Shown here piece after piece: positions 1-64,000 of a stretch of 64,000 nt of DNA (the first letter of the stretch is position 1; every line of letters begins with the position of its first letter). Origin of the DNA: Oscillospiraceae bacterium (GTDB lineage Bacteria; Bacillota; Clostridia; Oscillospirales; Oscillospiraceae); assembly GCA_009777235.1 (NCBI GenBank), contig WRMH01000004.1, forward strand, positions 62,001 through 126,000. Direction: 5' to 3'. The position numbers were made by a program, and so were the translations under genes. The notes beneath the pieces are model-generated. The model saw only the letters and a program-made list of their open reading frames with translations, had not been told where the DNA came from and did not search any database.

Positions 1-976
1 AAGCGCCAAACCCCACTATGGTGAATATTGCCGCGACAACTATACCGGCAAGCTCCGCGCCTGTGAGCAAAACAAAGGTGGTGACACAGGCGCACAAAAA
101 ACCCATATTTATATAGATACTGTTATGATAGAGAAAGTAAAAGTCCGTTATCAGACGCCCGGAGTGCTTATGAAATTTCAGAAAATCTGAAAAATTCGCC
201 TTTATCCGCACAGCTATGCCGCCGTCATCTCCGGCGAGGAGTCCGCATAAAATCATTGAGGCGGAAAAAGAATACAGCATTATTGATAAGATAAAGTTAT
301 TACCGCTGCTCAAAAACTCTGCGGGTATTATCTCATGCCCCATGCTGCGCAAGGTGGCGGCATAGATAGTGGCTATAAGGCCGCCCGCAAAACCCATGCT
401 GTAGAGGTCGTAACCGCCGTGCGCGCGTACCATGTGAGAGGAGATTGGCGGAAAAATAAAACCGATAAAAAATCCGACCAAAACGCCTATGGTTATTTCG
501 ACGAGAAAACTAAATTCGCCAAAAAACGCTATTTCGCTGACAACGGGGGAAAGTGTCGCGACAAGAAGGGATGCCAGAGCATAGTTTGAAAAAGGCTCTT
601 TCTTGTATTTTGAATAAATCCCAACGCCAATTGTGAGAGGTATCATATTAAATACGTTTTTGCCGAAAAAGGCAAAGCCCGCCGTAAGCCACAGCGCCAT
701 GATAATAGCTCCGCTTGGCTTTATGCGCGAGGAAATGAGCATCAAAAGACCGGAAAAACCCGCAATAGCGGCATTGACAAGCGTCGCGCCCACGCCGCCT
801 ACGGCCAAATAGTCGGTTATAAGTATTGACCGCGACGAGATGATACGCAAAAAACCCTCCCAAATGGCAATTGGAGTATCTACGGCAAAAGCAACGCAGA
901 TAAAAAACAGATTGACGCAGAGCATAATAGCGTATGGCAGCGGCAGCCGCCCGCGTATACGGGATATCTTTGGCAT
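1..976 (-). CDS. DUF1576-like integral membrane protein, 3' part beyond window
   Basis: This minus-strand frame is open from the window edge to an ATG at 976, giving 325 codons with no stop. AAGGGAGGTG (981-990 on the complement) lies just upstream and fixes the start. The product is strongly hydrophobic with many predicted membrane segments. Residues about 45-70 (IISSRSILITDYLAVGGVGA) and a later GGYDLYSMGFAGG stretch resemble the clostridial DUF1576 membrane family as I remember it; no function is known for that family. It diverges from the rnf operon, with about 100 bp between the two starts. The family name is from memory and would need a profile search. The coding assignment itself is firm because the frame, ribosome binding site and hydrophobic pattern agree. 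Confidence 0.72.
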   Translation of the reverse strand, partial: MPKISRIRGRLPLPYAIMLCVNLFFICVAFAVDTPIAIWEGFLRIISSRSILITDYLAVGGVGATLVNAAIAGFSGLLMLISSRIKPSGAIIMALWLTAGFAFFGKNVFNMIPLTIGVGIYSKYKKEPFSNYALASLLVATLSPVVSEIAFFGEFSFLVEITIGVLVGFFIGFIFPPISSHMVRAHGGYDLYSMGFAGGLIATIYAATLRSMGHEIIPAEFLSSGNNFILSIMLYSFSASMILCGLLAGDDGGIAVRIKANFSDFLKFHKHSGRLITDFYFLYHNSIYINMGFLCACVTTFVLLTGAELAGIVVAAIFTIVGFGA

Positions 977-1048
977 ATTTCACCTCCCTTTTTCAATAGA
1001 TATAGTGACTACATATTAACATATTTATGGGAGAGTGTGAACAGTATC

Positions 1049-1077
1049 TTGACTATTATTATGTATTTACATATAAT
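1049..1077 (+). promoter_or_regulatory. SigA-type promoter of the rnf operon
   Basis: TTGACT (1049-1054), a 17-nt spacer and a perfect TATAAT (1072-1077). The predicted transcription start is 1084, which is the A of an in-frame ATG of rnfC, so the transcript may be leaderless. Confidence 0.75.
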
Positions 1078-1083
1078 CTACAC

Positions 1084-2415
1084 ATGAACTCTGACAAGAT
1101 GAAAAAGAAAATAATGGGAATATCCCCGCCGTATAGCAAAAATACTGCTAATAACCCCGCTCAAACACTGCCAATACCGGAGCAGATCGAAATCCCAATG
1201 AAAATGCACTCGGGAAAACCGGCCATACCGATTATCGAAATCGGCGATACGGTAAAAGTAGGGCAGCTCATCGGAAAAATGGACGGAAAAATCTGTTCGC
1301 CTGTCCATTCGAGCGTTTCCGGCACGGTCAAAGCAATCAACGAGCGCGACAAGGTGACGGGCAAAAGGGCAATATCCGTTGTGATCGTACCGGACGGCCT
1401 GCAAACGCCGTATAGGGCGCAAGAGCCGGTGAACGTCAAAACTTTGTCCGAATTTTTATCCGCAGTCGGCGATTCGGGCGCGGTTGGGCTTGGCGGAGCG
1501 GGATTTCCGACAGCGCCCAAGCTGGATATAAAAAACCCGGGCGAGCTTGACTACATACTCATAAACGGAGCCGAGTGCGAGCCGTATATAACTGCCGACA
1601 CAAGAACAATGATTGACGATACCGCGCATGTTGTCGGCGGCGTGGAACTGCTGCTGAAATTTATGAAGCCCCGCAAAAAAATACTTATCTGCATAGAGGA
1701 CAATAAACCGCTGGCTATAGAAGCGATGCAAAAAGGTTTTGAGGGAAACGATAAAGTAGAAATTCGCGTTTTGCCGACAAAATACCCGCAGGGCGAGCGC
1801 AAGGTGCTTGTTTATAACACCACGGGGCGGATCGTGCCGGAGGGTGCGCGTCTTGCCGACGTCGGGGTGCTCGTCACAAACATCACGACCATAACGGTAT
1901 TTGACAGATATATAAAGACGGGTATGCCGCTTGTAAATAAAGTTGTTACCGTAGACGGGCCGATAGTGGCAAAGCCAAATAACGTATTGTCTCCGATAGG
2001 AACCCCCATCAGGAAGCTGTTTGATTTTTGCGGGGGTTTTTCCGTGCCTGAACCGGGGAAAATACTCATGGGCGGTCCCATGATGGGATATGCCCTGCCG
2101 GATATTGATATGCCGGTCGTAAAAGTGACAAACTCCGTACTTGCGTTCGCGCCGGAAAATGCTCCGGGCGGCAAATCCCGCAGGGCGGAGACGGCGTGCA
2201 TTAAATGCGGAAGATGCGTAGGCGTATGCCCCATGAGCTTAATGCCGTCGAACATCGAGGCCGCGTATCAAGTGAAAAGCATAGAAAAATTAGAGCGTTA
2301 TAAAGTTAATTTGTGCGTCGAATGCGGAAGCTGCGCATATGTCTGCCCGGCAAGGCGGCCTTTGGTGCAGGCGATCCGTCTATCAAACGACCTGCTTTGG
2401 CAAAGCAGAAAATAA
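1084..2415 (+). CDS. rnfC: Rnf complex subunit C (RnfC)
   Basis: Peripheral NADH-binding subunit of the membrane Rnf complex, which couples ferredoxin:NAD+ electron transfer to Na+ or H+ transport. The N-terminal part is the barrel-sandwich/SLBB-type region (MHSGKPAIPIIEIGDTVKVG). It is followed by the flavin/NAD-binding core (GLGGAGFPTAPKL, NGAECEPYITAD) and, near the C-terminus, two CxxCxxCxxxCP 4Fe-4S motifs (CIKCGRCVGVCP and CVECGSCAYVCP). The frame is open from 1027, but that codon lies upstream of the promoter, so the start must be later. ATG 1084 (leaderless), 1099 and 1114 are candidates, none with a clear Shine-Dalgarno sequence. It is the first gene of a tightly packed rnfCDGEAB operon. 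Confidence 0.95.
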   Translation: MNSDKMKKKIMGISPPYSKNTANNPAQTLPIPEQIEIPMKMHSGKPAIPIIEIGDTVKVGQLIGKMDGKICSPVHSSVSGTVKAINERDKVTGKRAISVVIVPDGLQTPYRAQEPVNVKTLSEFLSAVGDSGAVGLGGAGFPTAPKLDIKNPGELDYILINGAECEPYITADTRTMIDDTAHVVGGVELLLKFMKPRKKILICIEDNKPLAIEAMQKGFEGNDKVEIRVLPTKYPQGERKVLVYNTTGRIVPEGARLADVGVLVTNITTITVFDRYIKTGMPLVNKVVTVDGPIVAKPNNVLSPIGTPIRKLFDFCGGFSVPEPGKILMGGPMMGYALPDIDMPVVKVTNSVLAFAPENAPGGKSRRAETACIKCGRCVGVCPMSLMPSNIEAAYQVKSIEKLERYKVNLCVECGSCAYVCPARRPLVQAIRLSNDLLWQSRK

Positions 2416-2425
2416 GGAGATCAGC

Positions 2426-3448
2426 GTGACAAAACTGACAGTATCAACATCGCCCCATATACACCACGAAGCCACCACAAGCAGGATAATGCTTGATGTG
2501 CTCATCGCCCTCATCCCGGCTTTTGCGGCGGCGATCATGATATTTGGCGTCCGCGCCGCGGCGGTTACGTGCGTATGTGTCGCTTCATGCGTGTTTTTTG
2601 AGTGGATTTTTGAAAAAATCACAAAACGCGAAAAAACGATAGGCGACTATAGCGCTTGCATTACCGGCGTTTTGCTCGCGTTCAATCTGCCCGTCACGAT
2701 ACCGATATGGCAAGCCGTGTTTGGCAGCGCAGTGGCGATCATACTCGTAAAACAATTATTCGGCGGGCTTGGCAAAAACTTTGCAAACCCCGCTATCACG
2801 GCGCGTGTCGTGATGTTTTTGGCTTTTTCGGCGACTATGACAAACTGGGCGTCGCCATATGCCGAGACCTCGTGGTGGATTTACCCGATAGATTCCGTTG
2901 CGGCAAATTTGGGTGCGGCAGGCGGCGCGATGGATGCCCTCACGGGCGCGACAGCAGGCGCGGATGCCGTCACGGGCGCGACGCCGCTCGTGCTTTTGGG
3001 TCAAGGCCGATTTGACGCGCTGCCGTCTGTTTGGCATATGATACTCGGCGTTCGGGGAGGAAGCCTCGGCGAAACAAGCAACATAGCGCTTCTCATTGGC
3101 GGCATTTACCTGATGGCGCGCCGCGTAATATCATGGCACACACCTCTCACATACATAGCGGTGGTCACGGGGCTTTCGGGATTGCTTGGCGCGGAGCCGG
3201 TATATCATATGCTCGCGGGTGGGCTGTTTCTCGGGGCGTTCTTTATGGCGACAGATTATGTGACCGCTCCGCAAACAAACTTGGGGAGAATCATTTTTGG
3301 CGCGGGAGCGGGGTTATTTACCGTGCTTTTTAGAATATACGGCAACTATCCGGAAGGTGTATCTTTTGCGATACTGCTGATGAACATACTGACCCCATAT
3401 ATAAACAGGATCACGGAAACAAAACCGCTCGGAGCGGTAAAGAGTTAA
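2426..3448 (+). CDS. rnfD: Rnf complex subunit D (RnfD), flavinylated
   Basis: Integral membrane subunit of Rnf carrying covalently bound FMN; it takes part in the ion-coupled electron path. The start is GTG 2426, placed 5 nt after AAGGAGA, which gives 340 aa, the usual length. The product begins with a short cytoplasmic segment (SPHIHHEATTSRIM) and has many hydrophobic helices. The expected flavinylation motif is DAVTGATPL (DNA 2963-2985), where FMN is attached to the Thr of TGAT. Ten residues earlier there is a second, near-copy motif, DALTGATAG (from 2933), encoded by a 20-nt DNA segment with one mismatch. The second copy followed by PL fits the family site best. The gene lies 10 nt after rnfC, and ApbE, the flavinyl transferase it needs, is encoded downstream. 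Confidence 0.95.
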   Translation: MTKLTVSTSPHIHHEATTSRIMLDVLIALIPAFAAAIMIFGVRAAAVTCVCVASCVFFEWIFEKITKREKTIGDYSACITGVLLAFNLPVTIPIWQAVFGSAVAIILVKQLFGGLGKNFANPAITARVVMFLAFSATMTNWASPYAETSWWIYPIDSVAANLGAAGGAMDALTGATAGADAVTGATPLVLLGQGRFDALPSVWHMILGVRGGSLGETSNIALLIGGIYLMARRVISWHTPLTYIAVVTGLSGLLGAEPVYHMLAGGLFLGAFFMATDYVTAPQTNLGRIIFGAGAGLFTVLFRIYGNYPEGVSFAILLMNILTPYINRITETKPLGAVKS

Positions 3449-3458
3449 GGATTTGCCT

Positions 3459-3983
3459 ATGTTTAGAGAATATATCAAGCCATTATTAGTCGTAACGATC
3501 ATTTGCGTTGTCGCATCCGCCGCGCTTGCGGCCGTAAACGGCATGACCGAACCCATAATACGCGAAGCGGCAGAAGCCCGCGCAAATGAAATGATGAAAG
3601 AATTAATCCCGGAGGCGGCGGGATTTGAACGTATAGACATATCGGCAAATGACAAAGTCCCGGACACCGTGACGCAGATATTTGAAACATCAAATAATGC
3701 CGGATACGTGTTCATTGCGGAGGTAAGCGGTTTTAGCGGCATTATTAATGTTATTTGCGCCATAGACTCAGACGGCAAAATAATAAAGGCGTCTACGCTG
3801 TCTCACACCGAAACGCAGGGAATAGGGACTATTCTCGACCAAGAATCATTTTTAACGCCGTTTACAGGTTCAGACTACAGGCTCGACGGCATAGATACCG
3901 TAACCGGGGCTACTATTTCAACGAGTGCGTACATCGGGGCGATCGGCGATATTTTCACGGCCTTTGATGCAATTTACAATTAA
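3459..3983 (+). CDS. rnfG: Rnf complex subunit G (RnfG), flavinylated
   Basis: Membrane-anchored, extracytoplasmic FMN-carrying subunit of Rnf. One N-terminal transmembrane helix (residues about 8-26) precedes the FMN-binding domain. The flavinylation motif VTGATISTSAY is near the C-terminus, with the S/TGATxS/T pattern that ApbE recognises. I start it at ATG 3459 (174 aa), because TAAGGA at 3446-3451 is spaced 7 nt from it; the upstream TTG at 3453 is too close. The stop codon of rnfD overlaps this ribosome binding site, which suggests translational coupling. Confidence 0.95.
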   Translation: MFREYIKPLLVVTIICVVASAALAAVNGMTEPIIREAAEARANEMMKELIPEAAGFERIDISANDKVPDTVTQIFETSNNAGYVFIAEVSGFSGIINVICAIDSDGKIIKASTLSHTETQGIGTILDQESFLTPFTGSDYRLDGIDTVTGATISTSAYIGAIGDIFTAFDAIYN

Positions 3984-3996
3984 GAGGGCAAGGCAA

Positions 3997-4737
3997 ATGA
4001 GCAAACGAAGCATACTGACAAAAGGAATAATCAAAGAAAATCCGGTACTTGTACTGATGCTCGGCTTATGCCCGGTGCTTGCCGTCACTACGCAAGCGGA
4101 AAACGCGATCGGCATGGGGGTCGCGACAACATTTGTGCTGCTTGGTTCAAACGCGGCGGTATCAATGCTCAGAAACATAATACCAAACAAAACGCGCATA
4201 CCGTGCTACATTGTTCTTATATCCAGCTTTACCACGCTCGCGAAAATGATAGTGGAAGCGTATGCTTATCCGATATATCAGTCACTTGGTATATTTTTGC
4301 CGCTGATAACGGTAAACTGCATAATATTTGCGCGAGCGGAGATTTTCGCGGCAAAAAACAAGGTAACAGACTCCGTTTTGGACGCGCTCGGCGCCGGCGC
4401 GGGCTTTACTTTGGCGCTCTTTGCGATTGCGTCCGTTCGTGAAATACTCGGAAGCGGCACATGGTTTGGCATCGAAATCCCGTGGCTGCGCGGCAATAAT
4501 ATCTCCATATTTACAATGGCTCCGGGCGCGTTTATAGTCTTGGCGGCTATTCTTGCGGCGGTAAATAAAATTTCAAAGGGCGCTCTCGCGCAATCTGACG
4601 CCTTATGCGCCGGATGCCCAAACGCCGGGATTTGCGGGAAGCTAAAGGCGGCGCCCGATGAATCCGGCAAGCCCGATAAATCTTATGACTCTGACAGGTC
4701 AGATGAGCAGATACAGCAATCCGAGGAGCAGAGGTAG
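3997..4737 (+). CDS. rnfE: Rnf complex subunit E (RnfE)
   Basis: Integral membrane subunit of Rnf, homologous to RnfA and NqrD; in the complex the two form an inverted pair around an intramembrane iron-sulfur centre. The start at ATG 3997 follows an AGAGGG/AAGG ribosome binding sequence and gives 246 aa. Family segments are visible: a Cys in the first helix region (LMLGLCPVLAVTTQAENAIG) and the conserved SLGIFLPLITVNCIIFARAE. The C-terminus is longer and more polar than usual, with a Cys-rich patch (LCAGCPNAGICG) followed by about 30 Asp/Ser/Lys/Gln-rich residues. The role of that tail is unknown. It lies 13 nt after rnfG and 3 nt before rnfA. Confidence 0.95.
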   Translation: MSKRSILTKGIIKENPVLVLMLGLCPVLAVTTQAENAIGMGVATTFVLLGSNAAVSMLRNIIPNKTRIPCYIVLISSFTTLAKMIVEAYAYPIYQSLGIFLPLITVNCIIFARAEIFAAKNKVTDSVLDALGAGAGFTLALFAIASVREILGSGTWFGIEIPWLRGNNISIFTMAPGAFIVLAAILAAVNKISKGALAQSDALCAGCPNAGICGKLKAAPDESGKPDKSYDSDRSDEQIQQSEEQR

Positions 4738-4740
4738 CAA

Positions 4741-5346
4741 ATGGAATTTGATATAAAACAAATTATTATCATTATTATGAGCGCGGCGTTTGTAAACAAC
4801 TATGTGCTTCGCCAGTTTTTGGGCGTTTGCCCGTTTCTGGGCGTTTCAAAGGACATTAAAAGCTCGGTCGGCATGGGGTTTTCGGTCACATTTGTTATGA
4901 TAATGGCATCCGCCGTGACATGGCCAATCCAAAGATACTTGCTCGATCCGAGCGGGCTTGAGTTTATGCAGACCGTGGTCTTTATATTGATCATCGCGAC
5001 ATTGGTTCAGCTTGTCGAGATAACGCTAAAAAAGTTTGCGCCGCCGATTCATGCTTCACTGGGTATATTCTTGCCGCTGATCGTAACAAATTGCGCCGTG
5101 CTGGGGCTTACCATATCGAATATAAATAATGAATATTCGTTTATCATGGCGATTGCCGCCGCTCTCGGCGCGGGGCTTGGGTTTTTACTCGCGATGCTGC
5201 TCTTTACGGGGATCAGGCAAGAGCTCGCGAACGCAAACCCGCCGGATTCATTTAAAGGTATGCCGATAACCCTCATATCTGCGGCGATACTGTCAATCGC
5301 GTTCTTTGCGTTTGAGGGAGTAATAGAAAACATTTTCGGAAAATAA
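4741..5346 (+). CDS. rnfA: Rnf complex subunit A (RnfA)
   Basis: Integral membrane subunit of Rnf, 201 aa, the normal length. Hydrophobic throughout, with family signatures NNYVLRQFLGVCPFLGVSK near the N-terminus and ASLGIFLPLIVTNCAVLG in the middle. The Cys residues in these two segments are those that with RnfE are thought to hold a 2Fe-2S centre within the membrane. It starts three bases after the rnfE stop codon, so translation is probably coupled. Confidence 0.96.
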   Translation: MEFDIKQIIIIIMSAAFVNNYVLRQFLGVCPFLGVSKDIKSSVGMGFSVTFVMIMASAVTWPIQRYLLDPSGLEFMQTVVFILIIATLVQLVEITLKKFAPPIHASLGIFLPLIVTNCAVLGLTISNINNEYSFIMAIAAALGAGLGFLLAMLLFTGIRQELANANPPDSFKGMPITLISAAILSIAFFAFEGVIENIFGK

Positions 5347-5392
5347 AGCCGGGTCGTGCTCGGCAAAGCAAATTAGAAAGCAGAAAAGGGAA

Positions 5393-6202
5393 ATGGAAAC
5401 TATCATTACAGCCATAACAATCACCGGAGCGGCCGGCCTTTTGGCGGCAGTTTTGCTTATAATCGCGGGCAAGGTGATGAATGTGCCAACAGACCCTCTT
5501 GTAGAGAAGATTCGCGAAGCGTTGCCGGGAGCAAATTGCGGCGCTTGCGGGTATTCCGGCTGTGACGGCTATGCAGCCGCACTCGCAAAAGGCGAAGCGG
5601 CAATAGATAAATGCCCGCCCGGCGGTGAAGCCACATACAAAGAGCTTGGAGCGATACTTGGCATTGATGCCACAGATGAGCTTGTAAAAAAGATTGCCAT
5701 CGTGCATTGCGTCGGAGATACGGATGCGCGAATAGATAAAATGGAGTATGTGGGGATTGATACATGCGTTGCGGCAAGCGGGCTGTATGGCGGCAAACAC
5801 GCGTGTTCATTCGGTTGCTTGGGCTATGGCGATTGCGTGAAGGTATGTCCGAGCGGCGCGATTTGCATATCAAAAGGCATTGCCCGTGTAGACTCGCGCA
5901 AATGCACGGCCTGCAAGCTATGTGAAAAGGTATGCCCGACAGCGGTTATTTCAGTGGAAACAAAGCCCAAACATGCCGCGGTGCTTTGCAAAAATCCCGA
6001 AAAGGGCGGTATTGTCAGAAATAAGTGTAAAAGAGGATGCATTGCTTGCCAAAAATGTGTCCGTGAATGTCCGGCAAAGGCTATACATATTACTTCTCCG
6101 AGCGAGGCTTTGGCAGTGATAGATGACGCAAAATGCGATAGCTGCGGGCATTGCTCGCAAATATGTATAACAAAGTGTATTTTATCTTATGAAAAAAGCT
6201 GA
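5393..6202 (+). CDS. rnfB: Rnf complex subunit B (RnfB)
   Basis: Iron-sulfur subunit thought to accept electrons from ferredoxin and pass them into the Rnf complex. One N-terminal membrane helix (residues about 3-23) is followed by the 4Fe-4S domain with CGACGYSGCDGYA and a fourth Cys in KCPPGG. The C-terminal half carries ferredoxin-like clusters: CLGYGDCVKVCP, CTACKLCEKVCP, CIACQKCVRECP and CDSCGHCSQICI. At 269 aa it is of the clostridial type. ATG 5393 is preceded by AAAGGGAA. Its 3' end overlaps apbE by 14 nt. Confidence 0.96.
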   Translation: METIITAITITGAAGLLAAVLLIIAGKVMNVPTDPLVEKIREALPGANCGACGYSGCDGYAAALAKGEAAIDKCPPGGEATYKELGAILGIDATDELVKKIAIVHCVGDTDARIDKMEYVGIDTCVAASGLYGGKHACSFGCLGYGDCVKVCPSGAICISKGIARVDSRKCTACKLCEKVCPTAVISVETKPKHAAVLCKNPEKGGIVRNKCKRGCIACQKCVRECPAKAIHITSPSEALAVIDDAKCDSCGHCSQICITKCILSYEKS

Positions 6203-7316
6203 TGGAACGCGATTTGAGATAAAATGCCGGATAAAAAACCTCAAAAACCGCCGCGTAAGAGGCAGCCACAAAGCTGTAACCGCGCTTTTTGTTTGTATTT
6301 TCATGATTATAAGCGGCATTGGAACTGCGGGCTGCGGCGGGGGGCAAAGCGGCGATATAATGAGCGAAACCCGCTTGCTGTTTGATACATATTGCACGAT
6401 AACAATCGGGCAGCCCATATATTCGAGCAAACTTGACGCAAGCAATCTGATAAGTAATCTGCTTGAAGAAGCCTTTGAGCTTTGTGAGAAATATGAGGCT
6501 TTATTTGGCATGACCGTGACGGGGAGCGATGTATGGAAAATAAACCATGCAAAAGGCGAACCGGTGGAGGTAAGCCGCGAAACGGTTGAGCTTATAGAGC
6601 ATGGCTTGCGTTTTGGCGAGCTCTCCGGCGGTATGTTTGACATAACGGTAGGACGTCTCAGCAGCTTATGGGATTTTGGCAATAACTTTAACGAACATGG
6701 CGGGCAAACCGTACCGCCGCAAGAACTTCTCAAAAAAGCGCAATTGACCGTAAATTATAGTCAGCTGACCACAAACGCAGAAAAAAGCACCGTACAGCTT
6801 GAAAATCCCGAGTCATGGATTGATTTGGGAGGGATAGCCAAAGGGTATATAGCCGACAAGATCGCCGAGCATCTGCGTCAAAACGGAGTGACAAACGCGC
6901 TCATCAATCTGGGCGGAGACATTATGCTTTTGGGAAAAAGGCCGGACGGCAGCCCGTGGCGCACAGCGATAAGAAAACCGTACGGCAGTGAAAATGAATA
7001 TGTCGGGGTTTTGGAAATCGCCGACGCTTCGATTGTGAGCTCGGGAACGTACGAGCGGCAATTTACTGAAGACGGCATAACCTACCATCATATACTTGAC
7101 CCATATACCGGGATGCCGTCAACAAGCGATGTTATAAGCGCAACGGTAATTGCGGAAAACGCTCTGATCGGCGAATCTCTTTCAACTATAGCGGTTTTGA
7201 CGGGCAGCGAAAAAATAGAAATAATCTTTGAGCAAACCGCCGGATTTATAGGAGCGGTGCTTGTGACAGACGGCGGAGAGGTCTTGATATACGGAAACGC
7301 GGAGCTTATAACATGA
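6189..7316 (+). CDS. apbE: FAD:protein FMN transferase (ApbE), lipoprotein
   Basis: Transfers FMN from FAD to the Thr of S/TGAT motifs; its expected substrates here are RnfD and RnfG. A long basic N-terminus and one hydrophobic segment end in GTAGC, a lipobox that predicts lipid attachment on the outer face of the membrane. Family motifs follow: FDTYCTITIG, ELSGGMFDITVGRLSSLWDFG, WIDLGGIAKGYIADKI, NLGGDIMLLG and YHHILDPYTGMPS. The length of 375 aa is normal. The 14-nt overlap with rnfB and 4-nt ATGA overlap with the next gene show that it belongs to the rnf operon. No good Shine-Dalgarno sequence precedes ATG 6189, so it probably depends on coupling. Confidence 0.95.
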   Translation: MKKADGTRFEIKCRIKNLKNRRVRGSHKAVTALFVCIFMIISGIGTAGCGGGQSGDIMSETRLLFDTYCTITIGQPIYSSKLDASNLISNLLEEAFELCEKYEALFGMTVTGSDVWKINHAKGEPVEVSRETVELIEHGLRFGELSGGMFDITVGRLSSLWDFGNNFNEHGGQTVPPQELLKKAQLTVNYSQLTTNAEKSTVQLENPESWIDLGGIAKGYIADKIAEHLRQNGVTNALINLGGDIMLLGKRPDGSPWRTAIRKPYGSENEYVGVLEIADASIVSSGTYERQFTEDGITYHHILDPYTGMPSTSDVISATVIAENALIGESLSTIAVLTGSEKIEIIFEQTAGFIGAVLVTDGGEVLIYGNAELIT

Positions 7317-7702
7317 AGAAGATAAAATATAAATCAAACATATTTTGGATTCTTGTGCTTATCGGCATAACCGTTTTATCTATAGCGGCAATGCTACTGA
7401 CGCGTCAGGCGTCCGGGACGGTTGCAAAAATTTATCTGTACGGAGAGCTTATCAAAACCGTCAATTTAGCGACGGTCACAGAGCCGTATAGTATGATAAT
7501 AGAGGCAGATAGCGGAAGGTCAAATACCGTTTTGGTCGAAAAAGGGCGTATCAGGGTTACGCAAGCCGACTGCCGCGACGGTATTTGCGTACAGCAGGGC
7601 TGGATATACGGGGGGCTTATGCCAATCGTATGTCTGCCGCATGGGTTGGCAATACAAATTGACGGCGGCGCATACGCAAATATTGACGCGGCAGTCGGAT
7701 AG
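7313..7702 (+). CDS. NusG domain II-containing membrane-anchored protein
   Basis: A 129-aa protein with one N-terminal transmembrane helix (residues about 10-28) and a small beta-rich domain carrying ADCRDGICVQQGWI and MPIVCLPHGLAIQI. This is the usual appearance of the NusG domain II (KOW-less) proteins found beside Rnf and apbE genes in Clostridia. Two Cys in the first motif and one in the second are conserved in the family as I recall it. Exact function is not known; an accessory role in flavinylation or Rnf assembly is inferred from context only. The start overlaps the apbE stop (ATGA). Confidence 0.85.
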   Translation: MKKIKYKSNIFWILVLIGITVLSIAAMLLTRQASGTVAKIYLYGELIKTVNLATVTEPYSMIIEADSGRSNTVLVEKGRIRVTQADCRDGICVQQGWIYGGLMPIVCLPHGLAIQIDGGAYANIDAAVG

Positions 7703-7742
7703 AAAAAGTAATCGGGCAAAAAACGCCGGGCGGGAGATATAG

Positions 7743-8267
7743 ATGACGGTAAAAAGACTTACATTGGCAGCCATATTTACAGCTATCGCGCTTGCCGTTT
7801 ATGTTATTGAAGCGATGATACCTTTGCCGATTGGGCTGCCGGGTATTCGGCTCGGGCTGGCGAACACCGTCACGCTTATAGTGCTCTTTATGCCAAAAGA
7901 CGGAATTATCAAAACCAAGATCACAGGGGCGGACGCGCTTATAATACTGCTCTGCCGTATTTTGCTCGGAGCCTTTATCACGGGCAGGGCAGTTGCTCTC
8001 GCGTACAGCCTGACCGGAGGACTCTTTGCGCTGGGTGCGCAAGTGATAACAAAGAGATTTGTCACGCCAAAACAAATATGGGTATGCGGCGCGCTGGGCG
8101 CTGTTTTTCACAACATCGGTCAAATACTCGCGGCCATCGTGATAACGGGAACGCCGAGCATAGCGGCATATTTGCCGATTCTGATAGTCGCCGGAGTCGT
8201 TACCGGAGTCATTACAGGTGTGGCAGCCGGGTTTACCGTAGCCCGATTTTCGCGAAATCCGGCGTGA
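7743..8267 (+). CDS. Gx transporter / heptaprenyl diphosphate synthase component I family membrane protein
   Basis: A 174-aa hydrophobic protein with five or six predicted membrane helices. The N-terminal PIGLPGIRLGLANTVTL and the RILLGAFITGR motif are typical of the Hpre_diP_synt_I (Gx transporter) family. The historical name refers to isoprenoid synthesis. In Clostridia the gene often follows rnf, apbE and the NusG-II gene, and it resembles ECF-type substrate-binding membrane proteins, so a transport role is possible. GGGAG lies just upstream of ATG 7743. It is the last gene of the rnf operon; a structured repeat follows 26 nt after the stop. Confidence 0.85.
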   Translation: MTVKRLTLAAIFTAIALAVYVIEAMIPLPIGLPGIRLGLANTVTLIVLFMPKDGIIKTKITGADALIILLCRILLGAFITGRAVALAYSLTGGLFALGAQVITKRFVTPKQIWVCGALGAVFHNIGQILAAIVITGTPSIAAYLPILIVAGVVTGVITGVAAGFTVARFSRNPA

Positions 8268-8293
8268 AATCAACTCCGTAAATAACTTCACTC

Positions 8294-8399
8294 AGCGGTT
8301 ATAAAAATCATTCCGAGAGCGGAGCATGGACGCGGAGCGCCCGATCGTTTGCGCACGGATGGACGCAACTGATCGGGGAGGAATGACTTTATGGCCGCT
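8294..8399 (+). repeat. Structured inverted-repeat element, copy A
   Basis: A ~106-bp element with terminal inverted repeats (AGCGGTTATAAAAATCATTCC at the left, the complement of AGCGGCCATAAAGTCATTCC at the right) and an inner hairpin whose stem starts CCGATC and ends GATCGG. The same element is at 45402-45508 in this orientation, and at 30522-30641 and 38204-38306 inverted. In this copy the outer stem contains T:G pairs that would be wobble pairs in RNA. Confidence 0.85.
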
Positions 8400-8453
8400 T
8401 AATAATTAATAATTATAAAAATATTTGTTGTATATTGCGCGAGATTAGTGTAG

Positions 8454-8459
8454 TATAAT
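8454..8459 (+). promoter_or_regulatory. Possible -10 box for the 55-aa peptide gene
   Basis: A perfect TATAAT lies 28 nt before the start codon at 8487, within an AT-rich stretch (8400-8470). No convincing -35 box is found at the right distance, so the promoter is only tentative. Confidence 0.4.
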
Positions 8460-8486
8460 CAATATAAAAACAAAGGGGGAATTGGC

Positions 8487-8654
8487 ATGAAAGGTAATAA
8501 ATTTATTTTCTCGGCTGTCGCGGCGTTTGTGTTCATAGCCGGAGCTGTTGCGGCAATCTACATTTTCCGCAATGAAATCGCGGACTTTTTTGTAGATATC
8601 AAGGCGAGGATTGATGAGAAAATCCTAAGCCGCAACGGAGAGTACGAAGATTAA
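8487..8654 (+). CDS. 55-aa single-pass membrane peptide
   Basis: A short gene with a strong AAAGGGGGAA ribosome binding sequence 8 nt before ATG 8487. It encodes 55 aa: a basic start (MKGNK), one transmembrane helix (residues about 6-26), and a charged amphipathic tail (NEIADFFVDIKARIDEK). A hairpin follows 18 nt after its stop codon. I do not recognise a family. The tail recalls small YtxH-like stress proteins, but this is a weak resemblance. It is probably its own transcription unit between the rnf operon and the GH3 gene. Confidence 0.65.
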   Translation: MKGNKFIFSAVAAFVFIAGAVAAIYIFRNEIADFFVDIKARIDEKILSRNGEYED

Positions 8655-8672
8655 GATTGGCGCGAGAAAAAA

Positions 8673-8713
8673 ACAAAGGGGATGAGTTCAACGACAGGAC
8701 TCATCTTCTTTGT
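8673..8713 (+). terminator. Hairpin after the 55-aa peptide gene
   Basis: ACAAAG plus GATGAGT pair with ACTCATC plus CTTTGT around a loop. The downstream base run is not T-rich, so termination on this strand is uncertain; the structure itself is clear. Confidence 0.55.
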
Positions 8714-8776
8714 AAAATCGGCTAAAAACCGCCGCAGCCGCAAGAAATATCACCAAAAAATGGAGGAAATATTATC

Positions 8777-11275
8777 ATGCCGGGATCAAGAATAAAAGCC
8801 GCCGCGGACAACAGCGTTTCGCAGCGTGAGATAGAGCACCAAAGGCTTGCCCGAGCTATTGCGGGAGAGAGCATCGTCTTGCTGAAAAACGACGGCACGC
8901 TGCCAATTGACGCTTGCGCGGTCGCGCTGTTTGGCGCGGGAGCCGCCGCCACCATAAAAGGCGGAACGGGCAGCGGAGAGGTAAACGAACGCCATTCGGT
9001 GACGATATGGGAGGGCATGTTAAACGCGGGATTTTCCGTCACAACCGAATCATGGCTTAGTGATTACGTCACCGAGCTGAAAATCGCAAAAAAGAAATTT
9101 TACAAGGAGTTTTTTAAAAACTCAAGGGGGCTTATATTCGGAAACGAGGATACGCGCATAAATGCTATGTCAAACTATTTCAGATACCCTGTCGGGCGAG
9201 AGATAACGGCGAGCGATATGTCCGGCAGCGCCGAGGTTTGCGTGTATGTCATTGCCAGACAAGCCGGAGAGTGCGCCGACCGCAGCTTAGAAAAATATGA
9301 CTATAACCTGACCGGGCAAGAAATAGAAAACATATCCAAAGCGGCGGCGCATTATAAAAAGACAATACTTGCTATCAATGTAGGCAGTTCGATTGATTTA
9401 ACGCCGATAGAAAATATTGACGGAATAAACGCGATAATATACTTTTGCCAGCAGGGTATGGAAGGGGGAAATGCGTTTGCCGATATCCTCACGGGCAAAA
9501 CATCACCGTCCGGCTGCCTCACCAATACATGGGCAAAAAACTACGACGATTTGCCTTTTGCGCGTGAATACAGCTATTTAAAGGGCGAGATTGGAAAAGA
9601 GTATTATAAAGAGGGCATCTATGTCGGATATCGCTATTTTGACAGCTTCAAGGTAGAGCCGCGCTATGAGTTTGGCTATGGATTGACTTATTCGCGGTTT
9701 TCCGTAAAATGCGCGGATATTTATACGGATGGCTCAAATATCACGGTAAAGGCGCGGGTTACAAACGACGGGGAGAAGTTTTCAGGAAAGAAAACCGTGC
9801 AGCTATATGTGAGCTGTCCGAGCGGCAAGCTGACAAGGGAGTATCAAAGCCTTGCCGCTTTTGGAAAAACGGGACTTCTCGCGCCCGGTCAGTCACAAGA
9901 CGACATTACATTGTCATTTGACCTAATAGATTTAGCCGGGTATGATGAGGCTGCCGGGGCGTTTATGTTGGAGCAGGGCGATTATATACTGCGGCTTGGG
10001 GAAAGCTCACGCAAAACAAACCCCGTCGGGATAATAAATTTGGACGAAACGGTAATAACGGAAAAATGCGAAAAAGTCTGCCCGCTCAATATACCCCACG
10101 AAGAAATCACGCCGCCTCCGATAAGCGCGTCCGAAGAATTTGGGAATATCCCTCGGCTTGGCATGTCTTCGGCGGACATACGGACAATCACCCACGACTA
10201 TACCGAGCCGAAACCGGAATACAGCCCAAAGGTGGCAAAGTGGCTAAATGAACTCACGGTTGACGATATGATAAAGTTTGTCGTCGGTACGGGTATGTCG
10301 GGACTTTCCGGCGACAGCTTTGTGCCCGGCGCGGCGGCTATCACAACGGGCGATTTTGGACATCTTGGCATAGCGAGCGTTGCGCTGTGCGATGGACCGG
10401 CGGGTGTCAGGCTGCTTCGCACATCGCTCATGCAAAAATCGGGAAAGATAAAGGCGGTTGACGCCGCTATGGAAATGCTCGGCCACACAACGGGCATAAT
10501 GCGCAGATTCATGTTTGCAAAGCCGAATAAGGGAACGCTTATGTATCAGTATGCCACGGCTTTCCCGATAGGCACAGCGATTGCTCAAACGTGGAATACG
10601 GACATCTTTACGCGCTTTGGCACGGCAATAGGTACGGAGATGACCGAATATGGCGGCACTTATTGGCTTGCGCCCGCCATGAACATACAAAGAAACCCGC
10701 TATGCGGGCGAAATTATGAATATTTTAGCGAAGACCCGCTGCTTACGGGAAAAACGGCACAGGCGGTGACAAAAGGCGTGCAAGGCTTTGACGGCTGTTA
10801 TGTCACGATAAAGCATTATGCGGCAAACAATCAGGAAGAAAGGCGAAATCACTCGGACAGCATAATAAGCGAACGCGCACTCAGAGAGATTTATCTTAAA
10901 GGATATAAAATCGTCGTCATGGGCGCGGACGCAAAAGCGGTGATGACGAGCTATAATTTATTAAACGGCGTATATACCCCAAACAGCTATGATTTGTGTA
11001 CAAAGTTATTGCGCGGGGAATGGGGCTTTAACGGCGTTGTGATGACGGATTGGCTGTCTACCGGAGAGTTTACTACAGACGGCATCATGCCGTCAAATGG
11101 CCTTGCCATCAAAAACGGCAACGATTTGATCATGCCGGGCGGCAAAAAATATGTAAAGAGGCTCAAAGCCGATTTAAAAAACGGCGTCGTTTCCGAAGAC
11201 GATATCCGCCGCTCCTGCGCCCGCGTTTTGGAGCTTATCGCAAGCAGCCTCCCCCAAAAAGAACTGGATGGATAG
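8777..11275 (+). CDS. GH3 beta-glucosidase-type glycosidase with reversed domain order
   Basis: Predicted retaining glycoside hydrolase of family 3, 832 aa, no signal peptide, so probably cytoplasmic. The usual C-terminal alpha/beta sandwich comes first (residues about 25-240, with SIVLLKNDGTLPI and GGTGSGEV). A fibronectin-III-like domain follows (about 320-430, KTVQLYVSCP). The catalytic TIM barrel comes last (about 480-830), with DGPAGVR, KHYAANNQEERR and the nucleophile Asp758 in GVVMTDW. This swapped order is known from rumen GH3 enzymes such as those of Ruminococcus albus and Butyrivibrio fibrisolvens. GGAGGAAA precedes ATG 8777. The exact sugar (glucoside, xyloside or other) cannot be told from sequence. 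Confidence 0.93.
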   Translation: MPGSRIKAAADNSVSQREIEHQRLARAIAGESIVLLKNDGTLPIDACAVALFGAGAAATIKGGTGSGEVNERHSVTIWEGMLNAGFSVTTESWLSDYVTELKIAKKKFYKEFFKNSRGLIFGNEDTRINAMSNYFRYPVGREITASDMSGSAEVCVYVIARQAGECADRSLEKYDYNLTGQEIENISKAAAHYKKTILAINVGSSIDLTPIENIDGINAIIYFCQQGMEGGNAFADILTGKTSPSGCLTNTWAKNYDDLPFAREYSYLKGEIGKEYYKEGIYVGYRYFDSFKVEPRYEFGYGLTYSRFSVKCADIYTDGSNITVKARVTNDGEKFSGKKTVQLYVSCPSGKLTREYQSLAAFGKTGLLAPGQSQDDITLSFDLIDLAGYDEAAGAFMLEQGDYILRLGESSRKTNPVGIINLDETVITEKCEKVCPLNIPHEEITPPPISASEEFGNIPRLGMSSADIRTITHDYTEPKPEYSPKVAKWLNELTVDDMIKFVVGTGMSGLSGDSFVPGAAAITTGDFGHLGIASVALCDGPAGVRLLRTSLMQKSGKIKAVDAAMEMLGHTTGIMRRFMFAKPNKGTLMYQYATAFPIGTAIAQTWNTDIFTRFGTAIGTEMTEYGGTYWLAPAMNIQRNPLCGRNYEYFSEDPLLTGKTAQAVTKGVQGFDGCYVTIKHYAANNQEERRNHSDSIISERALREIYLKGYKIVVMGADAKAVMTSYNLLNGVYTPNSYDLCTKLLRGEWGFNGVVMTDWLSTGEFTTDGIMPSNGLAIKNGNDLIMPGGKKYVKRLKADLKNGVVSEDDIRRSCARVLELIASSLPQKELDG

Positions 11276-11434
11276 TAAATTTTGAGATGGCAAATGAGGT
11301 TGTGAGGGAATTTATCAAAATGAAATATCTCATCAAACGACTGAAATCGCTGTGTTTTCACGAAAAGTTTGAAACGGAAAATTCCCAAAAGTAAGCGCAA
11401 CATCAGAAAATCTTTTGAAAGTATGCTCACAATC

Positions 11435-11463
11435 TTGCATCCGACTTAGCACTATGCTAAAAT
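11435..11463 (+). promoter_or_regulatory. Promoter of the restriction-modification operon
   Basis: TTGCAT (11435-11440), a 17-nt spacer and TAAAAT (11458-11463) with an upstream TG that makes an extended -10. Predicted start is about 11470. This supports the TTG at 11501 as translation start rather than the ATG at 11474. Confidence 0.65.
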
Positions 11464-11500
11464 AGATACAAGGATGTTTCGGGATGTGAGGAGTGTTGTT

Positions 11501-13450
11501 TTGAGGTTTATTGGAGGCAAGTCGCAACTGCTCGGTAATATAGAGTCTGTTATTAACGAGAACGTGAATGAAAAAGGGAACATTTTTTGTGACATTTTTG
11601 CCGGAACAGGGAGTGTTGCGAGATACTTTAAGCCAAAATACGAGGTACATTCAAATGACTTTTTGCATTTTTCATACGTAATTCAAAAAGCGACAATAGA
11701 AAACAATCATAAACCCGTGTTCTCAAAACTTGCGAAGATAGGGATAGCTGACCCCATAAGGTTTTTAGAAGAAACCGACTTGACAGATAAAAGTAATATT
11801 ACATATTTCATTGCCGACAACTACGCTCCCGGCGAAAATTGCGAGCGTATGTATATTTCCAAACGTAATGCAATGAAAGTTGATTTTATACGCAATACGA
11901 TTGAAATGTGGAACAAATCCGAGCTTATCGAAGAGGCGGAATATTATTACTTGCTCGCTGCTCTTGTTGAAGGTGTTCCATATGTGTCGAACATAACGGG
12001 TACATACGGTGCGTACCTAAAGGAATGGGACAAACGCGCATATAAACCGTTTGAAATGGCACGGCTTGATGTTCTGGATAATGGGCGCGAAAATCGCAGC
12101 TACAATTCTGACGCAAATCAGCTAATTCGTGAAGTTGAAGGCGATATTTTATACATAGACCCGCCATATAACTCAAGGCAATATGCGCCGAACTATCATT
12201 TACTCGAAACAATATCCCGGTATGATAACCCTGAAATCCGCGGCGTTACAGGGATGCGTCCGTATGACGATATCAAATCAGCGTTTTGCGTTAAATCGGA
12301 AGTTCTTGAGGTTTTTGAGGATTTAATAGAAAAAGCAAAATTTGATAATATTGTGATGAGCTATAGCACGGAAGGTTTGATGTCGTCAGGGCAGATAGAA
12401 AATATCTTGAAGCGGCATGGTGTTGAGAGCAGCTACAAACGGTACGATATACCGTACCGAAAGTATAAGAGCAAGCTGTCAAGCGAGATTAAAGAGCTAA
12501 AGGAGTTTATCTTTTACATCCGCAAAGGTATTTCAAAAGCGGCTTACTTCCCCATGCCTGTGCTTTCCGTAGCAGAACCCTCTCACGCTTACCAAGTGAA
12601 ACGCTCAAAATATCAAAAAAGTCCTCTAAACTATATTGGGGGAAAGTATAAGCTGTTGCCGCAGATAATGCCGTTGTTCCCGCGCCAAATCGGTACGTTT
12701 GTTGATTTATTCGCGGGAGGATGCAATGTAGGGATTAACGTAGTTGCGGAGAAAATTATCTGCAATGACATAAACACGAAAATAATTGATATGTTCAGAG
12801 CGTTCAAGCAAATAAATACCGATGAGATATTGCGCCATATTGAGGGACGAATAACAGAGTTTTTACTATCAAAAGAAAACGAAAAAGGTTTTGTCAACTT
12901 TCGCACTTTCTACAACAAAACAAAAGACCCGCTTGACCTTTATGTTCTCTCCTGTTATTCGTTTAATTATCAGTTCCGATTTAACAATAATCTTGATTAC
13001 AATAACCCTTTTGGGCGTAACCGTAGCAGGTTTTCTGAAAATATGCGAAATAACTTACTTGCATTCTTGGAAAAGATAAAGGATAGCAACATAGAGTTTA
13101 CATCGCGGGAATTTACTGTGTTTGATATGTCCGGTCTTGGTTATGACGACATGGTTTATTGCGACCCTCCGTATTTAATCACCTTAGGGAGCTACAATGA
13201 CGGCAATCGCGGCTTCAAAGACTGGAAAGCAGCGCAAGAAACCGCATTATATGACTTGCTTGACAAGTTGCATAAGCAAGGCGTAAAATTTGCGTTATCA
13301 AATGTTTTGGTTCATAAAAGCATCCGCAACGAGACGCTTATAGAGTGGTGCAAGAAGTATGTCGTGACTTCGATTGAAAACGACTACTCTAATTCGAGCT
13401 ACAATACGCATAAAGGAGAAAGCATAGAAGTTCTGATAACAAACTACTAA
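11501..13450 (+). CDS. FokI-type fused double DNA adenine methyltransferase
   Basis: Modification enzyme of a type IIS system: two Dam/D12-class N6-adenine methylase domains in one 649-aa chain, as in M.FokI, where each half methylates one strand of an asymmetric site. Domain 1 has RFIGGKSQLL, DIFAGTGSVARYF and the catalytic DPPYNSRQY. Domain 2 begins near residue 370 with NYIGGKYKLLPQI, DLFAGGCNVGINV and DPPYLITLGSY. I start it at TTG 11501, 7 nt after GAGGAG, so the protein begins MRFIGGK; the frame is open from ATG 11474, but that is only 4 nt from the predicted transcript start. It is more AT-rich than its neighbours and lies 25 nt before the restriction gene. Confidence 0.92.
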   Translation: MRFIGGKSQLLGNIESVINENVNEKGNIFCDIFAGTGSVARYFKPKYEVHSNDFLHFSYVIQKATIENNHKPVFSKLAKIGIADPIRFLEETDLTDKSNITYFIADNYAPGENCERMYISKRNAMKVDFIRNTIEMWNKSELIEEAEYYYLLAALVEGVPYVSNITGTYGAYLKEWDKRAYKPFEMARLDVLDNGRENRSYNSDANQLIREVEGDILYIDPPYNSRQYAPNYHLLETISRYDNPEIRGVTGMRPYDDIKSAFCVKSEVLEVFEDLIEKAKFDNIVMSYSTEGLMSSGQIENILKRHGVESSYKRYDIPYRKYKSKLSSEIKELKEFIFYIRKGISKAAYFPMPVLSVAEPSHAYQVKRSKYQKSPLNYIGGKYKLLPQIMPLFPRQIGTFVDLFAGGCNVGINVVAEKIICNDINTKIIDMFRAFKQINTDEILRHIEGRITEFLLSKENEKGFVNFRTFYNKTKDPLDLYVLSCYSFNYQFRFNNNLDYNNPFGRNRSRFSENMRNNLLAFLEKIKDSNIEFTSREFTVFDMSGLGYDDMVYCDPPYLITLGSYNDGNRGFKDWKAAQETALYDLLDKLHKQGVKFALSNVLVHKSIRNETLIEWCKKYVVTSIENDYSNSSYNTHKGESIEVLITNY

Positions 13451-13475
13451 GCGGGGGATTAAGCAGGGAGGTTTT

Positions 13476-15239
13476 ATGGTTTCGATTCTTCATACAGAAA
13501 ACGCAAAAACACGTACATTTGGCTGGGTTCAAAATCCAAGTAACTTCAGAAGTCTTTGTAACGTTGTGGCGGTATTTGACCAAAGTTCTACAATGCACAA
13601 TGAACTAAGAAACAAAATTATTCCCGACCTTGTATCACTGGAAAACGGTCAGGCGGGTTTAATTGCGGCATTAGACACACGACCGTTAAAAATAAGTTAT
13701 TCTCATTTAGTTGGAACAGGCAAGGCTGAGCGCAAAGCCGCCCCATGCGACGCCATAATACAAGCGGCAGTACCGGGGCAGGGGTGCAAACGATTTACCG
13801 ACAACTGGACTGCCGACGGGTTTGTACGTTGGGCGCACTGCTTAGGGTTTATTAAGTATAATTATGTGGATGATACCTTTGTAATAACCGAGACTGGCAA
13901 AATCTTGTCTGCTGCATATGCGGCAGACGAGCAGATAAACAATGAAGAACGCATAGTGCTTGAAGAGGCGATGCTTTCATATCCGCCCGCAATAAGAGTG
14001 CTCGCGCTTTTGGCGGAGGAAAACGCCCATCTGACAAAGTTTGAAATAGGCAAACAGCTTGGGTTTGTGGGAGAAGGCGGGTTTACGAGTATGCCACAAT
14101 CTGTGTTCGTCCGCTCTCTTTCTGCGACCGCGAGCAACGAGGAACGAAAATATATGCGGGCGAATTGGGAAGGTTCTTCCGACAAGTACGCAAGAATGAT
14201 TGCGACTTGGCTTATAAAACTGGGGCTGGTGAAAAGGGTATCTAAAAATGTAACCGTGTCACTAAATGCAGACAGTTATACAGAAAGCATCGGACAAGCT
14301 TATGTTATAACTGCGCAAGGGTTGACCGCGTTGCGCAGGACAAGGGGCGCAAGCAAACATACGCGTACAGCAAAAACAATATGTTATGAAATGCTTGCTA
14401 CCAAAGGCATTGCAGGCAGTGACAGAGAATATTTGCGAGTAAGAAGAGGGCTAATTATTAAGGAATTAAGCGAGCGCAAGGGTTCCATATCAGTTTCTGA
14501 AATAATGTCCTCTCTCAAGGCTAATGATATTGTTGCATCCAAAAAAGTCATTTTTGATGATGTGCAGGGTTTCAGGAACATAGGGCTTGACATTGATACA
14601 GACGGGGATAATTTCACGTGGCGGGATAAAATCAATGACTTTGTGATTCCTGTGCGAGCAGAAGCCGCGCTATCTGACGGCGAGCAAATAAAAGACGAAT
14701 TGCGGGAGAGCATTACACACTTGCCTCATGAATATTTATCTTTAATAGATTTAGCTTATGACAGCTCACAAAACAGACTTTTTGAAATGAAAACACTGCA
14801 ATTATTGACGGAAGAGTGCCGCTTTGAGGGTGTGCATTTGGGCGGCAGCCGAAAGCCAGATGGAGTTGCATTTACAACTGAACTTGCAGATAATTACGGT
14901 ATAATAATTGACACAAAAGCATATTCAAAAGGATATAGTCTTTCCATTGCCCAAGCTGACGAAATGATGCGTTATGTGCAAGAAAATCAACGCCGCAATG
15001 AGAGAGAGAATCCAAATAAATGGTGGAATAACTTTGCACACGAGCTGTCTCATTTTTATTTTATGTTCGTGTCAGGGCATTTTAAGGGAAAATATCAAGA
15101 GCAAATTGATCGAATTAGCCTTATTACCTCTACAAAAGGCTCGGCAATTGAAGTATATGACCTATTGTTAATTGCAGAGAGCATAAAAGACAAAAGCTAC
15201 AGTCTTGGAGATGCCGAGGATGTTCTTTTCGGGGAATGA
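13476..15239 (+). CDS. FokI-like type IIS restriction endonuclease
   Basis: A 587-aa homologue of FokI along its whole length, by comparison with the FokI sequence as I remember it. The N-terminal recognition region shares RTFGWVQNP, APCDAIIQA, DGF-RWAH-LGFI, SYPPAIR and NWEGSSDKYARMI. The C-terminal cleavage domain shares HLGGSRKPDG and DTKAYS-GY. Catalytic residues are Asp462, Asp479 and Lys481, with the same spacing as FokI D450, D467 and K469. The dimer pair Asp495 and Arg499 also keeps the spacing of FokI D483 and R487. FokI recognises GGATG and cuts 9/13 bases away; the same site is inferred here. GGGAGG precedes ATG 13476. It forms an operon with the methylase. Confidence 0.95.
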   Translation: MVSILHTENAKTRTFGWVQNPSNFRSLCNVVAVFDQSSTMHNELRNKIIPDLVSLENGQAGLIAALDTRPLKISYSHLVGTGKAERKAAPCDAIIQAAVPGQGCKRFTDNWTADGFVRWAHCLGFIKYNYVDDTFVITETGKILSAAYAADEQINNEERIVLEEAMLSYPPAIRVLALLAEENAHLTKFEIGKQLGFVGEGGFTSMPQSVFVRSLSATASNEERKYMRANWEGSSDKYARMIATWLIKLGLVKRVSKNVTVSLNADSYTESIGQAYVITAQGLTALRRTRGASKHTRTAKTICYEMLATKGIAGSDREYLRVRRGLIIKELSERKGSISVSEIMSSLKANDIVASKKVIFDDVQGFRNIGLDIDTDGDNFTWRDKINDFVIPVRAEAALSDGEQIKDELRESITHLPHEYLSLIDLAYDSSQNRLFEMKTLQLLTEECRFEGVHLGGSRKPDGVAFTTELADNYGIIIDTKAYSKGYSLSIAQADEMMRYVQENQRRNERENPNKWWNNFAHELSHFYFMFVSGHFKGKYQEQIDRISLITSTKGSAIEVYDLLLIAESIKDKSYSLGDAEDVLFGE

Positions 15240-15405
15240 CAGGAGAAAAATCAATAAAGTATAGCTTTACCGGCGTTGCACATCAACCTTGCATCCGTAA
15301 CAATTACAAGCCACAATTTCAAAAATTTGCACCCCTCACCGCCCGCTTTCACTTATGCTTGCAATTTTGTTGCGCATATGTTAATCTTGATGTCGTCGTC
15401 GGTGT
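15240..15405. other. Intergenic stretch before tRNA-Thr
   Basis: No gene seen. It is AT-rich and leads into tRNA-Thr. A weak promoter-like arrangement (TTGCAA near 15369, then TTAATC) lies about 20 nt before the tRNA. Confidence 0.5.
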
Positions 15406-15481
<76 letters not shown>

Positions 15482-15549
15482 TTGAAAATCTTCTAAGCCC
15501 GCCCAGAATTGTCTGATTTTGATAAAACCACGGCGGAGGGAGAATCGCA

Positions 15550-17141
15550 ATGAAAATCGGAACAGAAAACGAAAAACTGGAATTTAAGAAAACAACCTCC
15601 GAACTCAAAGAGGGCGTTATCTCGATGGCTGCAATTTTGAACAAGCATGGCGGCGGCGAGTTATATTTTGGCGTTTTAATGACGGTACGCTAAAAGGACA
15701 AATGGTGGGCGAAGACACCCTTCGCGCCATCAGTCAGTCAATTCACAATCATTTAGAGCCGAAAGTATATCCAAAAATAGAGCAGGTTTACCTTGACGGC
15801 AAGTCGTGCATACGCATTGAGTTTGACGGGGATGAAGTGCCGTATTTCGCTTTTGGGCGGGCATATATTCGCGTCGCAGATGAGGATAGAGTTATGGTTT
15901 CAACCGAGCTTGAAGCGTTCTTTCTGCGAAAAAGCGCGGGGCGCGATAAATGGGACAGTGAACTGTCGGAAAAGACGATAGAGCAAGTTAGCGATGAAGT
16001 ATTGAAGAAGTATATTGAGCAAGCCAACAAAGCGGAAAGGATAGACTTCGCCTTTGATAATAGCCGGGATACTCTGGTTAGGTTAGGTATGACGAGGGGA
16101 GAAGCTATAAACAATGCGGCTTGTGCGGTATTTATTGGTATGCCGTTATTAGAAGTGCAAATGGCGGTGTTTGCCACGAAGCAAAAACTGACATTTTTAG
16201 ATATTCGCAGGGGCAGTGGAAACATTCGTCAACTAATTGAAATAGCGGTGAAATATATCATTGATAATATGCGGTGGCGGGTTGTTCTCGACGGTTCTAT
16301 CCAACGCAAAGAAGTACCGGAAGTGCCGATTGAAGCTATCCGTGAAGCTGTAACAAATTCATTTTGCCATCGGGATTACCAGTCATCGCAAAATAACGAA
16401 GTGGCGATATACAGCGACCGCATTGAGATATACAATCCGGGCCGTTTTCCGGATGGTCAAACACCCGAAGACTTCATTAGCGGAAAGGTTAGTTCTATTA
16501 AGCGAAATCCTAATATAGCACAGCTCTTATACTATCCGAAAGATATCGAGAGTTTTGGCACAGGCTTACAGAGAATCGTTTCCTACTGTGAGGATGCAAA
16601 TGTGAGAGTAGAGTTTGAACGCTCCGACATTGGGTTTGTGGTTATTTTTTACCGCCCTGCAAACCATATAAACGTAGATGACAGCATAGGAGAAAACATC
16701 GGTACAAATGATGATAGCGTCGGTACAAATGACAATAGTGTCGGTGTAAATGTCGGTACAAATGATGATAGCGTCGGTACAAATGACAATAGTGTCGGTG
16801 TAAATGTCGGTACAAATGATGATAGCGTCGGTACAAATGATAATAGTGTCGGTGTAAATGTCGGTACAAATGATGATAGCGTCGGTACAAATGACAACAG
16901 TGTCGGTGTAAATGTCGGTACAAATGATAATAGCGTCGGTGTAAATGAAACACAATTGAAAATAATTACCTTACTGTCAGAAAACCCGCAAATTACAGCA
17001 AAAAAACTAAGTGAACTACTTGGAATCACAAAACGCAGAGTTGAGTCAAATTTGAAAAAACTTAAAGAGTTAAAACTAATTAAGCGTGTGGGTGCTACAA
17101 AAAACGGTCACTGGGTCATACTCCATAAAGAGGGTAGGTAA
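15550..17141 (+). pseudogene. AlbA_2/HATPase_c_4 regulator, frameshifted near 15676
   Basis: The gene has a good start (GGAGGG, then ATG 15550). It encodes the first part of an AlbA_2 (Schlafen-like) DNA-binding domain (ENEKLEFKKTTSELKEG, AAILNKHGGGELYFGV), but this frame ends at 15693 after 47 aa. The rest of the domain (NDGTLKGQMVGEDTLR) continues in another frame from 15678 to the stop at 17141. One base is missing around 15674-15679, probably from the A/T run. Downstream are a GHKL ATPase-like domain (EAVTNSFCHRDYQ, NPGRFPDG, GTGLQRIV), an Asn/Gly/Ser/Val repeat linker, and a winged helix (ITAKKLSELLGITKRRVESNL). Family members are ATP-binding transcriptional regulators. A functional shorter product from ATG 15702, or a sequencing error, cannot be excluded. 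Confidence 0.82.
16701..16946 (+). repeat. 54-bp in-frame tandem repeat (four units plus a partial)
   Basis: Units begin at 16701, 16755, 16809 and 16863, with a partial unit at 16917. Each codes for 18 residues of the pattern GTNDDSVGTNDNSVGVNV. Units differ by only a few bases. The length is a multiple of three, so copy-number change would lengthen or shorten the linker between the ATPase-like and winged-helix parts without breaking the frame. Confidence 0.95.
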
Positions 17142-17252
17142 GTGATAATGGCTGAACAAAACGCATCCGCGATTGGAAATAAAGCATAGGGAATTTGCGC
17201 CGTATTGCGTGACGACGCTCACCGGGTCTCTTTTGCATGTCATATGTTAATA
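17142..17252. other. Intergenic stretch between convergent genes
   Basis: No gene seen. It separates the end of the regulator pseudogene (plus strand) from the out-of-frame anchor end of the surface protein (minus strand). Confidence 0.5.
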
Positions 17253-17523
17253 TCAATAAAACCTTCTCGTAGTTGCTTTGCGTAATAATAAAGCAGAGCA
17301 AAATATGCTAAGCGCAAAAGAGCAGCCCGTCACTATCGCCCAGCGCGAAATATTGCCGCCAATGCCCATTCTCGGAGGACTGCCTGAATCATCAAACCCG
17401 CCCGGCTCACTGTACTCATCATTTCCGGTGCGCCCGGAAGGATGGTTCGATCCGGGCTCGTCCGGATCGCCCGGATTATTCGGGTCGTTCAAAACACCGG
17501 AGGAGTCAAACCAATCAAACTCA
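17253..17523 (-). other. Out-of-frame C-terminal anchor of the surface protein
   Basis: After the poly-C tract, a second minus-strand frame encodes LDDEFDWFDSSGVLNDPN, a Gly/Pro/Asp-rich stalk, then a hydrophobic helix (ISRWAIVTGCSFALSIFCSA) and a basic tail ending in RKATTRRFY at 17253. This is what a C-terminal membrane anchor looks like. It would be joined in frame to the upstream surface protein if the C tract had 10 or 13 bases instead of 11. Confidence 0.75.
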
Positions 17524-18954
17524 TCATCGAGGGGGGGGGGGTGAGGTGGTCGGGTCGCCTGTCGGTTCGGTGGTTGATGTCGGCTCTGCTGTTGGCTCCT
17601 CGGTTGGCTCCTCGGTCGGTTCGGTGGTTGACGTCGGCTCTGCTGTTGGCGTTGTCTCAGCTGTCGGCTCTGCTGTTGGCGTTGTCTCAGCTGTCGGCTC
17701 TGCTGTTGGCGTTGTCTCAGCTGTCGGCGTTGTCTCGGCTGTCGGTGTTGTCTCGGCTGTCGGCGTCGTCTCAGCCGTCGGTGTTGTCTCGGCTGTCGGC
17801 GTCGTCTCGGCCGTTGGCGTCGGTGTCTCGGCTTCGGGAACGCCTTCGAGAGCTTCGTGATTGCATGTAAAATACCACTCACCGCCGCTCCACGGGAAAT
17901 TATGATGTTCCGTTCCCTCACCCGAACGGGTCAAATCGCCGTTTACATACAGCCTTCCGTTGGTATGGGCTTCTATATTCACCTCGTCAGTATAGGGCGC
18001 GATAATCGTACCCATAACCTGTGATGTTCCTGGAATATTAAGGGTTTTCGCCTCAAGAAAGTTCCACAAGATAGCGGAAGCGGCATTTCCGAAATCCGGC
18101 ACGAAATCATTCACTAATGTTCCGTTGATCTTTACAGTACTTTGAAAAAAGACTGGATTTTCGCCATATACATTGACGACTATTGGGCAAAACCGCCCGT
18201 TCTCCAGTATGGGAATGTCTATGAACTCAAATACTCCCCAATCTGGGATTTTGAAAAGGTCAGCGTTAATATTGAACACTTGCAAAGCCGCGCTCCCGTC
18301 CGTGCTTGTAAACTCTATATTCTCCCAACTTTCAGTAATAATTTTTACATATCCGGTGAGTTCCATAGCTTCGAGCTTGACAGATTCAGCAATCAGCTCT
18401 TCTTCAAAGCCTGCCCAATGCGATACTGCGAGTGCGTCAAGCTCGTCAATAATGTTTTCAGTATCTTCTACGCCGTCATCATATACATCTATAACATTAC
18501 CGCTGACTTTTCCGCCAATCAACGCTACAGCAGATATAGTTCCTGAAGGAATAGGAGCGCCGATTTTCACTTTGCTGGACTCCTCGACGGTCAAATTTCC
18601 GCCCACAGCCAGCATAACGCTGCCGTGAGTAGGAAGAATGCCCGAGCCGGCTCCCACAACGCCAATGCCTAATAAATCGCCGTTTTGAACAAGCATATCC
18701 CCCAGAATTACATTTAACCCTTCTGACTCGGAAAAACGGGGGTTTACGGTAAAATTGCCGCCAACCCAAACGGCGGGGGAGTTATCCTCATATGTAACGG
18801 TAATTTCACTGCCCACTCCGGGCATAGTCACAATGCAGCTGCCGTCGCCGGGGCACTCCTCAGAATCCGCGTGTACGGTTATTGGGGTTTGCATAACAAT
18901 AAGCGCGATTGATAACAGTATTGCCAGCATTGCCAGTATGAGCTTGCTTTTCAT
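17524..18954 (-). CDS. Secreted choice-of-anchor A-like surface protein, anchor off by frameshift
   Basis: A 476-aa exported protein. Residues 1-29 form a signal peptide (hydrophobic ILAMLAILLSIALIVM, cleavage after HADS or nearby). The body of about 340 residues is beta-rich, with AVWVGGNFTVNP, HGSVMLAVGGNLTVEESS and SQVMGTIIAPYTDEVNI, a pattern I associate with the choice-of-anchor A (collagen-binding-like) domain. A Thr/Pro/Glu-rich stalk of PTAETT repeats follows. The frame ends just after a run of 11 C (17531-17541 on the complement), leaving PPPPR and a stop; the membrane anchor lies in another frame. GGGG-rich sequence upstream of ATG 18954 is the ribosome binding site. As read, the product would be secreted but not anchored. 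The domain name is from pattern memory. Confidence 0.8.
   Translation of the reverse strand: MKSKLILAMLAILLSIALIVMQTPITVHADSEECPGDGSCIVTMPGVGSEITVTYEDNSPAVWVGGNFTVNPRFSESEGLNVILGDMLVQNGDLLGIGVVGAGSGILPTHGSVMLAVGGNLTVEESSKVKIGAPIPSGTISAVALIGGKVSGNVIDVYDDGVEDTENIIDELDALAVSHWAGFEEELIAESVKLEAMELTGYVKIITESWENIEFTSTDGSAALQVFNINADLFKIPDWGVFEFIDIPILENGRFCPIVVNVYGENPVFFQSTVKINGTLVNDFVPDFGNAASAILWNFLEAKTLNIPGTSQVMGTIIAPYTDEVNIEAHTNGRLYVNGDLTRSGEGTEHHNFPWSGGEWYFTCNHEALEGVPEAETPTPTAETTPTAETTPTAETTPTAETTPTAETTPTAETTPTAEPTAETTPTAEPTAETTPTAEPTSTTEPTEEPTEEPTAEPTSTTEPTGDPTTSPPPPR
17531..17541 (-). repeat. Poly-C (11) tract in the surface protein gene
   Basis: Eleven consecutive G on the plus strand, C on the coding strand. 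The tract lies exactly between the stalk and the anchor frame. Lengths of 10 or 13 would fuse them; 11 or 12 do not. Such tracts are typical sites of slipped-strand phase variation, but they are also prone to sequencing error. Confidence 0.9.
17560..17830 (-). repeat. Degenerate tandem repeat coding PTAETT units
   Basis: Short 18- to 30-bp units encoding PTAETT and PTAEPTAETT, repeated about ten times in the stalk of the surface protein. The DNA units vary at third positions, so the repeat is old or selected at the protein level. Confidence 0.85.
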
Positions 18955-19052
18955 AGATAAAGCCCCCCTTGCCTTTGACCGCGAACACGAAGCCGATAAA
19001 TTGTATCATATTATCACAAACATTGCAAAATATCCCTATTTTTGACAAAAAT

Positions 19053-19078
19053 ACAGCCTTGCGAGCGCAAGGGGCTGT
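19053..19078 (-). terminator. Strong hairpin between divergent genes
   Basis: ACAGCC-TTGCG pairs with CGCAA-GGGGCTGT around a two-base loop. On the minus strand it is followed by TATTTTTGTC. It lies upstream of the surface protein gene, so it could stop minus-strand read-in or act in that transcript's leader. Confidence 0.5.
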
Positions 19079-19112
19079 GATGCAACCTAACTTTGAGCTA
19101 TAAGACGGCCGC

Positions 19113-19141
19113 TTGCGTATAACACAAATAGATGTTAATAT
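19113..19141 (+). promoter_or_regulatory. Probable promoter of the 1011-aa protein gene
   Basis: TTGCGT (19113-19118), a 17-nt spacer and TAATAT (19136-19141), within an AT-rich stretch 55 nt before the start codon. Confidence 0.45.
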
Positions 19142-19196
19142 ATATATCTATTATCCACTATATTTCGGGTAAAGACCCGCACGGGAGGTAACTAAA

Positions 19197-22100
19197 ATGT
19201 CAGGATCGCAGCCAAACTCACCGCCGGTAGCAGGACCTCAACAACAAATTAGCAACGCGCAAAGGAAAGCATTTAATCAGCTATTACAAAATAAGATGAA
19301 AGTATTTTCCGCTGAAACTAAGGAGACTTTTGAGAGCTGGAAACAAGAGGACAAGCCGGGCGATTGGGAAAGTGTCAAAGTTTTTGGTTATGAAAACATG
19401 AAACAGGAGGTAATCGAGGGTGACTTTACAATTGCCGCGGAATATGAAGAGTTCAGGCGCGTAAAACAAATGGCTGTTACGCGCTCCCCGCAGATAAAAA
19501 CCATTCTTGACAAAATTTGCGATGTTGGAATTGACATTATCATAAAAGACGCACAGTGGACTGTGAGAAAGAACGGAATGGCCGCTTGCGAAGAAATAGA
19601 TGTTGAAACCCGCAGGGGCAGTCCGATGAAAGCTCTGGCGGGACAAAAGATGGCAGAGCTAACAGATAAACATCGGGAAGAAACCAACAGATTAGTTCTC
19701 GTAAAAGCAATAACGAATTATCTGACCGGAAAGACAAATAGTATCGCCCCCGAAATCGTTGCGAACGCAAAGGCATGGTGGGGGATTGCTTTAGATGACC
19801 CAAAGGTGACGGCGGAAATTGCGGGCAGGGTAGTCCCCGATAGTTTTGAGTTTAACACAACCGCCACCGAGGCTATAGATAACGAAATATTTACCCAAAA
19901 GATGGACGCAAATGAGATGCTAAACGAGAGGGAGATGCGCTATGGCATCGCGACATTTGACGGCAGTATGAGCGCTCTTTTCGGAAGCGGCGTAAATGAT
20001 GTCAAGCCGGATAATCCTATGTTTCTCGGAAAGTTTGATAATATTTATGTAGGCGGTCAAACCGTCACTGAGCTGTGCGCTGCGCAGACAGAAAATATGT
20101 CTCCCGTCGCGAAGTCAAACTACATGAAATGCTTCGTCACTGCAGAGTCCATGAAGCGCGAGCTGGCGATGCACATAGTGCTGCCCGGTATAGGCGCGGA
20201 CGGAAAACCGCAGGTCAGACCGCTGATTTCTAAGGTCGAAGAAGCCATAAAGCCGACATTTTTCCAAAGGGTCGCGGCATTTTTCGGATATCCGCAGACA
20301 ACGCAGCAAAAATACGAAAAAACAATGTCCAACAAACAGCAAAACTCTATTCTAAAAGAGCAGATACAAAACGAAGTCTCCGAGAGGATTGAGAGAGCGG
20401 CTTCGGCGGCTGCCGAGCAAAACGCGAGCAATACAGTCCGACAGGAGATAAACGCAAACGCTCTGCTTGGACAAACAACTCCAGCGCCCGTGCGGGAAAA
20501 CTCAACCTCGACAGCGAACAGCGAAATGTATAAAAAAGTGCCGTATGCCGGAATGTTCTCAAGAGCCATGTTTGATCCAAGCAAGCCGACAGGCAAACCA
20601 AGCGAACGTATGAACGAACAACTGCTCGTGTTTTTACGAAACTTCCCGGACGGGAGAGGAGTGGCGCTGCTCGAGGCGATGGATAAGCTGCATGAGGAAC
20701 TGACAAAGCCGCAAGCTGTAAACAGGGGAAACATTCATCAAATCAACGCGGATTTGGCAAATGCCTACAAAGACGCGTTTGGCGCGGCGGAGAGCATTTT
20801 CGAGCATCAAAAGCAAATGAAAAAAGATGCGCTCAATGAACGCAGACCTAAGGAGCCGGATTTTAATAATGGCGATGACGGCGAGGAATACAACCCTTTT
20901 GGCGGATATTTATCTGATGAAGAAATCATGGCAAATGAAAAATACAACAGGGAAGCTGAAATATTTGAACAAAACAAAGAAAAGTATGAAAAAGAAATCA
21001 AAGAGCAATTCAAACCCAGCGACATACTGCTTGCGGCATTGAGCGAACAAATGATAAAAATGACTGCCAATAGAGCTTTTATCCATGTGACGGTGCAGGA
21101 TATGTTCGACGAGATAACGTCGGGCAAGGTTGATGAGTTTCCCGCAAAATCCTTTGACGAGCATATGAACGAAAGAACCATGGATGTATTAACCGCCGGA
21201 AAAACAGCGGATCACGGCGCGATAAATGAGGTTTACCGCGCAAGTATCGGCGTAGACGAGCTCTTTGTAAAGCCCGGAAGAAGGCTGGTAAACAGTGATA
21301 ATGAAAATTTGCAGTTGGAATATCTGGGGTTGGGTGATGCCAAGACCGATGAGAGCGCTTTCCGTGACCAAGGGGCTCAAATAGTCGGAAAGCTACTCGG
21401 CGTGGACGTCGTCGTCAAAAGCCGCTTGGCACAGGACAACAAAGCGGGAGTCGTTTCCGCGATGAATGCCGCCCCGGGGCTAAGGGGAGATCAGTATATG
21501 GCTGTCAAATCCGCAAATGAAGCCGCGGATGTGCGGACAAGGCTCGGCGAAATGCAAAGAAAAATCGAGGAAGCAAATTTAGAAAAGAAGTATACGCTCC
21601 CAAAAGCGGTCGTGGATATGTCAAACAAATCATTGCAGGTCTCGGCGATAGAGATTGGCGTATTAGATTATATTATTGACAACGACGACAGGCACGTTGG
21701 AAACCTTTTTATAAAAGAGGAAGCGGGTAATTTTAAAATCATAGGGATTGATAACGACGGCGCATTTGGGGCGCGAAAGTGCATCTTAGATGACGCCGAA
21801 ATGACAAATCTCATACCCTTTGTCACGCGTGACCTAAAGACAAAAATCGAAAATTTAGACGCAACTGACGTGGCAAACGCGCTGACGGGAGTTGTGGACA
21901 GAGGCGAGCGCGGCGGCGAGGTTATTGACGCATTAAAAGATAGGATCACTAAGCTCAAAGAACATATTAAAAACATTCCGGTCAAGACAATGGATGAGCT
22001 AAATGCGGACACGCTAAATCAACTGATTGACAAAGGCAATTCCCACAGGGCGAACAAGCCGCTGGCGTGGCTGCAAGCCTACGCCTCGCCGGAGGCCGAG

Positions 22101-22232
22101 CCGGTTATTAACACAGACAAACTCGGAAACGAAATTAGAGACAAAAATTTAAACCGGAAAGAGAAACTTATCAACTGGGATCACGAAAACATAATGAACG
22201 AAAGAGCCCGAAATAAAAATAAAAAAGTATAG
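19197..22232 (+). CDS. Large protein with a C-terminal PI3/4-kinase- or HipA-like kinase domain
   Basis: A 1011-aa soluble, charged protein without a signal peptide or membrane helix; GGGAGGTAACTAAAATG marks the start. Residues 1-700 are mostly helical and Gln/Asn/Glu-rich, and I do not recognise them. Residues about 690-900 resemble the catalytic region of PI3/4-kinase-like and HipA-like kinases. An N-lobe-like stretch (GAQIVGKLLGVDVVVKSRLA, then AMNAAPGL) is followed by a catalytic loop DRHVGN (Asp831, His833, Asn836) and a metal-binding IDNDGAFG (Asp852). All key acidic residues are present, so it may be active on a protein or lipid. It has its own promoter and no evident operon partner. 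An effector or toxin role is possible but not shown. Confidence 0.6.
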   Translation: MSGSQPNSPPVAGPQQQISNAQRKAFNQLLQNKMKVFSAETKETFESWKQEDKPGDWESVKVFGYENMKQEVIEGDFTIAAEYEEFRRVKQMAVTRSPQIKTILDKICDVGIDIIIKDAQWTVRKNGMAACEEIDVETRRGSPMKALAGQKMAELTDKHREETNRLVLVKAITNYLTGKTNSIAPEIVANAKAWWGIALDDPKVTAEIAGRVVPDSFEFNTTATEAIDNEIFTQKMDANEMLNEREMRYGIATFDGSMSALFGSGVNDVKPDNPMFLGKFDNIYVGGQTVTELCAAQTENMSPVAKSNYMKCFVTAESMKRELAMHIVLPGIGADGKPQVRPLISKVEEAIKPTFFQRVAAFFGYPQTTQQKYEKTMSNKQQNSILKEQIQNEVSERIERAASAAAEQNASNTVRQEINANALLGQTTPAPVRENSTSTANSEMYKKVPYAGMFSRAMFDPSKPTGKPSERMNEQLLVFLRNFPDGRGVALLEAMDKLHEELTKPQAVNRGNIHQINADLANAYKDAFGAAESIFEHQKQMKKDALNERRPKEPDFNNGDDGEEYNPFGGYLSDEEIMANEKYNREAEIFEQNKEKYEKEIKEQFKPSDILLAALSEQMIKMTANRAFIHVTVQDMFDEITSGKVDEFPAKSFDEHMNERTMDVLTAGKTADHGAINEVYRASIGVDELFVKPGRRLVNSDNENLQLEYLGLGDAKTDESAFRDQGAQIVGKLLGVDVVVKSRLAQDNKAGVVSAMNAAPGLRGDQYMAVKSANEAADVRTRLGEMQRKIEEANLEKKYTLPKAVVDMSNKSLQVSAIEIGVLDYIIDNDDRHVGNLFIKEEAGNFKIIGIDNDGAFGARKCILDDAEMTNLIPFVTRDLKTKIENLDATDVANALTGVVDRGERGGEVIDALKDRITKLKEHIKNIPVKTMDELNADTLNQLIDKGNSHRANKPLAWLQAYASPEAEPVINTDKLGNEIRDKNLNRKEKLINWDHENIMNERARNKNKKV

Positions 22233-22357
22233 TATGTTGCGAAAGGGTCGCAAATCTAACATTGGGCTTGCAAGAGTGCGCTTTTTATGTTATGCTTAAT
22301 TTGTCGGGAAGTGAGTAAAATCCAAACAGGAAAAGCAAAACGAGTGAGGGCAGGCTA

Positions 22358-24586
22358 ATGGCAGAGGCAAAAAAGCGCAGGCACATCGGCGTGCTTTGTT
22401 CAACAATAGAAATTGCCACGCAATACGACGTTTGGAAAGGCATTGCGGAGATAGCAGAAGCCAATGACATACACCTTACGGCATACATAGGCACATATCA
22501 GACGACGGATAATAATTTCGCTTCGCATATGGAATCATGCTGCAACACAATGTGGGCGGGTGATCTCTTGGACGGGGTTATTATTCTTTCCGGATTTATC
22601 GCCCAAAACATCGGGCTTGACGAATTTAGCGAATATGCCGAAAGGATTCCAAAAGATGCGCCCGCCGTTTCGGTTTCGTTTGAAATACCCGGCATACCGT
22701 CAGTATTGACCTACAACAAGACCGGAATGTATAGCGCGATTGACCACCTGATAAAAGTGCACGAAAAAAAGCATATCGCGTTTGTAAAAGGGCCGGACGG
22801 ACACCCGGAGGCGGAATCGCGCCTTTTGGGTTACAAAGAAGCGCTCGAAGCAAACGGCATACCATTTGACGAAAATTACCTCTTTGACGGCGACTTCGGA
22901 CGCGCCGGAGGGCGTAAAGCCGTCGCCGACCTGTATGATGTGCGCAAAATCCCCGTTGACGCCATTGCCTGCTGCAATGACCAGTCTGCCGTCGGGGTTT
23001 TGTCCATTTTAAACACAAGGGGGCTAATGGTGCCCGGAGACCTTGAAGTTATAGGATTTGACAACGATATTATCTCTTCGATATATGTCCCCACCATCAG
23101 CACGGTAGGGCAGGATTTTACCGAGCTTGGAAGAGTGAGCGCAAAGCTCTTGATTGACCAGATAAACGGGGTTGAGGTAGACCCCATAACGTATATAGTT
23201 CCAGAGTTTATTGCGCGTCAGTCCTGCGGGTGCATGGCAAACGAGTATGAAAACGTAAAGGATGAAAAAGAAGAAAGCGATGAGAGCGGCGCGTTTAGCT
23301 CATATATAAAAGGCGAATTTGCGCAGATGCTGCACGATGAAGTGCCCGCCGAGCAGATTGAGGCGTGGGCGGACACGATACTCGAAAAATTATACGAAAA
23401 ACCGTTTTCAAAAACCGAGTTTCTAAATGCTTTCGACAAGATGCTTGTCGCTTGCTATCATTCATATTCAAGGGATTTTGCGGTGTGGCATAAGCTGCTT
23501 ATCAAAATGGCAATGGCAATAGAAATCCACAGAAGCGAGTTTGAGTATGCGTACACGATGCTCACGACGCTCACCTTTGCCACAACGCTTGTTTATGACA
23601 TACGCCATCGCGAGGAAAGAAAAAAAGAATACACGCTAAATGACGACCGTATGCGCAAAAGGCGGATAACAAACGCGCTTCTCATAATGTTTGACGTCGA
23701 GACTCTGGCGGAAGAGCTTTATAAATCAATTTCTTCCATTTCGATAAATACGGCGCTCATTGGGCTGTATAGCGAGCCGGTAAAAAGAGGGGACAGATAC
23801 GGCAACCGCACGATAGAAACGCTTATCGGATTTGACGGGGAAGATAGATTTAATGTTCAGCACAATAGCTGGTCGCCGATTTTGTTTTCTGACTTCTCCA
23901 CCATTGACGGGTTTGATTTTGAAAGATTTCGCAGAACCATGATTTACCAGCCGCTCTTCTTTATGGAAGAAGAGGTCGGAGTCATGCTTTTGCCGTATGA
24001 TTCTGAGATTCCGGCGGACGCTTACGAAACGCTTCGCCTCAACATCTCGACGGCGATAAAGGGCGCAAAATTGGTCGAGACCATTCATACGCTCGCCATT
24101 ACAGATGAACTTACGAATCTGCTCAACAGAAGGGGATTTTTTCAATTTACTTATTCAAGACTCCAGCATTTGCAAAGAGACCCCGACATTGTCCCGGTTG
24201 TAATGTTTATGGATATGGACGCGTTAAAACAAATCAACGATAACTATGGGCACAGTGAGGGCGACACGGCAATCTCTGTCTTTGCGGCGATATTAAAGGA
24301 TACAATGCGCGAGGAGGACATTATCGGAAGAATAGGCGGAGACGAGTTTGCGGCATTTACCAATGTAAAGTCAAAGGACAACGCGAGGCAGCTTGAGCGC
24401 CGAATACGCAAGGCATTTGATGAGTATAACGAGAGAGGGCTGCACCCATATAAGGTGAACGGTTCTATCGGCAGCGTCATATTGGACGAATCAACAAGGG
24501 AATGTTTTGAGAGCGCCATGCATAAGGCCGACAGCGTGCTGTATGAGGAAAAAATGGAAAAAAAGAAAGTGGGTCTGTCGCGCTGA
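22358..24586 (+). CDS. Diguanylate cyclase with N-terminal LacI-type sugar-binding domain
   Basis: A 742-aa predicted cytoplasmic c-di-GMP synthase. Residues about 9-290 match the periplasmic-binding/LacI ligand domain (HIGVLC, AFVKGPDGHPEAESRLLGY, AIACCNDQSAVGVL, VIGFDNDIISS), but the LacI helix-turn-helix is missing. A helical middle region leads to a GGDEF domain (about 575-740) with intact GGDEF at 660-664, LTNLLNRRGFF and MDMDALKQIND. An RxxD inhibitory site (REED, 651-654) stands five residues before GGDEF, so product inhibition is expected. A sugar or nucleoside probably controls c-di-GMP output; this is inferred from the domains. GTGAGGGCAGG lies just upstream of ATG 22358. Confidence 0.92.
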   Translation: MAEAKKRRHIGVLCSTIEIATQYDVWKGIAEIAEANDIHLTAYIGTYQTTDNNFASHMESCCNTMWAGDLLDGVIILSGFIAQNIGLDEFSEYAERIPKDAPAVSVSFEIPGIPSVLTYNKTGMYSAIDHLIKVHEKKHIAFVKGPDGHPEAESRLLGYKEALEANGIPFDENYLFDGDFGRAGGRKAVADLYDVRKIPVDAIACCNDQSAVGVLSILNTRGLMVPGDLEVIGFDNDIISSIYVPTISTVGQDFTELGRVSAKLLIDQINGVEVDPITYIVPEFIARQSCGCMANEYENVKDEKEESDESGAFSSYIKGEFAQMLHDEVPAEQIEAWADTILEKLYEKPFSKTEFLNAFDKMLVACYHSYSRDFAVWHKLLIKMAMAIEIHRSEFEYAYTMLTTLTFATTLVYDIRHREERKKEYTLNDDRMRKRRITNALLIMFDVETLAEELYKSISSISINTALIGLYSEPVKRGDRYGNRTIETLIGFDGEDRFNVQHNSWSPILFSDFSTIDGFDFERFRRTMIYQPLFFMEEEVGVMLLPYDSEIPADAYETLRLNISTAIKGAKLVETIHTLAITDELTNLLNRRGFFQFTYSRLQHLQRDPDIVPVVMFMDMDALKQINDNYGHSEGDTAISVFAAILKDTMREEDIIGRIGGDEFAAFTNVKSKDNARQLERRIRKAFDEYNERGLHPYKVNGSIGSVILDESTRECFESAMHKADSVLYEEKMEKKKVGLSR

Positions 24587-24641
24587 GGGCAAAAAAAGGC
24601 AGGTGAACAGCCCAAAAGTGCCGCAATAAGGAGAGCTTGAA

Positions 24642-24893
24642 ATGGAAAAATCACCGGAGAGAATAGAAAAGGAAGCGCGTTTGGAGGAGTATAACAAAAC
24701 TTACGCCGATCAGCTTCGTCTGCAAAGATATATTGACGCGCTCGAAAGAGACAACGAAAGCATCCGAGACGCGGAGGTTTTCACAAACAGGGGCAAAAGA
24801 CGTCAAAAAAAGCTCATAAAAATCAACGACAAGGATATTTCGCTATACAAAAAAATGCTCCGCACTTTGCCCGAGCCGCCGCCGTTTAAATAA
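24642..24893 (+). CDS. 83-aa charged coiled-coil protein
   Basis: A small, very hydrophilic protein. Residues about 5-45 and 55-75 are Lys/Glu/Arg-rich and fit a two-helix coiled coil; the end is Pro-rich (LPEPPPFK). AAGGAGAG lies 9 nt before ATG 24642. It follows the diguanylate cyclase by 55 nt and could be cotranscribed. I do not recognise a family, and no catalytic motif is visible. Confidence 0.7.
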   Translation: MEKSPERIEKEARLEEYNKTYADQLRLQRYIDALERDNESIRDAEVFTNRGKRRQKKLIKINDKDISLYKKMLRTLPEPPPFK

Positions 24894-24924
24894 TCCCGGT
24901 CGCCGTCCGTAGCCGAATCACTCC

Positions 24925-24939
24925 GGCGGTGCGTTCGCC
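24925..24939 (+). repeat. GTGCGTT-loop hairpin, copy 1
   Basis: GGCG-GTGCGTT-CGCC. The same seven-base loop with a GC-rich stem occurs at 30498-30518 and 47391-47411, each time just after a gene end. Confidence 0.6.
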
Positions 24940-24984
24940 GTCACTGCTATCTTTCCGGCAATCTTTAAGGACTGTGTAAAAAAT

Positions 24985-25809
24985 ATGCTTCCTCACATAA
25001 AAATATTTAACATAACGATACACACGTTCGACTTGACGGCGATTGCAGGTATGCTCGTTATTTTTGGCATACTTATTTTGCTCTGCTCCCCGCTTTTTTC
25101 AAAAAACCGGAGCTTAGACAAAAAAATCGCCATGAGAGCATACGCGGCGGCGATAGCCGGGGCGGTGATCGGGGCGGTGCTGCTTCGCCCGCTGACAAAA
25201 ATACCCGAGGCTATCTCGCAGTGGGACAGATTCTCTGACATGCCGCAAGAGGCGCTGATTGATTTTCTGTTTGGCGAGATCGTTTTTTACGGAGGATTGA
25301 TAGGCGGAGCTGTCGCGGTCTATATCGTATGTAAAATCAGCTGCATCCCCGTAATACCAATATTTGACGCTATGGCAGCCGCTGTGCCGCTCGGTCACGC
25401 CGTCGGCAGGCTCGGCTGCTTGTTTGCCGGTTGCTGTTATGGGGTACACGTCAGCGAAAGCCATCCATTTTCGATAATATATCCGCCCGAATCTTTATCG
25501 GCGCCGCCGGGTGTTCCGATTTTGGCGGTTCCCGCGATAGAAGCGGCATCGCTGGTTTGCATTTTTGCCGTTGTATTGTATTTTTATGCAAGATCACGGG
25601 TAAAAGGGCTTTGCATCGGGCTATACTTGACGCTATATTCGATAATGCGCTTCATATTGGAGTTTTATAGAGGGGACCCGATAAGGGGCGTGTATGGCGC
25701 ATTTTCAACTTCCCACTACATTTCCATAGGTGTTTTCGCGGCGGGCGTTTCATTTTTGGCGTATGCCCGGCGCGAAAAAATGATGGACCAAGTGACCGAG
25801 CGCAGGTGA
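24985..25809 (+). CDS. lgt: Prolipoprotein diacylglyceryl transferase
   Basis: Integral membrane enzyme that moves the diacylglyceryl group of phosphatidylglycerol to the lipobox Cys of prelipoproteins; the ApbE encoded nearby is one likely substrate. At 274 aa it has about seven membrane helices and the Lgt signature around GHAVGRLGCLFAGCCYG. Further family segments are IVFYGGLIGG and the C-terminal RFILEFYRGDPIRG. ATG 24985 is used; AAGGA is rather far upstream (14 nt), so the start is slightly uncertain. Confidence 0.95.
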   Translation: MLPHIKIFNITIHTFDLTAIAGMLVIFGILILLCSPLFSKNRSLDKKIAMRAYAAAIAGAVIGAVLLRPLTKIPEAISQWDRFSDMPQEALIDFLFGEIVFYGGLIGGAVAVYIVCKISCIPVIPIFDAMAAAVPLGHAVGRLGCLFAGCCYGVHVSESHPFSIIYPPESLSAPPGVPILAVPAIEAASLVCIFAVVLYFYARSRVKGLCIGLYLTLYSIMRFILEFYRGDPIRGVYGAFSTSHYISIGVFAAGVSFLAYARREKMMDQVTERR

Positions 25810-25827
25810 GTTTAGGCTAACCGAAAA

Positions 25828-25860
25828 AAGCAGCCTTTCGGGCAAAAGGGTCTGTATTTT
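25828..25860 (+). terminator. Possible terminator of lgt
   Basis: An imperfect stem CAGCCTTT/AAAGGGTCTG followed by TATTTTA, 20 nt after the lgt stop codon. Confidence 0.45.
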
Positions 25861-25866
25861 ACCTGA

Positions 25867-26028
25867 AGGCAACCTCCGAAAACCCTATCACGGCAATATC
25901 CCGGCGATTTTTTCGCCAAACTTCGTTAAATTTCCTTGAAATGAAGCAATCATTCCTGCGAAAATTTGCCTCGCATGGCAAAAAAATCACTCGGTATCTT
26001 GCGCGCTCAGGGTTTTCGGAGGTTGCCT
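25867..26028. repeat. 162-bp element with perfect 20-bp terminal inverted repeats
   Basis: AGGCAACCTCCGAAAACCCT at 25867-25886 is repeated as its exact reverse complement at 26009-26028. The 122 bp between are AT-rich and hold two small hairpins (GGCG/CGCC near 25905 and TTGCC/GGCAA near 25968). There is no reading frame inside. It looks like a small non-autonomous inverted-repeat element or a structured intergenic repeat; no second copy was found in this window. Confidence 0.75.
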
Positions 26029-26063
26029 GAAATTTACAAATCCGTAAAAATGCCGAGATTTTC

Positions 26064-26092
26064 TTGACAAAAGGTTTTGCAGAGCATACAAT
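26064..26092 (+). promoter_or_regulatory. Promoter of galM
   Basis: TTGACA (26064-26069), a 17-nt spacer and TACAAT (26087-26092). It lies over an upstream in-frame ATG at 26077 and so shows that the real start of galM is the ATG at 26128. Confidence 0.8.
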
Positions 26093-26127
26093 ACCAGCGA
26101 ATAAAAAACAGAGGGAGACGCAAAGCA

Positions 26128-27156
26128 ATGACGATTGAAAAGCAACCTTTCGGGTCTACAAAGGCCGGCTTGCCGGTTGAGCTTTATAAAATGAAAGATG
26201 GCGGGATAACCGTAGAGATCATTACTTACGGCGCCGCCATTCGCGCTATAAATGTGCCGTCGGGCACAGGCTGCCGCGATGTGGCTCTCGGTTTTGATGA
26301 TATTGCGGGCTATGAGGCAAACAAAGCCTTTCACGGCGCGGTCATCGGGAGAATCGGAAACCGCGTGGCAAACGCAAGATACGAGATGAACGGCAAAACC
26401 TTCGAGCTTGACGTAAACGACGGACAAAACAGCTTGCACGGCGGCTTTGTCGGGTTTGACAAGCAAGTGTGGAGCGCAAAAGAAGAAGCTGACGCGCTTG
26501 TTTTGACGCTGCTCGACAAGGAGGGCACTGCGGCGGGCTATCCGGGCGACCTCGAATGTCAAGTCAAATATACGCTCGCGGACGGAGCTTTTGGTATCGA
26601 ATATACAGCAAAATGCACGCAAGACACCCCGATAAACCTCACAAACCACGTATATTTCAATTTGGCGGGCGCGTCTTCGGGCAGCATAACCGGCCATAAA
26701 ATACAGATAATTTCAGACGCCATCACGGCAGTTGACGAAACGCTCATACCGACGGGTGAGCTGATGGACGTTACGGGAACGGCATTTGATTTGCGCGAGC
26801 GGACGGTCATATCAAAGGGCATTGACGACAAACACCGCCAAATCGAACTCGGCGGCGGATATGACCACAACTGGGTGCTCTCGAATGAAGAGCGCCGGGA
26901 ACTGACGCTCGCGGCGGTTTTAGAGTGCGGCGGGCTTATAATGGAATGTCTGACCACAAAGCCCGGCATCCAGTTTTATAGCGGAAACATGATGAGCGGC
27001 GAGACCGGAAAAGACGGCGCGGTATATTCAAAACGCACGGGGTTGTGCCTTGAGACCCAATATTGGCCAAACTCCGTAAACACGCCAAAATTTCCGGCAT
27101 CCATTCTCAAAAAAGGGCAAGTTTACAATCACAAGACAGTATATAAATTCAGATAA
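26128..27156 (+). CDS. galM: Aldose 1-epimerase (mutarotase)
   Basis: Interconverts the alpha and beta anomers of galactose, glucose or similar aldoses. 342 aa from ATG 26128, which follows GAGGGAG. Family motifs are present: GRIGNRVANARY, NDGQNSLHGG, NLTNHVYFNLAG (catalytic His), GGYDHNWVL, and the C-terminal FYSGNMMSG and CLETQYWPNSVN with the catalytic Glu. Its own promoter is 36 nt upstream. It may serve the sugars released by the GH3 and GH115 enzymes of this window, but there is no direct operon link. Confidence 0.95.
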   Translation: MTIEKQPFGSTKAGLPVELYKMKDGGITVEIITYGAAIRAINVPSGTGCRDVALGFDDIAGYEANKAFHGAVIGRIGNRVANARYEMNGKTFELDVNDGQNSLHGGFVGFDKQVWSAKEEADALVLTLLDKEGTAAGYPGDLECQVKYTLADGAFGIEYTAKCTQDTPINLTNHVYFNLAGASSGSITGHKIQIISDAITAVDETLIPTGELMDVTGTAFDLRERTVISKGIDDKHRQIELGGGYDHNWVLSNEERRELTLAAVLECGGLIMECLTTKPGIQFYSGNMMSGETGKDGAVYSKRTGLCLETQYWPNSVNTPKFPASILKKGQVYNHKTVYKFR

Positions 27157-27243
27157 AGCAGCATTAGGTTTGGGAAAACTCGCGTAAAACAAATAAATCA
27201 ACGTACAAGCAAACATAAAAAAGGCACTCGACAATGAGGGCAA

Positions 27244-30200
27244 GTGGGGGTATGTGCGGTGCGTGCATTAAAGGAAAACAAGGAAAAAACGAGCGGCAAA
27301 AGCGGCGGCGAAACCGCCCTTATTAAGGCTGCCACGGATGCCGAAAATTCGGGGGTGGGGGGGGGTGCTATGCACGGTGATATAACGCTTGAAGCTGTGT
27401 ATGATTCCCTTCAGGATATGATATTCACGAAGGATATAAACGGCAGGATTACCAGCGTGAATAATTTATATGCCGAACATACGATGCTAAGTAAAGAATC
27501 CATTATCGGTAAGGACACCCTCGAGCTTGGCATAATGGCTGAGGAACGGGCAAAAGCCATTATGGAAGCGGATAGAAAAGTAATAGAAGAGAAAAAGGAA
27601 ATAATCGAAAGCTACTGGTCTACGTTCGCAAACGGCAAAAGGCTGTACGTATGTACGGTGAGGACGCCTCTCATAGAAAAAGGAGAGGTTACGGGCGTAC
27701 TTGTCATATTAAAAGATCAAACAAGCATGATGCTTGCGATGGAAGAAGCGGATAAGCAAAACAAGCGGCTAAAAACTCTCGGCAAGGTTTCGGAGCTTAT
27801 GCTCGAACCCGATATTACCGCCTTTGAGCAGTCAATGCACGAGGCGATAAAAATAATAGGCGATGGGATAAACGCCGATAAGATAGATATATGGCGGCTG
27901 CACAGAGACGGCGGTGAAACAAGCTATATCCCGGCATACAATTGGGCGGCGGGTGAAGAACTAAACGGCGCAGGGGGAGATCGCCCGGACAGAGAACGCA
28001 TAGAGCGGGGGGACAAAATAAAGCCGTTTATAGACGTAATCGTGCTCAAGGGAAAATCCGTAAATTGCAAGGTATGCGATATGGGTCCCGCCGCAAAGGA
28101 GTTTCTCGAAATCCTCAAAATAAAATCAGCCTTAATACTGCCGATAATCTTGGGCAATGAACCTTGGGGCTTTATCGGCGCGTTTGACACCTCAAAAGAA
28201 CGCTCTTTTACCGAAAACGAAAAACTGCTGCTCAGCTCGTCGAGGCAAATGATAGTGAGCGCCATGACCCGTATAGAGATGACAAAGGACATTGTGCAAA
28301 AAACCGAACAGCTTGAGTATTCGCTAAATACAAAGCGGGACTTTTTCGCGAGAATGAGCCACGAAATCAGAACTCCGATGAACGCGATTTTGGGCTTGAC
28401 CGAGCTTGCGTTGCGCGAGCGTATGTCAAATGCCGCAACGGAACACATTGTAACGGTAAAGCAAGTGGGGAGCAACCTGCTGACGATACTAAATGACATA
28501 TTAAATGTGTCAAAAATTGAGTCCGGCAACATGGAAGTCGTCAACATGCACTATTCCTTGTCGTCGCTGCTTTATGACATCATCAGCATTATCAGAATGA
28601 GGATCGCGTATACAAGAATCCGGTTTTTGGTGGATATTGACAGCAACCTCCCGGCGGGGCTTATCGGAGACGAGGCAAAAGTAAGGCAAATTCTCATAAA
28701 TCTGCTCGGAAACGCCGTAAAATATACGGAAAAAGGATATGTAAAGCTCGCTGTCCGGGGCGACCTAAAGGGCGATGAAATGGTCGAGCTGGTATTTACC
28801 GTCTCCGACAGCGGCAGGGGCATAAAAGAAGAAGATCAGAAGAGGCTGTTTGACGACTATAGCCAAGTAGACAAAGAGAACAATGTCGGAATTGAGGGCG
28901 CGGGGCTGGGCCTTTCCATAACAAGCGGGCTGCTATCGGTCATGGACGGCAAAATCAAGCTAAAATCCGAGTATGGGAAGGGCAGCGAGTTTACGGTCAC
29001 GATTCCGCAAAAGATTGATGATTGGAGCAAGCTGGCCGTGGTTCACAACCCGGACAAGAAAAAAACTTTGATTTATGAGCGGCGCGCAATGCAAATCCAA
29101 AACCTTATGCAAGAGGTGGAAAACCTTGGCATTGCGTGTGATTTTATTGACAATGCCGATGATTTGATCAAAAAAGCAGCAACAGGGTCATATGCCTATA
29201 TATTAGGTTCGACAGAACTGATGAATGAAGTTAGGGAAGAATTAGAGGCAATCAAGAGAAATTTCAAAATAGTTCAAATAATCGGCATAACCGATTTTGG
29301 CGAGGAGGCGGACAATGTATGGAGAACCCTGTCAACGCCGATCCACACGATAGCCCTTGCAAATGTATATAACGGAGAGGTTGAGCGTTACAGCTATATT
29401 ACGGAAGATGAAGCGTCCATCAGATTTTCCGCGCCGGACGCCCGTGTCCTCATCGTAGACGACATTATGACAAACCTAAAAGTGGCGGCGGGGCTGCTCT
29501 CGCCATATGAGGTCGAGGTTGACATATGCTCCGGCGGGGCGGAAGCTATTGAGGCCGTCCAAGAAAAAGTATACGACATGGTGTTTATGGATCATAAAAT
29601 GCCGGGTATTGACGGAGTGGAAGCGACAAAGAGAATACGCGCAATGGGCGGGGAAAACGAATACTATAAGAATTTGCCGATTGTCGCCCTCACGGCAAAC
29701 GTCATGATAAACATGAAAGAAATATTTTTAAACGCCGGGTTTAGTGACTTTATTTCAAAACCGATAGATACGGTTCTTTTGGGCAACGTCATGCGTCAGT
29801 GGATACCAAAATCAAAGCAAAGACGATACTATGCCGTGGAAGTAAACGAAAGGCAAACATTAAACTTAGACAGCGGCATCAGCATTGCGATAGAGGGCGT
29901 TGACGTTGACAAGGGCATCCGTACGTCGGGCGACAGGATTGACCTCTATCTTGAGATACTCGCCACATTTATGGAAGAAGCCAACGAACGCATTACCCAG
30001 CTTCGCGATTACGTCAGCAACGGCAACATACGCCTATATACGATCAGCGTCCATGCTCTAAAAGGGGCTTTGGCAAATATCGGGGCGGCGGAGCTGTCAG
30101 AATCGGCGCTAAAGCTCGAAAGGGCGGGAGAGAGCAAGAACATTGATTATATAGAAAAAAATAATGACAGGTTTATCAACGGTATACGCCGCTTGCTGAC

Positions 30201-30498
30201 AAGTTTAAAGGCCGCGCTTGAGGAATCAGCAAAAGGCATAAGCCGGGGAAAAACTGCCACAAAGGAAGATACGGAAGAGTTTCTCAAAACGCTCAAGAGC
30301 CTCCGCGTTGCTTTGGCGGATATGGATGCCGGAACAATGAACAGAGCGTTGGAAGAGCTTTTGAGCACGGCGCTCACGGAGCAGAGCCTTTCGACGGTGA
30401 GGCTCATCTCAAAGCATGTGCTTATGGCGGAGTTTGACGACGCGGAGCAAATGGTGGACTCTCTGATAGAGGCGCTCGGCAATGAGGAGACAGAATAG
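27244..30498 (+). CDS. Hybrid sensor histidine kinase: PAS-GAF-HisKA-HATPase-REC-HPt
   Basis: A 1084-aa multi-step phosphorelay kinase without membrane helices, so it senses an internal signal. In order (numbered from GTG 27244): PAS (about 48-165); GAF-like (about 175-345); HisKA with His373 in MSHEIRTPMNAILG; HATPase with GNAVKYTEKG and GAGLGLSI; a degenerate receiver-like stretch (about 595-710); a receiver with Asp783 in MVFMDHKMPGIDG; and a C-terminal HPt with His937 in SVHALKGALANIG. The N-terminus is uncertain. The first 42 codons cross a G5-T-G9 run (27351-27365), just before ATG 27370. Starting there would remove only the unstructured part and use the G-rich run as ribosome binding site. 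Confidence 0.93.
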   Translation: MGVCAVRALKENKEKTSGKSGGETALIKAATDAENSGVGGGAMHGDITLEAVYDSLQDMIFTKDINGRITSVNNLYAEHTMLSKESIIGKDTLELGIMAEERAKAIMEADRKVIEEKKEIIESYWSTFANGKRLYVCTVRTPLIEKGEVTGVLVILKDQTSMMLAMEEADKQNKRLKTLGKVSELMLEPDITAFEQSMHEAIKIIGDGINADKIDIWRLHRDGGETSYIPAYNWAAGEELNGAGGDRPDRERIERGDKIKPFIDVIVLKGKSVNCKVCDMGPAAKEFLEILKIKSALILPIILGNEPWGFIGAFDTSKERSFTENEKLLLSSSRQMIVSAMTRIEMTKDIVQKTEQLEYSLNTKRDFFARMSHEIRTPMNAILGLTELALRERMSNAATEHIVTVKQVGSNLLTILNDILNVSKIESGNMEVVNMHYSLSSLLYDIISIIRMRIAYTRIRFLVDIDSNLPAGLIGDEAKVRQILINLLGNAVKYTEKGYVKLAVRGDLKGDEMVELVFTVSDSGRGIKEEDQKRLFDDYSQVDKENNVGIEGAGLGLSITSGLLSVMDGKIKLKSEYGKGSEFTVTIPQKIDDWSKLAVVHNPDKKKTLIYERRAMQIQNLMQEVENLGIACDFIDNADDLIKKAATGSYAYILGSTELMNEVREELEAIKRNFKIVQIIGITDFGEEADNVWRTLSTPIHTIALANVYNGEVERYSYITEDEASIRFSAPDARVLIVDDIMTNLKVAAGLLSPYEVEVDICSGGAEAIEAVQEKVYDMVFMDHKMPGIDGVEATKRIRAMGGENEYYKNLPIVALTANVMINMKEIFLNAGFSDFISKPIDTVLLGNVMRQWIPKSKQRRYYAVEVNERQTLNLDSGISIAIEGVDVDKGIRTSGDRIDLYLEILATFMEEANERITQLRDYVSNGNIRLYTISVHALKGALANIGAAELSESALKLERAGESKNIDYIEKNNDRFINGIRRLLTSLKAALEESAKGISRGKTATKEDTEEFLKTLKSLRVALADMDAGTMNRALEELLSTALTEQSLSTVRLISKHVLMAEFDDAEQMVDSLIEALGNEETE
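27351..27365 (+). repeat. G-rich tract (G5-T-G9) before the second start of the kinase gene
   Basis: Five G, one T and nine G, ending five bases before ATG 27370. Length changes would either shift the frame from the upstream start or change the ribosome-binding strength for ATG 27370. Confidence 0.8.
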
Positions 30499-30518
30499 GC
30501 GACGGTGCGTTCGCCGCC
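30498..30518 (+). repeat. GTGCGTT-loop hairpin, copy 2
   Basis: GGCGACG-GTGCGTT-CGCCGCC; it begins on the last base of the histidine kinase stop codon and may act as its terminator. Confidence 0.6.
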
Positions 30519-30521
30519 TCT

Positions 30522-30641
30522 ATTCCTTCTCTGTCATAAAATCATTCCTCCCCGAACCACTGCGTCATCCATGCGCAGACGGTTCGGACGCTCCGCATCC
30601 ATGCTCCGCTCTCGGAATGAATTTTATGACAGCGAAGGAAT
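30522..30641 (-). repeat. Structured inverted-repeat element, copy B (longest stem)
   Basis: Inverted copy of the element at 8294. The terminal stem CTGTCATAAAATCATTCC/GGAATGAATTTTATGACAG is extended here by ATTCCTTC/GAAGGAAT after one mismatch. The inner stem reads CCGAACC/GGTTCGG instead of CCGATC/GATCGG, a double change that keeps pairing. It sits between the convergent ends of the kinase gene and thiI. Confidence 0.85.
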
Positions 30642-30650
30642 TCAGCAGAT

Positions 30651-31802
30651 TCATGGATTCACTAAGGCGTCTTCTATGAGAGCGTCAATGTCGAGCGTTG
30701 CCTCGATAGTAAGCACCTCGCTCAAACGCGGTTTTGTGCGGGGCTTTTTTGGTGTGAACACCGTACAGCAATCTTCAAAAGGCAGCGACGATATGTCAAA
30801 TGTACCAATCTCACGCGCCTTGTTCATGATGTCTATTTTATCAAACGCTATCAGAGGGCGAAATATCGGCATTGAAACACACTCATCGGCGGCGATAAGA
30901 GCTTCGGCTGTCTGGCTGGCGACCTGACCGAGATTATCTCCCGTGATGATGGCGGAGCAGCCGTGATTTTTTGCTATACGCTCCGCTATGCGAAGCATGA
31001 AGCGGCGCATGATGACGGTAACATAGCCGTCGGGGGATTTTTTGCGTATCTCCTCCGAAATGCGCGTGAAGGGCACAAATTCCACCCTAAGACGCCCGCA
31101 GTAGTCAGAGAGTTTGCGCGCGAGGGCGGCGACTTTTTCTTTTGCCTGCTCGGAGGTGTAAGGATGTGAGTAAAAATGTATGGGAACGAGGCTCGCGCCG
31201 CGTTTTGCCATCATATATGACGCCACGGGGCTGTCTATGCCGCCGGATAGCAGCGTCGCCATTTTTCCGCCCGTACCAATGGGGAGCCCGCCCGCGCCGC
31301 GCTGCGCCGGTCCGTGGACATATGCCGCCAAGTCGCGGACTTCGATAAATATTGTCAGCTCGGGACTGTGCATGTCGGGCGTCAGATGGGGAAAAATCGC
31401 GTGTAAAGCGCCGCCGACATATTGCGACAGCTCAATTGAACTCATGGGAAAGCTCTTGTCGGCGCGTTTTGATTCAACCTTGAAAGAGCTTACGGATTTG
31501 AGCGTTTCGCCCAGATAAGCCTCCGCCTCCCGGACAATGGCGTCCTTGTTTTTTTCGCAAGCGGCGGCGCGGGTCAAGCTCACCGCGCCAAATACGGTTT
31601 TCAGAGCCTCAAACGCTTCGTCTATGTCAGACCCGTCTTGCGGCTCGATATATACCGCCGACTGCATAGCATATACTTTAAATTTTCCAAACGGGGAAAT
31701 CCGGCGTTTGATGTTTTCAAGAAGCCTCTTTTCAAACTCGCGCCTGTTTTGCCCTTTGAGAATTATCTCACCTTGTTTTAGAAGTATAATATCATTACTC
31801 AT
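30651..31802 (-). CDS. thiI: tRNA sulfurtransferase ThiI (4-thiouridine synthase)
   Basis: Adenylates tRNA U8 and transfers sulfur to give 4-thiouridine; in many bacteria it also supplies thiazole sulfur. 383 aa, the short form without a rhodanese domain, so sulfur would come from a partner desulfurase. An N-terminal ferredoxin-like/THUMP region (ILLKQGEIILKGQNRREFE) precedes the PP-loop ATPase domain with LLSGGIDSPVASYMMAKRG. The frame stays open further upstream, but ATG 31802 matches the family N-terminus (MSNDIILLKQGE). A TGCTATAAT extended -10 ends 7 nt before this ATG, so the transcript may be almost leaderless. Confidence 0.93.
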   Translation of the reverse strand: MSNDIILLKQGEIILKGQNRREFEKRLLENIKRRISPFGKFKVYAMQSAVYIEPQDGSDIDEAFEALKTVFGAVSLTRAAACEKNKDAIVREAEAYLGETLKSVSSFKVESKRADKSFPMSSIELSQYVGGALHAIFPHLTPDMHSPELTIFIEVRDLAAYVHGPAQRGAGGLPIGTGGKMATLLSGGIDSPVASYMMAKRGASLVPIHFYSHPYTSEQAKEKVAALARKLSDYCGRLRVEFVPFTRISEEIRKKSPDGYVTVIMRRFMLRIAERIAKNHGCSAIITGDNLGQVASQTAEALIAADECVSMPIFRPLIAFDKIDIMNKAREIGTFDISSLPFEDCCTVFTPKKPRTKPRLSEVLTIEATLDIDALIEDALVNP

Positions 31803-31809
31803 GGTGAGT

Positions 31810-31815
31810 ATTATA
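31810..31815 (-). promoter_or_regulatory. Extended -10 promoter of thiI
   Basis: TGC-TATAAT on the complement, without a clear -35 box. The predicted transcript start (31803) is one base before the thiI start codon. Confidence 0.55.
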
Positions 31816-31836
31816 GCATATAAAAAAAAATATTTC

Positions 31837-31865
31837 TTGACAAGAGGTTGAAGTTTCTGTATAGT
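31837..31865 (+). promoter_or_regulatory. Promoter of the 38-aa peptide and MFS unit
   Basis: TTGACA (31837-31842), a 17-nt spacer and TATAGT (31860-31865). It is divergent from the thiI promoter. Confidence 0.8.
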
Positions 31866-31895
31866 AGCGTGCGACGCAGTCTTGGAGGATTTTTT

Positions 31896-32012
31896 ATGTG
31901 CAACCATAGCCATACGGATAACGGTATCCTTATAAACGAAGCCATTATAGCTTCGATTATTGGGCTGCTTATTATGTGCCCGATTGCCTATGGGGATGCG
32001 CCAAGATTGTAG
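31896..32012 (+). CDS. 38-aa peptide upstream of the MFS gene
   Basis: TTGGAGGA precedes ATG 31896 at good spacing. The peptide starts MCNHSHTDNG and has one hydrophobic segment (AIIASIIGLLIMCPIAYG). A rho-independent terminator follows 16 nt after the stop, and the transporter gene lies beyond it. It may be a leader peptide acting with that terminator, or a small membrane subunit made in excess of the transporter. I do not recognise the sequence. Confidence 0.65.
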   Translation: MCNHSHTDNGILINEAIIASIIGLLIMCPIAYGDAPRL

Positions 32013-32027
32013 TTCTTGGCAAAATCG

Positions 32028-32070
32028 CACCCGGGGCAATCGGTACAGATAGCCTCGGGTGTTTTCTTTT
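32028..32070 (+). terminator. Terminator or attenuator between the 38-aa peptide and the MFS gene
   Basis: CACCCGGGGC pairs with GCCTCGGGTG (one mismatch), followed by TTTTCTTTT. The promoter, small reading frame, terminator and downstream gene are in the arrangement seen in transcription attenuation. Confidence 0.8.
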
Positions 32071-32109
32071 GTCAAAAAAACTCTTCAAAAGAAGAGGTAG
32101 GAGGAAAAT

Positions 32110-33420
32110 ATGAAAGAGGAAACAATGAAAGCAGAACCATCAAAAAAGCAAGGCATATACACAATACTCGCGGCGATAGCCGTTCAGCTCACCTTGGGTA
32201 TCGCCTATATCTGGAGCGTGTTCCAAAACGGCATAGCAAACAGCATATTTAAAGGAGACCACGCGGCGTCGGCGCTCACATTTTCCATTTTGCTTATGGC
32301 TTTTTCTGTCGGCAGCATGATGGGGGGCAGGTTTGCCGCAAAACATACTGTCCGCAGCGTTGTATTTATCGGAGGGCTTATCATGAGCGCTGGGTTTGCT
32401 CTCGCGTCTTTTTTGACGGAGGATTTTGCGTGGCTTTTGTGGGTCACTTATGGCGTGCTGGGCGGCGGCGGCATGGGATTTACATATTCTACGATAATTG
32501 CGTGCGCCCAGAAATGGTATCCTCATAAAAGAGGATTGGTCTCGGGTATAATCGTTTCCGCGCTGGGTTTTGGCGGGGTTATCTTTTCGCCCATTGTAGA
32601 ATCCTTGATCCGTTCACTCGCGAAAACGGACTCGGCCGGAGCTGCCGTGACCGGGTCGGGCGAGCTTGGCTCTTTTTTGGTCTTGGGCGGAGTGTTTCTC
32701 GTTGTGTGTACCGTCGGAAGCCTCTTTATGAAAAGCCCGCCAGAAGGGTATATGCAAGACAAAATCGCCGCAAGTCCCGTAAAAACAAAAACAGCAGAGG
32801 ATATAAGCCCAATCGCAATGATCAAAACCTTGCGCTTTTACCTGATCACGGCAACTTTTTTGCTCGCGTGCATGGGCGGTCTTATGATGATTGGCTTTGC
32901 AAAGCCGATAGCGGAGGTAAAAGGGCCTGCGGGGACGGCTGTGGTTGCGGTTATCGCGGTTTCGATTTTCAACTCACTTGGGCGTCTTGTGTGGGGCGCG
33001 GTCTCTGATAAGATAGGGCGGATAAATACGCTGATAATACTGCTTGCGGGGTCTGCGGCTTCGTCGCTGTTGGTCAACGCGGCGCAAGGTTATATGCTCT
33101 ATGTGCTTATCGCGTTCATCGGTTTTTTCTACGGCGGAATAGTCGGCACTTATCCGTCGCTGACCTCCGACCTTTTTGGCGCGAAGAACGTCGCGACCAA
33201 CTATGGCATTGTTTTATTGGGCTTTGGCGCGGGTGCTATAATATCGTCACAGATTGCGGGGCATTTTAGAAACGCCGCAACGGTCGTCACGGCGGCGGGT
33301 GACACGACATTTGACATCAGCCTCATGTTTCCCGCGTTTATCATAGGAGCAGGCTGCGCTTTGGCAGGGGTCGTCATGATGGTCATACTAAAGGCTTATC
33401 AATCGGGCAAAGGGAGATGA
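32110..33420 (+). CDS. MFS transporter, oxalate/formate antiporter (OFA) family-like
   Basis: A 436-aa transporter with 12 predicted membrane helices. The N-terminal QLTLGIAYIWSVFQNGIA and the GGGMGFTYSTIIACAQKWYP segment fit the OFA branch of the major facilitator family, whose members exchange small carboxylates. The true substrate is unknown. GGAGG precedes ATG 32110; a second in-frame ATG at 32125 is possible. It is separated from its upstream promoter by the 38-aa peptide gene and a terminator. Confidence 0.88.
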   Translation: MKEETMKAEPSKKQGIYTILAAIAVQLTLGIAYIWSVFQNGIANSIFKGDHAASALTFSILLMAFSVGSMMGGRFAAKHTVRSVVFIGGLIMSAGFALASFLTEDFAWLLWVTYGVLGGGGMGFTYSTIIACAQKWYPHKRGLVSGIIVSALGFGGVIFSPIVESLIRSLAKTDSAGAAVTGSGELGSFLVLGGVFLVVCTVGSLFMKSPPEGYMQDKIAASPVKTKTAEDISPIAMIKTLRFYLITATFLLACMGGLMMIGFAKPIAEVKGPAGTAVVAVIAVSIFNSLGRLVWGAVSDKIGRINTLIILLAGSAASSLLVNAAQGYMLYVLIAFIGFFYGGIVGTYPSLTSDLFGAKNVATNYGIVLLGFGAGAIISSQIAGHFRNAATVVTAAGDTTFDISLMFPAFIIGAGCALAGVVMMVILKAYQSGKGR

Positions 33421-33501
33421 CGCAGCCCGGTGTCGGGTGGTGAGTTCTCCGTCGTAGGTACAGCAACTGAAAAAATGATACAATATATCTTTTGCTCATG
33501 C

Positions 33502-33507
33502 TATAAT
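33502..33507 (+). promoter_or_regulatory. Extended -10 promoter of the GH115 gene
   Basis: TGC-TATAAT, 33 nt before the GH115 start codon; the -35 region is weak. Confidence 0.5.
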
Positions 33508-33540
33508 GATTACCACGACTATAACAAGGAGGGGATTATT

Positions 33541-36396
33541 ATGGCGGGCGAGATACTTGGCGCACAGGCGGCTTCTAATGGCAAAAAGAGGGGCGGAGCG
33601 AAAGACGACGGGTTGTTTACGCTATGGACTGTCGGCTTTGCCGACAGTGACGGCAAAGCCGCCGCCAACATTGACGGCAAAGCGGATGCAGCCGCTGCCG
33701 CCGGTTTGTATATAGACTCAAGCGATTGGGAGGGCGCGGCGATTGCCCTCAAATCGCTTCAGGGCGATATCGAAATGGCAAGCGGCATAAAGCCGGAGAT
33801 CGCAAATGATATATCGCGCTTAAAAGACATGGCGGTACTTGCCGGAACAATAGGCAAAAGCGAAGTTATTGACAATTTGATTGCCGACGGGAAAATTGAT
33901 ATTTCGGGCATAGCCGGAAAATGGGAAAGCTATCTCATGGCCGTTGTCCCCGCGCCGCATGACAACATAAAACGCGCTTTGGTCATCGCCGGAAGCGACA
34001 AGCGCGGCACGATTTACGGAATTTACAAAATCAGCGAAATGATTGGAATCTCGCCTTGGGTCTGGTGGGCGGACAGCGTTCCGCAGCGGAGCGGGAGCTA
34101 TTTTATTCCGGCCGATTATCGTCTCGAGCAAGGCTCGCCGTCGGTCAAATACAGGGGAATTTTCCTCAATGACGAAGCGCCCAGCCTTTCCGGTTGGCTT
34201 TCGGCAAAATTTAACGATGTTAGCAATATAGGGGCAACAAAGGGCTGCGGCTTTGAATTTTACAAAAAGGTATTTGAATTGATTTTACGCCTAAAAGGAA
34301 ACTACTTATGGCCGGTGATGTGGAACAATTCTTTTCACACAGACGACCCTCAAAATTCTGTCATGGCGGACACATACGGTATAGTAATGGGTACGTCACA
34401 TCAGGAGCATATGACCTGCGCCGACAAGGAATGGACTTGGGCAAGGCTCGGTGAGTGGAACTATTTTACAAACAAAGAGAATATCTATGATTTTTGGAAA
34501 ACGGGAGTCAATAACCGAAAGGAGTATGAGTCCGTTTTAACGCTCGGAATGCGCGGACAGGCCGATACCGCTATACTCGGACCGGGCGCGACGCTGCGTG
34601 ACAACATGGACTTGGTAGAGAAAGTTATCGGCGACCAGCGGCAAATAATCACCGACGTATACGGCTCTGAAAACGGTGTTCCGCAAATGCTCGCTTTGTA
34701 TAAGGAAGTGGAGGATTTCTACTATGGCTCGCCCGAGCACGGAAAATTGGGCGTACCGGACGACGTTACTTTGATGCTGTGCGACGATAATCACGGGAAT
34801 ATACGCACATTGCCAACGCAGGAGATGAAAAAGCGCAGCGGCGGTTTCGGAATGTACTATCATTTTGATTACAGAGGCTCTCCAATAAGCTACCAGTGGA
34901 TAAATCAAACCCCTCTCGTAAAAGCGTGGGAGCAGCTGACCACAGCCTACGACGCCGGAATTGACCGCATATGGATAGTGAATGTCGGCGATTTAAAGCC
35001 GATGGAGTTTCCGATGGAATATTTTCTGACCCTTGCGTATGATTACGATACATGGAGCGCCCCAAACAAAATCGCCGAGTTTACACGCCGGTTTGCCGCC
35101 CGCGAGTTTGGCGAGGACGCGGCGGACGATACCGCCGATGTGATTTGTGAGTATACGAAGATACTCGGCGCGCGCAAGGCCGAAGTCGTGATGTCCGAGC
35201 CGTCTACTTTCAGCCTGACCGCCTTTGACGAGGCGAGCCGCGTTTTGAACAAGTTTGAGGACATCGTGAAAAAAGCGGAAGCGATTTATGACCGCCTGCC
35301 GCCTTCAAAAAAAGATACGTTCTTCCAGCTTGTGCTCTACGGCGCGCGCGCTTCCATGAATGTATATAAGACGAATATCTGCGCCGCTTGGAGCATCTAT
35401 CTGGCGGAGAAAAATCTGCCCGCCGCAAATGAGTACGCAAAGCTCGCGCGCGCCGCTTTTGACGCGGACGCGGCAGATACGGAATATTATAATACTAAAA
35501 TGTCCGGCGGCAAATGGAATGGGATAATGCGGCAAAACCATATGAATTATACCGCTTGGGACGGGCCTCAAACCTGTGTTGTTCCAAACATAATGCCGAA
35601 AACGGGGAGCGTCCCCACGGCGAGCGGCGCCGGGTCAAATGACCGGGCGGGTATACCGGATGCGGTGACGAAATCACAGGGTGACTTTGAGACGACTCTG
35701 CAAGCAAACAAACAAGGCGGCAATATCCCCGCAGACATACTCGCCGGGCAAATCGAAAAGGCATTGAAAAAGAACACCTATGTCGAGACTTGCGGCTATG
35801 TATCAATCAATCCGGCGCGTTTTACGTCGGAGGCGTCTTTTGGCGAAGCCGGGTGGCGCGTTATTGACGATTATGGGCGTGACGGCGACAGCATTAAGCT
35901 CTTGCCAAACGGCATGTCATTTGAAGTCAATTTGCCCGATGCCCCTTATGCGGAATATTCATTTTATATGCAAACACCCGGCGAATACAAAATATGCGTA
36001 TTTATCGCGCCGACGGGCAATTTCATACACCAAAGCATTGTGCCTTTGTCCTTGCAATTGCGCTTTTCCGCTCAAATCAACACAGATTCGCGCATTACGG
36101 CAAGCGGAATGCTCTCTGAGAGCTACAAGCCGGGCGGTGATGAGCCCACATGGGCGTATGGCGTAATGAACAATATGCGGATGGTGCAAATGCCGGCAGG
36201 TGAGCTGTCTGAGGGTATTCACACGCTGCGGATATATGCTGTTGACCCCGGCGTTGTTATACAAAAAATCGTAATAGCTCCGCCAAATGCAGAATTGGAA
36301 AACATTTCAAAAACTCCGCAAACTTACCATTTCATGGGTTCGTATTTCGGCCCGCCCGAAAGCTATTATATAGTTTCATGGCCGCTTGTCATGTAG
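33541..36396 (+). CDS. GH115 family glycosidase (xylan alpha-1,2-glucuronidase type)
   Basis: Family 115 enzymes release (4-O-methyl)glucuronic acid from side chains of xylan. The protein has 951 aa, without a signal peptide, so it probably acts on imported oligosaccharides. The N-terminal domain includes RALVIAGSDKRGTIYGIYKI. The catalytic barrel has KYRGIFLNDEAPSLSGW, RLKGNYLWPVMWNN, DTYGIVMGTSHQEHM, and WIVNVGDLKPMEFPMEYFL. The C-terminal part (after about residue 730) is beta-rich, as in the family. AAGGAGG precedes ATG 33541; the frame is open further upstream, but this ATG is clearly the start. A terminator follows. Confidence 0.92.
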   Translation: MAGEILGAQAASNGKKRGGAKDDGLFTLWTVGFADSDGKAAANIDGKADAAAAAGLYIDSSDWEGAAIALKSLQGDIEMASGIKPEIANDISRLKDMAVLAGTIGKSEVIDNLIADGKIDISGIAGKWESYLMAVVPAPHDNIKRALVIAGSDKRGTIYGIYKISEMIGISPWVWWADSVPQRSGSYFIPADYRLEQGSPSVKYRGIFLNDEAPSLSGWLSAKFNDVSNIGATKGCGFEFYKKVFELILRLKGNYLWPVMWNNSFHTDDPQNSVMADTYGIVMGTSHQEHMTCADKEWTWARLGEWNYFTNKENIYDFWKTGVNNRKEYESVLTLGMRGQADTAILGPGATLRDNMDLVEKVIGDQRQIITDVYGSENGVPQMLALYKEVEDFYYGSPEHGKLGVPDDVTLMLCDDNHGNIRTLPTQEMKKRSGGFGMYYHFDYRGSPISYQWINQTPLVKAWEQLTTAYDAGIDRIWIVNVGDLKPMEFPMEYFLTLAYDYDTWSAPNKIAEFTRRFAAREFGEDAADDTADVICEYTKILGARKAEVVMSEPSTFSLTAFDEASRVLNKFEDIVKKAEAIYDRLPPSKKDTFFQLVLYGARASMNVYKTNICAAWSIYLAEKNLPAANEYAKLARAAFDADAADTEYYNTKMSGGKWNGIMRQNHMNYTAWDGPQTCVVPNIMPKTGSVPTASGAGSNDRAGIPDAVTKSQGDFETTLQANKQGGNIPADILAGQIEKALKKNTYVETCGYVSINPARFTSEASFGEAGWRVIDDYGRDGDSIKLLPNGMSFEVNLPDAPYAEYSFYMQTPGEYKICVFIAPTGNFIHQSIVPLSLQLRFSAQINTDSRITASGMLSESYKPGGDEPTWAYGVMNNMRMVQMPAGELSEGIHTLRIYAVDPGVVIQKIVIAPPNAELENISKTPQTYHFMGSYFGPPESYYIVSWPLVM

Positions 36397-36417
36397 ATAA
36401 TTTGTTCAAAATGTCCC

Positions 36418-36454
36418 AAAAGCGGCGATTATAGAAAATGATCGCCGCTTTTTA
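36418..36454 (+). terminator. Terminator of the GH115 gene
   Basis: AAGCGGCGAT pairs with ATCGCCGCTT around a loop and runs into TTTTT. Confidence 0.88.
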
Positions 36455-36594
36455 TCGCCGTATTTCATTGCGCCGCAATGGGTGCAGCAATGTTTTCAAA
36501 TGTGTATGGATATGTAGAGAACATTTGTGATAATGTATGTTCACAAAAGCAGGCGCAAGGGGACGTCAAATTTTCAGAAATCAGGTTTACTGAC

Positions 36595-38115
36595 ATGGTC
36601 GCAAAAATTAGATCGCTCGGGCTTGGCGGCATACGAGGTTATGAGGTATCGGTCGAGTGCTGTTTGTCGTCGGGCTTGCCGTCTTTTGATATCGTCGGGC
36701 TTGCCGATATTGCGGTCAAAGAGGCGCGTGAGCGGGTACGCGCCGTCATAAAAAACTGCAAAATTGACTACCCTGTCAGCAGAATAACCGTAAACCTTGC
36801 CCCTGCCGACAAACGAAAGGCCGGCACGGTATATGATCTGCCTGTCTTCTTGAGCATCCTGTCCGCTTCGGGTATGCTTCCTCCATCGTGCATTTCGCCA
36901 AAAGCCGCGTTTTTTGGTGAATTGTCCCTTACCGGAGAGCTGCGCTCTGTTCCCGGCGCGCTGCCGATGGCTCTTGCCGCGGAGCGTTTTGGTATTCGCG
37001 AACTATTTGTCCCTGCCGACAATGCCTCCGAAGCGGCCTATGCCACGGGTGTCAGGGTTTATCCTGTCCGCAGTGCGCACGAGCTTATCTCGCATTTGAC
37101 GAAATCCGAGCAAATCATACCCGCCACGGAGCGCGAGCCTGCCGTATGCCATACACACACGCTCGATTTTTCCGAAGTCAAGGGGCAAGAGAATGTAAAA
37201 CGCGCGCTTGAGGTTGCCGCCGCCGGAGGTCATAATATATTGCTCACCGGCAGTCCCGGCGCGGGAAAAAGTATGCTGGCAAAGCGGCTGACGACAATAC
37301 TTCCCGATATGGGGCGCGATGAAATGCTCGAAACCACCGAAATCCACTCCGTAGCGGGTTTAACAAGCAGGCAGACTCCCATAATGTCGTCAAGGCCGTT
37401 TCGCTCGCCCCACCACAGCATATCGCTTGCCGCCATGTGTGGGGGCACGTCAAATCCCAAACCCGGCGAAATTTCGTTGGCGCACAACGGCGTCCTATTT
37501 CTTGATGAAATGCCCGAATTTCCGCGAAATGTACTCGAATCGCTCCGTGCCCCGCTTGAAGATGGTCAAGTGACCATATCGAGAGCGTCACAGTCTGTGA
37601 CCTATCCGTGCCGGTTTATGCTTGTCTGCGCGATGAATCCGTGCAAATGCGGCTGGCACGGACATCCTTCCGGCAAATGCGCCTGCACGAATTATTCTCT
37701 GATGCAATATCACGACCGCCTGAGCGGGCCGCTGCTGGACCGTATAGATATCTATGCTCAAACGCCGTCTGTGGAGTTTGAGATGCTCAGGGAGCAAAAA
37801 GCCGCCGAAAGCTCGGCGGATATACGCGCTCGCGTAAATAAAGCCCGGCAGTTGCAGCTTGCGCGGTATCAAGGCAGCCCGGAGCGCTGTAACGCGCATA
37901 TCGGGTCAAAGCAGATAGAAAAGTATTGCTGTTTGTCAAGGGAAAGCGAAGCGATGCTGCGCATGGCGTTTAACAAGCTCCAAATGACAGCAAGGTCATA
38001 TGACCGCATATTGAGGGTGGCGCGAACCATCTCTGACCTTGAAGCCGCCCCGGATATAAAACCGCAGCACCTTGCCGAAGCGATACAATACCGGCAGATT
38101 GAATTTAAACTATAG
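36595..38115 (+). CDS. YifB/ComM family Mg-chelatase-like AAA+ ATPase
   Basis: The ComM type is a helicase that helps branch migration of incoming DNA during natural transformation; the role in Clostridia is less certain. 507 aa from ATG 36595. N-terminal ChlI-like domain: GLPSFDIVGLADIAVKEARE and ITVNLAPADKRK. AAA+ domain: Walker A GSPGAGKSM, HSVAGL, LFLDEMPEF (Walker B). Zn-binding-like CKCGWHGHPSGKCAC and a C-terminal Mg_chelatase_C domain follow. The frame is open 39 codons further upstream, but family proteins start at M-KIRSLGL, as here. The ribosome binding site is weak. A strong terminator follows. Confidence 0.92.
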   Translation: MVAKIRSLGLGGIRGYEVSVECCLSSGLPSFDIVGLADIAVKEARERVRAVIKNCKIDYPVSRITVNLAPADKRKAGTVYDLPVFLSILSASGMLPPSCISPKAAFFGELSLTGELRSVPGALPMALAAERFGIRELFVPADNASEAAYATGVRVYPVRSAHELISHLTKSEQIIPATEREPAVCHTHTLDFSEVKGQENVKRALEVAAAGGHNILLTGSPGAGKSMLAKRLTTILPDMGRDEMLETTEIHSVAGLTSRQTPIMSSRPFRSPHHSISLAAMCGGTSNPKPGEISLAHNGVLFLDEMPEFPRNVLESLRAPLEDGQVTISRASQSVTYPCRFMLVCAMNPCKCGWHGHPSGKCACTNYSLMQYHDRLSGPLLDRIDIYAQTPSVEFEMLREQKAAESSADIRARVNKARQLQLARYQGSPERCNAHIGSKQIEKYCCLSRESEAMLRMAFNKLQMTARSYDRILRVARTISDLEAAPDIKPQHLAEAIQYRQIEFKL

Positions 38116-38141
38116 GTTATCCCCCGTGCGGATGCCAAGCG

Positions 38142-38170
38142 AAACCCGCCGACTTTTTGTCGGCGGGTTT
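38142..38170. terminator. Bidirectional terminator between yifB and nifJ
   Basis: AAACCCGCCGAC pairs perfectly with GTCGGCGGGTTT. It has A-rich sequence on one side and TTTAATAT on the other. Confidence 0.88.
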
Positions 38171-38203
38171 AATATAACACAAGTCTTCAATTTCTATTAC
38201 TTC

Positions 38204-38306
38204 GCTGTCATAAAATCATTCCTCCCCGATCAGTTGCGTCATCCATGCGCAAACGATCGGACGCTCCGCATCCATGCTCCGCTCTCGGAACGAATTTTAT
38301 GACAGC
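38204..38306 (-). repeat. Structured inverted-repeat element, copy D
   Basis: 103 bp, with perfect terminal stem GCTGTCATAAAAT/ATTTTATGACAGC and the inner stem CCGATC/GATCGG. It lies between the convergent ends of yifB and nifJ, 20 nt after the nifJ stop codon. Confidence 0.85.
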
Positions 38307-38325
38307 TTTTTATCGTCTTGCCGGG

Positions 38326-41300
38326 TTATTGATCATACAGGGCTACTCTGCGTTCGAGGAGCTTGTATTTTTCATCGGCGATTTTGGCGGCCTCGGCAAA
38401 CAGTTCTTCGGCGATCTCGGGGAATTGGCGAGCCAAAGTGGTGTAGCGGCCTTCTTTTCTGATGAAGTCCTCGTAGGAAGCCGTCGGCGCTTTGCTGTCG
38501 AGCTGGAATGGGTTTTTGCCGTCGTCTTTCAGGCGCGGGTCAAAGCGGAAGTTGTGCCAGTAGCCTGCCTCGACCGCACGTTTTGCCTCAAGCTGGGTAT
38601 TGCCCATGCCGCCCGGAATACCGTGGGCAATGCAGGGCGAGTAAGCTATGACGATGGAGGGTCCGGGATATGACTCGGCCTCGGTTATTGCTTTGATCGC
38701 CTGCGGGAATGATGCGCCCATAGCGATTTGCGCGACGTAGACATAGCCGTAGGAGATGGCTATCTGAGCCAAGTCTTTCTTTGCGGTGCGCTTGCCCGCG
38801 GCGGAGAATTGGGCGACCTGACCAAGCTGCGATGCCTTAGACATCTGGCCTCCGGTGTTGGAATATACCTCAGTGTCAAATACGAGAATGTTTACGTCCT
38901 CGCCTGCCGCAATGACGTGATCAAGACCGCCAAAACCGATGTCGTATGCCCAACCGTCGCCGCCGAACACCCAAAATGATTTCTTGCTGAAAGTGTCCGC
39001 CATGTCGTACAATTTGCATATTTCACAGTCTGTGCCGCAAGACTTACACGCGTCGGCGAGAGCCGCTTCAAGAGCTTTTGAGGTTGCCTTGGACGCCTCG
39101 CCGTCGTTGAAAGTATCAAGCCATGCTTTGATTGCGTCTTTGACTGCGGGAGCTGTATTTGCGTCCGCCGCCAATTTTTCGGCAATCTCGGCGGCTTTTT
39201 TGCGGCGTTGGGTCATGCCAAGATACATGCCGTAGCCGTACTCGGCGTTGTCCTCAAAGAGGGAGTTTGCCCAAGTCGGGCCTTTGCCTTCTTTGTTTAC
39301 AGTATATGGCGTTGAGGGCGCGGAACCGCCCCAAATTGACGAGCAGCCTGTCGCGTTGGCGATATACATACGGTCGCCATAGAGCTGGGTGATCAGCTTG
39401 GCATACGGAGTCTCGCCGCAACCCGAGCACGCGCCGGAGAACTCAAGCAGAGGCTGCCGGAACTGGCTGCCTTTGACCGAGTCTATTTTGTGAGTTTCCG
39501 CAACGGCAGGTTTGTTTGAAACATTGCTTGCCAGATAGTCGAATATGGGCTGGGAGGCTATGTGCTTATCTAACGGCTCCATGATAAGTGCTTTTTCCTG
39601 CACACCGCTTGCGGCATTTTTCTTGCCGGGACAGGCATTGGCGCAGACGCCGCAGCCCATGCAGTCACGGTATGAAACAGCAAGGGAGTATTTAAACTCT
39701 TCACATCCTTTGCCAATCATTTGCAAAGTCTTGATGTCGGCGGGGGCAGCCGTGAGTTCATCAGCGTCGAGGGCATACGGGCGGATAACGGCGTGAGGAC
39801 AAACAAAGGAACACATGTTGCACTGGATGCAGTTTGCCGGATTCCACGCCGGAGCGTCAACGGCGATAGCGCGTTTTTCAAAAGCCGCAGAGCCTTGCGG
39901 GAAAGTGCCGTCCTCAGCGCCCTTGAATGTAGAGACGGGCAGATTGTCGCCGTGCTGGGCGGTGACGGGCAAAAGAATATCCTTTACAAATGTGTTCATT
40001 TCGTCGCGGTCACTCGCGGCTATGGCGGCGCTGATCGTTCCGCCTTCGGTGGACTCGGCCCAAGAGGCCGGTACGTCAACTTTTTTCACATTGGCGATTC
40101 CGGCGTCTATGCACTCGTGATTGAGCTTTACCACAGCTTCACCCTTGCGGCCATAAGTGGCGACAACAGCCTCTTTCATGTATTTTACGGCTTCGTCTAT
40201 GGGGATGATGCCAACTAATTTGAAGAAAGCGGCTTGGAGAATCATGTTGACGCCCAGTCCGCGCTCATTGATGCCATGCGCAAGGCCGATAGCGTCAACC
40301 GTATAAAATTCGATATTGTTCTTTGCGATATAAGATTTCATTGCCGCCGGGAGATGAGTATTCAGGGCATCCGCGTCCCACGCGCAGCTAAGTAAGAATT
40401 TGCCGCCCGGCCGTATATCATTAACTATGTCATACTTGTCAACGTAGCTGGGATTGTGGCAGGCGACGAAATCAGCTGTATTTACAAAATAGGTGGATTT
40501 GATCGGAGCCTTGCCAAAGCGCAGGTGAGAAATTGTGACGCCGCCCGATTTTTTTGAGTCATAGGCAAAATATGCCTGTACGTTGAGATCGGTGTGGTCG
40601 CCGAGGATTTTTACCGAATCCTTGTTCGCGCCGACCGTGCCGTCAGAGCCCAAGCCCCAGAATTTGCATGAGACCGTGCCTTTTGGCGTGGTGTCTGTGG
40701 TATCTTCAAGCGGCAAAGACAAGTAGGTCACGTCGTCGTTGATACCGATAGTGAAATGTTTTTTTTGCGAGGACGAGGAGAGATTGTCGTATGTGGCGAT
40801 AATGTTTGAGGGCGGCGTGTCTTTTGAACCGAGCCCGTAACGTCCGCCGCAGACCTTGATATTATCTTTGCCAAGCTCAGAGAGGGTCGTGACCACGTCG
40901 AGATAGAGCGGCTCGCCGAGTGCGCCCGGCTCTTTCGTGCGGTCGAGGACGGCGATGTTTTTTACCGTGGACGGCAGAGCGGCGAGGAATTTTTCACCGG
41001 CAAACGGGCGGTATAGGCGGACTTTTACCAATCCGACTTTCCGGCCATTGGCGTTTAGGTAGTCTATCGTCTCCTCAATGGTATCGCAGACGCTGCCCAT
41101 AGCGACGATGACGTCTGTGGCGTCGGGCGCGCCGTAATAGTTGAATAATTTATAATCCGTGCCGGCGGCGGCGTTGACCTTATCCATATATTGTTCAACG
41201 ACGGCGGGGAGCGCGTCGTAGAAAGGATTGCAGGCTTCACGCGCCTGGAAGAAAATGTCGGGGTTTTGCGCCGTGCCGCGCAATACGGGATGCTCGGGGT

Positions 41301-41919
41301 TCATGGAGTTGGCGCGGAAAAAGTTGAGAGCGTCCATGTCAATCATTTTTGCCAGCTCGTCATAATCCCAAGCGTCAATCTTTTGCACTTCGTGCGAGGT
41401 GCGGAAACCGTCAAAGAAGTGGAGGAAAGGCAGGCGTCCGGCAATCGCCGCCAAATGAGCCACCGCGCCGAGGTGCATGACTTCCTGCGGGTTTGTCGAG
41501 GCCAAAAGGGCAAAGCCCGTCTGACGGCAGGACATGACGTCAGAGTGGTCGCCGAATATTGACAGGGCGTGGGACGCCAAAGCGCGCGCCGAAACGTGGA
41601 TGACGCCGGGCAAAAGCTCGCCGGCGATCTTGTACATATTGGGAATCATGAGCAAAAGCCCTTGCGATGCGGTAAAGGTGGTCGTAAGCGCGCCTGCCGC
41701 AAGCGAACCGTGCACCACGCCCGCCGCGCCGCCTTCTGATTGCATTTCGACTACCCGTACTTCTTGCCCGAAAATGTTTTTTTGACCGGCAGCCGCCCAT
41801 TTGTCGGCCAATTCAGCCATTACCGACGATGGTGTGATCGGGTAAATGCCCGCCACATCCGTAAAGGCATACGCGACGTGCGCCGCCGCAGTATTGCCAT
41901 CCATTGTTTTTTTCTTCAC
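38326..41919 (-). CDS. nifJ: Pyruvate:ferredoxin (flavodoxin) oxidoreductase
   Basis: Oxidises pyruvate to acetyl-CoA and CO2 and reduces ferredoxin, which can feed the Rnf complex at the other end of this window. A one-chain enzyme of 1197 aa, slightly longer than usual. It contains the pyruvate domain with AYAFTDVAGIYPITPSSVMAE, two 4Fe-4S motifs (CIQCNMCSFVCP, CMGCGVCANACP), the proximal cluster Cys in GACSGCGETPYAK, and the thiamine diphosphate motif GDGWAYDIGFGG to SNTGGQ. The start is GTG 41919, 7 nt after AGGAGG. A promoter lies upstream and a structured repeat follows. Confidence 0.97.
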   Translation of the reverse strand: MKKKTMDGNTAAAHVAYAFTDVAGIYPITPSSVMAELADKWAAAGQKNIFGQEVRVVEMQSEGGAAGVVHGSLAAGALTTTFTASQGLLLMIPNMYKIAGELLPGVIHVSARALASHALSIFGDHSDVMSCRQTGFALLASTNPQEVMHLGAVAHLAAIAGRLPFLHFFDGFRTSHEVQKIDAWDYDELAKMIDMDALNFFRANSMNPEHPVLRGTAQNPDIFFQAREACNPFYDALPAVVEQYMDKVNAAAGTDYKLFNYYGAPDATDVIVAMGSVCDTIEETIDYLNANGRKVGLVKVRLYRPFAGEKFLAALPSTVKNIAVLDRTKEPGALGEPLYLDVVTTLSELGKDNIKVCGGRYGLGSKDTPPSNIIATYDNLSSSSQKKHFTIGINDDVTYLSLPLEDTTDTTPKGTVSCKFWGLGSDGTVGANKDSVKILGDHTDLNVQAYFAYDSKKSGGVTISHLRFGKAPIKSTYFVNTADFVACHNPSYVDKYDIVNDIRPGGKFLLSCAWDADALNTHLPAAMKSYIAKNNIEFYTVDAIGLAHGINERGLGVNMILQAAFFKLVGIIPIDEAVKYMKEAVVATYGRKGEAVVKLNHECIDAGIANVKKVDVPASWAESTEGGTISAAIAASDRDEMNTFVKDILLPVTAQHGDNLPVSTFKGAEDGTFPQGSAAFEKRAIAVDAPAWNPANCIQCNMCSFVCPHAVIRPYALDADELTAAPADIKTLQMIGKGCEEFKYSLAVSYRDCMGCGVCANACPGKKNAASGVQEKALIMEPLDKHIASQPIFDYLASNVSNKPAVAETHKIDSVKGSQFRQPLLEFSGACSGCGETPYAKLITQLYGDRMYIANATGCSSIWGGSAPSTPYTVNKEGKGPTWANSLFEDNAEYGYGMYLGMTQRRKKAAEIAEKLAADANTAPAVKDAIKAWLDTFNDGEASKATSKALEAALADACKSCGTDCEICKLYDMADTFSKKSFWVFGGDGWAYDIGFGGLDHVIAAGEDVNILVFDTEVYSNTGGQMSKASQLGQVAQFSAAGKRTAKKDLAQIAISYGYVYVAQIAMGASFPQAIKAITEAESYPGPSIVIAYSPCIAHGIPGGMGNTQLEAKRAVEAGYWHNFRFDPRLKDDGKNPFQLDSKAPTASYEDFIRKEGRYTTLARQFPEIAEELFAEAAKIADEKYKLLERRVALYDQ

Positions 41920-41965
41920 TTTTCGTCCTCCTGTTTTTGAGTTTTGGGAAATTTACAATATGGTT

Positions 41966-41994
41966 AGTATATCACAGAAATTTTCCTTTGTAAA
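41966..41994 (-). promoter_or_regulatory. Promoter of nifJ
   Basis: On the complement: TTTACA (41994-41989), a 17-nt spacer ending in TGA, and TATACT (41971-41966). Confidence 0.75.
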
Positions 41995-42003
41995 TGTATG
42001 TGT

Positions 42004-42032
42004 TTGAAAAAATGTCCTGTTTATGATAAACT
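42004..42032 (+). promoter_or_regulatory. Probable promoter of the NYN-LOTUS gene and prfB
   Basis: TTGAAA (42004-42009), a 17-nt spacer and TAAACT (42027-42032) with TG one base before the -10. It is divergent from the nifJ promoter. Confidence 0.5.
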
Positions 42033-42082
42033 GTGATACAGGTGTTAAAACCAATATGTAAAGAGAGGAGGAGACCTGAAAT

Positions 42083-42928
42083 ATGAACACAACTAATATG
42101 AACGCGAGCAACGTGACGGCAAACAATATAGCCGCCAGCGCATTAAATCTCGGAAACCTGCGGCTTGCCGTGCTCATTGACGCGGAAAACATTCCGCACA
42201 GACCCTTAAAAAAGATAATGGAGGAAATAGCGATCTACGGCATACCTACCATAAAAAGAATTTACGGCGATTGGACAAACCCGCTTGCCTCTCGCTGGAA
42301 AACATTGCTTTTGGAAAATGCGATCACGCCGATTCAGCAATACGGCTATACAGCCGGAAAAAATTCGAGTGATTCGGCAATGATTATTGACGCTATGGAT
42401 ATCCTCTATACAAGCAAAACCGACGGATTTGTGCTTGTATCGTCCGACAGTGACTTTACGGGGCTTGCCATTCGATTGCGCGAGGCAGGCCAGCGCGTCA
42501 TCGGAATCGGCGAGAGAAAAACGCCAAACGCTTTTATCGCGGCATGTGATAAGTTTACATATATTGAAGTGATCAGCGGTGAGCAAAAAGACCGCGACGC
42601 GCAGTATACCCCCCATCACCGAAAAATGCCCCGAAATGACTTTTCCGATTTTTCGAGCGATGATTTTGCAAAACCGAGGGAGATTCCAAGCGAAATCATT
42701 TTGCTCATAGCGGATTCCGTGGCGGATTTGGCGGGCGAAAGCGGCGAGGTTTTTATGGGCGAGCTTGGCAACCTGATATTAAAGAAGCAGCCGGATTTTG
42801 ACCACCGCAACTTTGGGTATAAGAATTTATCGTCAATGATAAAGTCCATAGAGCGGTTTGACATCGAGTTTAGGCAAACGACTGACCCAAACATAAAACA
42901 TCCATACGTGCGCGACAAAGAAGCATAA
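42083..42928 (+). CDS. NYN nuclease-like domain plus OST-HTH/LOTUS protein
   Basis: 281 aa. A low-complexity Asn/Thr start of about 25 residues is followed by a NYN (PIN-like) domain, with LAVLIDAENIPH, KNSSDSAMIIDAMDILY and VLVSSDSDFTGLAIRLRE; these supply the acidic residues expected for metal-dependent RNA cleavage. A C-terminal OST-HTH/LOTUS-like domain (about 205-275, GEVFMGELGNLILKKQPDFD) is an RNA-binding module. This LabA/MARF1-like pairing is widespread in bacteria, but its role is little known. AGGAGGAG precedes ATG 42083. It lies 18 nt before prfB and is probably cotranscribed. Confidence 0.88.
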   Translation: MNTTNMNASNVTANNIAASALNLGNLRLAVLIDAENIPHRPLKKIMEEIAIYGIPTIKRIYGDWTNPLASRWKTLLLENAITPIQQYGYTAGKNSSDSAMIIDAMDILYTSKTDGFVLVSSDSDFTGLAIRLREAGQRVIGIGERKTPNAFIAACDKFTYIEVISGEQKDRDAQYTPHHRKMPRNDFSDFSSDDFAKPREIPSEIILLIADSVADLAGESGEVFMGELGNLILKKQPDFDHRNFGYKNLSSMIKSIERFDIEFRQTTDPNIKHPYVRDKEA

Positions 42929-42946
42929 GAAGAAGCATTAGAACAT

Positions 42947-44053
42947 ATGATATCTTTTGATGAGTTTAAACTAAAAATAAACAATTTAAGGCCGGCGCTT
43001 GACGGTCTCGGACAGGCACTGAGGCTTGACGATGTCAGAGCCGAAGTCCTGCGGCTTGAAGAGGAGAGCGGACAAAGCGGGTTTTGGACCGACCTTGAAA
43101 ACTCCCAAAAAGTCTTGCAGCAGATAAAGCAGGCAAAGCGCAAGCTCGAGGCTTATGAGAAATTAAGCAGCGCGTGGAAAGACGTGCAAACGCTGTGTCA
43201 GATGGGCTCCGAAGAAAGCGACGAGAGCCTTATCCCGGAAATCGAAGCCGAGCTTGCCGCGTTTGAGAAAGCTCTCGAAAGTGCGCGGCTTTCTGTGCTG
43301 CTCGCGGGTGAGTATGATAACTCCCCGGCGATCATGTCGTTTCACGCCGGGGCGGGGGGCACGGAGGCGCAAGACTGGGTTCAAATGCTTTATCGTATGT
43401 ACACGCGTTGGGCGGAGCGGCACGGCATGAAATATAAGCTCTTAGACTGCCTTGACGGTGAAGAAGCGGGCATAAAGTCTGCGTCTATTCAGATTGACGG
43501 TGAAAACGCCTACGGGCTTTTGAAAAGCGAGAACGGCGTGCACCGCTTGGTGCGGATTTCGCCGTTTGATTCATCGGGGCGGCGTCATACATCGTTTGCC
43601 GCTATTGAAGTGGCGCCTCTCATATCGGACGATTTAGAGCTTGAGATACGAAGCGAGGACTTGAAAATAGACACGTTTCGTGCGTCGGGAGCGGGAGGCC
43701 AGCACGTCAACAAAACCGAAAGCGCGATCCGTATCACGCATTTGCCGACCGGCCTTGTCGTGGCTTGCCAGATGGAGCGCAGCCAGCATCAAAACCGCGA
43801 GGTCGCAATGCGTATGCTGCGTTCAAAACTTCTTGAGATCAAAGAACGCCAGCATCTTGATAAAATAAGCGACATAAAGGGCGAGCAGATGAAAATCGAG
43901 TGGGGCAGCCAAATCCGCTCATATGTTTTTATGCCGTATACTTTGGTGAAAGACAACCGCACGGGGCATGAGAACGGCAACATAAACGCTGTCATGGACG
44001 GCGAGATAGACGGCTTTTTGGAAAGCTACCTCGCCCACCGCTCCGCGATGTAA
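42947..44053 (+). CDS. prfB: Peptide chain release factor 2
   Basis: Recognises UGA and UAA and triggers peptide release. 368 aa with SPFDSSGRRHTSFA, the GGQ loop in ASGAGGQHVNKTESAIR, and the usual N-terminal helices. In many bacteria prfB contains an in-frame UGA near codon 25 (CUU-UGA) and needs a programmed +1 frameshift. Here the region reads AGG-CTT-GAC-GAT in one open frame, so that autoregulation is absent. The ribosome binding site before ATG 42947 is weak (AAGAAG). Confidence 0.96.
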   Translation: MISFDEFKLKINNLRPALDGLGQALRLDDVRAEVLRLEEESGQSGFWTDLENSQKVLQQIKQAKRKLEAYEKLSSAWKDVQTLCQMGSEESDESLIPEIEAELAAFEKALESARLSVLLAGEYDNSPAIMSFHAGAGGTEAQDWVQMLYRMYTRWAERHGMKYKLLDCLDGEEAGIKSASIQIDGENAYGLLKSENGVHRLVRISPFDSSGRRHTSFAAIEVAPLISDDLELEIRSEDLKIDTFRASGAGGQHVNKTESAIRITHLPTGLVVACQMERSQHQNREVAMRMLRSKLLEIKERQHLDKISDIKGEQMKIEWGSQIRSYVFMPYTLVKDNRTGHENGNINAVMDGEIDGFLESYLAHRSAM

Positions 44054-44114
44054 AAATTTCGTAAAAATTTTTAAAATATTTCTTGCAAATTGCAAAAAAA
44101 TGTGCTAAACTTGC

Positions 44115-44141
44115 TAAAGTATTTGAAATAAATACCGATAC
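44115..44141 (+). promoter_or_regulatory. SigD promoter of flagellin 1
   Basis: TAAA, 15 nt, ACCGATAC; the SigD consensus is TAAA-N15-GCCGATAA. Confidence 0.85.
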
Positions 44142-44397
44142 TTCATATAGAAGCGCGAAAAAGGCGCAAAATTTATTCAGACGCAAGGACGCGTTGAGGC
44201 GGAAGAGCAAGGTCGCTCGGTATCTGCATCTCGCGTTTCGGACGAAAAAGTCCGAGACCATTTTGCGTTCACCAAAAAGCCCAAAAGCAGCACAGATACC
44301 CGGGCAATACAAAAGTCATATAACTCCGATGGGATGCGCGCCCCTGACGAGATTTATGAGATAAAACATTCAAGTAAGCATCAACACTAAAAACCGA

Positions 44398-44413
44398 GGA
44401 GTAAGGACACTCC
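44398..44413 (+). promoter_or_regulatory. Predicted CsrA-binding hairpin, flagellin 1 leader
   Basis: GGAGT-AAGGAC-ACTCC: a five-pair stem showing AGGA in the loop, 26 nt before the start codon. The downstream Shine-Dalgarno AAAGGAA gives a second GGA, the two-site arrangement known for the Bacillus hag leader. Confidence 0.65.
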
Positions 44414-44439
44414 CGGGCAAATGAAAGGAAGCGAAAACA

Positions 44440-45228
44440 ATGCGTATTAACAACAACATCACAGCAATCAACAGCCACAGGCAATACGGAATCAACAACG
44501 GCAACATCGGCAAAAACGTCGAAAAGCTCAGCTCCGGTTTCCGCGTAAACCGTGCGGCGGACGACGCTGCCGGACTTGCGATATCCGAGAAAATGCGTAC
44601 CCAAATACGCGGACTCAATATGGCAAGCAAAAACTCACAAGACGGTATCTCGCTCGTACAGACAGCGGAAGGCGCGATGCAAGTAGCTCACGGCATTATG
44701 CAGCGTATGCGCGAGCTGGCTGTCCAGTCGGCAAACGGCACCAACGCGGAACTTGACCGCGGCGCGTTAGATTTGGAATACACCCAGCTCGACGCAGAGC
44801 TAACTCAAATCTCCACGACCGTTAAGTTCAACGACATGTCGATTTTCGGCGCAACGCGCAGCATTCAGTCGGGCGCGAACGAGGGAGATGTGACCACATT
44901 CACTATCGGCACTTTGGAAAAAGTCGGCGGAGACATTAAAAGTCAAGGTGCAGCATCATCCGCAATAACGGCCGTCGGAAAAGCAATCAACTCCCTGTCT
45001 ACGACAAGAGCAAATCTCGGAGCCATTCAGAACCGTCTTGAGTTTAAGATCCAGAATCTTGACAACTCAGCCGAAAACCTCCAGGCCGCCGAAAGCCGTA
45101 TCCGTGACGCAGACATGGCAAAGATGATGACGGAATTTACGAAAAACAACATCCTCTTCCAGGCGTCTACGGCAATGTTAGCGCAGGCGAATGCCCTGCC
45201 GCAAGGAGTGTTACAGCTCCTGGGGTAG
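44440..45228 (+). CDS. fliC: Flagellin 1
   Basis: Structural protein of the flagellar filament, exported by the flagellar type III system. At 262 aa it is a minimal flagellin: the conserved D0/D1 N-terminus (MRINNNITAINSHRQYGINN, ENVEKLSSGFRVNRAADDAA-type helix), a very short middle, and the conserved C-terminus (NRLEFKIQNLDNSAENLQAA to LAQANALPQGVLQLLG). AAAGGAAG precedes ATG 44440. It is a close paralogue of the flagellins at 46473 and 49610. Control by SigD and, by prediction, CsrA. A terminator follows at 45346. Confidence 0.97.
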   Translation: MRINNNITAINSHRQYGINNGNIGKNVEKLSSGFRVNRAADDAAGLAISEKMRTQIRGLNMASKNSQDGISLVQTAEGAMQVAHGIMQRMRELAVQSANGTNAELDRGALDLEYTQLDAELTQISTTVKFNDMSIFGATRSIQSGANEGDVTTFTIGTLEKVGGDIKSQGAASSAITAVGKAINSLSTTRANLGAIQNRLEFKIQNLDNSAENLQAAESRIRDADMAKMMTEFTKNNILFQASTAMLAQANALPQGVLQLLG

Positions 45229-45345
45229 ATACGGCCGCTGATGCGGCTGAGCCGGCTGGCGCCGGCTGGGTCGGCTAAAGCCGGAGCAACCGTAGGAACG
45301 ACGCCGCATTGGCGGCGAGATCCGGATAGAACCACAGCGCGCAGA

Positions 45346-45385
45346 CTACAGCCCAGATCGTACGATCCGGGCTGTAGTTATTTTG
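45346..45385 (+). terminator. Terminator of flagellin 1
   Basis: CTACAGCCC-GATC pairs with GATC-GGGCTGTAG around GTAC with one mismatched pair, followed by TTATTTT. Confidence 0.9.
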
Positions 45386-45401
45386 ATTTGCAAAATTTAT
45401 G

Positions 45402-45508
45402 AAGCGGTCATAGAAATCATTCCGAGAGCGGAGCATGGATGCGGAGCGTCCGATCGTTTGCGCATGGATGACGCAACTGATCGGGGAGGAATGATTTTAT
45501 GGCCGCTT
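45402..45508 (+). repeat. Structured inverted-repeat element, copy C
   Basis: Same family and orientation as 8294-8399. Outer stem AAGCGGTCATAG/TTTATGGCCGCTT with T:G pairs; inner stem CCGATC/GATCGG. It lies between convergent flagellin 1 and hicB ends. Confidence 0.85.
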
Positions 45509-45543
45509 ATAACAGATAAGCAAGCCGAAACCTACTAATGGAC

Positions 45544-45945
45544 TTATTTTGCAATGCTCAAATATTCTTTTAATCCCTGTTGCAGAATTTGAGAAAAGTT
45601 TACGCCGGAATGCTCTGCCTGTGCGTTTAGCCACTGTGGGATTGATAAGGTTTTTTTAACAAACTTGTTATTTAGCCTATCTCTAATAGGCGGCATAAAC
45701 ACCTCGACAAGCAACAGGATTTCACCGGACGAATATTTTAATTCATTTATTGATGTCGGGGCAGGTATAACATCGCCGTCTTGTTCCATGCTCCAAAGAT
45801 GTAAGCCCATTGCCTCTCTTGCGTTTTTTGCGGCTTCCTCCGATGTGTCGGCACAAGGGAGGCAGCCGGGCAAATCGGGAAATTCGATAGAAATCCCTTT
45901 ATCGGTATAAATTAAAATAGCAGGGTAAACATAAGTGTCTCTCAT
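45544..45945 (-). CDS. hicB: HicB-type antitoxin
   Basis: Neutralises HicA and usually represses the operon. 133 aa from ATG 45945, which follows GGAGG; the open frame extends further up but would overlap hicA. The N-terminal partial RNase H-like fold shows the HicB pattern (YPAILIYTDKGISIEFPDLP, CADTSEEAAKNAREAM). The C-terminal part (SIPQWLNAQAEHSGVNFSQILQQGLKEYL) is a ribbon-helix-helix-type DNA-binding tail. It lies 40 nt after hicA. Confidence 0.93.
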   Translation of the reverse strand: MRDTYVYPAILIYTDKGISIEFPDLPGCLPCADTSEEAAKNAREAMGLHLWSMEQDGDVIPAPTSINELKYSSGEILLLVEVFMPPIRDRLNNKFVKKTLSIPQWLNAQAEHSGVNFSQILQQGLKEYLSIAK

Positions 45946-45985
45946 ACTGATAAACCTCCAAAATTTAACATAGGGCAAATAAGCG

Positions 45986-46183
45986 TTATGGAAAATTGAT
46001 GCCTGATTGCCGCTCAATGTTTCTTAATGTCGGGAGCGGTATATCTTTCTTGGGGTGGGTTACAGTGACTTTTCCTTTTTTGACCGGATGCTTGAAATGG
46101 TGATGATCTCCGACACAACCGTATCTATACCAACCGTCCGCGATAAGCATTTGAATAACTTCCCTTGAAGAGTAGCTTTTCAT
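45986..46183 (-). CDS. hicA: HicA-type mRNA interferase toxin
   Basis: Small double-stranded-RNA-binding-fold toxin that cleaves mRNA. 65 aa from ATG 46183, preceded by GGAGG. Conserved features: KSYSSREVIQMLIADGWYR, the catalytic His in GDHHHFKHP, and VTVTHPKKDIPLPTLRNI. It precedes hicB in the common order and shares the palindromic promoter at 46209. Confidence 0.93.
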   Translation of the reverse strand: MKSYSSREVIQMLIADGWYRYGCVGDHHHFKHPVKKGKVTVTHPKKDIPLPTLRNIERQSGINFP

Positions 46184-46208
46184 TTGATAGCCTCCCATTT
46201 GCAATTAC

Positions 46209-46237
46209 AGGATAACACGTAATATATTACGTGTCAA
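46209..46237 (-). promoter_or_regulatory. hicAB promoter with a perfect palindromic operator in the spacer
   Basis: On the complement: TTGACA (46237-46232), a 17-nt spacer and TATCCT (46214-46209). The 20-bp perfect palindrome ACACGTAATATATTACGTGT (46215-46234) fills the spacer and touches the -35 box, the right place for repression by HicB. Confidence 0.82.
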
Positions 46238-46266
46238 TATTTATAAAAAAAATATAAAAAAAACGC

Positions 46267-46293
46267 TAAAGTATTTTTGCCATGAACCGATAT
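46267..46293 (+). promoter_or_regulatory. SigD promoter of flagellin 2
   Basis: TAAA, 15 nt, ACCGATAT; the first bases of the spacer (GTATTT) also match the flagellin 1 promoter. Confidence 0.85.
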
Positions 46294-46430
46294 ATATAAC
46301 AGAAGCGCAAAAACAAACACAAAGACACATCACAAAGAAAGGCAAAACAAACCTCGTCATAACACCCCGAATGGGATGCGCGCCCCGGACAGGGTATATG
46401 AAATAAAAAAACAAAAAACACAAACACCGA

Positions 46431-46446
46431 GGAGTAAGGACACTCC
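46431..46446 (+). promoter_or_regulatory. Predicted CsrA-binding hairpin, flagellin 2 leader
   Basis: GGAGT-AAGGAC-ACTCC, identical to the hairpin before flagellin 1, 26 nt before the start codon. Confidence 0.65.
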
Positions 46447-46472
46447 CGGACAAAAAGAAAGGATTTAAGAAA

Positions 46473-47264
46473 ATGCGTATCAACAATAACATCACAGCTA
46501 TCAACAGCCACAGACAGTATGGAATCAACAACGGACAAATCGGCAAAAACGTAGAAAAACTCAGCTCAGGCTTCCGCGTAAACCGCGCGGCGGACGATGC
46601 CGCAGGACTTGCAATCTCCGAGAAAATGAGAACCCAAGTTCGCGGACTCAACATGGCAAGCAAAAACTCGCAAGACGGTATCTCCTTAGTACAAACGGCC
46701 GAAGGCGCAATGCAAGTAGCTCACGGTATCATGCAGCGTATGCGCGAGCTGGCTGTCCAGTCAGCAAACGGCACCAACGCGGAACTTGACCGCAACGCTC
46801 TGAATCTGGAATTTTCCCAGCTCAACACCGAGCTCTCCCAAATCTCCACGACAGTTAAGTTCAACGACATGACGATATTCAATCAGCCTTTCAACATTCA
46901 GTCGGGCGCGAACGAGGGAGATGTGACCACATTTACTATCGGCGATTTGGGAAGCATAGCGGACGTCAAGATTGACGAGCAAGGTGCTGCATCATCTGCC
47001 ATAACGGCTGTCGGAAACGCAATCAACACTCTCTCAACGACAAGAGCAAATCTCGGAGCTATCCAAAACCGCCTTGAGTTCAAAATCCAGAACCTGGACA
47101 ACTCAGCCGAAAACCTCCAGGCCGCTGAAAGCCGCATCCGCGACGCAGACATGGCAAAGATGATGACTGAGTTTACGAAAAACAGCATACTGTTCCAGGC
47201 ATCAACATCAATGTTGGCCCAAGCCAACGCCATACCGCAAAGTGTATTGCAGCTCTTGGGTTAA
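46473..47264 (+). CDS. fliC: Flagellin 2
   Basis: A 263-aa minimal flagellin, nearly identical to flagellin 1 in its D0/D1 ends and differing mainly around residues 105-180 (FNQPFNIQSGANEGD and IGDLGSIADVKIDEQ). The C-terminus differs slightly (ILFQASTSMLAQANAIPQSV). AAAGGATT precedes ATG 46473. The leader shares a 14-nt block (46373-46386) and the CsrA-type hairpin with flagellin 1, so the pair arose by duplication that included the regulatory region. A terminator follows. Confidence 0.97.
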   Translation: MRINNNITAINSHRQYGINNGQIGKNVEKLSSGFRVNRAADDAAGLAISEKMRTQVRGLNMASKNSQDGISLVQTAEGAMQVAHGIMQRMRELAVQSANGTNAELDRNALNLEFSQLNTELSQISTTVKFNDMTIFNQPFNIQSGANEGDVTTFTIGDLGSIADVKIDEQGAASSAITAVGNAINTLSTTRANLGAIQNRLEFKIQNLDNSAENLQAAESRIRDADMAKMMTEFTKNSILFQASTSMLAQANAIPQSVLQLLG

Positions 47265-47325
47265 TGATAGCCAGACGCAAACATCAAAAGCGGCATAAAC
47301 TAAAAGAAAAACGCAAGTGCGCAAC

Positions 47326-47355
47326 AATAACCCGGACGGCAACGCCCGGGTTATT
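47326..47355 (+). terminator. Terminator of flagellin 2
   Basis: AATAACCCGG pairs with CCGGGTTATT, then GATTTG; a strong stem with only a moderate T run. Confidence 0.75.
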
Positions 47356-47390
47356 GATTTGTGAGCCTGTGTATTGTGATGTGGGGCTAC

Positions 47391-47411
47391 GGCGGCGGTG
47401 CGTTCGTCGCC
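47391..47411 (+). repeat. GTGCGTT-loop hairpin, copy 3
   Basis: GGCGGCG-GTGCGTT-CGTCGCC, with one G:T pair; between flagellin 2 and the convergent fliB end. Confidence 0.6.
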
Positions 47412-47428
47412 GTCCTGTTGCGGGTGCG

Positions 47429-48631
47429 TTAACCCATCGAAAGATAGCCTTTCATATCGTGGTCATAGCCTCGCGAAAAACAAACGATACATTCAATGAC
47501 GCTTTTCTTGCTAAACTTTGACCGGTGCCGGCACAAGCCGACAAGAAGAAATTCGATAAGGTCATGCTTTGCCATGAGCCCGGCAAAGCTGTTTACCACG
47601 CTGCCCTCATGTTTATAATTGAACGGAAACCCGTCGGATAAGATATTGTGGGTGATATAGTTTTCAAATATGTATTCCCTGTCGGAAAAATACAGATTGT
47701 AGTATTTTATATAATCATCGGCAAAGCCATCGGAGGGCGGCAGGTCAAAATCATTGATTTTAAAACCCTGCAAGCACTCTTTTAAATATCGGTCAAAGTG
47801 TTTATCGCCTTTTTGCCCCATTTCTTTTAAAATACTCAAGGTTACGTCCGTGTCTTTTGCAAAACCGTCAGGCATTTGCCGGGATAAGTCGTCAAAATAT
47901 CCCGTATCAATACGCCGGACATAGTCGTCGGCAAGCCGCGCCGCGCCGCCAATTTGACCGGATTGCAGGAGCTGGTCTATTTCCTGTATAAACAGGCAAA
48001 GTATGAGCATCCTGATTTTTATTTTGTATTGCCTGTTTTGGATTATGGCTATGGAGGCGGTTCTAAGTTTCCAGAAAAGCGAAAAACCGTCCGGCGACGA
48101 CACGGGCGCGGGAATGTATTTTTCGGGCTCTAATCTGGCACTGTATTCCATCGGGCCGTCAGTTTCGATTATTACTTCTTCAAACTTCATAATATTTTTA
48201 TTAAACAGAGCCTTGTTTACCACAACCTCGCACGAAAGCTCGAAAAATCTTTCGGTATCTCCCGCGATAAGATAGGCTTTTCGGGGGTATGTTCTGCATG
48301 TTTTGCTCAGAAAGTCATGGCCGTATTTGAGCTGCAGGCTGCAAAGTTTGCTTTCATTTAGCATCCTGCAGTCTCCTGATTTGTCTTTTAGTATCACGGC
48401 TTTGAAAGGATCGTCAGATATGACCTTGATAGCTTCCAAGATTTTATCCCGGTCGCCGCCGCTGTGAGACACATATTTATCGTATGTTGCCTTATCAATC
48501 AGTATATGCCAGTTTTGGCTGCAGCAGCTGAGGGAGCACTCGCTGCCCGAACATTCAAAATATTTGTAGTATTCCGGCTGATACACTTTTATCTTATTTA
48601 TTTTATTTATCTTATTCATACTCGCTCTCAT
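47429..48631 (-). CDS. fliB: Flagellin lysine-N-methylase (FliB family)
   Basis: FliB methylates surface lysines of flagellin. 400 aa with the family's N-terminal YQPEYYKYFECSGSECSLSCC and W-I-IDK-TYDKY, and a second Cys motif (CRMLNESKLCSLQLKYG, TCRTYPRK) that would bind an Fe-S cluster. Its position between flagellins 2 and 3 supports flagellin as substrate. The start ATG 48631 overlaps the HEPN gene stop (ATGA), so translation is likely coupled to the MNT-HEPN pair; ATG 48619 is an alternative. The sequence is AT-richer than the flagellins. Confidence 0.88.
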   Translation of the reverse strand: MRASMNKINKINKIKVYQPEYYKYFECSGSECSLSCCSQNWHILIDKATYDKYVSHSGGDRDKILEAIKVISDDPFKAVILKDKSGDCRMLNESKLCSLQLKYGHDFLSKTCRTYPRKAYLIAGDTERFFELSCEVVVNKALFNKNIMKFEEVIIETDGPMEYSARLEPEKYIPAPVSSPDGFSLFWKLRTASIAIIQNRQYKIKIRMLILCLFIQEIDQLLQSGQIGGAARLADDYVRRIDTGYFDDLSRQMPDGFAKDTDVTLSILKEMGQKGDKHFDRYLKECLQGFKINDFDLPPSDGFADDYIKYYNLYFSDREYIFENYITHNILSDGFPFNYKHEGSVVNSFAGLMAKHDLIEFLLVGLCRHRSKFSKKSVIECIVCFSRGYDHDMKGYLSMG

Positions 48632-49026
48632 TTCAAGGTTTTGATATAGGCTTCCACCGCCGCAAGGAAGGTTTTTGCGTTTTCGATCTGCTGAGCGGTT
48701 TCTTCTTTTGATATAACGAAAAAATCCTCATAATCGCTTTTGCCTCGATTATGGAAGGAACTTTGAATTATGTCAGACAGCTCCGTTTTAAAGAGTCCGG
48801 TTTTTATATACCGTTGCCGGAATGTGGAAATCACGCCGGAATGTTTGTTAGAGTCGAATTGTTCCAACGCCAATACAGCGCGCATTGCATGAAAAATACA
48901 GTAATACGAACGATTGGCGGCTGATTTAAAAACGCCGGAATCGCTCTCGCGTATCGCTGATTCAAGGCATTCACGCGCTTGCTCGACACGGTATCGTATG
49001 AGCGCCGCAATGTTTTCGTTAAGCAC
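48628..49026 (-). CDS. HEPN domain protein of an MNT-HEPN pair
   Basis: 132 aa, all-helical: EQARECLESAIRESDSGVFKSAANRSYYCIFHAMRAVL, then KTELSDIIQSSFHNRGKSDYEDF and a helical tail. In MNT-HEPN modules the HEPN protein is the toxin, an RNase in some families, and MNT is the antitoxin. The classical R-X4-6-H catalytic motif is not evident here. This branch has an R-x-x-D-Y type motif (NRGKSDYEDF) instead, so RNase activity is uncertain. The gene overlaps the MNT gene by 8 nt and fliB by 4 nt. Confidence 0.85.
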   Translation of the reverse strand: MLNENIAALIRYRVEQARECLESAIRESDSGVFKSAANRSYYCIFHAMRAVLALEQFDSNKHSGVISTFRQRYIKTGLFKTELSDIIQSSFHNRGKSDYEDFFVISKEETAQQIENAKTFLAAVEAYIKTLK

Positions 49027-49360
49027 TCAATACAACCCCTTCCTGTTGCAAGTTCATATAGAAAGGTAAATCGTTGACATACTTGTTGAAAGTTACAATG
49101 TCTGTTATATCAACAGATATTACAATATCATGCTCCAGCCCCAACCTGCTGACAAAAGTGTTGAGCTTGCCGTACTCATGCCCGCAGCTTTCCCGCGCAA
49201 TATCAGCCAATATCATGATATCAATGTCGGATTCATTATTATAATCCTCACGGGCATAGGAACCGTAAAGGATAACCTTATGCAGCTTTTCACCAAAGCA
49301 ATCTCTGGCTGTTTTGGCGACCTTGCTTGTTATTTCATTTAAGGTTGACTGACTGCACAT
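49019..49360 (-). CDS. MNT-type minimal nucleotidyltransferase
   Basis: 113 aa from ATG 49360, following GAGGAG; the frame continues upstream, but promoter and ribosome binding site both support this start. The nucleotidyltransferase signature VILYGSYAREDYNNESDIDIMILAD has GS and the D-x-D metal pair, and a third acidic residue lies in LEHDIVISVDI. Known MNT antitoxins inactivate their HEPN partner by AMPylation. The operon order is MNT, HEPN, fliB. Confidence 0.9.
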   Translation of the reverse strand: MCSQSTLNEITSKVAKTARDCFGEKLHKVILYGSYAREDYNNESDIDIMILADIARESCGHEYGKLNTFVSRLGLEHDIVISVDITDIVTFNKYVNDLPFYMNLQQEGVVLSA

Positions 49361-49384
49361 AATGACTCCTCGTTTCTGCAATAT

Positions 49385-49413
49385 ATTATACCCGCTTATG
49401 GCTTCTTTGACAA
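49385..49413 (-). promoter_or_regulatory. Promoter of the MNT-HEPN-fliB unit
   Basis: On the complement: TTGTCA (49413-49408), a 17-nt spacer and TATAAT (49390-49385), 24 nt before the MNT start codon. Confidence 0.82.
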
Positions 49414-49461
49414 GATGCAAGCAGCAAAAAGGCTCTTTTGAAAAAAATTTTAAGTAAACTA

Positions 49462-49488
49462 TAAAGTTCTCCGCCAAAGTTGCGATAA
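49462..49488 (+). promoter_or_regulatory. SigD promoter of flagellin 3
   Basis: TAAA, 15 nt, TGCGATAA. It is divergent from the MNT promoter, with about 50 bp between the -35 boxes. Confidence 0.75.
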
Positions 49489-49552
49489 TCTTAGATGAAA
49501 GCAAAAATGAATATGCAAGGATGCACACTAAATTACCAAGGAGATCGGTCAA

Positions 49553-49571
49553 GGAGTAAAGGAATAACTCC
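49553..49571 (+). promoter_or_regulatory. Predicted CsrA-binding hairpin, flagellin 3 leader
   Basis: GGAGT-AAAGGAATA-ACTCC: same stem as before flagellins 1 and 2, longer loop that keeps AGGA. Confidence 0.6.
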
Positions 49572-49609
49572 GGCCGGGTCAAAGAAAAGAAAGGAAGCGT
49601 GCATTTATT

Positions 49610-50401
49610 ATGCGTATTCAAAACAACATTACGGCTCAAAACAGCCACAGACAGTACAACATCAACAACGGTAACATCGGAAAGAACGTAGAAAAACTCA
49701 GCTCCGGTTATCGCGTAAACCGTGCGGCGGACGACGCGGCAGGACTTGCGATATCCGAGAAAATGCGTACACAGATTCGCGGTCTCAACATGGCGTCACG
49801 CAACTCGCAAGACGGCATTTCGCTCGTACAAACAGCGGAGGGCGCGCTCCAGTCGGCGCACGGTATGCTTCAGCGTATGCGTGAGCTGGCAGTTCAAGCG
49901 GCAAACGGAACAAATGACGACGCGATTGACCGCAATGCCCTGAACTTGGAATTTTCACAGCTTAAAGACGAGCTCGGACAAATCACGGACAGAGTCAAAT
50001 TTAACGATATGACAATATTTGGCCGCCCGTTTTCACTGCAAACGGGCGCGAACGAAGGCGACGTCACGGAATTTGAAATCTTGGCTCTCGGCGAATTTAC
50101 AGCGGATATAGCGTCACAGCCTGCAGCATCGGCGGCAATCACCACAGTCGGCAACTTCATAAACAGCCTCTCGATCAACCGCGCAACGCTCGGAGCCGTC
50201 CAAAACCGCCTCGAGTTTAAGATTCAAAACCTCGACAACTCGGCAGAAAACCTTGCCGCAGCCGAAAGCCGCATCCGCGACGCTGATATGGCAAAGATGA
50301 TGACAGAGTTTACTAAGAACAATATATTATTCCAGGCGTCTACGGCAATGCTCGCGCAAGCAAACGCGCTGCCTCAAGGAGTCCTCCAACTCTTAGGATA
50401 A
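49610..50401 (+). CDS. fliC: Flagellin 3
   Basis: A 263-aa minimal flagellin. The ends keep the D0/D1 pattern (MRIQNNITAQNSHRQYNINN; LAQANALPQGVLQLLG). It is the most divergent of the three in the centre (DDAIDRNALNLEFSQLKDEL, FGRPFSLQTGANEGD). AAAGGAAG precedes ATG 49610. The leader is shorter (about 115 nt) and lacks the GGGATGCGCGCCCC block, but keeps the CsrA-type hairpin. Different expression timing or filament position from flagellins 1 and 2 is possible. Confidence 0.97.
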   Translation: MRIQNNITAQNSHRQYNINNGNIGKNVEKLSSGYRVNRAADDAAGLAISEKMRTQIRGLNMASRNSQDGISLVQTAEGALQSAHGMLQRMRELAVQAANGTNDDAIDRNALNLEFSQLKDELGQITDRVKFNDMTIFGRPFSLQTGANEGDVTEFEILALGEFTADIASQPAASAAITTVGNFINSLSINRATLGAVQNRLEFKIQNLDNSAENLAAAESRIRDADMAKMMTEFTKNNILFQASTAMLAQANALPQGVLQLLG

Positions 50402-50423
50402 TCACGATAACCCTCTTTAGTAA

Positions 50424-50475
50424 GGGAACCGCACGTTTCGGGCTTGGCGGCACCGACCGGCGGTTCTCTTATTGT
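50424..50475 (+). terminator. Probable terminator of flagellin 3
   Basis: GAACCGC pairs with GCGGTTC across a 27-nt loop that can fold further, then TCTTATTGTTG. Confidence 0.55.
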
Positions 50476-50482
50476 TGGTATA

Positions 50483-50797
50483 TCAAATTAAATGTTTGTC
50501 AATGTCGCGCCCGCCGTACATTATGCGGATAATAGAAACAACATTGATAGCTTCGTCAGGCAGGTAAAGAATGACGTAATTATGCTTATACAAGGTGCGA
50601 AGCCCGTTTGATTTCCACGGCTCATTGGGATATGCCGGGAAGCGAAAAGGCATGGTTTCAAGCGAATCGGCGGCTTGGAGGAGTTTGTTTATCAGCTTTG
50701 CTGCAAAAGATGTTTCCAAGCGTACAGATGAATAGTATTCGTAAATGTCGTCCAAATCACGCTCCGCATCTTCCGTATATTCAATTTTCCATGTCAT
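50483..50797 (-). CDS. ParE/RelE-superfamily toxin
   Basis: 104 aa from ATG 50797 (AAAGGAAA upstream); an ATG two codons earlier is too close to the ribosome binding site. The pattern IEYTEDAERDLDDIYEYYSS, FRFPAYPNEPWKSNGLRTL, NYVILYLPDEAINVVSIIRIMYGGRD is that of the ParE/RelE fold. RelE-type members cut mRNA at the ribosome, ParE-type members attack gyrase; the sequence does not settle which. It overlaps its antitoxin gene by 17 nt. Confidence 0.9.
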   Translation of the reverse strand: MTWKIEYTEDAERDLDDIYEYYSSVRLETSFAAKLINKLLQAADSLETMPFRFPAYPNEPWKSNGLRTLYKHNYVILYLPDEAINVVSIIRIMYGGRDIDKHLI

Positions 50798-51095
50798 GCC
50801 CATATTTCCTTTTTATGTTTTGTTTTATCTGTTCTGACGAAAGGACTCTGCCTGCCCGCATACTGTCAAAGCCTTTTTGGATTTCGGCATTTTTTTCAGT
50901 CTCGGACATTTGGGAAAAATCTAACAAAGGAGAAGCCTTAAGCCGAAAGGGAATGGCCTGATCCGTGACGGCTTGGCGAAGAAACACATTTAAGGCGGTT
51001 GTCATGTTTAACCCAATTCGGCTAAAAAGTATTTCTGCATCTTTTTTTAGGGATTCCTCTGTGCGGAAAGTAACTTGCGTTGTTTGAGATGTCAT
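50781..51095 (-). CDS. RelB/DinJ-family antitoxin
   Basis: 104 aa from ATG 51095, following AAAGGAGTG. The N-terminal ribbon-helix-helix DNA-binding region is typical (TTQVTFRTEESLKKDAE, GLNMTTALNVFLRQAV). The C-terminal tail binds and blocks the toxin. It is the first gene of the pair and has a good promoter just upstream, which it probably represses together with the toxin. Confidence 0.92.
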   Translation of the reverse strand: MTSQTTQVTFRTEESLKKDAEILFSRIGLNMTTALNVFLRQAVTDQAIPFRLKASPLLDFSQMSETEKNAEIQKGFDSMRAGRVLSSEQIKQNIKRKYGHDMEN

Positions 51096-51127
51096 TAAAA
51101 TCACTCCTTTACATACACTGTACATAT

Positions 51128-51156
51128 ATTATACATCATACAGCAACAATTGTCAC
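51128..51156 (-). promoter_or_regulatory. Promoter of the relB-parE pair
   Basis: On the complement: GTGACA (51156-51151), a 17-nt spacer and TATAAT (51133-51128). TGTACA and TGTAT half-sites just downstream may be the operator. Confidence 0.7.
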
Positions 51157-51324
51157 CTGTTTTTATTCCTACTAACCTTGAGCGCAAGGATCGAAATGGT
51201 AACAACAGCCGTTATTAAAGAAATAGCAATACAGGGGTTTGTGCTTGTATTGGAGGTGTGTATATGGTATCATAATTTTAACATAAATTAACATAAGGCT
51301 GTCATAAAAGAGGGAAGCTCGCAT

Positions 51325-54300
51325 ATGGCTAAAAAGAAAAACAAAAAAAGGAAAATCGCACAGAGTGCGAAATTACGAAGCGGCGACGGAGTTCGTTTAT
51401 CGCAGTGCATGATAGTGAAAAACGAAGAACAAAATATCGAAAAAGCTCTTGGCTGGGCGAGGGGCATAGCTTTTGAGCAAATAGTCGTAGACACAGGTTC
51501 AACTGACCGCACCGTAGAAATAGCAGAGAAAATGGGCGCGAAGGTCTATCATTTTGAGTGGATCAAAGACTTTGCCGCCGCAAAAAATTATGCCATAGAG
51601 CAGGCGACTGGAAACTGGATAGCTTTTCTCGACGCCGATGAGTACATAACGGCAAGTGATGCAAAAAAAGTAATGCCCTTATTGCGGCATATTCAAGCCG
51701 ACAGGGATTTGCGCGAGCGTTACCTTGCGGTATGCTGCCCGTGGATTCAAATAGGCGATGAGGGCAAAACGATGCAAGTGCTTGTGCAGGAACGTATATT
51801 CCGCAATCTGCCCGAGGTGCGTTATGTGGGAAGTATTCATGAAAAGCTCAGCCTTGAGGTCAAAAACGTCGTAAGCACGGAAGATTTTCAGATAATGCAC
51901 ACAGGATATACCACCGAATCTTTTGTGCAGACAGGCAAAGCGAGCCGGAATATAGAAATGCTGCGAGCCGAGCTTTTGAAGAACCCAAAGAACATAGAAG
52001 CAAAGGCATATCTTGCTGAGGCTCTAAATTCGGCTTACCTTACAGGCACGGCAGGGCACTCCGACGCACCGGCGGCGGAAGAAATATTAAAAGAGATAGA
52101 AAAACTCTACACAGAAGTAGTAAACAGCGATATAACCATTCAGGCGGAGCGGAAAAAGAAAGCATATGCGCACTTTTTGGACAGATACATAAAAAGCCCC
52201 GACACAGACCCGATGTATGAAAAAATAAGCGAAAAAGCGTTTTTGGAATATCCTGACGACGGCAAAATTATGTGCTACCGCGCAGCCGCGTTAAACAAAA
52301 AGGGAGACTGGCAGGCTGCGCTCGACATACTTACCGAGTGCGAGGCAAAGGTCAACAATAGCGCAGGGGTCGTCTTGGCGGCGATGAATAATGAAGTGAG
52401 GGCACTTTTGCCGGGGCAGATGGTGCTTGCCGCGCAAGGACTCGGAGATACCGAGCTTGTCATAAAATACGCGGGGAATCTTCTCACGATGGATAAGCAA
52501 AATATTGCTATACTGCGCCCGTACATTGCTACGCTCATGGAGCAAGGCTTGAGCCCCGATGAGGCGGCAGAGCTGCTCTCTAAGATATATGATATGAGCG
52601 ACTCAAAAGACCTCTTGCTCATTGAGCGGGCGGCGAAAGACTGCAAGGCAGATGAGCTTGCGCACAAAATAATGAAGATGAAAGACTTGCCCGCCGCCGT
52701 AAAACAGGGGGTGCGGCTGTCGCAGTGCATGATAGTGAAAAACGAAGAACAAAATATCGAAAAAGCTCTTGGCTGGGCGAGGGGCATAGCTTTTGAGCAA
52801 ATAGTCGTAGACACAGGTTCAACTGACCGCACCGTAGAAATAGCCGAGAAAATGGGCGCGAAGGTCTATCATTTTGAGTGGATCAAAGACTTTGCCGCCG
52901 CAAAAAATTATGCCATAGAGCAGGCGGCGGGAAACTGGATAGCGTTTCTTGACGCCGATGAATATTTTGAGCCGGAGGACGCCGGAAAAGTGCTGCCGAT
53001 CTTGGAAAAGATTCAAGGCGACAGGGCTTTGCGCGAGCGTTATCTTGCGGTGTGCTGCCCGTGGATTCAGCTCAGTGATGAAAAAATCCCAATCATAGAG
53101 GGGGAACAGGCGAGGCTGTTTAGAAATCTGCCGCAAATGCGCTATATTGGGCGCATACACGAGCATTTCAAAATCGGCTCCGCGAGCACTTTGTATACGC
53201 GGGATATAAAAATCATGCATACGGGCTATACGCAAAGCGCGTATGACAGGACAGGCAAGTCGGCGAGAAATATTGACATACTGCGGGCGGAGCTTTGCGA
53301 AAGACCGGACGATATAAACATGAAAGCGTATTTGGCGGATTCTCTCGTAGGTTCGGGAGTTTCGGAAAACGCGGCGGAGGCGGAGGGGTTATTTTGGGAA
53401 ATCATCAAGAGCCGCGCCGCGATCGCGCCTGAGATAAGGAAAAAGGCATATGCGTACTTTTTGGAAAAATATGCGGATGACCCGGAGATAAATCAGGAAT
53501 ATGAGAAAATGGGAGAAAGAGCGTTCCGCGACTACCCGGACGATATTTTGCTTATATGCTATTATGCGGCGGCGCTGAATAAAAGAAAAGATTATGAATT
53601 GGCCGGCAAGGTGTTAGGAAAAATCGCGCCAAAAATACAAAACATGAACAGCATTAAAGAACTCATGGCTATCGCAGACGCGGCAAAAGACTGTGATGCT
53701 TTGGGTATTATGCGTGAGGCTATGGAAAGGGCAAAGCTGCTCTCCGGCAAAGAGTCCGCTCCGTCCGCTGGGGACATAGCCGCCGGCGGCGACGAACCCG
53801 CCGCATACATAGCGAAAAAATCATCGCGCCTTGAAGAATTTGAGAAAGAAGCGCTCGCCCTCCTTGATATAATGCGAAATTTGATTGAGTGCGGCCAGAT
53901 AGATGACGCAAAAAAGCTGCTGGGGCAATATGCGATACTAAACCCGGCAGACCAACGGATAGAAGAAATCAAAAACTTGCTGAATCTTAAAAATGGTGCG
54001 CAGAGGGAAGCGGGAAGCGCAAATCAGAAATCGCCCGGACAATCATCAAAATCCGCCGAGACGCTTTACGGCACATCGCTCACAAAAGAGGATTTGGACA
54101 AGATCGAGTCAATCTTCATTCTCACGAGCATTATCCCCAAGCGGACAGGCTTTTTCAACAGCATTTTCAACAAGATAAAGCTCATGGAAGAGCGTCTGGG
54201 CTACAAGTCCATGATTTTGACATGTATGCCTGATATTAGCCAAAGGCAAACAGAGGTGTGGCTTAAAACATTTTCGGGCAGTCAGGAAATCATGAGTCCG

Positions 54301-55707
54301 GGTACGCGAATAATCAATATATACGACTATTTTCAAAAATCATATAAGGACGGCCTTGAAAACAAGGCGCGTTATCGCGGGCAAGACGACGGGTTTAGAT
54401 ATGTTAAGTCGTCGGAGGCTTTACATGATGTTTTTGACGGTAAAGATTTAGTGCGGCAGGATTTCTATACGGGCTATAACGGGTCGCTGCGAATGGAAAG
54501 GCATTTTTGCGGCGGTGAAAAAACAAAAGAAGTGCTCTACGATGATTGGGGATATTTGAACAATATCCGCGAATATACCGACGATATAGACGCTAACGGC
54601 GGCGAACGCACCGACGCGAAATCATACACGATAAAATATTACACAACAGACGGAAAATTGTGCATGGAGGGATTTTACAGCTATACGGACGAAATTTATA
54701 AGGGTGTACAGGTTGAAAATGCCGCGCTTTTAGAGCTGCTTGTTTATGACGAAAACGGTGATGTGAGCGCAAGGTGCAAGGATAATAACGAACTTGCGGC
54801 TATTTGCCTGTCACATATGATAAGCTCAAAAGAGGACGGAAAATTTCATTTATTGGTTTTTGAGGACGGGCTGACGGCAGAAATAGCGGGGATGCTTGAT
54901 GAAAAAATCACTAACGCGGCAAAGGCGACTGTCGTCCACAGCATTTTCCTAAAAGATGCCTATGACCCGCACAGCGAGCCGCAAATGTTCTATGAGTATC
55001 TATGCAACAATCCGGCGGTATTTGACGGCACTGTTATGCTAACAAAGGCGGCACGGGATGATTTTACGAATATGTACGGCAACAGCGAAAGCGTTTTTGT
55101 CATACCCCATCCATACCCGTATGAAATCACAAAAACAGGCTTTGATGAGCGTGATACAAAAAAAGCCGTTATAGTAGCGCGGCTTTTGCCGGAAAAGATG
55201 GTAGAAGCGGCGGTAGATATTTTCAGCACGGCGGCAAGAGCCTTGCCGGACATAAAGCTCGAGATATATGGAAGAGGCCCCGAGGAAGAAAAAATCGCCG
55301 CCCGCATAAGAGAGCTTGGTATGGAAAACAATATTTTCCTTATGGGTTATACCGATGACGCCATTGCCATATACCGGAAGGCCGTGTTATTTATAATGAC
55401 AAGCTGGGCGGAGGGATATGGGCTTACATTGGTTGAAAGCATTTGCAACGGCTGCCCGGCGGTTGCCTTTGATATAAAATACGGACCGTCCGATATAATT
55501 GAAAACGGCAAGACCGGATATTTAATAACCCGCTATGATGCGGATCAATTTGCCAAAAAGCTGGTAGATTACTTTCAGGACGCAAAGAAGCAAAGAGAAA
55601 TGAGCGAAAACTGCTATTTATCCGCGCCGCGCTTTAGCACGGATAAATTTTTGGAAAACTGGCTCAATATGATTTCAAAACTAAGCGGCAAAAGAAGAGA
55701 AAAGTAA
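51325..55707 (+). CDS. Three-domain glycosyltransferase: GT2-TPR-GT2-TPR-GT4
   Basis: A 1460-aa cytoplasmic enzyme. After a Lys-rich start there is a GT2 domain (residues about 24-200; SQCMIVKNEEQNIEKAL, VVDTGSTDRT, FLDADEY) and helical TPR-like repeats. A second GT2 domain (about 462-640) has almost the same first 70 residues, then more repeats. The C-terminal part (about 925-1455) looks like a TagE/GtfA-type GT4 enzyme, with a beta-rich insert, VIPHPYPYE, EIYGRGPEEEKI and WAEGYGLTLVESICNGCPAV. The gene lies next to flagellin genes and other sugar genes, so flagellin or surface-protein O-glycosylation is the likely role. No clear Shine-Dalgarno sequence beyond GAGGG upstream of ATG 51325. 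Confidence 0.88.
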   Translation: MAKKKNKKRKIAQSAKLRSGDGVRLSQCMIVKNEEQNIEKALGWARGIAFEQIVVDTGSTDRTVEIAEKMGAKVYHFEWIKDFAAAKNYAIEQATGNWIAFLDADEYITASDAKKVMPLLRHIQADRDLRERYLAVCCPWIQIGDEGKTMQVLVQERIFRNLPEVRYVGSIHEKLSLEVKNVVSTEDFQIMHTGYTTESFVQTGKASRNIEMLRAELLKNPKNIEAKAYLAEALNSAYLTGTAGHSDAPAAEEILKEIEKLYTEVVNSDITIQAERKKKAYAHFLDRYIKSPDTDPMYEKISEKAFLEYPDDGKIMCYRAAALNKKGDWQAALDILTECEAKVNNSAGVVLAAMNNEVRALLPGQMVLAAQGLGDTELVIKYAGNLLTMDKQNIAILRPYIATLMEQGLSPDEAAELLSKIYDMSDSKDLLLIERAAKDCKADELAHKIMKMKDLPAAVKQGVRLSQCMIVKNEEQNIEKALGWARGIAFEQIVVDTGSTDRTVEIAEKMGAKVYHFEWIKDFAAAKNYAIEQAAGNWIAFLDADEYFEPEDAGKVLPILEKIQGDRALRERYLAVCCPWIQLSDEKIPIIEGEQARLFRNLPQMRYIGRIHEHFKIGSASTLYTRDIKIMHTGYTQSAYDRTGKSARNIDILRAELCERPDDINMKAYLADSLVGSGVSENAAEAEGLFWEIIKSRAAIAPEIRKKAYAYFLEKYADDPEINQEYEKMGERAFRDYPDDILLICYYAAALNKRKDYELAGKVLGKIAPKIQNMNSIKELMAIADAAKDCDALGIMREAMERAKLLSGKESAPSAGDIAAGGDEPAAYIAKKSSRLEEFEKEALALLDIMRNLIECGQIDDAKKLLGQYAILNPADQRIEEIKNLLNLKNGAQREAGSANQKSPGQSSKSAETLYGTSLTKEDLDKIESIFILTSIIPKRTGFFNSIFNKIKLMEERLGYKSMILTCMPDISQRQTEVWLKTFSGSQEIMSPGTRIINIYDYFQKSYKDGLENKARYRGQDDGFRYVKSSEALHDVFDGKDLVRQDFYTGYNGSLRMERHFCGGEKTKEVLYDDWGYLNNIREYTDDIDANGGERTDAKSYTIKYYTTDGKLCMEGFYSYTDEIYKGVQVENAALLELLVYDENGDVSARCKDNNELAAICLSHMISSKEDGKFHLLVFEDGLTAEIAGMLDEKITNAAKATVVHSIFLKDAYDPHSEPQMFYEYLCNNPAVFDGTVMLTKAARDDFTNMYGNSESVFVIPHPYPYEITKTGFDERDTKKAVIVARLLPEKMVEAAVDIFSTAARALPDIKLEIYGRGPEEEKIAARIRELGMENNIFLMGYTDDAIAIYRKAVLFIMTSWAEGYGLTLVESICNGCPAVAFDIKYGPSDIIENGKTGYLITRYDADQFAKKLVDYFQDAKKQREMSENCYLSAPRFSTDKFLENWLNMISKLSGKRREK
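51400..51606 (+). repeat. 207-bp near-identical internal duplication, copy 1 (copy 2 at 52720-52926)
   Basis: The two GT2 domains of the 1460-aa gene share 207 bp with one difference (A at 51524, C in the other copy). The flanking parts of the same domains are clearly diverged, which points to recent gene conversion or duplication of this segment. Confidence 0.93.
52720..52926 (+). repeat. 207-bp near-identical internal duplication, copy 2
   Basis: Partner of 51400-51606, offset by exactly 1320 bp (440 codons), in frame. Confidence 0.93.
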
Positions 55708-55783
55708 CGCAGTCACCGCGAAGCGGAATACTTATGATTTTGTTAAAAGGCGGCATTTTTAGGTTTGTTGCTGCCGGAAAGAA

Positions 55784-57883
55784 ATGGTCTTTGCGATGGT
55801 GAGGCTTTCCCAGTGCATGATAGTCAAAAACGAAGAGAAAAACATCGAAACGGCGCTAAGCTGGGCAAAGGGCATAGCCTTTGAGCAGATTGTGGTGGAC
55901 ACAGGTTCAACTGACCGCACAATCGAGATAGCAGAACAGATGGGCGCAAAAGTCCTGCGTTTTGAATGGGTAAACGATTTTTCGGCAGCCAAAAACTTCG
56001 CGCTCGAAAACGCCAGGGGAAACTGGGTGGCTTTTCTCGACGCGGACGAGTACATGAGCGGCAAGGACGCGAAAAAGCTCGCGCAAATCTTAAAAAAGAT
56101 ACAGGCAGACCCGCAGGCGCGCGGAAAATATAAGGCTTTAAATTTTCCGATAGCACATGTGGACGAAAGCGGGAAACCCTTTTCCATACAAGATCAGGAG
56201 CGCGTGTTTAGCAGCTTTGCGCGTTATGTTGGCAGAATCCATGAGCATATTGATATTCCATCGGAAAATATCGCGCATGTGGACGAGATAACGATTATCC
56301 ACACGGGCTACTCAAATTCCGCCCTTGAAGAAACGGATAAGGCCGGGCGCAATATTGCGCTTCTGCGGGCGGGGCTTTCAGATGAGCCGGGTGATTTAAA
56401 CCTGATGGTCTACCTTGCCGACTCGCTGATGACAAAAAGCGACGCGGCAAGCATAGCCGAAGCCGAAGAGCTGTTTTATGAGGCGATCACAGGCGGCGGC
56501 GATAAAAAACTGCTGCCGGGTTTGAAAAACAAGGCGTACAAACGTATTATTATGAACTATGATGTTTTGCCAAAAAAGGCTATGGAGCTTGAAGAGCTGT
56601 GCCGTGAGGCGTTTGCCGAGTTTCCGAGCGACCTTGATTTTCGTTATTACTTGGGCGTTGCTTTAAACGGCAAGGATAAGCACGGGGAAGCTCACAAGGT
56701 GCTGACAGAGCTAAAGGGCAAGCTGCAAGACGAGGGCGCGCTCACAGACAGCGAGGTCATATCGGCAGACCCGGAGCTTGTTGATAAGCAATTAGAGATA
56801 GCGGCAGAAACAAATCGGGAAAGTACAAAAGGAGGAAGCGCCATGCAAAATCCTGTGGAGCAATTTAACAAAGCAGTAGAACTCGTGCGAGAGGGGAGCT
56901 ATGAGCAGGCTCTTGAGATACTTTTGAGCCTTGAGAAAAACAAGGAGCTGATGCCGTTTTGCCATTATCAGATAGCGCGGATATCAAACATGACGGGAGA
57001 CCCGCAGACGGCTTATGATTTGTATTACAGCGCGTTTAACGCAAAGCCGGATATCATGGCCGCGCTCTCGAAAAATGCACAATCCGCCAACAAATATGTC
57101 TTTCATGGATTGAAAGATGAAAAGGAAAACACCGTATGCCCGCTGTGCGGAGCGGAGGGTACTGCTCGGTGGTGCTACTGTATGGCGGAAGCCGACGCGT
57201 TCAATGAGTTTTTTAACCCTATCCGTATGTGGATGTATTGCGAGATGTGCCATCATATGTTTGCGCGGGATTATCCCGAAAAACTGTTTTTGCACAACAC
57301 GGGGCCGAGAAGCCCAAACACAGGCCGCTTTGCGTACTATTCAAAGGTTTTGTCAAATATCAGGATGGGCGGCTTTGCCTCCGGTATGTCGCTTTTGGAG
57401 GTCGGCATTGGCGCGTGCGAATGTTTGCTTGCCGCACGTGAAATGGGTTATGAGATATTCGGCATTGATGTAATCGAGCGGCATGTCGAGGAAGCAAAGC
57501 GCAAATTTGGCTTGGACGTACAAACGGCGGATTGGAACGAGTTTGAATCGGATAGAAAATGGGATATAATAATCATGGGAGATGTGCTCGAGCATGTCAG
57601 CGACCCCGACAAGGCGCTGGCAAAGGCTGAGTCGCTGCTGTCTGACGACGGGGCTTTGTGGATATCTACGCCGTCGTTTGAGAGCGCGTTTTCGTGCGTT
57701 GTGGGTCACGACGACGCCATGCGCCGCCAGCCGTTTCATCTGAATTATTTTTCGAGGGAGTCTTTATATATGCTGCTCGAGCGCAACTACCTCATGCCGG
57801 TTGACTATCAGATTTCCGAGTATTATAATGGGTCTATGGAAGTGGTCGCGGTGAAAACGGACAGGGACATGGGACAGGGATAA
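55784..57883 (+). CDS. GT2 glycosyltransferase-TPR-zinc finger-methyltransferase fusion
   Basis: 699 aa. N-terminal GT2 domain like those in the gene before it (SQCMIVKNEEKNIETAL, VVDTGSTDRT, FLDADEYM), then TPR-like helices (about 200-430). A Cys-rich region follows (CPLCGAEGTARWCYC, CEMCHHMF), then a class I SAM-dependent methyltransferase domain (about 515-690) with LLEVGIGACECLLAARE, IFGIDVIERHVEEA and IIMGDVLEHVSDP. It could add a sugar and methylate it, or modify the glycan made nearby. ATG 55784 follows GGAAAG; ATG 55796 is also possible. Its last codons lie in the 102-bp repeat at 57789. Confidence 0.88.
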   Translation: MVFAMVRLSQCMIVKNEEKNIETALSWAKGIAFEQIVVDTGSTDRTIEIAEQMGAKVLRFEWVNDFSAAKNFALENARGNWVAFLDADEYMSGKDAKKLAQILKKIQADPQARGKYKALNFPIAHVDESGKPFSIQDQERVFSSFARYVGRIHEHIDIPSENIAHVDEITIIHTGYSNSALEETDKAGRNIALLRAGLSDEPGDLNLMVYLADSLMTKSDAASIAEAEELFYEAITGGGDKKLLPGLKNKAYKRIIMNYDVLPKKAMELEELCREAFAEFPSDLDFRYYLGVALNGKDKHGEAHKVLTELKGKLQDEGALTDSEVISADPELVDKQLEIAAETNRESTKGGSAMQNPVEQFNKAVELVREGSYEQALEILLSLEKNKELMPFCHYQIARISNMTGDPQTAYDLYYSAFNAKPDIMAALSKNAQSANKYVFHGLKDEKENTVCPLCGAEGTARWCYCMAEADAFNEFFNPIRMWMYCEMCHHMFARDYPEKLFLHNTGPRSPNTGRFAYYSKVLSNIRMGGFASGMSLLEVGIGACECLLAAREMGYEIFGIDVIERHVEEAKRKFGLDVQTADWNEFESDRKWDIIIMGDVLEHVSDPDKALAKAESLLSDDGALWISTPSFESAFSCVVGHDDAMRRQPFHLNYFSRESLYMLLERNYLMPVDYQISEYYNGSMEVVAVKTDRDMGQG

Positions 57884-57890
57884 GATGCGA
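57789..57890 (+). repeat. 102-bp direct repeat, left copy
   Basis: Covers the last 31 codons, the stop and 7 bases after the 699-aa gene. An identical copy is at 59036-59137. Together they flank the DUF1016 nuclease gene. Confidence 0.97.
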
Positions 57891-57934
57891 AATCTGGATG
57901 ATTGTTGCCACGCATGGCATTAATTGAGAAAGAG

Positions 57935-57990
57935 ATTGCGTCCACATGCGGACGCAATTGCGTGAAAGAGACTCCGTCCACATGCGGACG
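57935..57990 (+). repeat. Two neighbouring GTCC-acatgc-GGAC hairpins
   Basis: ATTGCGTCC/GGACGCAAT at 57935-57958 and CGTCC/GGACG at 57975-57990, with the same ACATGC loop. They lie just upstream of the DUF1016 gene, within the inserted segment, and may be an operator or a recognition site. Confidence 0.75.
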
Positions 57991-58007
57991 CAATGGACGA
58001 TGAACCA

Positions 58008-59051
58008 ATGAATGATTTGCAATTATCAAACAAAGCTTTTTACAATGACATACGGGATATTATCATTAACGCTCGAAGCAATGCTGTTCGCAGCGTCGAG
58101 TTTGCACGGATGATGATGTACTGGCATTTGGGTGAGCGCATTTTCGTTGAGGAACAATGTGGGCAAAACCGTGCGGAGTATGGCGAATATTTGATTCGCG
58201 ACCTTTCAAAAAAACTCGAAACTGAGTTTGGAAATGGCTTTTCCCAAAGGCAATTAGAGCGGGCGAGGAAATTCTATCGTGTTTATCCGAATGCACTTGA
58301 TGTACGCCCACAGTTGAATTGGTCGCAATACCGCCAATTAATCGCCATAGATGATAAATATAAGCGTGAATATTACGAATTGGAATCAGTAAATAACGCA
58401 TGGACGGCACGTGAGACAGAACGTCAAGTAAACTCACTTCTATATGAACGGTTACTTTTAAGTAACGATAAAGAGGCTGTACTTGCAGTCGCCCGCAAAC
58501 AGCGCACCCCAGAGATGCCAAGTGAAGTAATAAAAGACCCAATGTATCTGGAGTTCCTTGGTCTAAAACGTGAAGCGAAGTATTACGAAGAAGATATAGA
58601 ATCGGCGCTAATAAACCATTTACAGGAGTTTTTACTTGAACTCGGCAATGGATTTGCATTTGTTGCTCGGCAAAAGCGCATATTGCTTGATGATGACGAG
58701 TTTTTTGCAGACTTGATTTTTTACAATCGTTTGCTTCGCTGCTTTGTAGTTATCGAAATAAAGACTCACAAGCTTAATCATGAGGATTTAGGGCAATTGC
58801 AGATGTATGTCAATTATTATAACCGCTATGAAAAGCTGCCTGACGAGAGCCCTACAGTCGGCATATTGCTTTGCACTGCAAAAAATGATTTGTTGGCTAA
58901 AGTCACTCTGCCGGAAGACAATGCGCACATTCTGACCAGCAAATATGAGCTTTATCTGCCGTCTGAAAATGACTTGCTGGAAGAGATTAAAGATGTTATT
59001 GATATTATTGATAACAGAACGGACGAGCAAACAGAACCTCATGCCGGTTGA
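58008..59051 (+). CDS. DUF1016 (YhcG-like) PD-(D/E)XK nuclease family protein
   Basis: 347 aa from ATG 58008 (an ATG at 57993 is also in frame; neither has a good Shine-Dalgarno sequence). The N-terminal DUF1016_N part matches the family: AFYNDIRDIIINARSNAVRS, ARMMMYWHLGERIF, GNGFSQRQLERARKFYRVYP. The C-terminal PD-(D/E)XK-like nuclease domain shows DDDEFFADLIFYNRLLRCFV and VIEIKTHKL, with the acidic residues and E-x-K expected. Biological role of the family is not settled; recombination and defence have been suggested. The gene is AT-richer than its neighbours. Its last five codons and stop lie inside the right 102-bp repeat, and the insertion splits a run of glycosylation genes. Confidence 0.9.
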   Translation: MNDLQLSNKAFYNDIRDIIINARSNAVRSVEFARMMMYWHLGERIFVEEQCGQNRAEYGEYLIRDLSKKLETEFGNGFSQRQLERARKFYRVYPNALDVRPQLNWSQYRQLIAIDDKYKREYYELESVNNAWTARETERQVNSLLYERLLLSNDKEAVLAVARKQRTPEMPSEVIKDPMYLEFLGLKREAKYYEEDIESALINHLQEFLLELGNGFAFVARQKRILLDDDEFFADLIFYNRLLRCFVVIEIKTHKLNHEDLGQLQMYVNYYNRYEKLPDESPTVGILLCTAKNDLLAKVTLPEDNAHILTSKYELYLPSENDLLEEIKDVIDIIDNRTDEQTEPHAG

Positions 59052-59137
59052 CTATCAGATTTCCGAGTATTATAATGGGTCTATGGAAGTGGTCGCGGTG
59101 AAAACGGACAGGGACATGGGACAGGGATAAGATGCGA
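59036..59137 (+). repeat. 102-bp direct repeat, right copy
   Basis: Identical to 57789-57890 over all 102 bases. Its first 16 bases supply the end and stop codon of the DUF1016 gene; the rest is a non-coding remnant of the 699-aa gene end. Confidence 0.97.
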
Positions 59138-59203
59138 GCTTAGCAAAAACATTAAGCAAAAGGCACGGAGGCTTAGCGGCATAAAAAACACGGAGAGTTG
59201 ATA

Positions 59204-61732
59204 ATGCGAAAACATCAGCAGAGGCAAATACTCGACATACTGCAAACGCTGTATTCCGCGCAATCGGCAGGGCTTTATGCGGACTGCCAGGAGGGCGCGA
59301 TCGGCGTGGGAGAGTATATCGAATCCATCATGGGAGAGGGGACGCAAACGGTCACGCTGCTTGAGGAATATTGCGAGCTGCTTTTTAAGGCGTCGGGCGG
59401 CGAACTGTCGGAGCGTCCTGAGAAACAACTGCGGAAAAAGCTGATACTCATAGAAAACAGCGTAAAAAACGAGTTGAAGCCGACAAAAATAGAAGCCGTA
59501 TTTTTAAGCTACAAAGCGAGCATGAGCGACAGTATAGAATCTATATACCTCGCGGCAAAGGACGACCCGGCCTGCGACGCATATTGGATTCCTATTCCGT
59601 ATGTCGAGCGCGGGGCAGACGGACGCGCTGATAAGACGATATTTGAAGGTTCAAAATTTTATCCCGATTATATTGAATGTACAGACTGGCAGACATATGA
59701 CATCGAAGCGCGGCGGCCTGATGTGATATTTACGTTTAATCCGTATGACGCGGGAAACTATGTGACGAGCGTGCATCCGGCGTTTTATTGCGAGAGGCTG
59801 CGAGGCTTGACGGATTTGCTTGTGTATGTCCCATATTTTGTGGCGACGGGAGACCATGTAGAGGAGCATTTTTGCACGGTCGCGGGCTGTGTGTACGCGC
59901 ACAAGGTAATCGTCCAGTCGGAGGCGGTAAGAGACAGATATGTCCGTGTGTTTCGCGAGGCATACGGCGACAGTTTAGGCAAGCCGGAAGATAAGTTTAT
60001 CGCGCTCGGCAGCCCGAAATTTGACAAGGTGATCAATTCAAAGCGCGAGGACTTCAAGCTGCCGGAGGCATGGGCGCGGTTGATAACTCCGCAAGGCGGA
60101 GAAAATAAGAAAGTCATCTTTTATAACACGAGTGTCGGTTCGCTTTTGGCGGGCAATGAGCGGTATTTGAAAAAGCTGCGCTCTGTGTTAGATACATTCC
60201 GCGGGCGCGATGACGTTGTTCTCTGGTGGCGTCCGCATCCTTTGAATGAAGCAACGTATGCGAGTATGCGCCCGCAGCTTGCCGAGGAATATAAAAATAT
60301 CGTCAAAGAGTATCGCGCCGAGGGCTGGGGCATATATGATGATACACCGGATTTGCACAGGGCGCTGGCGTGGACGGATGCGTATTATGGGGATATGAGC
60401 TCGCTGGTGGCAATGTATGAGGTGACGGGCAAGCCGGTGATGATGAGTAATGTAGACTTGTTATTGCACAAAACAAGTTGTATCGCTATTGCGTTTGAAA
60501 ACCAATATTATGATGGTTCGGATTTTTGGTTCATTCCACGCAATATGAATGCTTTGTTTAAATTTAGCGAGTATGATTGGCAGACAAAATACATTGGAGC
60601 AATACCGAACACGACCTTTTTTGCCGAACCGATATTTGCGAAAATTGTTGAATATGACGGCAAATTATATTTTGCCCCGTCATGTGCTGATTATATTGGA
60701 GTGTACGACAAAAAAAATGACAGTTTTGAAACCTTGTGCTTTGCTGATTTGGGCAGTGCCAGAAACAACAAATTTTCGTTTGCATATGTTTATGGTAACA
60801 ATATCTTTTTCTGTGGTTTTACATACCCGGCGATTATAAGGTTGGATACAACAACAGGTGCGTTATCACATTATTCTGACTATGTACCAAAAGTAAGCTC
60901 ACTTGACACTAACAATAAAAAATTGTTTTTTGATGCCGGGTGCGCAGACGGCAACAAAATATACTTACCTGTTTATAGTGCTAATGCGGTTGTTGCATTT
61001 GATATGGATACATATAAATCAACAGTAATTGAAATCCCGAGTAAAAACAATGGTTACGATGATATTTGTTTTGACGGCGATTATTTCTGGATTGCATCGA
61101 GCCATAGTGAAGGCACTGTTATTAAGTGGCATCCTGAAAAAGGCGCTACCGAAATTGAAATTCCCAATGAGTGGGCTATTGGCGATTACTGGTCTGTAAA
61201 TTGCGTCAACGGATATGCGTGGTTCTTACCGTGCTATGGTGATGCTGCGTTTAAAATAAACACAATAACAAATGAGGTTGAAATTGCTGAACCGTTTATA
61301 CATCCATGCAGACCAAAAGCCAACGAAAAAGATAAAACTTTCGCTTATTATTTCAGGAAATCAGTAGTGAATAACACCATATATGCCCATACAGGAACCG
61401 GCAACACTCATATTTCGTATAACACAGCGACAGGAGATTTGCGCGAAACAAAAATTATTATTAATGACGAGGATAGAGAAAAAATCTTATTCGATACAGT
61501 ATTAAGTCACCGTGGCAATAATTCACCTAACTCAATGAGTGATTGCATGTTTAGGGAAACTACGGCTTTTAGCCTTGACGACTTCATGAATCAACTACCA
61601 AACGATCAGATGAAAACATCGAAAAAGATTAATGAAATGCAAGCAGAGGGGTGTCGAAAGGGCATTGCCAATGAGAATGGTACTGCGGGTCAAAAAATAT
61701 ATGAAGAATTTCGCAAAGTGGCATTAATTTAG
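59204..61732 (+). CDS. TagF-like (CDP-glycerol) phosphotransferase fused to a beta-propeller-like domain
   Basis: 842 aa from ATG 59204, 7 nt after GGAGAG. Residues about 90-420 resemble the CDP-glycerol:poly(glycerophosphate) glycerophosphotransferase family: PDVIFTFNPYD, LVYVPYF, ALGSPKFDKV, VIFYNTSVGSLL, WWRPHPLNEAT, YYGDMSSLVAMYEVTGKPVM. Residues about 440-760 form a different domain of repeated strands (KYIGAIPNTTFFAEPIF, IVEYDGKLYFAPS, DGNKIYLPVYSANAVVAF) that looks like a six- or seven-bladed propeller. Near 60450 the DNA changes from the local GC-rich style to AT-rich style, which continues in the genes that follow. The gene may be a chimera joined at the edge of an acquired segment. 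Confidence 0.75.
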   Translation: MRKHQQRQILDILQTLYSAQSAGLYADCQEGAIGVGEYIESIMGEGTQTVTLLEEYCELLFKASGGELSERPEKQLRKKLILIENSVKNELKPTKIEAVFLSYKASMSDSIESIYLAAKDDPACDAYWIPIPYVERGADGRADKTIFEGSKFYPDYIECTDWQTYDIEARRPDVIFTFNPYDAGNYVTSVHPAFYCERLRGLTDLLVYVPYFVATGDHVEEHFCTVAGCVYAHKVIVQSEAVRDRYVRVFREAYGDSLGKPEDKFIALGSPKFDKVINSKREDFKLPEAWARLITPQGGENKKVIFYNTSVGSLLAGNERYLKKLRSVLDTFRGRDDVVLWWRPHPLNEATYASMRPQLAEEYKNIVKEYRAEGWGIYDDTPDLHRALAWTDAYYGDMSSLVAMYEVTGKPVMMSNVDLLLHKTSCIAIAFENQYYDGSDFWFIPRNMNALFKFSEYDWQTKYIGAIPNTTFFAEPIFAKIVEYDGKLYFAPSCADYIGVYDKKNDSFETLCFADLGSARNNKFSFAYVYGNNIFFCGFTYPAIIRLDTTTGALSHYSDYVPKVSSLDTNNKKLFFDAGCADGNKIYLPVYSANAVVAFDMDTYKSTVIEIPSKNNGYDDICFDGDYFWIASSHSEGTVIKWHPEKGATEIEIPNEWAIGDYWSVNCVNGYAWFLPCYGDAAFKINTITNEVEIAEPFIHPCRPKANEKDKTFAYYFRKSVVNNTIYAHTGTGNTHISYNTATGDLRETKIIINDEDREKILFDTVLSHRGNNSPNSMSDCMFRETTAFSLDDFMNQLPNDQMKTSKKINEMQAEGCRKGIANENGTAGQKIYEEFRKVALI

Positions 61733-61744
61733 AAGGTGATTGAA

Positions 61745-62335
61745 ATGGATTACACTCAAGACATAAAAGATTACATCGAATTGGAGCGCTCAATGCTTGC
61801 ACAACTCGACACAGACGCGATTAACGTAGTGATGAACGAGCTTGACGAGGCGCGAAAACGTAATGCACTAATCTATATAATGGGTAACGGCGGTTCGGCA
61901 AGCACTGCTTCACATTTTGCAAACGATTTCAACAAGGGCATTTCAGAATATATTAGTCAACCATTCAGATTCATTTGTCTTAACGATAACATAGCTACGA
62001 TTATGGCAATCGCCAATGATATCGGTTATGAAGCGATATTCGAGTTTCAACTTCGTGGAAAAGTTACAAAGGAAGACCTAATAATCGGCATTTCGGGGAG
62101 CGGTAACTCTACGAATATTTTGAAAGCAATTGAGTTTGCGAAATCTGTTGGAGCGCGAACAGTTGGGTTGACGGGACGTGATGGTGGCAAACTCAGGGAA
62201 CTTGCCGATATATCATTGCATGTTCCTGTTATGAGTATGCAAATCACAGAAGATGTGCATGTTGTATTTGATCATCTTATGATGGCCGTGTTTTACAAAG
62301 TGCTTTGCGGAATTGATCATATGGAGGTGAAATAG
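61745..62335 (+). CDS. SIS-domain phosphoheptose isomerase (GmhA-like)
   Basis: GmhA converts sedoheptulose 7-phosphate to D-glycero-D-manno-heptose 7-phosphate. 196 aa from ATG 61745 with AAGGTG upstream (the frame is open from GTG 61736). Motifs: YIMGNGGSASTASHFANDF, IGISGSGNSTNILKA, VGLTGRDGG and ITEDVHVVFDHLMM. The order SIS isomerase, GHMP kinase, epimerase points to a nucleotide-activated heptose or similar sugar for the glycan made here. The gene is AT-richer than those on the left. Confidence 0.88.
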   Translation: MDYTQDIKDYIELERSMLAQLDTDAINVVMNELDEARKRNALIYIMGNGGSASTASHFANDFNKGISEYISQPFRFICLNDNIATIMAIANDIGYEAIFEFQLRGKVTKEDLIIGISGSGNSTNILKAIEFAKSVGARTVGLTGRDGGKLRELADISLHVPVMSMQITEDVHVVFDHLMMAVFYKVLCGIDHMEVK

Positions 62336-63334
62336 ATGATAATAGTAAGAACACCTACAAGAGCCAGTTTCTGCGGCGGAGGCAGCGACTTGCCTGTGTT
62401 TTATAAGAAACATGGCGGCGCAGTGCTGTCGGCGGGGTTAAACAGATATATATATATATCGATTCATCCTTATTTTTACCCGGACAGGCTTGTTTGTAAA
62501 TATTCTAAAAACGAACCTGTAGATAATCCGTCCGAGCTTAATCACCCGATTTTCCGCGTGTTGCTTGAAAAATTTGAAGTAAATGGCGTTGAGATAACGA
62601 GTACCGCTGACGTTCCTGCCGGAACCGGACTGGGCTCGTCAAGTTCATTTACTGTGGGATTACTACACTCTTTGTATGCCTATACAGGCAAATATATCTC
62701 AGCGGATTCTTTAGCAGCCGAAGCATGCCATACTGAAATTGATATACTCGGCGAGCCAATCGGCAAGCAAGACCAATATGCTGCAGCGTTTGGCGGGTTG
62801 AATGTGTATCGCTTCCATAAAGATGGAAATGTAGCAGTAGAACCTGTGATTTTGTCGCAGGACGCATACAAGCGAATGGAAAATAATTTACTAATGTTCT
62901 ATACAGGCGACTTGCGGTCAGCTTCGCAAATACTTTCCGAGCAGATTGAAAATGTGATAAATGATCACGAGAAAGAAAGAGCACAACTTGAAATAAGCAA
63001 GCTGACAGATGAGCTTCACAAAGAACTCATACGTGATAACGTTGACGCGCTTGGCGATATACTTCATGCGAGTTGGGAGCAGAAGCGCAAACTGGCAAGT
63101 GGCATTACTAACTCGCTGATTGACAAGGCGTATTATGACGCGCTGTCAGTGGGTGCGGCAGGCGGCAAATTATTAGGTGCGGGTGGTGGCGGATTCTTAC
63201 TGTTCTATGTGCCGGAGCACCGCCATAATACGGTCAAAAATGCACTTTCATATCTGAATTTCATGCAATTTGGGTTTAGTAATAGCGGTTCGTCTGTGAT
63301 ATATGTTGGCGATAAGCCGAAAAGGAGTTTCTGA
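62336..63334 (+). CDS. GHMP kinase, D-glycero-D-manno-heptose 7-phosphate kinase-like (HddA)
   Basis: 332 aa. N-terminal PTRASFCGGGSDLPVFYKKHGG and the ATP-binding PAGTGLGSSSSFTVGLLHSL are those of HddA-type sugar kinases; C-terminal GAAGGKLLGAGGGGFLLFYV completes the fold. HddA phosphorylates heptose 7-phosphate at C1; fucose kinases have related sequences, so the exact sugar is inferred from the GmhA-like neighbour. GGAGGTG precedes ATG 62336, and the SIS gene stop lies directly before it. Confidence 0.88.
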   Translation: MIIVRTPTRASFCGGGSDLPVFYKKHGGAVLSAGLNRYIYISIHPYFYPDRLVCKYSKNEPVDNPSELNHPIFRVLLEKFEVNGVEITSTADVPAGTGLGSSSSFTVGLLHSLYAYTGKYISADSLAAEACHTEIDILGEPIGKQDQYAAAFGGLNVYRFHKDGNVAVEPVILSQDAYKRMENNLLMFYTGDLRSASQILSEQIENVINDHEKERAQLEISKLTDELHKELIRDNVDALGDILHASWEQKRKLASGITNSLIDKAYYDALSVGAAGGKLLGAGGGGFLLFYVPEHRHNTVKNALSYLNFMQFGFSNSGSSVIYVGDKPKRSF

Positions 63335-63335
63335 T

Positions 63336-64000
63336 ATGAGAACACTGGTGGCAGGCGGTGCCGGTTTTATAGGAAGTCATCTAGCGGACAGATTGCTCGC
63401 AAACGGAGAGAGCGTTGTGTGTGTGGATAATCTTTGCCTCGGCAGCGAGGATATGATTCGCCATTGTTACGGCAATCCAAATTTCGAGTTTGTCAAGCTT
63501 GATATATGTGACAATGATGGTCTAAATGCATTGTTTGAAAAACATCAATTTGAGCGGGTGTATCATCTGGCGGCAAACTCCGACATTCAAAAAGGCGGGA
63601 ACGAACCGGATATTGATTATCACAATACTTTTTTGACAACAGTTTCCATTCTCAATGCAATGCGTAGACATAATGTTAAAGAATTACTATTTTCTTCTAC
63701 TTCAGCGGTATATGGGAATAAGCAGGGATTACTCAAAGAAGATACCGGCGATATGCGCCCCATTTCTTATTATGGAGCGTCCAAATTAGCATCGGAGGCG
63801 TTTATATCAGCTTATTCGGCGATGAATGGCATTAAAGCGAACATTATACGTTTCCCCAATGTGGTCGGTTCACGCCTTACACATGGCGTAATATTTGATT
63901 TTATTGCAAAACTCCGTAAGAACCCAAAGGAAATTGCAATACTTGGCAATGGTAAGCAAGAAAAGCCGTATATCTATGTGACTGACCTCATTGAGGCTGT
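63336..64000 (+). CDS. NAD-dependent sugar epimerase/dehydratase, cut by the window edge
   Basis: The frame is open from ATG 63336 to the end of the window (221 codons). AAAGGAG precedes the start. It is an extended short-chain dehydrogenase: NAD-binding GGAGFIGSHLADRLL, VYHLAANSDIQKG, catalytic SSTSAVYG and YYGASK (Tyr and Lys), then RFPNVVGSRLTHGVIFDF. Likely acts on a nucleoside diphosphate sugar as a 4-epimerase or similar; the sugar is not known. It starts one base after the GHMP kinase stop, in the same operon. Confidence 0.92.
   Translation, partial: MRTLVAGGAGFIGSHLADRLLANGESVVCVDNLCLGSEDMIRHCYGNPNFEFVKLDICDNDGLNALFEKHQFERVYHLAANSDIQKGGNEPDIDYHNTFLTTVSILNAMRRHNVKELLFSSTSAVYGNKQGLLKEDTGDMRPISYYGASKLASEAFISAYSAMNGIKANIIRFPNVVGSRLTHGVIFDFIAKLRKNPKEIAILGNGKQEKPYIYVTDLIEA

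Follow-up and report, generated by a model that had tools for sequence, protein, structure and literature searches.

Little is known about how isolated defence genes are mobilized when they lack their own transposase or integrase. Some prophages, for instance at E. coli icd, contain the 3' end of the gene they target, and this element-borne gene end, which holds silent changes, restores the target; such prophages also bring an integrase and a phage genome. Passages of PMC5704250 describe CIMEs as decayed ICEs or IMEs which retain attL and attR and are devoid of integration and transfer genes. In Dehalococcoides, 15 ssrA islands without integration modules are termed possible cis-mobilizable elements (PMC3146451); these islands use one target gene, have 20-bp repeats and possess integrase-bearing relatives.

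The insert described here lies in a 64-kb stretch of DNA from an Oscillospiraceae bacterium (hereafter the window). Like CIMEs it displays attL- and attR-like direct repeats at a restored target gene end and no integration or transfer genes, but it measures only 1.2 kb and carries one gene, and neither a related intact element nor a common att site was found. As with the ssrA islands, only cargo is present between gene-end repeats, whereas the loci examined here involve several targets, repeats of 55-102 bp and one gene per island. The restoration of the target by an element-borne gene end with silent changes is shared with the icd-type prophages, although the window insert lacks their integrase and phage genome.

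The host gene (55784..57883, + strand) encodes a 699-aa protein with glycosyltransferase 2, TPR and methyltransferase regions (Pfam PF00535 and PF13489). The initial annotation had proposed that perfect 102-bp direct repeats surround a DUF1016 gene, and indeed two 100% identical copies are found at 57789..57890 (left, attL-like) and 59036..59137 (right, attR-like), 1247 bp apart from start to start and separated by 1145 bp of unique sequence with a GC content of 0.418 (57891..59035). The left copy is, as had been claimed, the 3' end of the glycosyltransferase-methyltransferase gene and reaches 7 bp beyond its stop codon; since it completes the 699-aa ORF, the proposal that the insertion left the host gene whole is supported. 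The next gene (59198..61732, + strand, 844 aa, no Pfam match at E 0.001) starts 60 bp past the right copy. The repeat is mostly protein-coding sequence and is not a chance occurrence, given that the window contains only one longer exact direct repeat, of 125 bp, shared by two glycosyltransferase domains. On its sense strand, the insert holds a single ORF of at least 100 aa, the 352-aa DUF1016/YhcG ORF, so that the reported absence of a transposase or integrase holds for the insert; furthermore, tblastn with three tyrosine recombinase queries detected no such gene in the whole window. The base composition differs as announced (GC 0.413 for the DUF1016 gene vs 0.499 for the host gene). The same annotation had the nuclease gene borrow its last five codons and stop from the right repeat: the stop does lie there, but the repeat contributes only four complete codons ahead of it (P H A G), plus the final base of the E codon.

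The DUF1016 gene (57993..59051, + strand, with a second possible start at 58008) encodes a protein of the putative PD-(D/E)XK type, with Pfam matches above cut-off to DUF1016_N (125.9 bits) and YhcG_C (180.8 bits) and a match to the PADLOC candidate defence model PDC-S02 (3.1e-133). Its predicted structure (pLDDT 74.7, pTM 0.51) gave weak fold matches in Foldseek to Card1 (E 9.5e-5) and to the repair endonuclease 2vld (E 4.9e-4), with TM-scores of 0.23-0.40, both of which we take to be PD-(D/E)XK proteins, while no sequence relative was found in the PDB at E 1. The nuclease is a candidate anti-phage defence protein. Elsewhere, of 11 plasmid loci (taken from 463 records with a DUF1016 match) 4 have the DUF1016 gene beside type I restriction genes, and of ten E. 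coli loci (from 4412 genomes with a match) most have it next to nanQ; in one plasmid locus (L244) the DUF1016 gene shares an overlap with the end of a gene for a site-specific integrase.

In order to establish how often DUF1016 genes are bracketed, loci with at least 500 bp of flank and ORFs of at least 600 bp were counted in four sets. Pooled, 14 of 111 DUF1016 genes are closely flanked on either side by copies of a direct repeat, compared with 2 of 349 ORFs used as controls (p=9e-8). The first set was exploratory and includes the window's own locus (11/64); the others gave 3/12, 0/24 for further family members and 0/11 for the plasmid loci. The follow-up sets alone give a weaker difference, 3/47 DUF1016 genes vs 0/97 controls (p=0.03). 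Some partial or sub-threshold DUF1016 places were not taken into the samples, and a locus with a wider repeat at tRNA-Arg spanning other ORFs (L143) was excluded from the counts. The window locus is hence one case of a recurrent pattern, of which we find no description in passages of PMC4316617, PMC7967276, PMC3146451 and PMC5704250.

Of the 14 DUF1016 brackets, only three consist of a clear gene 3' end with a single gene inside. Besides the window, these are L146a, which follows a 341-aa ORF, presumably WYL-type (repeat of 80 bp, 89% identity), and L163, which follows a tRNA-Ala (60 bp, 100%), and the search proposed earlier, for repeated host-gene ends around further DUF1016 genes, was thereby successful. 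Abi_2, a family unrelated to DUF1016, exhibits the same bracket in 2 of 15 usable genes (17 of 21 listed places taken), a rate which cannot be distinguished from 14/111 at such a sample size. Both hold one gene: L252, which belongs to a genome assembled as one contig, after a tRNA-Lys (55 bp, 98%), and L256, after a 369-aa ORF (95 bp, 96%). For a third family, ORF6N, brackets were found in 0 of 4 usable loci, too few to inform (7 of 11 listed places taken, 6 used for contig ends and 4 for brackets). Overall, among the DUF1016 and Abi_2 genes tested, roughly one in eight retains a bracketing repeat.

In all five 3'-end cases (three DUF1016 and two Abi_2) the repeat corresponds to the 3' end of a CDS or tRNA and stops 0-7 bp beyond it: at the stop codon (L146a, L256), at the CCA (L163), 6 bp after the CCA (L252) or 7 bp after the stop (window). 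The cargo gene has the direction of the preceding gene in 5/5. Four codons changed between the copies of L256, all silently, and those of L146a differ by 5 silent and 3 replacement changes. No common sequence was evident by eye among the five repeats, so that one integrase is unlikely to serve them all. The recurrence of the bracket, its borders at gene ends and the mostly silent divergence fit a CIME-like island carrying a target-restoring gene end, and the same features argue against a homing nuclease or a random staggered cut.

We consider it reasonably probable that the insert is a one-gene mini-island without integrase, which acts like a cis-mobilizable element with DUF1016 as its cargo. 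An incoming DNA circle or fragment would have held the DUF1016 gene and a copy of the host gene 3' end, and recombination with the chromosomal version of this end would let the host gene retain a complete end, the left copy, and leave the old end at the far side as the right copy. The recombinase would come from elsewhere: either a site-specific integrase would act in trans, or RecA would use the 102 bp. The nuclease would travel as cargo, and later excision may be possible. The repeat would probably supply promoters as well: the left copy contains a promoter-like site, TTGACT-17-TATAAT (57801..57829, + strand, a consensus match only, 11 of 12), which may serve the nuclease gene, and the right copy another, likewise a consensus match only (59048..59076, + strand), upstream of the next host gene, which it may serve. 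Weighing against this reading are the negative tblastn search for a tyrosine recombinase as helper, the single occurrence of the insert's left end in the genome, the lack of an evident shared sequence among the five repeats, the failure to find an empty site, the weaker follow-up counts and the small number of brackets at clear gene 3' ends.

The nearest competing explanation, to which we give an appreciably lower probability, is RecA-type capture without any site-specific enzyme, in which one-ended or circular DNA bearing DUF1016 and a homologous gene end integrates homologously and the repeats are the shared homology. The repeats do belong to the host gene of each locus in all five 3'-end cases, the window yielded no tyrosine recombinase, and at L010 two DUF1016 genes are stacked within one repeat. 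However, such capture alone leaves unexplained both the border at the gene end in 5/5 3'-end cases and the pick-up of single genes.

Could the repeats instead be a long target-site duplication, produced by staggered nicks some 60-180 bp apart and filled after insertion by some transposition? This is improbable: the perfect repeats of the window and L163 and the variable repeat lengths among loci would suit it, but the borders fall at gene ends, the divergence in L256 and L146a is biased towards silent changes, and no inverted repeats of at least 16 bp were found at the insert ends. The latter, together with a duplication of 102 bp, also led us to reject a short target duplication by a DNA transposon.

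The initial annotation had suggested that the DUF1016 protein itself moves the gene through a homing-type break. Indeed, its Pfam family and the weak match of its predicted fold point to a PD-(D/E)XK nuclease, brackets are far above those of control ORFs, and many DUF1016 genes carry palindromes which could be their own sites. Nevertheless, 97 of the 111 DUF1016 genes have no such repeat, and the bracket around the unrelated Abi_2 genes means that the arrangement is not nuclease-specific and that the DUF1016 nuclease is probably cargo and not mover. With borders at gene ends and mostly silent divergence, unlike cut-and-fill, homing was dropped as the main reading following the Abi_2 comparison, and we now regard it as very improbable. 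The bracket pattern shows that a cargo protein need not be the mover.

An assembly error in the draft genome is held to be equally improbable. The window's genome is in 58 contigs, and for 9 of 66 DUF1016 places the contig ends no more than 1 kb away, where 2.7 were expected (contigs above 15 kb, places on shorter ones being left out). Yet each insert end is joined to a 102-bp copy, diverged repeats at other loci cannot be one copy read twice, and L252 belongs to a single-contig genome. The contig ends near DUF1016 genes suggest that assemblies break there, so that the bracket pattern may be undercounted.

Empty sites were sought in relatives, in a collection of one genome per species. In 59 relatives, with five candidates scored for each genome, no DNA match spanned the arrangement, and tblastn found neither a DUF1016 homologue nor conserved gene order in stretches from ten of them. 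Homologues of both neighbours of the insert are present in L074 and L078; in the latter, about 470 bp separate a homologue of the glycosyltransferase half from a downstream, co-directional homologue of the next gene, but the absence of the methyltransferase half prevents L078 from counting as a clean empty site. Searches across the genera of L163 and L146, with one genome per genus, reached only their own genomes and gave no empty site.

The remaining DUF1016 brackets are more heterogeneous: a promoter region (L010b), a DUF1016-like fragment (L010a), ORF6N-like fragments (L060), non-coding sequence (L056, L160), gene 5' ends in arrays (L118, L119), a cassette array (L135), a reverse-transcriptase locus (L206), and a sequence resembling a gene fragment (L212); L204 is the eleventh. 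An interspersed repeat was rejected, as the L010 repeat is confined to its own locus in its genome and the left end of the window insert has no second copy elsewhere in the source genome. L010, L056, L060 and L015 gave no Rfam match at the gathering threshold. More tentatively, defence genes from unrelated families (DUF1016, Abi_2, probably others) might travel singly as a hitherto unrecognised class of islands of about 1.2-1.5 kb, each made of cargo and a private host gene end (a CDS 3' end, a tRNA 3' end, or a promoter and 5' end), expressed from host signals and inserted by general recombination without a dedicated enzyme. Gene-end repeat borders and silent divergence form a countable scar, which makes the movement of lone genes testable across genomes.

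Upstream of the nuclease gene lies a palindrome, ATTGCGTCCACATGCGGACGCAAT (57935..57958), whose arms are identical to those of a palindrome inside the related DUF1016 gene of L111; a second, slightly altered copy (57971..57994) extends into the start codon. Autoregulation via an upstream copy of the in-gene palindrome was considered and set aside, as a strong upstream match occurs in 4 of 80 genes against a background of 0.5%, too few for a general rule. Passages of PMC4316617, PMC7967276, PMC3146451 and PMC5704250 hold no description of the in-gene palindrome. In a count without partial genes below 300 aa and without identical genes, most DUF1016 genes examined exhibit a strong DNA palindrome at a single position in the coding sequence; its arms change, and in E. 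coli yhcG it is present as one to three units.

The DUF1016 gene of the window (57993-59051) lies between two copies of a perfect 102-bp direct repeat (57789-57890 and 59036-59137), confirming the coordinates in the initial annotation. The left copy overlaps the glycosyltransferase-methyltransferase ORF (55784-57883, forward strand; 699 aa) from within codon 669 onward and runs to 7 bp beyond the ORF's stop, and the spacing between the copies is 1145 bp. The sole sense ORF of at least 100 aa within this spacing encodes a 352-aa protein with DUF1016_N and YhcG_C domains, and its GC content is 0.413 compared to 0.499 for the host gene. As annotated, it borrows its stop from the right copy, into which it reaches 16 bp, but together with four codons and one base rather than five codons. 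Each copy also contains TTGACT-17-TATAAT, an 11/12 promoter match by consensus only. The identity of the copies had been taken to indicate a recent event, which is plausible, although gene conversion would equally keep them identical. Upstream, a 1460-aa ORF (51325-55707) carries two glycosyltransferase-2 domains sharing identical stretches of 125 and 81 bases, and a third such domain, in the host gene, shows 75-78% DNA identity.

A gene was scored as bracketed when each of its ends had a copy of the same direct repeat (55 bits or more) no further than 500 bp away, and other ORFs with a length of 200 aa or more from the same stretches served as controls. The first set drew on the window's own genus and family and on the 30 loci from a public genome scan; it includes the window, was partly inspected before the test was fixed, and gave brackets at 11 of 64 DUF1016 genes versus 2 of 190 controls (p = 6e-6). 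With the test unchanged, they were found at 3/12 DUF1016 genes in a phylum-wide follow-up (controls 0/22), at 0/24 further family members (0/63) and at 0/11 plasmid loci (0/12); pooled without the first set, the follow-ups amount to 3/47 versus 0/97 (p = 0.03). Over all sets 14 of 111 DUF1016 genes are bracketed versus 2 of 349 controls, comparison-family controls included. Flanking repeats, for which the initial annotation had proposed a search, thus occur at other DUF1016 genes, and the window arrangement belongs to a pattern that recurs and has been counted.

The repeats were sorted by kind for 13 of the 14 DUF1016 brackets (all but locus L204; the two control matches stand outside the sorting). 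In three of the 14 the repeat is clearly the 3' end of a gene and encloses the DUF1016 gene alone: the window, L146a, with an 80-bp repeat (89%) behind a 341-aa ORF that is presumably WYL-type, and L163, where the last 60 bases of a tRNA-Ala are found again 1.4 kb downstream. The other repeats are a promoter-like region (L010b), the same 90-bp unit arrayed behind DUF1016 and behind a gene we take to be ORF6N-like (L135), sequence similar to the terminal part of a protein gene nearby (L206, a locus beside a reverse-transcriptase-like gene), non-coding sequence (L056, L160), an ORF6N-like gene fragment (L060), a DUF1016-like fragment through which L010a was counted, and an apparent gene fragment (L212). 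In two bins labelled archaea (L118, L119) a short secreted-protein-like gene supplies the repeat, its 5' end recurring ahead of several consecutive small genes. The class is therefore heterogeneous, with gene 3' ends as its best-defined kind. In the rows of L118 (2700-6500, Nanoarchaeota-labelled bin) and L119 (3800-6000, Woesearchaeota-labelled bin), several of the small genes, presumably DUF1016 and nucleotidyltransferase- or toxin-antitoxin-like, are preceded by the 5' end of that one gene. At L206 (2701-5900) the DUF1016 gene lies between the repeat and the reverse-transcriptase-like gene, a layout that we would liken to a diversity-generating retroelement.

The window's genome has 8 PF06250 matches in 2.63 Mb. 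Two further DUF1016 genes stand there in tandem (L010), ahead of a gene that we take from its sequence to be phosphoglycerate-mutase-type, and a 43-65 bp repeat of 94-98% identity, with no match elsewhere in this genome at E 1, is situated upstream of each of the three; TTGCAT-17-TAGACT is seen within it by eye. Two loci of one genome thus hold DUF1016 genes inside host-gene-boundary repeats. As this genome is a draft in 58 contigs, an assembly artefact has to be considered, but assembly error would not yield the diverged L010 copies, and diverged copies elsewhere, as well as the single-contig genome of L252 described below, also argue against it. Of 66 DUF1016 places on contigs above 15 kb, 9 have a contig end no more than 1 kb away (2.7 expected), so that assemblies may be interrupted by the repeats at these genes and the bracket count may be low.

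Abi_2 (PF07751), presumably another single-gene defence family, was taken as comparison from 250 genomes of the window's family; 17 of 21 listed places were fetched and 15 had enough flank. Brackets were found at 2 of these 15 (p = 0.009 versus pooled controls), a rate not distinguishable from that of DUF1016 at this sample size. At L252 a tRNA-Lys is followed by a lone Abi_2 gene and a 55-bp copy of the tRNA-Lys 3' end, and at L256 a 369-aa ORF is followed by a lone Abi_2 gene and a 95-bp copy of the ORF's 3' end. Both are the window's anatomy with unrelated cargo; hence the DUF1016 protein is not required for the arrangement, and the part in mobility that the initial annotation thought possible for it, in the manner of a homing nuclease, is not supported. 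With ORF6N as comparison family, 0 of 4 usable loci were bracketed. Four of 6 ORF6N places used, from 11 listed, on contigs above 15 kb are within 1 kb of a contig end (G007:C26, G002:C52, G002:C45 and G007:C8; 0.43 expected), which suggests repeats beside those genes that assembly failed to resolve.

In the five 3'-end cases the repeat's 3' border coincides with the stop codon in L146a and L256 and with CCA in L163; it lies 6 bp past CCA in L252 and 7 bp past the stop in the window. Between the copies of L256 four codons are changed, all silently, and in L146a five of eight changed codons are silent, with the frame intact to the stop in both copies. A staggered cut would have no reason to stop at gene ends, nor a drifting relic to change silently. 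Integrative elements carry a gene end restoring their target, and by analogy both features are as would be expected from such an element. The best reading is a one-gene island that lacks an integrase, has a gene end as its attachment repeat and carries the nuclease as cargo. It would work like a cis-mobilizable element and may be one. The annotated lack of a transposase or integrase holds for tyrosine recombinases resembling the three queries to which the search was limited, none being found in the window; recombination would be carried out by a factor from outside or by RecA. The five repeats have no evident common sequence by eye, so that one outside integrase is unlikely to explain them all, and this is the weak point of the island reading. 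The cargo has the orientation of the preceding gene in 5/5 cases and a promoter-like site lies inside the repeat in the window and L010; the insert may therefore be read from the host's signals, the next gene retaining its own.

Within the coding sequence, a palindrome scoring at least 9 was found in 50 of 70 full-length DUF1016 genes of the first set (L009-L171) versus 20 of 119 other ORFs, at aa 85-140 in 49 of the 50 and often directly ahead of a (S/P)WSH(N/Y)-like motif. The replicate (L190, L201-L249) gave 32/45 versus 7/60, at aa 80-215 in 27 of 32. Synonymous shuffles have a mean score of 6.9, yet the best of 8 reaches 9 in 43% of genes. The arms vary between genes and the amino acids vary along with them, so that what is kept seems to be the nucleic acid palindrome. 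This finding may be stronger than that of the brackets. In five E. coli yhcG alleles (L191, L198, L200, L192 and L193, position 2468 on), 1-3 tandem palindromic units occupy the same coding spot, unit number and outer arms differing by strain; the annotated-frameshifted alleles have one unit left (L193) or two (L192). Extragenic copies lie near the gene in the window, L212 (~4990-5020), L010 (10642-10690 and 9510-9558), L114 and L236. The window gene is without an in-gene palindrome; two near-identical ones precede its start codon, behind the left repeat copy (57935-57994), and share their arms with the palindrome inside the gene of its relative L111. At L212 the upstream copy almost equals the in-gene one. 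Upstream scores of at least 12 occur in 4 of 80 genes (background 0.5%). Genes we take to be ORF6N-like (L060 1572-3319 and 4635-4800; L135 4901-5929) also show, by eye, apparent coding palindromes with changing arms, and at L060 fragments around the palindrome are situated upstream.

The window's DUF1016 protein matches the PADLOC PDC-S02 models (3.1e-133) and phrog_22762. Its predicted structure is of middling confidence, and the best PDB matches, presumably PD-(D/E)XK nucleases, have low TM-scores. The genome scan places its nearest relatives, with a best segment of 67-69% identity, in bins labelled Lachnospiraceae, Breznakibacter, Planctomycetaceae and Dysgonamonadaceae, and a 72% relative occurs on a fecal scaffold, without annotation, in a phage collection; such a spread is a mark of lateral transfer. 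Type I restriction genes adjoin the DUF1016 gene in 4 of the 11 fetched plasmid loci.
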